From: Armatimonadota bacterium
Lineage (GTDB): Bacteria; Armatimonadota; UBA5829; DTJY01
Length of the DNA: 37,182 nt
Assembly (NCBI GenBank): GCA_023511795.1
Contig: JAIMAU010000019.1
Location: 1 to 37,182 of the forward strand
Direction of reading: 5' to 3'
The translations under genes were made by a program, and so were the position numbers. The notes below the pieces were generated by a model. That model saw only the letters and a program-made list of their open reading frames with translations, did no database searches and was not told where the DNA came from. This document shows positions 1 through 37,182 of this stretch, piece by piece; within the stretch, counting starts at the first letter, position 1, and the number at the start of each line of letters is the position of its first letter.

Positions 1-1452
1 GCCGATTACTGTAGTGTTTTATGCCGATGGTGCATCACAAAAAAGGAAGCAGTTAGCCACACATTCAGTCGACATGCGTTGCCTATGATGTGGGATTACG
101 TCGAAGGAAACGCCGTCAGTAGTGCCTCTGGCACGATCGAGGGGATGTTAGATTGGATTCTTGGCGTTCTTTGCACCCTCACGCGAATCGCGAGCTCCCA
201 ATGTTCCATCCCCTCCGTTGTAAACGGCTCTGCCACCAACCTGCCCTGGCCAGATTGCCACTTCGACGCCGTGCTCACTGACCCGCCGTATTATGACAAC
301 GTGAACTACTCAACCCTTTCGGACTTCTTTTACGTCTGGTTGAAGCGCACAGTTGGGGACCTGTATCCTGAACTCTTTGCAACGCCGCTTGCGCCGAAAT
401 CGGAGGAGATCGTCCAAGACCCGAACCGCCAGGGTGGACGGGACGCGGCCAAGGTGTTCTTCGAACAAATGGCTACGCAAGCCTTTCGTGAGATATACCG
501 CGTCCTAAAGCCAGAGGGCATTGCAGTTATCGTCTTTGCCCACAAGACGACGGAAGCATGGGAGGCCATAATCAACGCCTTACTTTCTGCTGGGCTTTAC
601 ATGACCGCATCTTGGCCCATTCATACCGAAATGCAGGCTAGGCTCAATGCGCAGGAGACCGCTTCGCTTGCGTCCTCAATCTATATGGTCTGCCGAAAGC
701 GAACGACTAATGAGATTGGAGATCTCGGTGTTGTACGGCGGGAGATAGAGCAGGCTGTCAGGAGTCGGCTTACGCAGTTCTGGGAAGAGGGCATCCGAGG
801 AGCTGACTTCTTTATGAGCGCGATTGGACCAGCGGTGGAGGCGTTCGGAAAGTATGAGCGCGTCGAAAAGCCGTCCGGCGAGGCGGTGACAGTTGCGGAA
901 CTGCTGGAACACGTCCGCAAGGTCGTGAGTGAGTTTGCCCTTGAGCGCATTATGCAGGACGGCACTTCAATGAGCGGAGTGGATGCAGTCACCAGGTTCT
1001 ACGTCCTGTTCCGCTGGACGTACAACCACGCTCGTGTTCCTTTCGACGAGGCGCGGAAATTGGCAACAGGAGTAGGGGTGGAGCTCACCAATCTGTGGGA
1101 CGTGGGCGGCATTGTCCTCAAAGAGAAGGAGTACGTGCGAGTACCTTATCCGCTAGACCGGGCAAAGGACGAGCGGTTCAGACGAAAGACGCAGTTCGGC
1201 ACGATGATAGACGCTCTTCACTATGCTCTGCATCTCTACGACAGGAATGATCAAAAGAAGCTGGCTGAACACCTTGCCGAGACTTACGGCGGGAACGAAG
1301 CGTTCTGGCAGGTGGCTCAGGCGATTTCGGATGTTCTGCCCGATGGAGATAAGGAGAAGCAGCTGCTTCAAGGTCTGCTCTACGGGCGAAGGAGCTACGC
1401 GGTGGGAATGGCTCGGGCAGACGAGCATTCCCAGATGCCGCTTGACATTTGA
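1..1452 (+). CDS. DUF1156-type adenine-specific DNA methylase, 5' end outside window
   Basis: The frame is open from base 1, so the true start lies upstream and only the C-terminal 483 residues are visible. An alternative ATG at 79 is probably internal, because residues before it (ending TFSRHALPM) already resemble this family. The amino-methyltransferase motif DPPYYD begins at base 280 (visible residue 94), followed by a Rossmann-like stretch with YRVLKPEG and a C-terminal half of unknown role. DPPY methylases transfer a methyl group from S-adenosylmethionine to adenine N6 or cytosine N4 in DNA. The DUF499 ATPase gene follows after 19 bases with a strong ribosome-binding site, so the two are probably co-transcribed. 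This pairing is known from predicted defence modules that usually also carry a helicase, which would lie left of the window. The region is visibly richer in G+C than the genes beyond tRNA-Glu. Methylase family confident; defence role inferred. Confidence 0.85.
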   Translation, partial: ADYCSVLCRWCITKKEAVSHTFSRHALPMMWDYVEGNAVSSASGTIEGMLDWILGVLCTLTRIASSQCSIPSVVNGSATNLPWPDCHFDAVLTDPPYYDNVNYSTLSDFFYVWLKRTVGDLYPELFATPLAPKSEEIVQDPNRQGGRDAAKVFFEQMATQAFREIYRVLKPEGIAVIVFAHKTTEAWEAIINALLSAGLYMTASWPIHTEMQARLNAQETASLASSIYMVCRKRTTNEIGDLGVVRREIEQAVRSRLTQFWEEGIRGADFFMSAIGPAVEAFGKYERVEKPSGEAVTVAELLEHVRKVVSEFALERIMQDGTSMSGVDAVTRFYVLFRWTYNHARVPFDEARKLATGVGVELTNLWDVGGIVLKEKEYVRVPYPLDRAKDERFRRKTQFGTMIDALHYALHLYDRNDQKKLAEHLAETYGGNEAFWQVAQAISDVLPDGDKEKQLLQGLLYGRRSYAVGMARADEHSQMPLDI

Positions 1453-1471
1453 ATGGAGGGAGGCCAAGAAA

Positions 1472-4099
1472 ATGAAACCATGGCGTGAAGTAATAACACC
1501 GCATGAAGACATAAGAAGGGGAGGCTTTGATGAGTCGGTCTTCGCGGCGGACCTGTCGGATGTCCTAGCCGACCGTGGGCCGGTGGACTATCGCGACGCC
1601 CTCACTTTTTGCGCTAAGACGTACCACGCTCAAGGCTTGGTGAACCTAGGTGCGGCTGTGGCGTCCCGGCTGGCGGGAAAGGGCAGTGGCGAGCCGGTCA
1701 TTCAGATTCAGACGCCGTTCGGCGGCGGCAAGACGCACAGCCTAATTGCCCTTTATCACCTCTTCCGTGGCGTGGAGGGGCTAGAGGAGACCGATTTGGC
1801 ACAGGCAGTGCTGAAGAAGGCAGAGCTGTCCGAACTGCCGAGAGCGCGGATAGTGACATTCGTAGGCACGGCAGCAGACCCGCTGCAGAAGACAGTATGG
1901 GGCGAACTGGCAGAACAGTTCGGGAAGTATGACCTGCTGAAGGCGCATGACGAGCAGCGGCGCTCGCCGGGGAAGGATAACTTGCACAAGCTCCTCTCGG
2001 GCGAACCAACGCTCATCCTGCTGGACGAGATTGCAGAGTACGCGGTCAAGGCTAAAGACTATGCAGAGCAAGTAATTGCATTCTTCCAAGAGTTGACAGA
2101 GACGGTAAAGGTTTTGCCACAGTGTTCTCTAGTGGCGACTTTGCCATCCAGCGTTCCCTATGGGGAGGAAGGTGAGCGCAGGCTTTCGGAGCTCCAGCGC
2201 GTGTTCGGGCGGGTCGAGGCCGTGTACACGCCAGTGGAAGGCGAAGAAGTCTATGAGGTCATCCGCCGGCGGCTTTTCGAGGGAACGCCGGATGCAAGAG
2301 AGGTTGCGGCTACGGTGGAGAGCTATTGGGGCATGTACCAGAAACTCGGCGATGACATACCGAGCGAGGCGCGGGAACCGGCCTACCGTGAGAAGATGAA
2401 GAAGTCGTATCCGTTCCACCCGGAAGTGATAGATACCCTTTTCGAGCGATGGAGCACCTACGCGACTTTCCAGCGCACACGTGGAGTGCTCCGCCTGTTG
2501 GCTCTCATCATCGCTGATCTCTACAACCGCGAGCATTCCGCTCCGCTGATACAGCCAGCACACATCAACCTCGTGAACTCCACGATTCAGCGGGAGTTCC
2601 TGAAGCACATCGGGAACGAGTACGAGGGAGTAATAGCGGCCGACATTGCGGATGGAAACGCCAAGGCACAGAAGATCGACCGCGAAATGGGTTCCGAGTA
2701 TACCAAGTTCGGCATCGCATCCGGACTGGGTACGGCAGTCTTCTTCGGTTCGTTCAGTGGATCGGAACAGAAGGGTATTGGCATCCAGCGGCTTCGGCTT
2801 GCAATACTGCGGGAAGGCATACCCCCGGCGATTGTGGGCGATGCGCTGGGCCGGATGGAAGACGAACTTTGGTACCTACACGTCGAGCACGGCATCTACT
2901 CATTCTCGACTCAGGCGAACCTGAACCGAGTCATCATCGAAAAAGAAGATGGCGTCAAGGATGAGAACATCCGCGACGAGATTTATAGGCAGGTCGCGAA
3001 GTTGGCGGGTACCGATATGAAAACGATCTGCTGGCCAAGGGACACTCAGGATGTGCCCGACACCAAAGAACTGAAGCTGGCGGTGCTTTCGCCCGAATAC
3101 TCCGTTTCCAGCGGCGGTTCGGTGGCATTCGCGGACGAGCTGTTCAGGAAGGCCGGAACCACTTTCCGCACCTACCAGAACACGCTGGTCGTGGTAGCTC
3201 CCAACTCTGGAGAACTGTCGGCAGTGCGTCCTTTGGTGAAGAAATTGCTGGCACTGCGGGCTATCAAAGACGACAAGGCTCTTATGCGTCGACTGTCGGA
3301 CGACAACAAGAGCACACTCCAGAGCAGGCTAAACGATCTCGAGAGCGACGTGCCGTTCAAAATCCTTTCCGCATACCGGCACATGGCAAAGGCAGGTTGT
3401 GACGGAGCGGAATGGCATGATATGGGTATTCCTACCGTCGGGGAGAAAGGTGCACTTTCGAAGCGCGTAAAGGAGTTCCTGAAGGATGACATATTGCTTA
3501 GGATGATCACTCCAGACAAGCTCCTGGGGAGGGCATTGAAGAACAATGAGCAAGAGAAACCGGTTTCCGACATCTACGAAGACTTCCTGAAGTATCCGAA
3601 TTTTCCGATGATCGAGAGCGAATCCGTGGTCAAGACGGCAGTGGCGACCGGCGTGCGACAGGGCACGTTCGGTATACGCGTGGGAGATAAGATATACATC
3701 GGCAACGAGCTTCCGTACGATGTGTTAGACGCTGGCGCGATCCTAGTTCGGAAAGAGTTTGCGATAAAGACCAGTCCAGAAGTCTCACCTCCTGCTTTAG
3801 GGGAAGATGCGCAGCCTGCCGCAGTCAAGGAACCGACTCCCGTCGAAGGGGTAGCAGCTCCAACAACTGGTGGGTTCAGGAGAGTGACGCTCCGGACAAA
3901 GGTTCCTTGGGACAAGCTCTCCGACTTCGTGCGTGGGGTGGTGATGCCCCTACGGAGTGATGGAGCGGAGATGGAGGTAGAAATCTCGGTTCGGGCGCAC
4001 TCGGACTCTGGGAGCATCCGGCAGAACACCCTCGATCAGCGTGTCCGCGAGACACTGCGTCAAATCGGAGCCGAGGTCGAGGAAGACACGGTGGAGTGA
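1472..4099 (+). CDS. DUF499-family P-loop ATPase, predicted defence component
   Basis: A protein of 875 residues starting MKPWREVITPHEDI. ATG 1472 is chosen because GGAGGGAGG lies just upstream (1455-1463); the frame stays open further upstream but that part overlaps the methylase gene. A Walker A motif (TPFGGGKTHS, Lys87) and a Walker B motif (LILLDE, Asp185-Glu186) show an NTP-binding AAA+/ATPase core in the first 250 residues. The large C-terminal part has no motif I can name; near the end an acidic, proline-rich linker (around residues 765-800) leads to a small terminal domain. DUF499 proteins commonly neighbour DUF1156 methylases and a helicase in predicted phage-defence loci such as the helicase-methylase-ATPase (Hma-like) type. 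It probably powers remodelling or control of a DNA-bound complex, but the substrate is unknown. The length looks complete. Confidence 0.85.
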   Translation: MKPWREVITPHEDIRRGGFDESVFAADLSDVLADRGPVDYRDALTFCAKTYHAQGLVNLGAAVASRLAGKGSGEPVIQIQTPFGGGKTHSLIALYHLFRGVEGLEETDLAQAVLKKAELSELPRARIVTFVGTAADPLQKTVWGELAEQFGKYDLLKAHDEQRRSPGKDNLHKLLSGEPTLILLDEIAEYAVKAKDYAEQVIAFFQELTETVKVLPQCSLVATLPSSVPYGEEGERRLSELQRVFGRVEAVYTPVEGEEVYEVIRRRLFEGTPDAREVAATVESYWGMYQKLGDDIPSEAREPAYREKMKKSYPFHPEVIDTLFERWSTYATFQRTRGVLRLLALIIADLYNREHSAPLIQPAHINLVNSTIQREFLKHIGNEYEGVIAADIADGNAKAQKIDREMGSEYTKFGIASGLGTAVFFGSFSGSEQKGIGIQRLRLAILREGIPPAIVGDALGRMEDELWYLHVEHGIYSFSTQANLNRVIIEKEDGVKDENIRDEIYRQVAKLAGTDMKTICWPRDTQDVPDTKELKLAVLSPEYSVSSGGSVAFADELFRKAGTTFRTYQNTLVVVAPNSGELSAVRPLVKKLLALRAIKDDKALMRRLSDDNKSTLQSRLNDLESDVPFKILSAYRHMAKAGCDGAEWHDMGIPTVGEKGALSKRVKEFLKDDILLRMITPDKLLGRALKNNEQEKPVSDIYEDFLKYPNFPMIESESVVKTAVATGVRQGTFGIRVGDKIYIGNELPYDVLDAGAILVRKEFAIKTSPEVSPPALGEDAQPAAVKEPTPVEGVAAPTTGGFRRVTLRTKVPWDKLSDFVRGVVMPLRSDGAEMEVEISVRAHSDSGSIRQNTLDQRVRETLRQIGAEVEEDTVE

Positions 4100-4147
4100 T
4101 TACACACTCGCAAACGCGGCATGGGTTAAAGAAAAGGTATTCGTACA

Positions 4148-4459
4148 ATGGGCGTCTTTGATCATGCGCTCGCAGTAATCTTTACCCTACTCAGTCTTCT
4201 TGGGTTGAGAGAGGCCTATGCGATGGCAATACCTTTGAAGATAACTCCCGAGGAGCTTGAGGCCCTCGCCGCAGAGGTCCGCCAGATAGCCGAAAGCGGC
4301 GACACGGACCGGAAGCGGTCTGCTGTCCGGCGGTTCGTCGCCGCTCTTGAGGCTGACCCGGGGAGTCATACCTTCAGCGTTCTAATGCATTCCCCGAGCA
4401 CGTTTTGTGTACATTCGGTGGTAGCGCCAGGGGGAGTCGAACCCCCGCCGCGGCCTTGA
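4148..4459 (+). CDS. Small ORF of unknown function running into tRNA-Glu, possibly a gene remnant
   Basis: An open frame of 103 codons whose last 13 codons overlap the tRNA-Glu gene on the other strand, so its true C-terminus is doubtful. The first 25 residues are hydrophobic. A second ATG at 4223 has a GAGAGG-like ribosome-binding site and begins a charged helical segment (ITPEELEALAAEV, then DRKRSAVRRFVAALE). That segment vaguely resembles the C-terminal coiled tail of large serine recombinases, which would suit a tRNA-adjacent integration site, but the likeness is weak. It could equally be the start of a defence gene truncated at the tRNA, or non-coding. Confidence 0.3.
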   Translation: MGVFDHALAVIFTLLSLLGLREAYAMAIPLKITPEELEALAAEVRQIAESGDTDRKRSAVRRFVAALEADPGSHTFSVLMHSPSTFCVHSVVAPGGVEPPPRP

Positions 4460-4493
4460 AAGAGCCGTGTCCTAACCGTTAGACCATGGCGCC
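4419..4493 (-). tRNA. tRNA-Glu (anticodon UUC)
   Basis: The reverse strand folds as a complete cloverleaf. The acceptor GGCGCCA pairs with TGGCGCT (G1-U72 wobble), the D-arm carries GGTTAGGA, the anticodon loop reads CTTTCAA giving UUC, and the T-arm has GGTTCGACTCC. The discriminator base is A and CCA is encoded (4419-4421). Its 3' end faces the DUF1156/DUF499 region, the usual side for integration of mobile elements. Confidence 0.96.
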
Positions 4494-4538
4494 ATTCTCA
4501 AATAAAACGCCCATCCTTTTAACCGGACGAGCATTCTA

Positions 4539-4567
4539 ATTATACCTGATTTGCTAGAACTTTGCAA
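4539..4567 (-). promoter_or_regulatory. Promoter of tRNA-Glu
   Basis: On the reverse strand, TTGCAA (4562-4567) and TATAAT (4539-4544) are separated by exactly 17 bases. Transcription would start near 4532, about 40 bases before the tRNA 5' end. A good sigma70-type match. Confidence 0.7.
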
Positions 4568-4668
4568 TATCCTAAGTCATGCGAATTTATGAATATAGAT
4601 TTAAGTTTTTGCCACCTTAAAACCTAAATCAGTCAAACTTGCCAGAAAGATGGTTATGAACTCGTTCT

Positions 4669-5673
4669 TTATTCCCAAACCTCGTCTTTTGGTTCGCGGC
4701 TCATAAGATTGGCAACAGCCGTGTGTGGAGATTTGCCCTCGAAGAGCATTGCATAGACCTCCTCGACGATAGGCATTTGGACGTGGTTTGCCCGTGCTAG
4801 ATTATATGCGGCGCGCGTTGTGGGCACTCCTTCAGCAACCTGGCCAAGTTCCTCAAGTATATTGGCTAGTTTTCGCCCTGCCGCAAGGCCGAGACCCACT
4901 CGACGATTTCGGCTCAGTGGGCTAGCGCACGTAGCCATTAGGTCTCCTACGCCAGCTAAACCCATAAAAGTTGCTTGTTGAGCACCTAATCGTATTCCAA
5001 GTCGTGTAATCTCAGCCAACCCGCGAGTTAGAAGGGCTGCTTTGGTATTGTCGCCGAAACCGAGACCGTCGCAAACTCCCGCGCCAATGGCTATTACGTT
5101 TTTTAGTGCACCTGCTAACTCAACTCCTATGATGTCTGAGTTTGTGTAGACTCGGAGAGTTGGGCACATTAAGAGGTTCTGCGCATATCTTGCCACCGAT
5201 TGGTCTGGACATGCAGCAACGGTTGCCGTTGGGATGCCTTTGGCAACTTCGAGAGCCAAATTTGGGCCCGAAATCGCCACAATAGGATTTGCGTTTTTGG
5301 GTAAAAGCCGCTCTAGGGTCTGCGAGACCGTCAGGCCGGTGGTGCTGTCAAGTCCTTTTGTTCCGCTGATGATGGGTATCCCACGTGGAAGGCACTTCTT
5401 AAGCGACTTAGCCGCTTCCACGATGCCTTCCGAGACAACAACAAATATGACCGACTCAGCATCCTCAACTGTCTCCGGCATCGAAGTTGTAAAGGTTAGG
5501 TTGCTGGGGAAGGGAAAGCCAGGCAGGAACTTGGGGTTTTCGCCGGCTTTCTCCATTTCAGTTGCTTGGGAGGGGTCCCAGACCCATAATTTGACTTCGT
5601 TGCCTTTTTTTGCGAGAAGGAGCGAGAGCGCCGTTCCCCAACTGCCGGCACCCAATACGGCAATTCGGCTCAT
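4669..5673 (-). CDS. gpsA: Glycerol-3-phosphate dehydrogenase [NAD(P)+]
   Basis: Reduces dihydroxyacetone phosphate to sn-glycerol 3-phosphate in the cytoplasm, the first precursor of phospholipids. The 334-residue product has the normal length of GpsA. It opens with the Rossmann nucleotide-binding loop GAGSWGT (residues 8-14). The substrate-binding and catalytic region includes SGPNLALEVA and GALKNVIAIGAG, whose lysine is the family's active-site residue, then the conserved GDNTKAALLTRG. The start is the ATG at 5673 because GGAGG (complement of 5681-5685) precedes it and the homologous N-terminus MSRIAVLGAG begins there; an upstream in-frame start at 5742 would add 23 unmatched residues. It is transcribed alone, divergently from the penicillin-binding protein gene. 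Confidence 0.96.
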   Translation of the reverse strand: MSRIAVLGAGSWGTALSLLLAKKGNEVKLWVWDPSQATEMEKAGENPKFLPGFPFPSNLTFTTSMPETVEDAESVIFVVVSEGIVEAAKSLKKCLPRGIPIISGTKGLDSTTGLTVSQTLERLLPKNANPIVAISGPNLALEVAKGIPTATVAACPDQSVARYAQNLLMCPTLRVYTNSDIIGVELAGALKNVIAIGAGVCDGLGFGDNTKAALLTRGLAEITRLGIRLGAQQATFMGLAGVGDLMATCASPLSRNRRVGLGLAAGRKLANILEELGQVAEGVPTTRAAYNLARANHVQMPIVEEVYAMLFEGKSPHTAVANLMSREPKDEVWE

Positions 5674-5691
5674 GATATTTCCTCCTTGGCG

Positions 5692-5720
5692 ATTATAACA
5701 TTGGCAAACAGATGCGGCAA
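5692..5720 (-). promoter_or_regulatory. Candidate gpsA promoter
   Basis: Reverse strand TTGCCG (5715-5720), 17 bases, then TATAAT (5692-5697). The predicted start site lies only about 13-16 bases before the gpsA ATG, leaving a very short leader that just contains the ribosome-binding site. Confidence 0.55.
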
Positions 5721-5791
5721 CATTAGAATCGTCTTTGCTCAAAGAAGGTACAAATTTACTGCCTTTGGCGTATATTTAAATGGGTTGTTCA

Positions 5792-5821
5792 TTGACAGTG
5801 CAAGCTCCGGACACTTATAAT
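5792..5821 (+). promoter_or_regulatory. Strong promoter for the penicillin-binding protein-hisHF operon
   Basis: TTGACA (5792-5797) and TATAAT (5816-5821), both perfect consensus hexamers, are separated by 18 bases. The ribosome-binding site GGAGG follows at 5829-5833. Confidence 0.75.
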
Positions 5822-5841
5822 CTCGTTTGGAGGCCCAGTTC

Positions 5842-8163
5842 ATGCCACAGACGGAAAGAGTTAGGTATGGTCGGCGTTCCCAGCGCAGGCGCATAAGGAT
5901 AATTCTCATCTGTATACAAATATTGCTTCTCTTGGTGCTTGGCATTCTGCTAGGCGGAATCATTGGCGCTTTCTACAGCGTATCGAAGGTTCTCCCTTCG
6001 AGCCACGATATAGAGGAGTACCGACCTACCGAGGCGACCCGTATAATTTCAAGCGATGGAGTTGTCCTGGCGGAGGTCTACGAAGAAAACCGCGAGGTTG
6101 TGCCGATTACAGATATCCCCAAAGATCTTCAGAATGCTACCGTGGCAATTGAGGACGCCCGTTTCTACAAGCACTGGGGCATTGATTTAAGGGGAATGCT
6201 CCGCGCATTTATAGAAAATTTGAAAGCTGGGCGAATGGTTCAAGGCGGCAGCACACTCACACAACAGCTTGCGCGCAATTTATATCTCACCAGGGAAAAG
6301 CGGCTTTCACGCAAGCTTCAGGAGATAATTCTTGCACTTCGCATCGAACAAAATTACTCTAAGGAGCAGATACTAGAGCTTTACCTCAATGAAGTCTACT
6401 ATGGAAGCGGAGCATATGGAGTCCAGACCGCATCTAAGATTTATTTTGGCAAGAACGTGAAGGACCTGACGCTGGCAGAATGTGCTCTCCTTGCAGGGCT
6501 GCCCAAAAAGCCATCGGTATACTCGCCCTATGAAAATCTACGTGCTGCAATAGGACGCCGCAGTGTTGTTCTAGATAAAATGGCCGAGTTGGGATACATT
6601 ACTCGCGAGCAGTGTGAGCAGGCTAAAAGGGAACCTGTTCGTCTTGTAGGTTTAAAGCCTGGCGGGTTGGCTAAGTACAAAGCGCCGTGGTTTGTAACAT
6701 ATGTCCTAAAGCGGCTCACTAGGGAACTTGGTGCGGATATGATTTATAAGGGCGGTCTTGAAGTACATACGACGCTTAACTACGAAATGCAACAGGCTGC
6801 CGAGGAAGAACTTCGCAAAGGCGTTGCTGCTGCGAAGTACATGAATGTTACCCAAGGAGCGCTAATATGCCTTGACCCACATAATGGGCACATTAAGGCT
6901 ATGGTTGGCGGCGTAAATAAGGATTTCACCAAGGATCAATTCAATAGGGTTGTCCAAGCTCGCAGGCAGCCAGGGTCATCATTCAAAGTTTTTGTTTACA
7001 CTGCCGCAATAGACAATGGCTATGATCCAAGCTATAGAATCTCAAATTCAAGGGTTACTTACGTTGGCTATGGGTCAAAACCCTGGACGCCAAAGAATGC
7101 TAACGGCAGGTATGGGGGAACCTATGATTTAAGACAGGCGCTTGCCCAATCAATTAACGTAGTTGCAGTCAAGCTGGCTGACAAAGTTGGAATAGATCAA
7201 GTAATTACATATGCACGGCTTCTCGGCATTAAGTCGAAGCTTGAGCGAACCCTTTCTCTTGCTTTGGGCACATCGGTTGTTACGCCGCTTGAGATGGTAT
7301 CGGCATATTCAGTCATCGCAAATGGGGGCATCCGTGCAGAGCCGATGACGGTTACGAAGATTACGGACGGAGAAGGTGGCATTATAAAAGAATATTCTCC
7401 GGTAACCATGCAGGTTCTTAGCAGGCAAACGGCAGAAACAATGAGTGAGCTGCTAAGAGGAGTAGTGCTACAGGGCACTGGACGCGCCGCAAGGGAAGTC
7501 CCCGAAGCTCATGGGAAGACAGGGACGACCTCAGACTGCCGGGATGCTTGGTTCATAGGATACACCCCTGAGCTCGCCTGCGCCGTCTGGGTGGGTAATG
7601 ACGATTTTAGTCCGATGCGCCGCGTCTATGGTGCGAATGTGTGTGCGCCTACGTGGGCTGCTTTCATGAAGCGTGCCCTTGAGATATATAAGCGCGAGAA
7701 AAATCCCGAAATGGCAAGGTCAAGGACCGACCTAGAAGAAAAAAGCCGCCGTGAGTCCGAGCGGTCAACTCGTAGAGAGCGTTCCAGCAATGAAGCTCGG
7801 TCGCCGCGAACAATAGATGTAACGATATGTACCGAAAGCGGATGCCTGGCGACGAAGGATTGTCCTTCGACATATAGAGCCTCTTTTGAGGTCGGCACCG
7901 AACCAATGACATATTGTCCAATTCATGGTTCTCAGGAGGTTAATCAAACGAACCAAGAGGCACAAAATGTTCCTCCTGCTCCTTCTCCGCCTCCTCAGCC
8001 TGGGCCATCGCCTACTCCAAGCGATCGTTATGTGACTGTTACGATATGCGTTGACTCGGGCAGAATTGCAAATATTTACTGTCCGGAAACTATAACGCGC
8101 AGATACAGGGTGGAGGAAGCACCGAATAAAGTGTGTACTATCCACCGTGCACCGAGGGAGTAA
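5842..8163 (+). CDS. Class A penicillin-binding protein (bifunctional transglycosylase/transpeptidase)
   Basis: Polymerises lipid II and cross-links peptidoglycan on the outer face of the cytoplasmic membrane. The start is ATG 5842, eight bases after GGAGG; a TTG at 5827 lies inside that site and is unlikely. The 773-residue protein has a basic N-terminus, one membrane anchor (about residues 15-45), then a GT51 domain with EDARFYKHWG (catalytic Glu104) and GGSTLTQQLARN. The transpeptidase domain has SSFK (Ser379 nucleophile), SIN and KTGTT (Lys559). After an arginine/serine-rich linker the C-terminus holds two copies of a roughly 40-residue module beginning VTIC, each with Cys-Pro in the middle and a Cys-x-Ile-His end; a Pro-rich linker separates them. 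hisH follows one base after the stop codon, so the genes are co-transcribed. Confidence 0.96.
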   Translation: MPQTERVRYGRRSQRRRIRIILICIQILLLLVLGILLGGIIGAFYSVSKVLPSSHDIEEYRPTEATRIISSDGVVLAEVYEENREVVPITDIPKDLQNATVAIEDARFYKHWGIDLRGMLRAFIENLKAGRMVQGGSTLTQQLARNLYLTREKRLSRKLQEIILALRIEQNYSKEQILELYLNEVYYGSGAYGVQTASKIYFGKNVKDLTLAECALLAGLPKKPSVYSPYENLRAAIGRRSVVLDKMAELGYITREQCEQAKREPVRLVGLKPGGLAKYKAPWFVTYVLKRLTRELGADMIYKGGLEVHTTLNYEMQQAAEEELRKGVAAAKYMNVTQGALICLDPHNGHIKAMVGGVNKDFTKDQFNRVVQARRQPGSSFKVFVYTAAIDNGYDPSYRISNSRVTYVGYGSKPWTPKNANGRYGGTYDLRQALAQSINVVAVKLADKVGIDQVITYARLLGIKSKLERTLSLALGTSVVTPLEMVSAYSVIANGGIRAEPMTVTKITDGEGGIIKEYSPVTMQVLSRQTAETMSELLRGVVLQGTGRAAREVPEAHGKTGTTSDCRDAWFIGYTPELACAVWVGNDDFSPMRRVYGANVCAPTWAAFMKRALEIYKREKNPEMARSRTDLEEKSRRESERSTRRERSSNEARSPRTIDVTICTESGCLATKDCPSTYRASFEVGTEPMTYCPIHGSQEVNQTNQEAQNVPPAPSPPPQPGPSPTPSDRYVTVTICVDSGRIANIYCPETITRRYRVEEAPNKVCTIHRAPRE

Positions 8164-8164
8164 G

Positions 8165-8788
8165 ATGATTGCGATTATTGATTATAAGGCAGGCAACCTA
8201 ACAAGTGTTCGCCTTGCTTTGGAGCATATTGGCGTGGGGTGCGAGATAACGAGCGATTCGGCGCATATCCTAAGAGCTGAGAGGGTTATTTTCCCAGGCG
8301 TCGGCGCCGCAGGCGAGGCGATGAAAAACCTCAATGAACTTGGATTGCTTGAACCTCTGAAGACCGTCGTATCCCGAGGGGTGCCGTTCCTTGGGATTTG
8401 TTTGGGAACCCAGATTATCTTTGAATTTTCCGAGGAAGATGGAGGGACGAATTGCATCGGTTTCATTCCTGGATCTGTCAAGCGGTTTGTGCCTTCGAAT
8501 CCTCTTTGTAAAATTCCGCACATAGGTTGGAATGCGGTAGAATTTCTTCGACAGCATCCCCTTTTGGAGGGAATTGAGGATGGAAGTGAGTTTTACTTCG
8601 TTCATAGCTACTACCCATCGCCTTCGGACACCTCGTATATAATAGGGGTAACTGAGTATGCCGATGTGCGATTTGCATCAATTATAGGGAAAGGTAATAT
8701 ATTTGCCACGCAATTCCACCCAGAGCGGTCGGGAAGAATTGGCTTGCGCCTCCTCGAAAACTTTAGCCGGTGGGATGGAAAATGTTGA
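8165..8788 (+). CDS. hisH: Imidazole glycerol phosphate synthase, glutaminase subunit
   Basis: Class I glutamine amidotransferase that releases ammonia for HisF in histidine synthesis. The 207-residue product begins MIAIIDYKAGN, the usual HisH start, with GAGGGAG just upstream. The nucleophile sits in GICLGTQ (Cys79) and the rest of the triad in QFHPERS (His185, Glu187). The start overlaps neither neighbour: it lies one base after the penicillin-binding protein stop. The end overlaps hisF by seven bases, which suggests coupled production of the two subunits. No other his genes are in the window. Confidence 0.95.
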   Translation: MIAIIDYKAGNLTSVRLALEHIGVGCEITSDSAHILRAERVIFPGVGAAGEAMKNLNELGLLEPLKTVVSRGVPFLGICLGTQIIFEFSEEDGGTNCIGFIPGSVKRFVPSNPLCKIPHIGWNAVEFLRQHPLLEGIEDGSEFYFVHSYYPSPSDTSYIIGVTEYADVRFASIIGKGNIFATQFHPERSGRIGLRLLENFSRWDGKC

Positions 8789-9561
8789 CCAAAAGAATTA
8801 TCCCTTGTCTTGATGTGCGCAACAAAAAGGTAACTAAGGGGATAAAGTTCCAAAACAACATAGACCTTGGTGATCCTGTTGAAATGGCTGTTGCTTACAG
8901 CCAAGGCGGCTGTGATGAATTGGTTTTCTACGACATCACCGCTTCTGCAGAACGCAGGCCAATAGACATAGAAATGGTTAGAGAAGTCGCCAGAGTCGTC
9001 CATATTCCTTTCGCAGTTGGCGGCGGCATTGAGAGTCTGGATGACATGTATCGTGTTCTGCTTGCTGGTGCGGAGAAGGTATCAGTAAACTCCCTGGCGG
9101 TGAAAAACCCCGCTATAATCGCTGAAGGTGCAAAGGTTTTCGGCAGGCAGTGTATTGTTCTTGGCATGGATCCTGTGAGAACGAATGACACCACTCGGTT
9201 CCCTAGCGGCTATGAAATCACTATACGGGGCTTTCGGGAGCGAACGGGACTCGATGCACTTGAGTGGGCTAAGAGGGCTGAAGATTTAGGGGCAGGTGAG
9301 ATTGTTGTAAATTCAGTTGACGCCGATGGCACGCGTTTGGGCTATGATATCCGCCTCACGCGCCTTATTTCAACGAATGTGAGTATACCTGTTGTAGCTT
9401 CAGGAGGGGCAGGCAGTCCTCAACACCTGGTTGATGTCTTTAATGAAGGTTGTGCCGATGCGGCGATTATTGCAAGCATGATTCATACAGGTGAATATAC
9501 AATCGCCCAAATCAAAGCTGAGCTAGCATCAGCGGGGATACCTGTGCGAAAAAAATGGTAG
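8782..9561 (+). CDS. hisF: Imidazole glycerol phosphate synthase, cyclase subunit
   Basis: A (beta/alpha)8 barrel that uses ammonia from HisH to convert PRFAR to imidazole glycerol phosphate and AICAR, joining histidine and purine synthesis. The 259 residues start MLTKRIIPCLD, with both catalytic aspartates in place: Asp11 and Asp130 (GMDPVR). Phosphate-binding loops appear as VGGGIES and ASGGAG. It has the slightly longer loop after Asp130 (TRFPSGYE) seen in HisF of some deltaproteobacteria. The intact aspartates argue for true HisF rather than the WbuZ-type sugar-amidation relatives. It ends convergently with uppP, ten bases away. Confidence 0.95.
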   Translation: MLTKRIIPCLDVRNKKVTKGIKFQNNIDLGDPVEMAVAYSQGGCDELVFYDITASAERRPIDIEMVREVARVVHIPFAVGGGIESLDDMYRVLLAGAEKVSVNSLAVKNPAIIAEGAKVFGRQCIVLGMDPVRTNDTTRFPSGYEITIRGFRERTGLDALEWAKRAEDLGAGEIVVNSVDADGTRLGYDIRLTRLISTNVSIPVVASGGAGSPQHLVDVFNEGCADAAIIASMIHTGEYTIAQIKAELASAGIPVRKKW

Positions 9562-9571
9562 AAGTCAAAGT

Positions 9572-10402
9572 CTATCTGATTATGGCTAGAAGAATTACGG
9601 CGCTGCCAAATACTACGCGGTAGGCGACGAATATCCCCATACTTCGCTTCTTAAGATAATTGAGCAGAAAACCGATGCAGATATACCCAACAACGGTGGC
9701 AACTATTACTCCAAGAATAAATGGCAATATTTGATTGGATGGCAGGCCATCAGTGAATAGATCTTTAAGTTTGTACACCCCTGCTCCAAATATAATTGGT
9801 GCTCCTATTAAAAACGAGAACCTCGCGGCAGCTTCCCTTTTAAGTCCACAGAATAGCCCTGCCGTGATTGTTATTCCGGAGCGCGAAACGCCGGGGATTA
9901 TGGCGAGCGCTTGAGCCAACCCTATGATTATCCAGTCTTTCATGGTAATTTCCTTCAAAGGGCGGCGCTGTTTGCCAAGCCTATCGGCTAAAAGCAAGAC
10001 AATTCCTGTAACGATTGTCACAGCCCCTATGAGCGTAGGTTTGTTTCTGACACCGTACTCTATAACTTCTTCGAAATACATGCCGGAGAGGGCCGCAGGC
10101 ACACAAGCGAAAATGACTGGCCAAAGCAGTAGAGCTTCTGAATTGGGTAAACTGTTTCCCGCTTGCTCCCTCTTGAACCTCGACCTTTCGATGGAAGTCC
10201 GGACCATTTCATACCATTCCCGCCAAAAGTAGCTAAAAAGCGCAAAGAGCGTACCTAGATGAAGGGCTAAGTCAAATACAAGATCATGAGTTTTCCAATT
10301 GGCTATCCATGGGATGATAATAAGGTGGGCAGAGCTGCTAATAGGTATGAATTCAGTTAGACCTTGTACCGCACCGAGGATTATTGCTTCTATAATATGC
10401 AC
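9572..10402 (-). CDS. uppP: Undecaprenyl-diphosphatase (bacitracin resistance)
   Basis: Removes a phosphate from undecaprenyl diphosphate to recycle the lipid carrier of cell-wall and surface glycans. The 276-residue membrane protein has the expected eight or so hydrophobic segments and both family signatures: QGLTEFIPISSSAH at residues 14-27 and PGVSRSGIT about two-thirds along, which together form the active site. The start codon is GTG (10400-10402), preceded by an AGGAAGG-type ribosome-binding site. It lies 36 bases after the AI-2E-type gene on the same strand, so it is probably the last gene of the rpiB-led series, which fits the wecA/wecB neighbours that use the same carrier. Confidence 0.96.
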   Translation of the reverse strand: MHIIEAIILGAVQGLTEFIPISSSAHLIIIPWIANWKTHDLVFDLALHLGTLFALFSYFWREWYEMVRTSIERSRFKREQAGNSLPNSEALLLWPVIFACVPAALSGMYFEEVIEYGVRNKPTLIGAVTIVTGIVLLLADRLGKQRRPLKEITMKDWIIIGLAQALAIIPGVSRSGITITAGLFCGLKREAAARFSFLIGAPIIFGAGVYKLKDLFTDGLPSNQILPFILGVIVATVVGYICIGFLLNYLKKRSMGIFVAYRVVFGSAVILLAIIR

Positions 10403-10438
10403 TCTAATGCCTTCCTAATTTCAAGAAAGTTTTGAACA

Positions 10439-11596
10439 TTAATAGGTATCCGGCCCGGGTCCCAAATCAGTAGACGATTGAGCCATATGTCTTTCGCCGC
10501 TTAGGCCCCATACTCGTACCTTTGGCGGCTTGACTATATAAAACCTTATTAGCACTCTCAAAACTGCTGCTACTGGTGCAGCAAGGAACATTCCTGTTAT
10601 TCCAAAGAATTGTGCTCCGATTAGTAAGACGATTAGTATCAGCGCTGGGTGGAGCTGCATGCGGTCGCCTATTAGCATGGGCATGATGAATTTACTCTCT
10701 ATAAAATGGAGAACTGCCACAAAAATTAGCAGGTATAATCCCATCCAAGTCGATTTAGCCATTCCAAGCAGTACGATAAGCAAACCGCTGATTATGGGTC
10801 CTATAATTGGAATAGCCCTAGTCACGCCTGCGAACAAGCTCAAGATGAGTATGTAGGGCATTCCTGCCAAACTGAGCCCAGCAGCTACAACGAAGCCGGC
10901 AATAATGCACAGTAGGAGCTGGCCAATTATGTAGCTTTTCATTATTGCACTTATCTCGTGGAGGATCGCTAATGCTTCACGTGCCCGTCTCTTCGGAACT
11001 AGTCCTACGAACTCTCGTTTTAGTGTTCTACTGCCAAGTACAAAGTAGAAAGCAAGTACTGGAATTGCTATTACGTCTACAAGGTGGGAAACCCAATTTA
11101 TGGTCTTAGTTATTGCTCCCTTTACCCAAGTTGTCACTTCCGCCCCAAGCTTGGTAAGGTCTTGGGCGCTTAGCAATTGCCGAAGGTCATCAGGGAGCTC
11201 CATGTACCATTTCTTGAGGCTTTCGAAAATTTTTGACACTTGCTCGCTAGAACCTTCAAGGCTTGCAACTAGTCCAGCCATTTCTCCTCGGAGAGGCGAT
11301 ATGAACGCAAGTGCAAACGATACAATACCGCTAAGGAGCACAATGAATACGAGAGTTGTAGCTATTATCCGTTGGGTTCGGCGCTTCATGCCGCGCACGC
11401 GGTAGGAACATAGAAAATCAACAATTGGCAGCATGGCGTACGCCAGTACGGCTGCGATAATAACAGCGGTTAAAACGGAGCGGGCCTTCCACAAAAAATA
11501 TGCTAACCCAGCCCACAGAGTAATCCGTAAGGCTATTCTAATCCCTACGCCCCAAACTAATTCGAAAATTCCTTCGACTCGGCTCTTAGGATTCAC
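10439..11596 (-). CDS. AI-2E family transporter (PerM/YdiK-like membrane protein)
   Basis: A 385-residue membrane protein with the family layout: two or three N-terminal membrane segments, an amphipathic soluble stretch (about residues 115-170, with LRQLLSAQDL), and a C-terminal block of segments. The conserved C-terminal part includes GVTRAIPIIGPIISG and FIESKFIMPMLIGDRMQLHP, both diagnostic. Members export autoinducer-2 or act as ion/proton exchangers; substrate cannot be read from sequence. The start is GTG at 11594-11596, seven bases after wecB, so translation is probably coupled. Confidence 0.9.
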   Translation of the reverse strand: MNPKSRVEGIFELVWGVGIRIALRITLWAGLAYFLWKARSVLTAVIIAAVLAYAMLPIVDFLCSYRVRGMKRRTQRIIATTLVFIVLLSGIVSFALAFISPLRGEMAGLVASLEGSSEQVSKIFESLKKWYMELPDDLRQLLSAQDLTKLGAEVTTWVKGAITKTINWVSHLVDVIAIPVLAFYFVLGSRTLKREFVGLVPKRRAREALAILHEISAIMKSYIIGQLLLCIIAGFVVAAGLSLAGMPYILILSLFAGVTRAIPIIGPIISGLLIVLLGMAKSTWMGLYLLIFVAVLHFIESKFIMPMLIGDRMQLHPALILIVLLIGAQFFGITGMFLAAPVAAVLRVLIRFYIVKPPKVRVWGLSGERHMAQSSTDLGPGPDTY

Positions 11597-11603
11597 TAAT
11601 TCC

Positions 11604-12728
11604 TCAGTCTAACCCAAAGTATTTGAATAATGCCTCCCTGATTCTAACGGAAGCATGCCCGTCGCCATATGGGTTCACGGCACGGGCCATAGAGTTGTAA
11701 GCTTCGTGGTCGGAAAGAAGTCTGGCTGTCTCCGAGACAATTCTTTCGGTGGTTGTGCCGACAAGTTTGCCGGTTCCTGCCTCGACGCCTTCGGGACGCT
11801 CGGTAGTATTTCGCATTATTAGAACAGGTTTCCCGAGAGATGGCGCTTCTTCTTGAATGCCCCCTGAGTCTGTCAGCACCAGATATGACCGCTTCAGCAA
11901 GTGTACGAAGGGCACATAATCCGGCGGTTCAATTAGGTGAACGCGTTCCGTTTGCCCTAGTTCGGGGAATACTGTCTCCCTAACTATCGGATTCTTGTGT
12001 ACTGCAAATACAACAAACACGTCCGGGAATTCCTCAACTACCTTTTTAATCGCTTTGCAAATCGATGTCATTGGCTCGCCCCAATTCTCGCGCCGGTGGG
12101 CGGTTACGAGAATCATTCGCCGCCCATCGGTGCCAGCGCTTGCGAGAACTGGGTCGTCAAAAACCCAAGGCCGTTCCGCTACTGAGAGAAGCGCATCAAT
12201 TACCGTATTGCCGGTCACGTATATTTTGTTCGACGGTACTCCTTCAGCAAGGAGGTTCTTTTTTGCCGCCGGCGTAGGTGCGAAATGCAAATCGGCGAGC
12301 ACTGTTGTCAGCCTTCGGTTTATTTCCTCTGGGAATGGGTCGTATTTATTGTCTGTCCGTAGCCCTGCCTCCACATGCCCAACGGCTACTTTATTGTAAA
12401 ATGCCGCCAAACATGCGGTGAATGTTGTTGTCGTGTCTCCTTGTGCAAGAACAATATTCGGCTGTTCTTTAAGGATAATGTTTTCTAGGCCCTGCAGGGA
12501 GCGGGTAGTTATTTCTGCTAGCGATTGCTTAGTCTTCATGATATCCAAGTCATATTTTGGCTTGACTTGGAAGATGTCAAGGACTTGATGAAGCATTTCG
12601 CGGTGCTGGCCGGTGACTGCCACAACCAAGTCTACCTTGTCTGGAAACTTCTGAAGTTCCAGGACTACTGGACACATTTTTACGGCGTCCGGTCGCGTTC
12701 CGAACACTGTCATTACTTTTATCGGCAT
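11604..12728 (-). CDS. wecB: UDP-N-acetylglucosamine 2-epimerase (non-hydrolysing)
   Basis: Interconverts UDP-GlcNAc and UDP-ManNAc in the cytoplasm, supplying ManNAc for surface polymers such as teichoic-acid linkage units or enterobacterial-type antigens. The 374-residue protein shows the GT-B-like fold signatures FGTRPDAVKM near the N-terminus, GHVEAGLRT, TAHRRENWG, and the nucleotide-binding SGGIQEEAPSLGKP followed by TTERPEG. Length is normal. It follows the wecA-like gene by 31 bases on the same strand; together they would make a lipid-linked GlcNAc-ManNAc start unit. Also called mnaA in Gram-positive bacteria. Confidence 0.95.
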   Translation of the reverse strand: MPIKVMTVFGTRPDAVKMCPVVLELQKFPDKVDLVVAVTGQHREMLHQVLDIFQVKPKYDLDIMKTKQSLAEITTRSLQGLENIILKEQPNIVLAQGDTTTTFTACLAAFYNKVAVGHVEAGLRTDNKYDPFPEEINRRLTTVLADLHFAPTPAAKKNLLAEGVPSNKIYVTGNTVIDALLSVAERPWVFDDPVLASAGTDGRRMILVTAHRRENWGEPMTSICKAIKKVVEEFPDVFVVFAVHKNPIVRETVFPELGQTERVHLIEPPDYVPFVHLLKRSYLVLTDSGGIQEEAPSLGKPVLIMRNTTERPEGVEAGTGKLVGTTTERIVSETARLLSDHEAYNSMARAVNPYGDGHASVRIREALFKYFGLD

Positions 12729-12759
12729 CGAGGGTCCCTTTTCTAAAGTTTTCGCTGCA

Positions 12760-13725
12760 TTACCTGCAGGAGAGGATAATTGTTAGCGCCACTATGCCTA
12801 ATATGCAACAAAGGATGTATATCAAAAGGACAACTTGTTTATGTGTCAAGCCTTTCTCTAGCAGTCTATGATGCAAATGGGTGCGGTCGGCAACATGGAC
12901 GGGCCGGCGCTCGCGAAACCTTCTCCAAACTACGAAAAATGCATCGAAGATTGGCACGCCAAACACAAGCACAGGAATTGCAATGGCAAAGGCAGCCGCC
13001 ACCTTGAAGAGTCCCACTATTGATATAGCAGCAAGGGTGAACCCGATAAACTGGCTTCCGACCGTTCCCATAAAGATCTTTGCTGGGTTGAAGTTGAATC
13101 TCAGAAAGCCAATGCAAGCTCCGCAAAGTGTCGCTGACATCAGCGCTACCGCAGGTTGCGCTTTGTAATATGCCATTATTGCAAGGAAACCCGATGCAAT
13201 CGCTCCTATACCCGCAGCCAATCCGTCCAATCCGTCCATTAGGTCCATTGACTTGGTTAGGATGAACACCCAAAGAATGGTCACTGGCCATGAAGCCCAT
13301 TTTAGCCATATTATTGGCGGGTTTCCGAAAGGATTGGTAATCAGCTGTATGCTTACACCGAATCCCATTAGAACGACCGTGGCTCCAATTATCGAGAGCG
13401 CTTGGACGGCGGCTGATAGTTCTTTCATGTCGTCTATCATTCCGGCAGTTGCAAGAAGTGCTCCCGCAACAATGATGCCAATCATTCGTATATCAAGCTT
13501 AATTTCAGGGTAGAATTTCCCACCAATGTGTGAAATAAGGAGTATTGTAAAAGTGAAGGCAACGTATACTGCAATTCCTCCCCATCGCGGGATTGGACGG
13601 GTGTGGACTCGCCTCTCGCCAGGATGGTCCATAACGTTGAGAGCTATGGCCAGGCGGCGCACAACGGGAGTAAGTGCATATGAAATACCTAATGCAAGCC
13701 CAAAGGCGAGGACATGCCAGTTCAT
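12760..13725 (-). CDS. wecA: WecA/TagO-type undecaprenyl-phosphate sugar-1-phosphate transferase with altered metal motif
   Basis: Polytopic membrane enzyme of the MraY/WecA superfamily, expected to move GlcNAc-1-phosphate from UDP-GlcNAc onto undecaprenyl phosphate. The 321 residues start at ATG 13725, with GAGGTGAT just upstream and eight bases after the deaminase stop codon. Conserved features are IDDMKE (Asp98-Asp99), MDLMDGLDGLA (Asp161, 164, 167), NFNPAKIFMG and the cytoplasmic HLHHRLLEKG loop. The motif normally reading FMGDxGS here reads FMGTVGS: the Asp is Thr221 (codon ACG at 13063-13065). In MraY the equivalent Asp is reported to be essential. The enzyme may therefore be weakened, altered in metal use, or belong to a divergent subfamily. 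Family confident; exact substrate inferred from wecB next door. Confidence 0.88.
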   Translation of the reverse strand: MNWHVLAFGLALGISYALTPVVRRLAIALNVMDHPGERRVHTRPIPRWGGIAVYVAFTFTILLISHIGGKFYPEIKLDIRMIGIIVAGALLATAGMIDDMKELSAAVQALSIIGATVVLMGFGVSIQLITNPFGNPPIIWLKWASWPVTILWVFILTKSMDLMDGLDGLAAGIGAIASGFLAIMAYYKAQPAVALMSATLCGACIGFLRFNFNPAKIFMGTVGSQFIGFTLAAISIVGLFKVAAAFAIAIPVLVFGVPIFDAFFVVWRRFRERRPVHVADRTHLHHRLLEKGLTHKQVVLLIYILCCILGIVALTIILSCR

Positions 13726-13732
13726 TAGCCCA

Positions 13733-14221
13733 TCACCTCGTTGGGGAGATTGGCTCAAGCTCCTTTGTGAATCTTATCAGCTCTACGCCTGCTTCGTTCA
13801 ATATTTCCGTCGCAAATGGATCCGGATAGTCGCCAATGTAGACGATTCGCACAATTCCAGCATTAACAAGCATTCTTGCACATACACTGCATGGCTGGTG
13901 TGTGCAGTATAATGTCGCACCCTTGGTCGAGACCCCATGCTGTGCCGCCTGAATGATTGCGTTCATTTCCGAATGGAGTGCTCGACAAAGCTCCGTACGG
14001 GTGCCAGAAGCAATTCCCATTTTGTCGCGTAAACATCCTATATCCAAGCAGTGGGCAAGGCCTGAAGGCGCACCATTGTAACCTGTCGCAAGTATACGTC
14101 GGTCGCAAACGATTACAGCACCAATTTGACGCCTAAGACATGTTGACCGCTTTGCCACTACTTGTGCTATTTCCAGGAAATACTTATCCCAATCCGGCCG
14201 CGCTCGAGTTCCTTCAGACAT
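13733..14221 (-). CDS. comEB: Deoxycytidylate (dCMP) deaminase, ComEB-like
   Basis: Zinc enzyme deaminating dCMP to dUMP, the thymidylate precursor. The 162 residues contain the cytidine-deaminase zinc site, with ligands and proton donor in HSEMNAI (His83, Glu85) and PCSVCARM (Cys111, Cys114), and the dCMP-deaminase feature GYNGAPSG. Additional cysteines around residues 58-79 resemble the insert seen in this branch. No clear ribosome-binding site precedes the ATG at 14221; the only AGGAG lies about 35 bases upstream. It sits between glyA and wecA, an order also known in Gram-positive genomes. SHMT supplies methylene-THF, so glyA and this gene both serve dTMP synthesis. Confidence 0.92.
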
Positions 14222-14306
14222 AATTTTAACCGCATATTCAATTTTTGGATATCAGCTCCTTCATACAAAACTAGCAAAATCGATTGGGTTATTTATCACG
14301 AGAATG

Positions 14307-15575
14307 CTAGCCGTACAAAGGAAATTGGGCGCATAAATCAGCAACTTTGCCTAGTACTCTGGTTCGTACCGCTTCATCATCTGGGTTTCTTAGTACATCG
14401 TTTATTAAGCCGCCTATTGTACGCATTTCTGCCTCGCGCATACCCCTAGTTGTCAATGCCGGTGTTCCAAGGCGTAGGCCGCTTCCTAAGTATGGCTTTT
14501 GAGTATCGAATGGAATCGTATTTTTATTGGCTGTTATCCCGGCACTGTCGAGAGCTTCCTGCGCTTGTTTGCCATTTAGACCAAGCGGTGTTAGATCGAT
14601 TAACATTAGGTGGTTATCTGTGCCGCCGGAAACAAGTCTCAGATCGTGCTGAAGGAGACTTTCGGCAAGGGCGGCCGCATTGTGCCGAATCTGGCGCTGA
14701 TATGCTTTGAACTCGGGAGTCATCGCTTCTTTCAAAGCAACAGCTTTTGCAGCAATGACGTGCATCAATGGCCCGCCCTGCATTCCGGGGAATACGGCTT
14801 TGTCCACCATGTTTGCATATTCTGCTTTGCAGAGAATCATGCCCGACCGCGGGCCACGAAGAGTCTTATGAGTCGTCGTGGTCACAAAATGTGCGTATGG
14901 TACGGGTGACGGATGCTCTCCTGCAGCAACCAAACCAGCTATGTGTGCCATGTCTACCATTAAATACGCATTGACGGAGTCTGCTATCTCCCGCATTTTA
15001 CAAAAATCTATGATTCTCGGGTATACTGTTGCTCCTGCCACTATTAGCTTTGGTTTATGTTCTCGCGCCAGTCTGTAGAGTTCGTCGTAGTCAATTAGCT
15101 CGGTCTTCCTATCAACCCCATAGGGGATGACATTGTAGAGTTTCCCAGAGAAATTTACCGGACTACCGTGGGTGAGATGCCCTCCGTGGTTCAAATCCAT
15201 TGCTAGATAAGTATCGCCTGGTTCCATTACCGCAAAGTAGACCGCCATATTTGCTTGAGCACCGGCGTGTGGCTGGACATTGGCGTGGTCTGCGCCGAAT
15301 AATTGCTTTGCACGTTCAATGGCTAAACGCTCGGCAATGTCAACGTATTCGCATCCGCCATAATAACGTTTCCCAGGATAACCTTCTGCATATTTGTTTG
15401 TCATTATGCTGCCAGTAGCTTCGAGCACCGCCCGACTGACGAAATTTTCAGCGGCAATTAGCTCTAGCTTCCCATTTTGGCGTTTTTTCTCTAGCTCAAT
15501 AGCTTCGGCAATTTCCGGGTCAACTTCCGATAATGGCGCCGTAAACGATGGATTGGTTACTTTAAGTTCCAACAT
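14307..15575 (-). CDS. glyA: Serine hydroxymethyltransferase
   Basis: PLP enzyme converting serine plus tetrahydrofolate to glycine plus 5,10-methylene-tetrahydrofolate in the cytoplasm. The 422-residue protein is of normal length and has all family marks: [42 protein letters not shown], and [12 protein letters not shown] with the PLP lysine at 237. The C-terminal [10 protein letters not shown] is also present. It starts nine bases after rpiB on the same strand and is followed by an 84-base gap before the deaminase gene. Confidence 0.97.
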
Positions 15576-15584
15576 TGCCTGCGA

Positions 15585-16046
15585 TCAGCCCGCCTCTTTG
15601 AAGAATTTTCTTTCAATCTCTGTTATTTTTGCAATACGCTTTGCATGGCGTTCTTCACCAGAGAATTCAGTGAAAAGCCATGTCTTAACAATTTCGATGG
15701 CTATTCCAACGCCGATGACTCGCTCCCCTAGCGTCAGGATGTTTGAGTCATTATGGGTCCGGGAAACCATGGCGCTGTATAAGTCGCTGCATGCGGCTGC
15801 GCGTATCCCGGGAACCTTGTTCGCAACTATGCACATACCTATACCCGATCCACACACAAGTATACCCCGGTCGAACTCACCTTTTGCGACAGCCTCTGCA
15901 ACCTGCAAGCCGATATCGGGGTAATCAACACGGTCAGCGCTGTATGTGCCAAAGTCTTTAAACTCTAGGTGTTGTTCGGTAAGGAAGCGAACTAATTCCT
16001 CTTTTAGCCAGTATCCTGCGTGGTCAGAGCCAATTGCAATTCTCAT
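15585..16046 (-). CDS. rpiB: Ribose-5-phosphate isomerase B
   Basis: Interconverts ribose 5-phosphate and ribulose 5-phosphate in the pentose phosphate pathway. The 153 residues match the RpiB/LacAB fold: MRIAIGSDHAGY at the start, VDYPDIG, GILVCGSGIGMCIVANKVPG with the active-site cysteine, and SRTHNDSNILTLGER. It is the first gene of the minus-strand series. The ATG at 16046 has no ribosome-binding site, and a TATAAT box ends nine bases before it, so the message is probably leaderless. Confidence 0.96.
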   Translation of the reverse strand: MRIAIGSDHAGYWLKEELVRFLTEQHLEFKDFGTYSADRVDYPDIGLQVAEAVAKGEFDRGILVCGSGIGMCIVANKVPGIRAAACSDLYSAMVSRTHNDSNILTLGERVIGVGIAIEIVKTWLFTEFSGEERHAKRIAKITEIERKFFKEAG

Positions 16047-16054
16047 AACAAGGG

Positions 16055-16083
16055 ATTATATCATGTGGCAAACAAGCTTGTAA
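16055..16083 (-). promoter_or_regulatory. Promoter of the rpiB-glyA series, apparently leaderless
   Basis: On the reverse strand, TTACAA (16078-16083) and TATAAT (16055-16060) are 17 bases apart. The predicted start site (about 16047-16049) is within a few bases of the rpiB start codon, leaving no room for a ribosome-binding site. Confidence 0.6.
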
Positions 16084-16184
16084 AGCTAGGCAGTCTTCGA
16101 GTGTTTAGAGGAAAACATGCGCCTGTTGATGAACATTTCTATGCATTTTCAGGATTGTGCTGGCGGGGGTGTGATAGGGAACCA

Positions 16185-19100
16185 ATGAGATTAGCAGTCG
16201 GGTTTCTGGTTGCAATTGTCTTTTCTTATCAACCTTTATTCGGTGCAGAGATTGGAGCACGGAGTGTGCCTCTAATAACAATCCCTTTTGTTGAGAAAGG
16301 TCCAGAACTTAAAGGATTACTTTCTGATCCTCTTTGGCAAAAAGGAGCAAAGCTGACGGGCTTCAAGAGTATTAAAGATGGCAAGCCCGTTGCTTTCGAT
16401 ACTACGGCATATATCCTTTATGACCCCTTAAATCTCTACATTGGAGTTCGATGCTCCGAACTTTACATTGACCAGGTCTTTGCTGAGATTAAGGAACATG
16501 ACGGCGAAGTGTGGCGAGATGATTGTGTCGAAATACTTCTCGACACAAATCATGGGCACCGGACAGCTTATCACATCGCTGTGAACTCCAAAGGCGTTGT
16601 TTCGGACGCTCGCCGAATATTTGACGACCGCGCGGACACCAAGTGGGAGAGCGAATGCACAGTAAAAGCCGACTATGATAAGGGATTTTGGACGCTTGAG
16701 ATAGCTATTCCCTTCAAGGCTTTGGGGGTGAGACCAGTAGCAGGCCTAATGTGGGGGTTGAACATATGCCGTGAGCGTATGGTGAGCCTGCGCGAGTATA
16801 GTGCGTGGGCTAACACTCCGGGCGGGTTTGTGCGGCCCGACAATTTTGGTCATGTGGTGCTGGGCGGCGATAGCTCAGGGATTAGGTTGGTGACATGGGG
16901 CAATTTGGATACTGATTTTCTCTACGGCGGCGAGAATGTTTTAAAATGTGAGATAACTAATCCCCGCAGTCAAGCTGAGTCTGCTACGGTAACCCTTGTA
17001 TCTAAAATTGACGGAAAGACTAGCATTCTAGCGAAAGGTAGTATAACCATTCCGCCTGGTGCAACAAGAGAGCTGGCGCTTAAATACACCCCAGCTGGCG
17101 ATCCCAAGGAGATTTTTGAACTTAGGGTTGACTTGAATGGCAGCCTGGCAATGTTGGCGACACACCCATCAACAGCTATCCCGCCAGCCCCTAGGGTTTG
17201 GCAAATGAATGATTCACTTTTTGAGCCTCTACTTTCAAAGACTCCGCCAGGTGAGCAGAAAAACGGTGCGATTTATTGGTTCCACAGCGGCAATGCGGCA
17301 GAGCTTCGTGCATTTGCAAAGGAATTCGGTGTCCGATATTCTTTGGAAGAGGCTTACAAGGAGCTTGCTGATTATAAACTAATGCCTATTGTCCAGCCGC
17401 ATGCTGTAGCAGCGGAGCCTCTCAAAAGTATGGCAGCTAAGTATCATTTTAAGGTGCTAGTTGAGCCTGAATGGCGGGGAGCTGTAAACAAAGGCGCCCA
17501 AGCTATTGGGGGCAAGCCCTATATATTCGACCCAAAGAGCAAAGATGCCTACCTTGAGACTCTTAAGTCGTCCATCGAGCAGGCGCGCGAATATATATGG
17601 GGTGTGTATTCGTGGGATGAAATGCATGAGCAAGCTGTAGGGCAACCTCTGGAACTGAAACTGCAAATGCCGGATTCGTCGCTTGTCAAAGAGATAGATG
17701 AAGAGGTCAAGAAAAAGTTTGGCTATGGAAAGTTTGGCTTGCCAGATACGTCTAAGGAATCCGACCCCTTCTGTTGGATTGCCTACCGTAAATGGATAAA
17801 TCACAAGCTGCTTGAGTGGCAAAAGGAGATATACGAAACAACTAAGAAACTTGCACCCGAAATCCAAGTTGTGTCTTTCGACCCCGTTGCCGGGCATAAG
17901 CCATATGAACTTGACGCAATTGGCCCATTTGTGGATATAGTGACACACCAACTCTATCCCTCTGGAAACCCCAACCGCCAGGAGTTCGGTTTTGTAACTA
18001 AGTTGGTAGCTGACCTAACTGGTAAGCCTGTATGGCCCTGCACCCATGTTGAAAACTATGCTTACTCTACAACCGCAGAGGAAACTCGTGAGTTGATGAG
18101 CCAGGTAATGCGCAATGGTGGCAAGGGATTTCACCTTTATATTCCTGATGTTCAGGGCGGGCGTGCACCAAGCGGAGATACTAAACTTTCAAAGTATGGA
18201 TGTCCAGAGCGCTTCCGAGCAATAATGGAAATTGTGCGGATTGCTTCGGAAATGAACGAAGTGGCAGTTCCAAACGACCCAGACTGTGCCATCCTTTACT
18301 CAGAGGATCATTACCAGTCGTTTACTGCTCCAAGCCATGTATTTCCCAACGAGTCTGAGTATGCTTATACATTTCTCGGCCCAGTAGCAAGGACTTGGTT
18401 TAAGTTCATTAATGACAATATGGTTGCAGATGGTAGAGCTAATCTTAGGGCATGGAAAGCTGTCTTCATTCCAGGCGCGAAATATGAGCGAGCAGAAGTG
18501 GTGAAGGCACTTGCGGACTATGTCAGAGATGGCGGTGTATTGGTGTGTAGCGATCCGGAGGCATTTACGTGGGCTCCAGATGGAAGCAACCTGGCTGATT
18601 TGCGCAAAGAGTTGCTGGGTGTTGACATTGGCCCTAGTGTGGAGCAAACAGAGATTTTAATTACCGACGATACTTCGTACGCGCGGCTTAAAGGGCTCAA
18701 GCTTTCTGCGGGTGGCTTTGGATTCAAGCTGACCGTGGGTAATAACGTTAAGGTGGTGGCAACCTTTGCCGACGGAAGTCCGGCAATAATAGAGCACAAG
18801 TTTGGTAAAGGAAAGGTCATTGTTTTTGCGTCAAACCCATTTGCTGAAAAGACGGTTGGGGATCAGGCTTGGAAGGACTTCTTCAAGGCGCTTGCTGAGA
18901 ATTTGGGACTAAAAACCGGTAGAGACATCTGGCGCTTTAAGTTTCCAGATATTAAGACAGTTTATCAGTCTGACCCTGAGGGCGTGTGTCTTACTGGTAA
19001 TTATATAAGGTGGCAGCAAGAGCGACCGATTGATGTGAAAAATGCCGCAATCAAAGGAACCTATTCGTACATGGTGCCGCCTGACGAAGTTGCCGATGAG

Positions 19101-19517
19101 GCAGGTGAAATACTAATAGAGTTTGGCAAAGGCAATCTTACTGATAGACGCCTCGCCCCAATCCTTGCTAAGAAAGTTTTGCATCCAAGAAACTTTATCG
19201 TAACCTGGAGAAAAACTGACCAAACAGCGGTAACTTTTGATTTTGGAAAGCCGTTTTCGCTGAAAAGGTTGCACCTTTGGTACTCAGACCAGCTGCCAGA
19301 AATGGTCGTAGAAGGGAGTGAGGATGGCAAAAGCTGGTCTGCATTAGCATCAAACCCAAAGCAGAACCCAACAGAGGACGTATTGGACGTAAGTTTGGAC
19401 CTGCTCTCCGATACACCTTATCGCTTTGTGCGGCTTTCATTTGGCAAGCGAGACCCCGGTGCAAAAATGACGCTAGTAGAGTGCGAAATATGGGCAAATC
19501 CAGAAAAAGACGGTTGA
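16185..19517 (+). CDS. Secreted multidomain glycoside-hydrolase-like protein (CBM9-like, TIM-barrel-like and discoidin-like domains)
   Basis: A 1110-residue exported protein. ATG 16185 is chosen because it begins a signal peptide (MRLAVGFLVAIVF, cleavage near FGA); the frame is open upstream to 16020 but that part overlaps rpiB and lacks a signal. Residues about 30-230 look like a CBM9/DOMON-like sugar-binding domain (YIGVRCSE, VWRDDCVEILLD, AYHIAVNSKG, WTLEIAIPFKALG). Residues about 360-680 suggest a (beta/alpha)8 glycosidase, with candidate acids in VYSWDEMHE (Glu479) and CTHVENYA (Glu623). Residues about 690-915 resemble a beta-galactosidase trimerisation-type domain (VFIPGAKYERAEV, DYVRDGGVLVCSD). 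The C-terminal ~150 residues resemble a F5/8 type C (discoidin) domain. It probably acts on an extracellular polysaccharide, and the sugar importers nearby could use the products. No specific family or substrate is established. Confidence 0.8.
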   Translation: MRLAVGFLVAIVFSYQPLFGAEIGARSVPLITIPFVEKGPELKGLLSDPLWQKGAKLTGFKSIKDGKPVAFDTTAYILYDPLNLYIGVRCSELYIDQVFAEIKEHDGEVWRDDCVEILLDTNHGHRTAYHIAVNSKGVVSDARRIFDDRADTKWESECTVKADYDKGFWTLEIAIPFKALGVRPVAGLMWGLNICRERMVSLREYSAWANTPGGFVRPDNFGHVVLGGDSSGIRLVTWGNLDTDFLYGGENVLKCEITNPRSQAESATVTLVSKIDGKTSILAKGSITIPPGATRELALKYTPAGDPKEIFELRVDLNGSLAMLATHPSTAIPPAPRVWQMNDSLFEPLLSKTPPGEQKNGAIYWFHSGNAAELRAFAKEFGVRYSLEEAYKELADYKLMPIVQPHAVAAEPLKSMAAKYHFKVLVEPEWRGAVNKGAQAIGGKPYIFDPKSKDAYLETLKSSIEQAREYIWGVYSWDEMHEQAVGQPLELKLQMPDSSLVKEIDEEVKKKFGYGKFGLPDTSKESDPFCWIAYRKWINHKLLEWQKEIYETTKKLAPEIQVVSFDPVAGHKPYELDAIGPFVDIVTHQLYPSGNPNRQEFGFVTKLVADLTGKPVWPCTHVENYAYSTTAEETRELMSQVMRNGGKGFHLYIPDVQGGRAPSGDTKLSKYGCPERFRAIMEIVRIASEMNEVAVPNDPDCAILYSEDHYQSFTAPSHVFPNESEYAYTFLGPVARTWFKFINDNMVADGRANLRAWKAVFIPGAKYERAEVVKALADYVRDGGVLVCSDPEAFTWAPDGSNLADLRKELLGVDIGPSVEQTEILITDDTSYARLKGLKLSAGGFGFKLTVGNNVKVVATFADGSPAIIEHKFGKGKVIVFASNPFAEKTVGDQAWKDFFKALAENLGLKTGRDIWRFKFPDIKTVYQSDPEGVCLTGNYIRWQQERPIDVKNAAIKGTYSYMVPPDEVADEAGEILIEFGKGNLTDRRLAPILAKKVLHPRNFIVTWRKTDQTAVTFDFGKPFSLKRLHLWYSDQLPEMVVEGSEDGKSWSALASNPKQNPTEDVLDVSLDLLSDTPYRFVRLSFGKRDPGAKMTLVECEIWANPEKDG

Positions 19518-19656
19518 GGTCTTTAATAACAAGCAAAAAATAATTAGCTATAGGCATTATAAAGCAGGAATTCTGCTTCCAGCGCCTAAGAAGTTCTTGT
19601 TTGCTAAATCTGGATTCGTGGGTTTTTAAAAACACATGATATCGGGGCAGGTGAGC

Positions 19657-20406
19657 ATGGAGGAGCGACAGGAGAAATTCAGCAGTAAAAAATATAGCTC
19701 TGAGCGAGTCTATGTTGAATGTAACTTTGCGGCAATTAATCCAGCGTGCATATGGCATGCGGTTAAAAAAGCGTCTTGGCAAGCTCGCATTCCCTTGTTA
19801 ATTTTTATGATTAGGATAATTGTCTGCAGAATCCTCAATAAACAACTCTGGGTTCTTAAGTATACAGATGATAAGTTTTTATATAAAAGGGTAAACATCA
19901 CCGAATTCGCAAATCTAATTCCTCGCCGTGCAAACGAAGTCTCGGGGAAATTAATGAAGCTGGGATTCAAACACTTGGAGGATTACGTATCAGGAGCAAG
20001 TGCTGGGAGTACGATATGCCGTTTGTATTCAAACCCTGCTATTGGGACATATGCGGTTTTAAGTGTATGCTGTTCAAAAGAGATGCGAGGTTATGTGGAC
20101 CTTGAATACCGCAGTCTGTATAATAATGGGTGCCAAGTAGTTACCCTTGACGCTCCGCTTCCAGGGTGGCGGGGATATTCGCCTCTGCATATTCATGCCT
20201 ACCCTGGATTTTCTGCAGAGCGCCTTCTGGAAAAACACTTAAAGCACAAGGATGATAAAGCTATTGAGGAATGGAAACCGCTGCCGAATGCTAATGCAAG
20301 CGAATATGTGGGCTTTTTAGAGTCGACTTTTACTAGCTTTATTGACTATCTAGAATCTAATGGATACGCTAGGCGCGTACGCCAAGAGTCTCATAGTAAA
20401 CAATAG
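19657..20406 (+). CDS. Unrecognised protein
   Basis: About 249 residues starting MEERQEKFSS. The ATG at 19657 has a GGGGCAGGTGAG-like ribosome-binding site; an ATG at 19636 would add seven residues but has none. The N-terminal third has one moderately hydrophobic stretch (IPLLIFMIRIIVCRIL, about residues 44-59), possibly a membrane segment or buried helix. The remainder is a mixed alpha/beta sequence with several aromatic-rich motifs (DAPLPGWRGYSPLHIH) and an acidic/basic C-terminus. I do not recognise a family or catalytic motif. The cyclophilin-like gene follows 15 bases later with its own strong ribosome-binding site, so the two may be one operon. Length, initiation site and spacing support a real gene. 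Confidence 0.6.
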   Translation: MEERQEKFSSKKYSSERVYVECNFAAINPACIWHAVKKASWQARIPLLIFMIRIIVCRILNKQLWVLKYTDDKFLYKRVNITEFANLIPRRANEVSGKLMKLGFKHLEDYVSGASAGSTICRLYSNPAIGTYAVLSVCCSKEMRGYVDLEYRSLYNNGCQVVTLDAPLPGWRGYSPLHIHAYPGFSAERLLEKHLKHKDDKAIEEWKPLPNANASEYVGFLESTFTSFIDYLESNGYARRVRQESHSKQ

Positions 20407-20421
20407 CGAGGAGGTAAGCTA

Positions 20422-20796
20422 ATGCGAAAGATAAAGATTACGGCAGGCGCAGTTCAGGCTATGGCTGAATTGAATGATTCGGCGACCGCAAATGCAATCT
20501 GGGATGCGTTGCCCATAAGAGCACGAGCAAATAACTGGGGCGACGAAATTTATTTCGGCATTCCAGTTAACGTTGGTGAGGAAAACAGCAAAGAAGTTGT
20601 GGACTTGGGTGATATAGCATACTGGCCGCCTGGAAGCGCTTTCTGTATATTTTTTGGCCCGACTCCGGCGAGCAGGGGTTCTGAGATACGTCCTGCCAGC
20701 GCTGTGAATGTCGTGGGCAAAATTGAAGGTGATCCGAAGGTCTTTAAATCGGTGCGTTCAGGCGAGCAAGTTGTTATAGAGAAAGTTGAGGAATAA
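20422..20796 (+). CDS. Cyclophilin-like fold protein (TM1367/COG2164 type)
   Basis: A 124-residue cytoplasmic protein preceded by a strong GAGGAGGTAA ribosome-binding site. The pattern of short beta-strands with MAELNDSATANAIWDALP, GDEIYFGIPV, DLGDIAYWPPGSAFCIFFGPTP and a terminal VVGKIEGD matches the small cyclophilin-like family known from Thermotoga TM1367 and archaea. Proteins of this group have a cyclophilin-like barrel but their activity is not established; prolyl isomerase function should not be assumed. It lies downstream of an unrecognised gene and upstream of the promoter of a sugar-binding lipoprotein. Confidence 0.8.
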   Translation: MRKIKITAGAVQAMAELNDSATANAIWDALPIRARANNWGDEIYFGIPVNVGEENSKEVVDLGDIAYWPPGSAFCIFFGPTPASRGSEIRPASAVNVVGKIEGDPKVFKSVRSGEQVVIEKVEE

Positions 20797-20805
20797 AAGT
20801 ATACG

Positions 20806-20835
20806 TTGACTGCATGCGGACACCCCTGGTAGAAT
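20806..20835 (+). promoter_or_regulatory. Promoter of the first sugar-binding lipoprotein gene
   Basis: TTGACT (20806-20811), 18 bases, TAGAAT (20830-20835). The predicted start site is near 20842, giving a leader of about 40 bases. Confidence 0.6.
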
Positions 20836-20849
20836 GACTGCATAAATGA

Positions 20850-20862
20850 ACGCTCAAAGCGT
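20850..20862. promoter_or_regulatory. Perfect 13-bp inverted repeat in the leader, possible operator
   Basis: ACGCT, CAA, AGCGT lies just downstream of the promoter start site and before the ribosome-binding site. Its position suits a repressor operator for a sugar transport gene, but it could also be a small RNA hairpin or chance. No regulator gene is in the window. Confidence 0.3.
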
Positions 20863-20883
20863 CGATTTGGCAGGTTGTCTGAG

Positions 20884-22218
20884 GTGCCGCGGACTAGGAT
20901 AATTGCCGCAATAGTTGTAAATTCTGTCCTATTTGTTTTACTTCAAGGGTGTTTACGTCAAACGCAAGATAACGGTACTGGTGGAAAGATTGTTATCACA
21001 GTTTGGCACCCTTGGGGTGGCACCCAAGCCGTCGCCTGCGAACAGGTAGTAAAGGCATTTGAAGCCACGCATCCTAAAATTGACGTTCGCCCGCTTTTCA
21101 CTGTCAATGATCTTTCAAACAACCAGAAGTTCTTTACGTCGGTAGCCGCAAAAAAACCTCCGGACGTAACGTTTGTTGACGGCCCGCAAGTCGCGGAGTG
21201 GGCTGAGCAAGGCGCGTTGACACCGCTTGACGATTTTATTAAATCTGCGGGTATTAAACCAGACGACTATTTTAAGCCATGCTGGTTGCAGAATAAATAC
21301 AAAGGTAGGATTTGGGCGCTAACATACTGTGCAGACCCAAATTTTGCCTTTGTTTGGAACAAAGCTCATTTTCGTGAAGTCGGACTCGACCCTGAAAGGC
21401 CGCCAGAAACCATCGAAGAGCTAGACCGCTATGTAGAGAAGCTGACGAAGTGGCGAGGGTTTTCGAAAGGAAGAAAGCTTGTTCGGATAGGAATTATCCC
21501 CTGGTCGCAGTACGGCGCGGCAAATTCAATGTTTACATGGGGATGGGCATTTGGTGCGTCATTTTATGATCCCAAAACTAACACCATCACCGCCGATAAC
21601 GAGAAAGCTGTAAAAGCCCTGGAATGGATGTGTTCTTATGCCCACAAGTATGATGTGAATAAGATCTCGAGCTTAGAAGCAGGTTTCGGTTCAGCCGAAA
21701 TGAACCCATTTTATGTAGGGAAGTATTCTATGGCTTGCCTACATATATCGGGTGTCGAGGAGATAAAGAAGTATGCACCGAACCTTGACTATGGACTTGG
21801 ATACATTCCCGCTCCGCCCGACGGCGAGAAACACAGCTCTTGGGTAGGCGGTTGGTGTGTGGCGATTCCAAAAGGCTGTCGGCATCCTAAAGAAGCTTGG
21901 GAATTCATCAGGTGGACATGCGCAGACGCTGAGGGTACAAGGATTGTAGGGGAAAAAACAGGGCTATTCCCTGGTTATCGGAAGTCGCCTTATTTTGCAA
22001 AGGTTCGCGGGAAGCCCCAGTATGGCATGTTTCTCAAGATACTTGAGGAATGCCGCCATCAAAGGCCTGTTATGCCCGCGCAGGCATATTATATGGGTGC
22101 TTTGCAAAGAGCCGTGGACGCAGCAATATATGGTCGAAAGTCGCCCAAGCAGGCACTTCGTGATGCTCGAATTGAAACTCAGCGCGAGCTCGACCTCGTG
22201 ATGGGTAAAGAAAAATAA
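20884..22218 (+). CDS. Sugar ABC transporter substrate-binding lipoprotein (family 1 extracellular solute-binding)
   Basis: A MalE/UgpB-like binding protein of 444 residues, expected to be anchored outside the membrane. GTG 20884 is chosen as start because GGCAGG lies nine bases before it; the TTG at 20875 directly abuts that site. The N-terminus is a lipoprotein signal ending LLQGC (Cys23). The mature part opens with ITVWHPWGGTQA, and family-typical stretches follow: KKPPDVTFVDGPQVAEWAEQGALTPLDDF, a YCADPNFAFVWNKAHFREVGLDP ligand-cleft region and GGWCVAIPKGCRHPKEAWEFI. No permease or ATPase genes adjoin it, so it may serve the importer at 28413-30447 or another system. Substrate unknown, probably an oligosaccharide or glycerol-phosphate-like compound. 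It has its own promoter. Confidence 0.9.
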   Translation: MPRTRIIAAIVVNSVLFVLLQGCLRQTQDNGTGGKIVITVWHPWGGTQAVACEQVVKAFEATHPKIDVRPLFTVNDLSNNQKFFTSVAAKKPPDVTFVDGPQVAEWAEQGALTPLDDFIKSAGIKPDDYFKPCWLQNKYKGRIWALTYCADPNFAFVWNKAHFREVGLDPERPPETIEELDRYVEKLTKWRGFSKGRKLVRIGIIPWSQYGAANSMFTWGWAFGASFYDPKTNTITADNEKAVKALEWMCSYAHKYDVNKISSLEAGFGSAEMNPFYVGKYSMACLHISGVEEIKKYAPNLDYGLGYIPAPPDGEKHSSWVGGWCVAIPKGCRHPKEAWEFIRWTCADAEGTRIVGEKTGLFPGYRKSPYFAKVRGKPQYGMFLKILEECRHQRPVMPAQAYYMGALQRAVDAAIYGRKSPKQALRDARIETQRELDLVMGKEK

Positions 22219-22231
22219 ACGGAGAAGGCAA

Positions 22232-22399
22232 ATGATAGATCCAAAACTTCTGGAGATACTTGCATGCCCGGCGTGCGACGAACGTCCGCCAGTTGAGCTA
22301 AAGGATGACAAGTTGGTTTGCACAAAGTGCGGACGAAAATATCCAATAGAAAATGGCATTCCTGTAATGCTTGTCGAAAAAGCAACCTTTGAGGAGTAG
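22232..22399 (+). CDS. Trm112 family zinc-ribbon protein
   Basis: A 55-residue protein starting MIDPKLLEILACPAC, with GGAGAAGG ten bases upstream. Two CxxC pairs (Cys12/Cys15 and Cys30/Cys33) form a zinc ribbon, and the second half KYPIENGIPVML is the Trm112/YcaR signature. In eukaryotes and archaea Trm112 activates several methyltransferases; in bacteria the role is unclear. It lies between the binding-protein gene (13 bases) and aroQ (4 bases), so it is probably co-translated with aroQ, whose ribosome-binding site GAGGAG lies in its last codons. Confidence 0.88.
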   Translation: MIDPKLLEILACPACDERPPVELKDDKLVCTKCGRKYPIENGIPVMLVEKATFEE

Positions 22400-22403
22400 A
22401 AAA

Positions 22404-22844
22404 ATGTTGAAGTTTCATATCATACATGGGCCGAATCTTAATCTTTTAGGAGTCCGGGAGCCCGAAATTTACGGTTCGCTCACCTTGGAACAAATCAACG
22501 AGCAGATAAGGGCACACGCAAGAGAGGTCGGCGTCCACGTTGAAATCAACCAGTTTAACTCCGAGGGTGATATCGTGGAGGCGATCCAAAAATCACTTGA
22601 TTGGGCGGATGCAATCGTGATTAACCCGGGCGCCTATACCCACTACAGTATAGCGGTGCGCGATGCAATTGCAGCGGCGAAAATTCCAACCATTGAGGTA
22701 CACCTTTCGAACATTCACGGCCGTGAGAAGTTTCGCCAGATATCCGTTACAGCGCCGGTGTGTGTTGGGCAAATCTCAGGGTTCGGAGCAATGAGCTACA
22801 TCTTAGCGCTTGACGCGGCAAAATCGCTAGTTGAAAAGAGATAG
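22404..22844 (+). CDS. aroQ: 3-dehydroquinate dehydratase, type II
   Basis: Dehydrates 3-dehydroquinate to 3-dehydroshikimate, the third step of the shikimate pathway. The 146-residue product has the type II marks: IHGPNLNLLGVREPEIYG with the catalytic tyrosine (residue 23), NQFNSEGDIVEAIQ, NPGAYTHYSIAVRDA, and EVHLSNIHGREKFR with the catalytic histidine. ATG 22404 is the start used by homologues and has GAGGAG upstream; earlier in-frame codons overlap the Trm112-like gene. An Xaa-Pro peptidase gene follows, a pairing also known in Gram-positive bacteria, where efp often comes next; here efp is absent. Confidence 0.97.
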   Translation: MLKFHIIHGPNLNLLGVREPEIYGSLTLEQINEQIRAHAREVGVHVEINQFNSEGDIVEAIQKSLDWADAIVINPGAYTHYSIAVRDAIAAAKIPTIEVHLSNIHGREKFRQISVTAPVCVGQISGFGAMSYILALDAAKSLVEKR

Positions 22845-22859
22845 ATTGGTGGGTCGTTC

Positions 22860-23945
22860 ATGTCTAAACGGTTGGAGCGGCTTAGAAATGAGCTTATGGC
22901 GGCCGGAGTTGACGCTTTCCTCGTCTCGCAAATTGAAAATGTACGCTACCTAAGTGGATTTACCGGCTCATTTGCGTTTTTGGTTATTACTCTCCAGGAT
23001 GCTTATTTTCTAACCGACGCCCGCTATATAGAGCAGGTGTCTCAGGAGTGTCAGGGATATGTTATTGAGGAGTTCCAGGGGGGTTGGACCAAAAAAGCTT
23101 CCGAATTAATTAAAACTCTTGGGGTTCACAAAGTTGGCTTCGAGTCGGCGCACCTTAGCTACAATGCATGGAACGCACTTAGGGAACAGCTGGAAAAAAT
23201 CGAGCTTATTGCATTAGATGACATCATCGGCAGACTTCGCACTGTAAAAGACGAGGAAGAGATTTTAGCGATTAGGGAGGCTGCGAATATCGCCGACTTG
23301 GCTTTTAAATACATCAAAGGGCTTCTAAAGCCCGGCATCTCGGAGAAGGAAATTGCAATTGAGATAGACTTCTTCATTCGAAAAAATGGCGCCGAAAGGG
23401 AGGCATTCGAAACCCTGGTAGCTTCAGGCCCCAGGTCTGCCCTCCCACACGGCAAACCAACAGACAAGATTGTCTCGGAAGGCGAACTATTGTTACTCGA
23501 TTTTGGCGCAAGATGGCAAGGCTATCATTCGGATATAACTCGCACCGTCGTCATTGGGCAAATGCATCCAAAGCAGATAGAGATTCATGAGATCGTTCTC
23601 GAAGCCCAGGCTAGGGCTATAAAAGCCATACGTCCAGGATTGCCGGGGGGAGATATTGACAAAATCGCAAGGGACTACATCACTGAAAAAGGATATGGTG
23701 AGTATTTCGGCCATGGCTTGGGACACGGAATTGGGCTTGCTGTGCATGATGGCGTGAATGGAGGTAGAATTCTGGGCAGGGGGAGCAAAATCATACTAGA
23801 TGCTGGCATGGTTGTTACGGTTGAGCCTGGGATTTATATCCCAGGCTGGGGGGGAGTTAGAATAGAAGATGATGTTTTGGTAACAAAGTCGGGTGCCGAA
23901 GTTCTTACGCATTCCTCACGAGACCTTAGTATTTTTGCAAAGTAG
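22860..23945 (+). CDS. Xaa-Pro aminopeptidase/dipeptidase (M24B family)
   Basis: Cleaves N-terminal residues preceding proline. The 361-residue protein has the creatinase N-terminal domain (RLERLRNELMAAGVDAFLVS, NVRYLSGFTGS, about residues 1-125) and the pita-bread metallopeptidase domain. All five metal ligands are visible: two Asp in LLDFGARWQGYHSDITR, His in FGHGLGHGIGL, Glu in VVTVEPGIY and Glu in GVRIEDDVLVT. The spacing after aroQ is 15 bases, with only a weak ribosome-binding site. PepP and PepQ types cannot be separated by sequence alone. Confidence 0.94.
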   Translation: MSKRLERLRNELMAAGVDAFLVSQIENVRYLSGFTGSFAFLVITLQDAYFLTDARYIEQVSQECQGYVIEEFQGGWTKKASELIKTLGVHKVGFESAHLSYNAWNALREQLEKIELIALDDIIGRLRTVKDEEEILAIREAANIADLAFKYIKGLLKPGISEKEIAIEIDFFIRKNGAEREAFETLVASGPRSALPHGKPTDKIVSEGELLLLDFGARWQGYHSDITRTVVIGQMHPKQIEIHEIVLEAQARAIKAIRPGLPGGDIDKIARDYITEKGYGEYFGHGLGHGIGLAVHDGVNGGRILGRGSKIILDAGMVVTVEPGIYIPGWGGVRIEDDVLVTKSGAEVLTHSSRDLSIFAK

Positions 23946-23976
23946 CTTTGATTACTTTTGCGGAAAGGAGCTTAGC

Positions 23977-24438
23977 ATGTTCAAAGAAATTCTTGTGCCA
24001 TTGGATGGTTCGGAATTGGCGGAGAAGGCAATCCCTTATGCGGTTGAATTGGCTAAAAAATTCGATTCGAGGATTACCTTATTAAGCGTAATCGAACCGG
24101 TTGCAATTTATTCACAGCCCGGCATTGTTGGACCGGTCGTGAATGTGGTTCTTGAGCCAGAAGCGGAAGCCCAAGAAGTCCATAAATACTTAGATAAAAT
24201 ATCAACAAACATTAAGGATGAGGGTATCAATGTCCGCAAAATAGTGAGGCAGGGGGATGCCGCAGGGCAGATATGTGATTTTTCTAAGGAAGCGGGCATA
24301 GAGCTCATTGTTATGTCTACGCATGGGCGTTCTGGGTTCCAGCGTTGGGTTTATGGAAGTGTTGCCGATAAGGTACTCCGAGGCGCAGAAGCACCTGTAT
24401 TGCTTGTACGTGCAAGGCCAAAGGAAGCAGAGAAGTAA
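23977..24438 (+). CDS. Universal stress protein (UspA family)
   Basis: A 153-residue single-domain UspA protein starting MFKEILVPLDGSELAEKA, with GGAAAGGAG upstream fixing the start at 23977. The C-terminal ATP-binding signature is complete: IVMSTHGRSGFQRWVYGSVADKVLRGAEAPVLLVR, i.e. the G-2x-G-9x-G(S/T) class. It directly precedes the CPA2 antiporter (22 bases), so it may regulate it; a USP next to a transporter is a common arrangement. Specific function unknown. Confidence 0.95.
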   Translation: MFKEILVPLDGSELAEKAIPYAVELAKKFDSRITLLSVIEPVAIYSQPGIVGPVVNVVLEPEAEAQEVHKYLDKISTNIKDEGINVRKIVRQGDAAGQICDFSKEAGIELIVMSTHGRSGFQRWVYGSVADKVLRGAEAPVLLVRARPKEAEK

Positions 24439-24460
24439 AAAAAAAGAAAGCCTTTAAAAT

Positions 24461-25669
24461 ATGGAGATTAGCCACACAATCCTTAGTATAATCCTAATCC
24501 TAATTGCTGCCAAAGTTTTCGGGGAACTTGCCGAACGAATAAATCAGCCGCCAGTGCTTGGCGAGCTGATTGCTGGCGTAATCCTTGGAAGTAGCTTATT
24601 GGGGTGGATCAAAGAAGATGATGTTCTTGTAACCTTAGCTGAAGTCGGGGCAATACTCCTCCTTTTCGAAGTTGGCTTAGAAAGCGATCTGGAAGAGTTC
24701 CTGCGAGTCGGTTGGTCTGCGTTTCTTGTAGCAGTGATTGGGGTAGCGGGCCCATTCGCAGTAGGATACTTCGCCTCAATCATGCTTGGGCTTTCCACGT
24801 ACGTAGCAATTTATATAGGCGCAACCCTGACCGCCACAAGTGTAGGTATAACAGCAAGGACTCTCACCGACCTTGGGAGATTACAAACACCCGAGGCAAA
24901 AATCATCCTGGGGGCCGCCGTTATAGACGACGTCCTTGGGCTTATTATCCTTGCCATTGTAGCAGGTCTTGTTGTGACTGGCACTCTTTCGACACTAATG
25001 GTTGTAAAGGTGACGGGCCTCGCAATTGTTTTCCTGGTCGGTGCAATAGTTTTGGGTGTGCCTGTTGCGCCTCACCTGCTTAAAATAGCTCAGAGGATGC
25101 GGACTCGGGGTATTCTGACAATAAGCGCTTTTGTATTTTGCTTATTCTTGGCGTTTACTGCTGAAAGTCTACAGCTAGCCGGAATTGTGGGCGCTTTCGC
25201 CGCGGGTTTAGTGCTTGCGAGGACCGAGGAACTAGCTCATATCCAAGAAAGGATAAAGCCACTTGCGGATATCTTCATCCCTGTGTTCTTTGTCATGCTT
25301 GGAGTTAAGGTACGCTTACAGGATATTAATCCTTTTAATCCTGAAAATAACCAAATCGCTATGCTTGCCCTCTTGCTTATCGTGATTGCAGCGTTAATGA
25401 AGTTATTTGCTGGGTTGGGTGTCGTTCGCTCAAGTGCCAGCCGCCTAATTGTCGGAATTGGGATGATTCCTCGCGGAGAGGTTGGCCTTATATTTGCCAA
25501 AATGGGAATAGATCGCGGCGTTTTGAACTCTGGCGAGTATGCGGCTATCGTTGCAGTAGTAGTTGCCACGACATTCATGACACCATTTTTACTCAAGCTT
25601 GCATTCCAACGCATTGCAAAGAAACTCCAAAAAACCTCCTCACATAGCCTAGATGTAACCAATGCATAA
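24461..25669 (+). CDS. CPA2-family cation/proton antiporter (KefB-like)
   Basis: A 402-residue integral membrane protein of about twelve segments, the core length of CPA2 antiporters without a C-terminal TrkA domain. Family features include an N-terminal helix followed by ERINQPPVLGELIAGVILG, VGLESDLEEFLRVGW, GATLTATSVGITARTLTDLG, the ion-binding AAVIDDVLGLIIL, and IGMIPRGEVGLIFA near the C-terminus. It exchanges Na+ or K+ for protons across the cytoplasmic membrane; ion preference cannot be read. It follows the UspA gene and ends the aroQ-led stretch. No C-terminal RCK domain is present, so any nucleotide control would come from elsewhere. Confidence 0.92.
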   Translation: MEISHTILSIILILIAAKVFGELAERINQPPVLGELIAGVILGSSLLGWIKEDDVLVTLAEVGAILLLFEVGLESDLEEFLRVGWSAFLVAVIGVAGPFAVGYFASIMLGLSTYVAIYIGATLTATSVGITARTLTDLGRLQTPEAKIILGAAVIDDVLGLIILAIVAGLVVTGTLSTLMVVKVTGLAIVFLVGAIVLGVPVAPHLLKIAQRMRTRGILTISAFVFCLFLAFTAESLQLAGIVGAFAAGLVLARTEELAHIQERIKPLADIFIPVFFVMLGVKVRLQDINPFNPENNQIAMLALLLIVIAALMKLFAGLGVVRSSASRLIVGIGMIPRGEVGLIFAKMGIDRGVLNSGEYAAIVAVVVATTFMTPFLLKLAFQRIAKKLQKTSSHSLDVTNA

Positions 25670-25736
25670 GTTGTCCAAGCTATTAGCAATATTGGGCTGA
25701 ATTTGTCGGAATTATGACGGTACTTTAAGTCACGGC

Positions 25737-25765
25737 TTGACTTTTTGACAAAAGTGTGATATACT
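25737..25765 (+). promoter_or_regulatory. Strong promoter for the NAGPA-domain gene
   Basis: TTGACT (25737-25742), 17 bases, TATACT (25760-25765). A second TTGACA lies at 25745-25750 but is too close to the -10 box to be used. Transcription should start near 25772. Confidence 0.7.
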
Positions 25766-25781
25766 TGCCATGGGAGCAGAG

Positions 25782-25828
25782 GGTCAGGAGGCCCACGGAC
25801 ACTTTGCAAGAAAAGCCGTTGGGAGACC
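25782..25828 (+). other. Candidate structured 5' leader
   Basis: GGTC (25782-25785) pairs with GACC (25825-25828), and CCCACGG (25792-25798) with CCGTTGGG (25816-25823) allowing one bulged base, around a 17-base loop. A perfect AGGAGG (25786-25791) sits in the internal loop. No known riboswitch consensus was recognised. Confidence 0.35.
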
Positions 25829-25891
25829 ATGACACAAGCTTCGCATGCTGCCCGGGACCTCAGCATCCAGAAGCAAGAAAAGGGCTGGCTA

Positions 25892-26980
25892 ATGCGACGT
25901 GAAATTATCCTGATCTTAGTTTGGCTACTTTCTACGATCTCGCTCCAAAAGATCGCTGCAGGCACTAATGTAGCATACACCAAGCGCTTCCTCCATGGAG
26001 TTCCAGTTCATGTGGTGAGTGCCAACTTGAACAGCCCCAATATACGAATCAGTGCCGCGATGTCGAAACGTGGCATTGGCACAACTGAGGGCTTTGGCTC
26101 AATGCTTTCTCGACTCCAACCTACTGCCGCAATTACGGGTACGTATTTCTGCACAAGGACTCTATTCCCAGTTGGCAATATAGTTATTGATGGCAGGTTG
26201 GTTGCACTTGGGCACGTTGGCACCGGAATATGCTTCACTCCAGATAACAAAGTGGAGTTCAAGCGGGCAAAATCCCTTGGCGATAACCAATGGGCGGCAT
26301 ATTCTACTCTAATTTGCGCAGGTCCAAGGCTAGTAACTAATGGCATTGCCGGCGTATATCCCCGTGCGGAAGGGTTCCGCGATAGGCGGCTTTACACCAA
26401 GAGCCCACGTTCAGCGATTGGAATCACAAATGCCAACAAGCTTCTCCTCGTGGTGGTAAGCAAGCCCATATATCTTAGCACCCTTGCAAAAATTATGAGG
26501 GAGCTTGGCGCGGTAAATGCAATCAACCTTGATGGAGGCGGTTCGACAGCTCTCTACTATGAAGGCAAAGTCCTCAGACATCCAATCCGCCAACTTACTA
26601 ACCTTATTGTAGTCTATGAATCGCCTGAGCGGTTTGCAAGAATCAAAAGCCAACTTGCACCGACTCCGACAGTTGCTGCCCGTCGCACAAAGGCCCAGCT
26701 TCCGTCCGCGACAACGGAGCCAGCAGCCGTGCCAAAGCCAATTCGAACGCTTACAATGCCTTTTGCGACTGTATCTTTCGCAGAAATCTCAATGGATAAT
26801 GGGATAGCTCAAAAGCTAACTTCCTGTGAAATTGAGCATTCTTTGACAGCCGGCGATGTTGTAAGTGTGGAAAAAGATTTGGCAGTGATTCCTGAGTCGC
26901 CGTGGCTTGCTGGGAGTACAGCTAGCAGTCGAAAGCGAGAGCTTCGAGGTCCAACGCACAATCATGCCTTGGGCGGCTAA
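25892..26980 (+). CDS. Exported phosphodiester glycosidase family protein (NAGPA domain)
   Basis: A protein of 362 residues. ATG 25892 gives a clean signal peptide (MRREIILILVWLLS, cleavage near AAGT); an upstream ATG at 25829 with GGGAG close by would lengthen the n-region by 21 residues and cannot be excluded. Residues about 30-230 form a NAGPA domain: AAITGTYFCTR, an Arg/Gly-rich core with SPRSAIGIT, and the signature NLDGGGSTALYY followed by the closing Arg region. NAGPA-family enzymes remove GlcNAc from phosphodiesters, and bacterial members are implicated in wall or surface polysaccharide turnover. The C-terminal ~130 residues are Pro/Ala/Thr-rich, then a small domain of unknown type. 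It has its own promoter; the sugar ABC genes follow under a second one. Confidence 0.85.
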   Translation: MRREIILILVWLLSTISLQKIAAGTNVAYTKRFLHGVPVHVVSANLNSPNIRISAAMSKRGIGTTEGFGSMLSRLQPTAAITGTYFCTRTLFPVGNIVIDGRLVALGHVGTGICFTPDNKVEFKRAKSLGDNQWAAYSTLICAGPRLVTNGIAGVYPRAEGFRDRRLYTKSPRSAIGITNANKLLLVVVSKPIYLSTLAKIMRELGAVNAINLDGGGSTALYYEGKVLRHPIRQLTNLIVVYESPERFARIKSQLAPTPTVAARRTKAQLPSATTEPAAVPKPIRTLTMPFATVSFAEISMDNGIAQKLTSCEIEHSLTAGDVVSVEKDLAVIPESPWLAGSTASSRKRELRGPTHNHALGG

Positions 26981-26999
26981 TAGTAGAGCATTTCTCCTC

Positions 27000-27029
27000 T
27001 TGCGCTGATTCCAATTTCTTCGCTATTAT
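27000..27029 (+). promoter_or_regulatory. Promoter of the second sugar-binding protein gene, apparently leaderless
   Basis: TTGCGC (27000-27005), 18 bases, TATTAT (27024-27029). The start codon at 27039 lies nine bases after the -10 box and no ribosome-binding site is visible, which suggests leaderless translation. Confidence 0.45.
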
Positions 27030-27038
27030 TTAACCACA

Positions 27039-28382
27039 ATGGAGTATGAAAGCAAACTCAGTCGGCTCATCAGCATTTTGGGTATTGCGTTTGGTGCCTT
27101 AGCTACTATAAGTATTGGCGTTTATCTAGTAGCAACAATTAATCCAAGAATACCTGGCAAGACTGTTATTCGTTGGGTAGTAGACCCAAATCCAATCCGC
27201 AAGGAACAAATCAAGCTTTTTGAGTCAAAATATAGGAACATTCACGTAATCAATGATCCCGGGGCTGAGCCCCAGCGACTTCTGACACAACTTGCTGGCG
27301 GCGTCCCGCCCGACGTAATGGCGCTCTACAATCCGCAGACCATTCGACTTTTTGCAAAAAATGATGTTCTTCTAGACCTGCGGCCTTATGTAAAAAAATA
27401 CAAGCTTCCGATAGAAAAGCTATATCCTGGTCTTAAACCTTATATTTATTACGAGAACAAAATCGTTGGTGTGCCTGAGAACTGCGGGCCATATGTGCTT
27501 TTCTACAATAAGAGAATGTTTCGGGAGGCTGGGATTCCTTACCCCAAGCCTGATTGGACTTGGGATGAATGTCTAGAGGTGGCGAAGAAGCTTACAAAAT
27601 ATCAAGTAGTCGGCGGTCGAAAGGTGCCCATTCAGAAAGGAATTTACGTTGGCACACATGATTGGTGGTTTTTCATTTGGATGTATGGTGGCCATCTTTA
27701 CAGTCCGGATGGTAAGAGATGCATAATGAACGATGAGAAGGTAAAGAAGGGCATTCGATTCTGGGCCGACTTAAGGCTTAAGCACCATGTAACGCCGACG
27801 CCGAGCGAAGCGCAGAGCATGGCGCCTACCGGTGGATGGGGCACCGACGCACTCTTGTTCCGCGAGTCGAAGGTGGCGATGATGGTATCCGGAAGGTGGT
27901 TATGCATACAATACAGGGAGCAAAAGGACCTAGAGTGGGACGTGACGAGCGTGCCGCACGGCCCAAACAGGGTAACACTTCTGGCTAGCAAGTGTTACTC
28001 AATCCCGAAGACCAGCCGCCATAGGCATGAGGCGCTGATATTTATAAAGCATCTGCTCAGCAAGGAAAATCAACTTTTGGTGGCAAACTACGGCGATGGG
28101 ATACCAACGCTTCAAGACCCAGAGATTGAAAAGGCATTTGCGTATAACCCAAAATATCCGAACGAGCGGAACAATCTGCTTCACATTCAGGAGATGAAAT
28201 ATGCGCGGGTTTCCGAAAGCTCGCCCTATATCAACGTATTGGACCAGGATGCAATAATGGCGCGGGAGTTCGACAAAATGTGGCTTGGCGAACAGAGTCC
28301 CGATAAGACATGCGACGAAATTGCTCGGCAGATAAACGCAGTCATAAGGCGCAACCTAGCGAACCCAAATTTTCTGGATTAG
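27039..28382 (+). CDS. Sugar ABC transporter substrate-binding protein (family 1)
   Basis: A 447-residue extracellular solute-binding protein. Residues about 12-34 are a hydrophobic signal/anchor without a lipobox cysteine, so it is either anchored by an uncleaved helix or secreted. The mature part carries IRWVVDPNPIRKEQIKLFE, LAGGVPPDVMALYN, GVPENCGPYVLFYNKRMFREAGIPYPK and SKVAMMVSGRW, typical of the family, plus DWTWDECLEVAKKL. It is followed by two permease genes (30 bases and then an 8-base overlap), giving a classical MalEFG-type importer without its ATPase; these often share one unlinked MsmX/UgpC ATPase. Substrate not determined, probably an oligosaccharide. Confidence 0.92.
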   Translation: MEYESKLSRLISILGIAFGALATISIGVYLVATINPRIPGKTVIRWVVDPNPIRKEQIKLFESKYRNIHVINDPGAEPQRLLTQLAGGVPPDVMALYNPQTIRLFAKNDVLLDLRPYVKKYKLPIEKLYPGLKPYIYYENKIVGVPENCGPYVLFYNKRMFREAGIPYPKPDWTWDECLEVAKKLTKYQVVGGRKVPIQKGIYVGTHDWWFFIWMYGGHLYSPDGKRCIMNDEKVKKGIRFWADLRLKHHVTPTPSEAQSMAPTGGWGTDALLFRESKVAMMVSGRWLCIQYREQKDLEWDVTSVPHGPNRVTLLASKCYSIPKTSRHRHEALIFIKHLLSKENQLLVANYGDGIPTLQDPEIEKAFAYNPKYPNERNNLLHIQEMKYARVSESSPYINVLDQDAIMAREFDKMWLGEQSPDKTCDEIARQINAVIRRNLANPNFLD

Positions 28383-28412
28383 TTCGTACAAGTCGAAGGG
28401 TTTATTAAATCA

Positions 28413-29579
28413 ATGAGACGTTTATCTTACAAGACGAAAGAGGCATTGGCTGCATACGCTTTTCTTGCTCCCAATTTCCTAGGCTTCTTGGCGTTCACGA
28501 GCATTCCAGTTGTGGTTTCTTTTGTTATGGCTTTCACCCATTGGAATATCTTCAAGCAGCCGTTTTGGGTTGGGCTAGAAAATTTCAAAAACCTGCTGTG
28601 GTTTCATCGAGAGGGAGGCCGCCTTGTGCCGAACGACCCATTCTTTTGGCAGTACGTCTACAATACTGTCTACCTTATGGCAGGGATTCCGATTGGCATG
28701 GCAGGCAGCCTGATTGTGGCGCTGATGATGAATCAGCGGATGCGGGGAATCGTTGTGTTTCGTACGATTTATTTTCTGCCGACTGTATGCTCGGGCGTCG
28801 CTCTATTGATACTGTGGAAGTACCTTTATAATAGCGATATTGGTCTAATCAACAAAACCATACGCCTTGTGGGCGCGTTCATTTTCGCAAAAAAGCCTGT
28901 TGCAATTGGCGCAACGGTATTTGCGGCGCTCATTTTTGGCGTCGTTGTAATTGGATTAATAGCGGCTTTGTTGGCGTTCTTGCAGTGGCTTTCCGAGAAA
29001 ATTCGGTTTACCTGGCCCGAAGGTTTGTTTCGAGCGCTAATGTTTGCATCTGGGGCGTGCATTTTCATTCTTATCGGTATATATGGCAGGGCATTCTATA
29101 ATGCGCTCAGCATGTTTTTTGCCGAACCGCCAGATTGGCTGGGGACAGTTCAATGGGCAAAGCCATCTTTGATTCTAATGAGCCTTTGGGGTGGTCTTGG
29201 CGGGTACAACATGATTCTTTATCTTGCCGCGCTTCAGGGGGTGCCAAGCTCGTATTATGAGGCGGCTGAGATAGACGGTGCTGGTCCATGGCAGAAGTTT
29301 TGGGCGGTCACTTGGCCAATGATTAGCCCAACTACATTTTTTATTTTAGTGATGAGCATTATTGGCGGATTCCAAGGTGGATTCATGATTGCAAACGTCA
29401 TGACGGGCGGTGGGCCAGCTGGGAGCACCACTACTATTGAGTATTATCTTTACCAAACCGCATTTGAGAAGTTCAATATGGGCTATGCATGCTCGATAGC
29501 TTGGTTCTTGTTTGCCGTGATACTTGTGATAACTCTTCTCACATGGAAGCTTGGCGGAAAAGTGGTGACCTATGAATAG
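28413..29579 (+). CDS. Sugar ABC transporter permease, MalF type, with membrane insert
   Basis: A 388-residue inner-membrane permease, longer than the roughly 300 residues usual for the family. It starts AYAFLAPNFLGFLAF after a short cytoplasmic tail. The ATPase-contact EAA loop reads YEAAEIDGAGPWQKFWAVTWPMI (Glu, Ala, Ala, Gly). The extra length lies between about residues 155 and 245, where two hydrophobic segments separated by a charged loop interrupt the normal core before WAKPSLILMSLWGGLG. It is translated together with the next permease: its last eight bases overlap that gene's ATG. Confidence 0.93.
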   Translation: MRRLSYKTKEALAAYAFLAPNFLGFLAFTSIPVVVSFVMAFTHWNIFKQPFWVGLENFKNLLWFHREGGRLVPNDPFFWQYVYNTVYLMAGIPIGMAGSLIVALMMNQRMRGIVVFRTIYFLPTVCSGVALLILWKYLYNSDIGLINKTIRLVGAFIFAKKPVAIGATVFAALIFGVVVIGLIAALLAFLQWLSEKIRFTWPEGLFRALMFASGACIFILIGIYGRAFYNALSMFFAEPPDWLGTVQWAKPSLILMSLWGGLGGYNMILYLAALQGVPSSYYEAAEIDGAGPWQKFWAVTWPMISPTTFFILVMSIIGGFQGGFMIANVMTGGGPAGSTTTIEYYLYQTAFEKFNMGYACSIAWFLFAVILVITLLTWKLGGKVVTYE

Positions 29580-30447
29580 GGTAGGTTTGGGTATAAAAGT
29601 TGGCTTTTACATCGTTTTGAGCATTGGCGCAATAACAATGATTATTCCATTTCTTTGGATGGTTTTTACTTCTATCAAACAGCCTCACGAGGTATTTTCC
29701 GCTACCGGTGCGATTAAATTCCTTCCTGAGCATTTTTTCTGGCGGGATACAGTTATAAATGGTGAGAAAATTCGTGCGTGGTGGGGCAATTATCCTGATG
29801 CTTGGAGGGAGATCAACTTTTTCAGGCTTTACTTGTCAAGCATATTTGTAGCGGTAGTTGGAACATTTGGCCAGGTGCTGACAAGTTCGATGGCGGCTTA
29901 TGCATTCGCTAGGCTGAGCTTCCCTGGACGTGATAAGCTCTTTTTTGGATATCTTGCAACGATGATGATACCGAGTTCTGTGACAATGATTCCGGTTTTT
30001 GTGATAATGAAGCACTTAGGTTGGATCAACACATATCAAGCGCTCATCATCCCGGGGTTGTTTAGTGCGTATGGGACATTCATGCTCAGGCAATTCTTTA
30101 TGGGTCTTCCGGTGGAGCTTGAAGATGCAGCGAAGATTGACGGTTCGGGTTATATTGGGATATGGTCGGGGATTATTCTGCCGCTTGCCAAGCCGGCGTT
30201 GGCGACATTGACGACGTTCACTTTCATGGGATTTTGGGGAAGTTACATGTGGCCTTTGGTTGTAACAGTAACCGAGGCACCGAGGACGCTTCCGATTGGA
30301 CTGCGTTATTTTGTTGGCCAGCATGCGACGAATTACACTCAGCTCATGGCTGCTTCTGTGATTGCGCTCATCCCGGTGTTGCTTCTTTTTGTTTTCAATC
30401 AGAGATACTTTGTAGAGGGAATCAAGCTCCAGGGGCTGAAAGGCTGA
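29572..30447 (+). CDS. Sugar ABC transporter permease, MalG type
   Basis: The second channel subunit, 291 residues with about six membrane segments. Near the N-terminus is the usual IPFLWMVFTSIKQPHEVF segment; the EAA loop reads LEDAAKIDGSGYIGIWSGIILPLAKP, followed by the conserved FVEGIKLQGLKG at the end. The start ATG overlaps the MalF-type gene's stop, so the two are coupled. A frameshifted relative of its EAA region survives at 32275-32412 beyond the Rhs fragments, which suggests recombination or duplication around this gene. Confidence 0.95.
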   Translation: MNRVGLGIKVGFYIVLSIGAITMIIPFLWMVFTSIKQPHEVFSATGAIKFLPEHFFWRDTVINGEKIRAWWGNYPDAWREINFFRLYLSSIFVAVVGTFGQVLTSSMAAYAFARLSFPGRDKLFFGYLATMMIPSSVTMIPVFVIMKHLGWINTYQALIIPGLFSAYGTFMLRQFFMGLPVELEDAAKIDGSGYIGIWSGIILPLAKPALATLTTFTFMGFWGSYMWPLVVTVTEAPRTLPIGLRYFVGQHATNYTQLMAASVIALIPVLLLFVFNQRYFVEGIKLQGLKG

Positions 30448-30471
30448 TTGGCAGAGGCGGGAAGAGCCTTT
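30439..30471 (+). terminator. Weak terminator-like hairpin after the importer genes
   Basis: AAAGGCT (30439-30445) can pair with AGCCTTT (30465-30471) across a 19-base loop, with only a short T-run at the end. The large loop and lack of a clear U-tract make it doubtful. Confidence 0.25.
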
Positions 30472-30476
30472 TGGAT

Positions 30477-30686
30477 TCAGCAAATGTTTAATTTCGGGGA
30501 TGCCACGTCATACTTCTTACTATCCAGGTTGCCAACCCAGTCATACCCGAAGGTTATCTGCGCCTGCCCAGGATATGTCACCGCCACAAGCCGGCTGTTT
30601 TCGTCGTATGAGTAGTACGTCGTGCCATTGGAATCCACCATCCTAAGCGGATTCCCTGACCCGTCCCGCTCAACTTTGTCGTTACA
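30477..30686 (-). pseudogene. Rhs/YD-repeat fragment
   Basis: Reverse-strand frame directly continuing the frame of the lipoprotein-like gene after its TGA (30687-30689). It encodes about 69 residues, including NGTTYYSYDENSRLVAVTYPG and ITFGYDWVGN, which are YD repeats of Rhs proteins, and then ends at TGA 30477-30479. There is no start codon or ribosome-binding site for it and no full repeat array, so it is a broken piece of an Rhs core left by recombination. Confidence 0.8.
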
Positions 30687-31493
30687 TCATTTCTTTTTCT
30701 TCAATTTTCTTATAAGTTGCTTGCATTCAGTGCTGAGAATCTCCTTGTCCCACAACTCAATCAGTCTGTATGAATCCCGCAAATCTTCCTGCAACATATC
30801 CTTCTCCATCTTGGCAATTGCTGACTTGTCCTTCAGCTTTTTAATTTGTTCTACATGACGTTTTCCCTTGTCAACCACTGGGGTTATGTGTCTATCAACG
30901 AATCTCCTTGCAGCCTTCGAGCATGAAGTCGCAGCACGCGCGCTATCCATGTCGCCAAGTGCTTCTAGTTCCTTTGCTACCAATTTCCAGGTACAGAGCC
31001 ACAATGCGGTGCCATTGATTATTTCTAAAGTATTTGGCACCTGAGCGTGTACTATTTGTCGTGCAATGTCCAAGTTGACTAGAAGCACCTGCAAGGCTAA
31101 TGTTTGCTTCCCAGTCCGGCTGAGCTCAGCCGCATGCTCCCTATTCCTTCTGTAGATCTCTCGTAGCGTCCACATTGCAGGCATGACTTGGCTGGCATAA
31201 TAATGAGTAAAAGCGTCATAATCCCTATATGCAGATTCAGGTCTAAGACGAAGCTCGCGCGTGCTAAGCTTACGAACCAACGCTATCCCTTCCTCAATCC
31301 GCCCAGCCTTATATAGCTCCAATGCACGTGTGTAATCCTGCATCACCGGGTTAAGGTGTCTTACGCTATCCCGTTTGCAGCCACGGTTATCTCCCTGCTT
31401 GTCTACTTTTACGCCATTGTTACGACAGCCACTCCAAAACAGCAAGACGACCGCTAGCAGCAAAAATACCGTAGACCAACTTCGTTTTTTCAT
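30687..31493 (-). CDS. Predicted lipoprotein, candidate Rhs-associated immunity protein, in frame with the Rhs tip
   Basis: From ATG 31493 a lipoprotein-like signal is visible: MKKRSW, a hydrophobic stretch, then WSGC (Cys23), with Trp at the -3 position being atypical. The rest of the 268 residues is charged and probably helical, with ALELYKAGRIEEGIALVRKL resembling a TPR unit, and a C-terminus rich in Lys. No enzymatic motif is seen. The frame is continuous with the Rhs Cys-rich tip upstream; no stop codon separates them and there is only a weak ribosome-binding site before this ATG. It is either a separate gene whose partner lost its stop codon, or part of one fused product with an internal membrane segment. 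Its place after an Rhs tip is where immunity genes usually lie, but immunity function is inference. Confidence 0.5.
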   Translation of the reverse strand: MKKRSWSTVFLLLAVVLLFWSGCRNNGVKVDKQGDNRGCKRDSVRHLNPVMQDYTRALELYKAGRIEEGIALVRKLSTRELRLRPESAYRDYDAFTHYYASQVMPAMWTLREIYRRNREHAAELSRTGKQTLALQVLLVNLDIARQIVHAQVPNTLEIINGTALWLCTWKLVAKELEALGDMDSARAATSCSKAARRFVDRHITPVVDKGKRHVEQIKKLKDKSAIAKMEKDMLQEDLRDSYRLIELWDKEILSTECKQLIRKLKKKK

Positions 31494-32207
31494 TTTTTCG
31501 CATCCGTATAAAGATACACACTTTTCGTAGCAATTCTCCTGTTGATTGTAGCATTTGGTTTGTCCTCCTGATTGCCATCCTTCGATTAGCATACAGCAAG
31601 CATATTTAACATCACAGCAATCCTGACACTGAGTTGTATCATTTTGAGGCCTGTCGCATGCAGTCGTACCTGCGCCGTCGCAGGTCGGGCTTTCAGGGAA
31701 GATTGTACAGAAATACTTTAAGCAGGTCTCTTTGAGCAATCCTTTCCCTACGCATTTGACCTTGTATCCGGTTGGATCAGAGTATACAAGGGGTTCATTG
31801 AGAGCGTAAGCGTAGATAGATAGCACCTGCTTTATAGCATCCCTCTGCCCGAACCTTCCAACCTCCGGGTCGTAGAAGCGGATGCCGAGTTGTAACAAGG
31901 GCAAGTTGGCATCCTGGACGTGAGTATAATACCCCAACTGCCCTACGAATTGGTAGGGCTGGTCAGTGGAGCCTGTATGCTCGATATGCTCCATGAGCTC
32001 CCCCCAGGCATCGTATGTGTACTCATCTGTGATGTTGCCATCACTGTCAGTAAGCAGTCTTGTCGACCCAAGTGCGCCGAAGTGATAGTACCTCATCTCT
32101 CCGGCGCCCGTCAGTCGCGCAATTAGCTCGCCTCCTGGCTCTCGAATGTAGTATGCCGACCCACCAAAACCTACCTTTTTGCATTCTAGCCTTAAGCAGG
32201 TAATCTG
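31494..32207 (-). pseudogene. Rhs core C-terminus with Cys-rich variable tip, 5'-truncated
   Basis: The reverse-strand frame is open from a stop codon at 32208-32210 with no plausible start codon or ribosome-binding site at its head. It encodes YYIREPGGELIARL, RYYHFGALGSTRLLTD, LGIRFYDPEVGRFGQRD and YAYALNEPLVYSDPTGY, the standard Rhs-associated core that ends just before the variable toxin tip. The tip here (about 90 residues after TGY) holds 14 cysteines, e.g. QDCCDV, YACCML and CYEKCVSLYGC, suggesting a disulfide- or metal-rich domain rather than a known nuclease. The core repeats, normally hundreds of residues, are missing. An orphan tip: the protein is probably not made as such, though a toxin relic or a cassette for recombination is possible. 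Confidence 0.75.
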
Positions 32208-32274
32208 TCAATAGCTGAGTACCTAATAGCAGTTTTTTAAAGTTTTAACTAATGTAGAGCCGAACCCTTTGTGC

Positions 32275-32412
32275 TAGCTTTGATTTTTCCTTGCCGGTAC
32301 TTCTGTCTACAGCACTTGCCGTTGCCGTGCGGTCTCTCGGGGCTCGAAGATGCCGCGGAGGTTGAAAGGTCAGGGGATATGGCCTGGAGTCATTCTGCCT
32401 CTCAGCAAGCCG
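32275..32412 (+). pseudogene. Decayed fragment of a MalG-type permease gene
   Basis: This stretch resembles the EAA region of the intact permease at 29572-30447 in both DNA and broken translation. One frame reads ALIFPC and GLEDAAEVERSG; one base later the frame reads IWPGVILPLSKP and then a TAG, against LEDAAKIDGSG and IWSGIILPLAKP in the intact gene. The bases around 32373-32411 match those around 30158-30195 with few differences. Frameshifts and stops show it is not functional. It is oriented like the intact gene and lies on the other side of the Rhs fragments. The rest of 32208-32521 shows nothing recognisable. Confidence 0.65.
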
Positions 32413-32521
32413 TAGCTTACTATGCCTTCGCTTTTTTATACAGCATTATGAAAATCGCATGCTTTATTTCTTAGCGTCTAAATTTACGATTGCAGAAGTT
32501 CTCGTTGGCGACAACCCCTTT

Positions 32522-34063
32522 TTAGCCCCAAAGTTTCCTGTCTAGACTGCGATATTGAACAGCTTCTGCAACATGTGCCAGTGCAATGTTTTCAACACCT
32601 TCTAGGTCTGCAATCGTCCGAGCGAGTTTGAGAATTCGATCGTAGGCGCGCGCTGAGAGGTTGAGCTGGTTGATAGCTGTCCGCAGGAGGTCTTTTACAT
32701 CATCTTTTGGGGTGCAAAACTTCCGTATTTGTTTGCCATTCATTTGGGCGTTGCAAAATGTGCCTTTCCCATCGTTTGAAAATCTCTTCCTTTGAATTTC
32801 TCGGGCGCGCTCTACCCTGGCACGGATTGTTGCTGAGCTTTCGCCGGTCGGGTGGTTCATTAGTTCTTGGTCTTTTAAACGTGGCACCTCGATATGAATG
32901 TCTATTCGGTCGAGCAATGGCCCTGAGATCCGTTGAAGGTACTTATTGATTATCCCTGGATTGCAAGTACAAGCTCTAGTTGGGTCCGAGTAAAAGCCGC
33001 AAGGGCAGGGGTTCATGGCTGCGACAAGCATAAACCTCGCCGGATAGGTGAGAGAGCCGGCTACTCTGCTGATGGTCACAGTTCCATCTTCCAGCGGTTG
33101 GCGAAGGGTTTCTAGCACGTCTCGACGGAACTCAGGCAATTCGTCAAGGAATAGGACACCATGATGCGCAAGGCTCACTTCTCCAGGCACAGGGTATGAG
33201 CCGCCGCCACTCAGTCCAGCGTTCGATATTGTGTGGTGTGGGGCTCGAAAAGGACGGGTTGTTATTAAAGCTGATTGTGAATCCATTCGTCCGCTTACGC
33301 TGAAAAGCTTTGTGGTCTCGAGCGCCTCATCCAGAGTCATTGGGGGCAGAATTGTTGGAATTCGACGGGCTAGCATGGTCTTGCCGCTCCCCGGAGGTCC
33401 AATCATTAGAATATTATGTCCGCCAGCAGCGGCGACTTCCAGCGCTCGTTTTACGTGTTCCTGGCCTTTTACATCGGAGAAATCTATATCAAATCCAGGT
33501 TGGTCGAGCATGAACTTGGAGGGGTCTAGTTTCACAGGGTCAAATGACCTGCTGCCGTCCATGAATTGGAGCACGTCGATTAGGGAATTAACGGGGTAAA
33601 CTTCTAGCCCTTCAACGACAGCTGCCTCGTAAGTGTTTGCTTCGGGAACAATCATGTACTTTTTCTTAGCTTCTTTCGCCGCCAAAGCCATTGGCAAGAC
33701 GCCGTGAACAGATCGCACAAGGCCATCCAGCGAGAGCTCGCCCACGACCATCATGTCTGGAAGCGATTCCAACGATACTTGTCCGCTTGCAGCGAGGATT
33801 CCGATGGCAATTGGGAGATCATAAATCGGGCCAACCTTTTTGATGTCTGCCGGTGCAAGGTTGATAGTGACGCGCTTGTTCCAAGGAAAATCATAGCCAG
33901 TATTTCGGACGGCAGCGCGAACACGCTCGCGAGATTCTTGGACAGCGGCGTCAGGGAGGCCGACAATGGTGAAAGAGGGACTTCCCATGGCAACGTCCAC
34001 TTCGACTTCGACAACGTAGGCATCTACTCCAAGTATTGCACTTGAATCTACTCGAACGAGCAT
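32522..34063 (-). CDS. comM: ComM/YifB family Mg-chelatase-like AAA+ protein
   Basis: A 513-residue cytoplasmic AAA+ ATPase. Family members act as hexameric helicases that promote branch migration during natural transformation. The start ATG (34061-34063) has GGAGGT ten bases upstream. Architecture: an N-terminal Lon-like domain ([21 protein letters not shown], about residues 30-180), then [20 protein letters not shown] and a Walker A motif IGPPGSGKT (Lys228), Walker [12 protein letters not shown], zinc-ribbon-like [17 protein letters not shown], and a C-terminal helical lid ([21 protein letters not shown]). Full length. Its end faces the degraded permease/Rhs region. It may make the strain recombination-proficient, which would fit the gene debris next to it, but that is only suggestive. 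Confidence 0.95.
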
Positions 34064-34237
34064 GGGTGACCTCCGGCATAGAAATTAAGAAGCCTGCCCT
34101 CAAAATGGCAAGTCTTAATGGCAAGAATTATGGATTACTCCTCAGGCAAGGAAACAGTTGGGGCATTATAGCAGTATATGGTAGAGCGTTGCAATGGCAA
34201 AATTCCAAAAATATCTGCAATTTATTGTTTTGTCTCA

Positions 34238-34266
34238 TGGCATTGAGAGAAAAATAGGCGTATAAT
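34238..34266 (+). promoter_or_regulatory. Candidate promoter of the NlpC/P60 gene
   Basis: TATAAT at 34261-34266 is perfect; the -35 box TGGCAT (34238-34243) at 17 bases is weak. The ribosome-binding site CGGAGGT follows at 34295-34301. Confidence 0.45.
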
Positions 34267-34305
34267 TAAGAACAAAGTTTTCGGTAGTTTTGTTCGGAGG
34301 TTAAC

Positions 34306-35118
34306 GTGCAAAACGCAGATGGAGTAATAATTAAAAATGTCACAGGGCTGTTTGCTGAAAAGAAAACAGATTCGGAACAGGTAACCCAGGCTATAATGGG
34401 ACAGCCGGTGAAAATTGAGAAGGATGAAGGCGATTGGCTTTGGGTCCAAACGTGGGATACCTACCATGGTTGGGTGCAAAGCCGATGGGTCAGTCGGAAT
34501 ATCCCGAACCCTTCGCGCATGGCAATCGTGACTTCGCTTTTTACTAATGCGCTCAAAGAGCCAGCCCCGGATGCCGAAATTTGGACAATTTTGGTGATTA
34601 CTACCAGCCTCGAACTCCTGGGAATCGAGGAAAAATTTGTGCGGGTTCGTCTCCCCAACGGCGCTCAGGCATGGGTAAATGCCAAAGATATCGAGATACG
34701 TCCGGCGGGCGAACAACCGCTACCCATCGGGCCCATCGGCCAGGATTTGGTGCGCACAGCAAAGCGTTTTCTGGGTGTGCCTTACCTGTGGGGAGGCACT
34801 AGCCCATTCGGCATTGATTGCTCAGGGTTTGTGCAGCTTGTCTACCGCTTGAATGGCATCAAGCTTCTTCGAGATGCTCATATGCAGGCGGAGGATCCAA
34901 GGGCGATTCCTATTGAAAAGACCGACCTCCAACCAGGAGATTTGGTATTCTTCGCCGGAGGACAGGATAAATCAAGAATCACTCATGTGGGAATGGCGTG
35001 CGGCGATGGCACGTTCATTCATTCATCGGGCGGGGCAGTCGGTGTAACGATAAACAACTTATCCGACCATCCCTACGACCAAAACTATTGGGGTGCACGG
35101 CGAATGCCTGGAAATTAG
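34306..35118 (+). CDS. NlpC/P60 cysteine peptidase with SH3-like domains (YkfC-like)
   Basis: A 270-residue protein with no signal peptide, so probably cytoplasmic. The GTG start at 34306 is preceded by CGGAGG at a good distance. Two SH3b-like segments occupy about residues 1-130 (ITGLFAEKK-type with DWLWVQTWDTYHGWVQSRW and then a second NAL...VRLPNGAQAWVNAKD). The NlpC/P60 catalytic domain follows: PYLWGGTSPFGIDCSGF (Cys172), THVGM (His227) and FIHSSGG (His239), a complete triad. YkfC-type enzymes cleave gamma-D-glutamyl bonds in recycled muropeptides. A single gene facing the oxidoreductase subunit. Confidence 0.92.
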   Translation: MQNADGVIIKNVTGLFAEKKTDSEQVTQAIMGQPVKIEKDEGDWLWVQTWDTYHGWVQSRWVSRNIPNPSRMAIVTSLFTNALKEPAPDAEIWTILVITTSLELLGIEEKFVRVRLPNGAQAWVNAKDIEIRPAGEQPLPIGPIGQDLVRTAKRFLGVPYLWGGTSPFGIDCSGFVQLVYRLNGIKLLRDAHMQAEDPRAIPIEKTDLQPGDLVFFAGGQDKSRITHVGMACGDGTFIHSSGGAVGVTINNLSDHPYDQNYWGARRMPGN

Positions 35119-35126
35119 GCCACTGG

Positions 35127-35672
35127 CTACTGTACAGTTGCCGCCAAGTCTGCGCCTTTTAAAAGCGCCTGTTTGTTCAACGGAATGAACTTATGTCTAT
35201 GAGGAGGCAGCACCTGGGCTAGCGAATCAATAAGCGAGTCTAAGGAAACAACTTTAGTCAGCGCCGCATAGGCTCCAAGCATAATCATATTTGCCACGCG
35301 AATGTTTCCTAACTCTTCTGCGCGAACGTTGGCGTCGATGGCAAAGACTTTGCAGTCACCGCGAACTATCGAGAGGTCAATTAGCGATCTGTTGACCAAT
35401 AATAGCCCCCCCGGCTTGACGCATGGTTGGAACTTGCTGAAGAGGAACTGGTGCATTCCAATAAGGGTATCGGGATGTGCAGAAATAGGTGAGCCAATTT
35501 CCTCAGATGAAATAATAACAGTGCAGTCGGCAGTACCTCCTCGGGCTTCTGGTCCATAAGATGGAAACCAAACGACCTCTAGGCCTTCAGTCATACCTGC
35601 GTGGGCGAGAAGCTGCCCCATTATCATAATCCCCTGGCCCCCGGTCCCCGCCATGATTACTTCTTCATGCAT
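35127..35672 (-). CDS. 2-oxoacid:acceptor oxidoreductase, gamma subunit (orphan)
   Basis: A 181-residue protein matching the gamma subunit of ferredoxin-dependent 2-oxoacid oxidoreductases (KorC/VorC/PorG type), which hold the dinucleotide/CoA-contact part of the complex in anaerobes. It starts EEVIMAGTGGQGIMIMGQLLAHAG, with FPSYGPEARGGTADCTVI and ANMIMLGAYAALT as further family marks. The ATG at 35672 has GGGAGG nearby. The alpha, beta and delta (ferredoxin) subunit genes that normally adjoin it are absent: upstream are only tRNA-Pro and intergenic sequence. Either the other subunits are elsewhere or the operon was broken here. The substrate cannot be read from this subunit. Confidence 0.9.
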   Translation of the reverse strand: MHEEVIMAGTGGQGIMIMGQLLAHAGMTEGLEVVWFPSYGPEARGGTADCTVIISSEEIGSPISAHPDTLIGMHQFLFSKFQPCVKPGGLLLVNRSLIDLSIVRGDCKVFAIDANVRAEELGNIRVANMIMLGAYAALTKVVSLDSLIDSLAQVLPPHRHKFIPLNKQALLKGADLAATVQ

Positions 35673-35866
35673 TTCTTGCCTCCCAAACGCGCCGCCCGGT
35701 TAATGAATGCGGTTTCTTAGCAAAAAGTCAAGATTGGAGTGAAGCCATTTTTACTTGCCTTAGGCACCGCCAGTAGCCCTGAGTCGGAAGTGGCAAGTAC
35801 AACGTTGGCTTTTGCTTTATTGTAGGATAAATACTGAGAAGCAGTCAAACAAGATAAATATCGGCA

Positions 35867-35895
35867 TTGATTTTCTTTGTCGGAAGTGGTATAAT
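35867..35895 (+). promoter_or_regulatory. Promoter of tRNA-Pro
   Basis: TTGATT (35867-35872), 17 bases, TATAAT (35890-35895), ending nine bases before the tRNA. Confidence 0.7.
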
Positions 35896-35904
35896 TAGCG
35901 TAGT

Positions 35905-35982
35905 CGGGGTGTAGCGCAGTTTGGTTAGCGCGCGTGTTTTGGGAACACGAGGTCGCCGGTTCGAGTCCGGCCACCCCGACCA
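35905..35982 (+). tRNA. tRNA-Pro (anticodon UGG)
   Basis: Complete cloverleaf: acceptor CGGGGTG pairs with CACCCCG, D-arm GCGC...GCGC with GGTTA, anticodon stem CGTGT/ACACG around loop TTTGGGA (anticodon TGG), T-arm GCCGG-TTCGAGT-CCGGC, discriminator A and encoded CCA. Confidence 0.97.
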
Positions 35983-36375
35983 GTCATCACAATCCGGCCA
36001 GTCCTTCTCGAGATTTCCAGACGGTTCGACAAGTCTACGGACCCTCCACTGTTCTTGCACGATTCTGCCTGTCATTTCATTCCAACTCCAAGTCAATGAA
36101 GGGCTTAGCCTCTTGTGCGCGTCTTATGCAGTGGTGAAAGCCAATATTCTAATTGCTTGTCCCAGGCACTGCAACAGATGAAATTTGGCTGTGTTGGACA
36201 GTAGTGCGTTGTGGGGCAGATATCCTACTTCTAGCACTCTTCGGTTGAGAGATGAAATGTCAATTATTGGCTTCCTCAGACAGCTTTCCTAAGACAGCTC
36301 ACTTATTTGCAGGAATCTTCAGTCTCTGCGCTGAACACACTAAAAGGGGCTACTCTCAGAACGGGGGGATGGTAG
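35983..36375. other. Long intergenic stretch after tRNA-Pro
   Basis: Nearly 400 bases with no convincing gene. The only regular feature is a direct repeat AGACAGCT at 36278-36285 and 36292-36299, fourteen bases apart. Short open frames here overlap the tRNA in antisense and look spurious. Confidence 0.6.
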
Positions 36376-36567
36376 TTGCTTAAGGCTCAGATCTTTCACG
36401 CTAACTCAGTTGACAAGCTTCCGAAAATCCACGAACAGATCAATAGTTTTGTGGCTCAGCTTGCTGAAGACGCAATCGTCAGCATAAATACCACTGAGTT
36501 TGGACCAGCAGGTGTACACGATTTCTATAGTTATACGGTTCTGATTGTCTACAAGAATCACGAGTAG
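36376..36567 (+). CDS. Cse60-like small protein
   Basis: A 63-residue product from a TTG start (36376), with GGGGGGATGG at a good distance upstream and no better start codon nearby. The layout MLKAQIF, an amphipathic helix (DKLPKIHEQINSFVAQLAED), a strand VSINTTEFG, and a closing strand FYSYTVLIVYK resembles the Cse60/DUF2758-type fold of small proteins known from Firmicutes, where one member is sporulation-associated. The similarity is by pattern only. Function is unknown and sporulation should not be inferred. It stands alone after a long intergenic stretch. Confidence 0.6.
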   Translation: MLKAQIFHANSVDKLPKIHEQINSFVAQLAEDAIVSINTTEFGPAGVHDFYSYTVLIVYKNHE

Positions 36568-36637
36568 ACTATCGTCGAGTTACACGACGGCATAGCAACG
36601 GTGTAATCAGATTAGCGCTTGGTGTGGTGATAAAGGA

Positions 36638-37182
36638 CTACTTGCCGCACAAAGCTCTGTATATGGCACTGACCTTCTTGACATAGTTCTGTGTCTCACG
36701 GTACGGCGGCACCCCATTATACTTGCGTACTGCGCCTGGGCCAGCGTTGTATGCCGATAGTGCCAATGCTAGATCCCCGTACTTCGCCAAGTGGCCGCTG
36801 ATCAACTTTATAGAGCCTTCGATGTTTTGCACGGGATCATAAGCGTTTATCACGCCTAAACCGCGAGCTGTCCCGGGCATCAGTTGGCCAATTCCCATGG
36901 CTCCGCACCGGGACGTCGCAGCTGGATTAAAGCCAGATTCAACGAGGAAAATCGCGACCACAAGTCTGGGATCTACCCCATATTTCTCACTGAATGCCAG
37001 AATACTAGTTGTGATTGTATCCAATTGCGACTGTGACAGCCTAGGATTGAACCTTGCTATTGCCCGGCGATAGGGATCGAGCACCTCCATTGCGCGGCTG
37101 GAAAGGTTGATACCGCGAGTCTGACGCGTTGCCAGATAACTTTTTGGGTCCTTGGGTGAAGTATGAGGTTTCTCTTCTTGTT
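36638..37182 (-). CDS. Lytic transglycosylase, SLT domain (5' end outside window)
   Basis: The frame is open from the right edge, so the N-terminus, presumably including the export signal, is missing; an ATG at 37090 is probably internal. The visible 180 residues form a complete C-terminal SLT domain of the goose-lysozyme-like type. It has AIFLVESGFNPAATSRCGAMG (catalytic Glu in VESGFNP), GIGQLMPGTARGLG, and the closing SAYNAGPGAVRKYNGVPPYRETQNYV. Such enzymes cleave peptidoglycan glycan strands to give 1,6-anhydroMurNAc ends. The stop TAG is at 36638-36640. Partner genes would lie right of the window. Confidence 0.92.
   Translation of the reverse strand, partial: QEEKPHTSPKDPKSYLATRQTRGINLSSRAMEVLDPYRRAIARFNPRLSQSQLDTITTSILAFSEKYGVDPRLVVAIFLVESGFNPAATSRCGAMGIGQLMPGTARGLGVINAYDPVQNIEGSIKLISGHLAKYGDLALALSAYNAGPGAVRKYNGVPPYRETQNYVKKVSAIYRALCGK

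Follow-up and report, generated by a model that had tools for sequence, protein, structure and literature searches.

A likely orphan Rhs tip-immunity cassette in partial decay, with a cysteine-rich tip and a lipoprotein-like partner in an Armatimonadota genome

The window is a DNA stretch of 37,182 nucleotides and makes up a whole contig (C19) of a 3.1-Mb Armatimonadota genome (G000) that is 97.6% complete. On its minus strand, an open reading frame (ORF) runs from 32207 to a stop codon at 30689-30687 and joins an Rhs core end, a cysteine-rich tip and a lipoprotein-like protein, with no stop between the last two. An in-frame stop lies directly upstream at 32208-32210, and the first ATG, at 32096, would give a product of 469 amino acids. 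Chance alone would not be expected to keep a frame open for 506 codons. The features of the locus are as follows.

31767..32207, minus strand: Rhs core end, truncated at its 5' end and lacking the Rhs filament (TIGR03696, upstream stop, identity to genome G001)
31494..31766, minus strand: cysteine-rich tip of 91 amino acids with 14 cysteines, counted by eye (ORF residues 111-201)
31485..31500, minus strand: junction of tip and partner, with a run of six A and the partner ATG in the tip frame, without a stop (sequence reading)
30687..31493, minus strand: lipoprotein-like partner of 268 amino acids (signal peptide, lipobox at Cys23, helical domain)
30483..30672, minus strand: downstream Rhs YD-repeat remnant, outside the ORF and common with G001 (PF05593 and BLASTN)
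30673..31838, minus strand: exchanged cassette made of the last core codons, the tip and the partner (borders by BLASTN, supplemented by inspection of L068 3701-6000)

The Rhs core-end model TIGR03696 matches ORF residues 28-110 with 53.9 bits against a cut-off of 32.5. The core end terminates in NEPLVYSDPTGY, in which the boundary motif P-x4-D-P-x-G is present as PLVYSDPTGY. The initial annotation had described a tip of about 90 residues with 14 cysteines after an Rhs core end, which both the model match and the count of 14 in 91 residues bear out. It had also seen the tip run without a stop into MKKRSW...WSGC and a helical domain of 245 residues, and this was borne out too. The partner starts at M202 (31493), begins with MKKRSWSTVFLLLAVVLLFWSGC and continues into 245 residues that AlphaFold2 models as helical. 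In the downstream remnant, which the coordinates of the initial annotation also cover, PF05593 matches at 30564-30665(-) with an E value of 1.6e-7.

A congeneric genome, G001, carries the same locus with a different content. By BLASTN, 27001-30672 and 32452-35982 match G001 at 95-96% DNA identity, and the flanks of the differing part are 93-96% identical. The Rhs core end is common to both genomes at 31839-32289 (85% DNA identity), and the downstream repeat remnant is common (95% DNA identity) up to base 30672, about 15 bases past the lipoprotein stop. Between these borders, 30673-31838 is wholly different in G001, though the locus is the same. There, the cassette (L068 3872-5612, G001:C10) encodes a 109-residue tip with nine cysteines and its own stop, followed in another frame by a 158-residue partner with multiple membrane spans; this pair is unrelated to the pair of the window. 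Since tip and partner differ between a shared core end and a shared Rhs remnant, 30673-31838 is a movable tip-partner cassette, and tip and partner have been exchanged as a unit at one locus between related genomes. The same kind of exchange is known for rhs loci in Yersinia (PMC3150448) and Serratia (PMC10539506). Compared between G000 and G001, the core fragment has a dN/dS of 0.15/0.35, but this was computed over a mixture of exchanged and shared parts and was given no weight.

The core fragment of the window has neither a delivery part nor a start region, as seen from the upstream stop and from the rest of G000, where we found Rhs fragments only. No full-length Rhs gene was found in G000, although assembly gaps could hide one. 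The only second core end, besides small Rhs pieces, is on C25. This remnant (G000:C25:1169-1780(-), L002) lies near a contig end and has a different cysteine-containing tip.

Relatives of the tip were sought in 291 genomes with profiles built from the first hits, which gave 14 relatives in 12 other Armatimonadota genomes. Their alignment has in common two C-x3-C motifs, GNPC and CQxCC-x2-KY-x-CC. One match of the first profile, L029 (G266), was rejected as a wrong-frame chance match, since it was gone with the larger profile. Nearly all the relatives have their own stop soon after the last cysteine; the L031 tip has an earlier in-frame stop, and the L032 tip is separated from its own core by a frame break. 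No match to the tip was found in the viral contigs and plasmids searched. The tip has no Pfam, NCBIfam or PDB match and thus no predicted activity, which counts against its being a toxin tip with an immunity partner. Its fold gave no significant Foldseek or VIA-align match (best Foldseek PDB E value 1.9, best VIA-align Z 4.7), and the best Foldseek PDB match of the fused model had an E value of 0.15. Phospholipase A2 was considered because the tip has CC-xx-K-Y-x-C, and the tip aligns with the secretory phospholipase A2 fold 7ygk at Z 3.2 over 69 residues (rmsd 5.2). An active phospholipase A2 was ruled out because the catalytic His-Asp of CC-xx-HD-x-C is absent: the window has CC-DV-KY-A-C, and the relatives conserve neither His nor Asp.

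Other Rhs ends were observed in Armatimonadota genomes. A 1533-aa Rhs protein, L104 (G017:C150), has a C-x2-CC tip end (DCQSCCRCAVSG) and is possibly a distant member of the family. In G275, the Rhs end next to the family member in L025 (L025 6379-7560) bears a tip that resembles L,D-transpeptidases (HGGRGDPTYPTLGCIRTS); the cell wall is the expected target of this tip type. G100 (L092-L099) has 51 matches to the Rhs core end, grouped in several arrays, and some of its tips recur in nearly identical form at separate places.

Compared to its relatives, the tip of the window is damaged. Nearly all relatives have a helix 1 with C-x3-C and a helix 2 with C-x3-C ahead of the point where the window tip starts, while the window passes from DPTGY directly to KVKC. 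The loss amounts to about 35 residues, three cysteines among them, and leaves the frame unbroken. The intact L033 tip, as modelled by AlphaFold2 (pLDDT 84.6, pTM 0.72), has helix 14-26 and the larger share of helix 32-40 in the part that the window has lost.

The joined frame itself could be an assembly or sequencing artefact, in which case the organism would have an ordinary two-gene order and a homopolymer error at the run of six A would have erased the stop. The junction does sit in an indel-prone A run, intact relatives carry a stop at this position, and the tip ends only a few codons from the partner ATG after its last aligned cysteine. We nevertheless regard an artefact as rather unlikely. 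Real decay is under way at the locus, since the tip has independent damage with its frame kept and the Rhs core is cut short. Alternatively, the fusion could be functional, with the tip held in check by an antidote that is covalently attached to it and anchored in the membrane, or with fused and separate products made by slippage on the A run. The frame remained open, and in a model of the fused chain both parts keep confident predicted folds (pLDDT 79.6, with linker residues 89-133 mostly low). However, none of the 14 relatives is fused, and the fused product would have its signal peptide in mid-chain. The tip is also short of a conserved helical segment, and G000 yielded no full-length Rhs gene that could carry it. 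A functional fusion is, therefore, highly improbable, and the new membrane-anchored effector design by fusion that the initial annotation had offered as its second option is not upheld. The fusion is most likely decay: the lost delivery part, the lost helices and the lost stop together fit a decaying orphan.

The partner has the N-terminus of a lipoprotein. Lipoproteins of the PS00013 type have a basic N-terminus, a hydrophobic stretch and a lipobox Cys at residues 15-35. By eye, the partner has a basic MKKR start, a hydrophobic stretch and the lipobox LLFWSGC with its Cys at residue 23; the N-terminal hydrophobic score is 3.19. We take the Trp at -3 of the lipobox to be non-canonical, though the permissive PROSITE pattern admits Trp. 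In a Pfam scan at E <= 1, the partner gave only sub-threshold matches to Imm21 and 4HB_MCP_1, and no Imm family exceeded its cut-off. Padloc gave no match, a PDB sequence search gave nothing significant, and no close homologs of the lipoprotein were found in viral_contigs, genome_contigs or plasmids. A relative of its helical domain is the extracytoplasmic part of L009 (1063-2046, G043; E 5e-7), and other exported proteins show a weaker relationship. L009 is an anti-sigma-like protein with a Cys/His-containing N-terminus and a transmembrane (TM) segment, and it adjoins a sigma-factor-like gene. Its extracytoplasmic domain is a possible cellular source of the lipoprotein immunity domain. The partner model also resembles 14-3-3/TPR-like helical cups (best Z 10.4, rmsd 2.8 over 135 residues), which is below the informative level for helical proteins and may reflect only a common helical arrangement.

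The initial annotation had proposed a search for intact relatives with a stop between tip and lipoprotein, and a stop between tip and partner was found in nearly all of the 14. In nearly all relatives, the next gene starts from -30 to +75 nt from the tip stop; in two cases (L028, L032) the tip stop and the partner start overlap as ATGA, and in a few cases the partner start codon was picked by inspection. A hydrophobic N-terminal signal or membrane segment was present in 16/16 partners, one of which belongs to a neighbouring pair, compared to 22/75 control ORFs. Since nearly all tip relatives are followed by an exported or membrane-anchored partner, the tip-partner pair is conserved. The best match to the pair of the window is the L033 tip in G017 (same class), whose partner is similar to the window lipoprotein along a stretch of 32 residues (E 0.001) and then gives way to Rhs debris. 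A lack of homologous Rhs-lipoprotein pairs would have spoken against the initial annotation, but pairs of this kind do exist.

Among the partners, at least three mutually unrelated types can be told apart, which were named by reading sequences, except for that of the window. All-helical partners occur in the window, L024, L025, L026 and L032-L034; beta-propeller-like partners in L027 (twice), L028, L031 and L050; and short beta-type partners in L051 and L052. It is unusual for one tip family to have at least three unrelated partner types, and this speaks against a strict toxin-antidote pair. Another reading is that the tip is not a toxin and is instead a cysteine-rich metal-binding or structural module shown by Rhs, with the exported partner as an assembly or anchoring factor. 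The several unrelated partner folds would suit such a module, as would the regular CxxxC spacings along the helices and a weak structural likeness to copper-storage proteins (Z 3.0-3.3). These Z scores, however, are at noise level, and the location, the exchange with an unrelated pair and the displaced-tip arrays are the pattern of polymorphic toxins. We find this module decidedly unlikely. The lipoprotein-like partner is probably an immunity protein.

We also surveyed other Rhs tips in six of the relatives' genomes, with automatic gene picking and manual de-duplication. Among these, 12 of the 13 Cys-rich tips (at least 4% cysteine) have an exported or membrane-anchored partner, versus 4 of the 14 Cys-poor tips (Fisher p 0.0013). 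The tip of L094 (G100:C12, ~872, minus strand) has an alpha/beta-hydrolase-like motif (VAHSNGG) and is Cys-poor yet has an exported partner. Full-length Rhs proteins of the relatives have Sec-type signal peptides at the N-terminus. The association of cysteine content with the partner, together with the Sec signals, points to a tip that is oxidised and lies outside the cytoplasm, paired with an antidote that is exported. The tip apparently acts in the cell envelope.

The likely explanation is that the locus holds an Rhs tip-immunity cassette that is orphaned and partly decayed; its tip would act outside the cytoplasm, and its lipoprotein would be the exported immunity protein. In intact systems, a Sec-exported Rhs shell would bear the disulfide-rich helical tip at its C-terminus, and this tip would act extracytoplasmically, within a neighbour's cell envelope. 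The gene immediately following the tip would supply the partner, which has a signal peptide or is a lipoprotein; placed in the envelope of the producing cell, it would neutralise the tip. In G000, recombination between flanking Rhs sequences may have brought the cassette into a core fragment without a delivery part. The window tip would afterwards have shed its first helices, and an indel or substitution at or near the run of six A would have removed the boundary stop and joined the two frames. The partner of the window has an internal ATG and a signal peptide and lacks the upstream stop, while in nearly all relatives it is separately translatable. Translation of the lipoprotein may still initiate from its own ATG, possibly aided by GGA about nine bases upstream. 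With its frame intact, the lipoprotein could have been retained as orphan immunity. Orphan CT/immunity modules are known from rhs and cdi loci, and in many of them the immunity gene can be expressed (PMC3150448). An orphan toxin-immunity cassette with a lost boundary stop, the first option of the initial annotation, fits all the comparative data, including the same-locus exchange with G001 and the unfused relatives.

The closest known systems are the orphan rhs-CT/rhsI and cdiA-CT/cdiI modules (PMC3150448; Rhs C-terminal displacement, PMC2935791). They likewise have a displaced core-end fragment with the P-x4-D-P-x-G boundary, a variable tip with its partner directly behind, exchange at one locus between relatives and loss of the delivery part. 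Those modules are from Enterobacteria, whereas the window is from Armatimonadota and has a Cys-rich tip, an exported or lipoprotein partner and joined frames. Secreted, TM and lipoprotein immunity proteins are already known from polymorphic toxins (PMC3482391). Imm65, the lipoprotein immunity of Tox-JAB-1 toxins, is also a gene with signal peptide and lipobox behind the tip (PMC3482391), but it is alpha+beta while the window partner is all-helical and matches no Pfam Imm family model above its cut-off, and the tips are unrelated. Secreted polymorphic toxins with L,D-peptidase tips are similar in their predicted cell-surface action and exported (secreted or TM) immunity (PMC3482391); in contrast, the Cys-rich tip of the window has no recognised catalytic motif. 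In the literature searched, we did not find fused toxin-immunity proteins, and in the open literature searched we found almost no work on Rhs in Armatimonadota.

The fusion in the window exposes a Cys-rich helical Rhs tip family in at least 10 Armatimonadota genera, with exported partners and without a match in the family and structure libraries searched. Among the surveyed genomes, the cysteine content of the tip tracks the export of its partner. If these tips are toxins, they would form a disulfide-stabilised, envelope-acting class in Armatimonadota.
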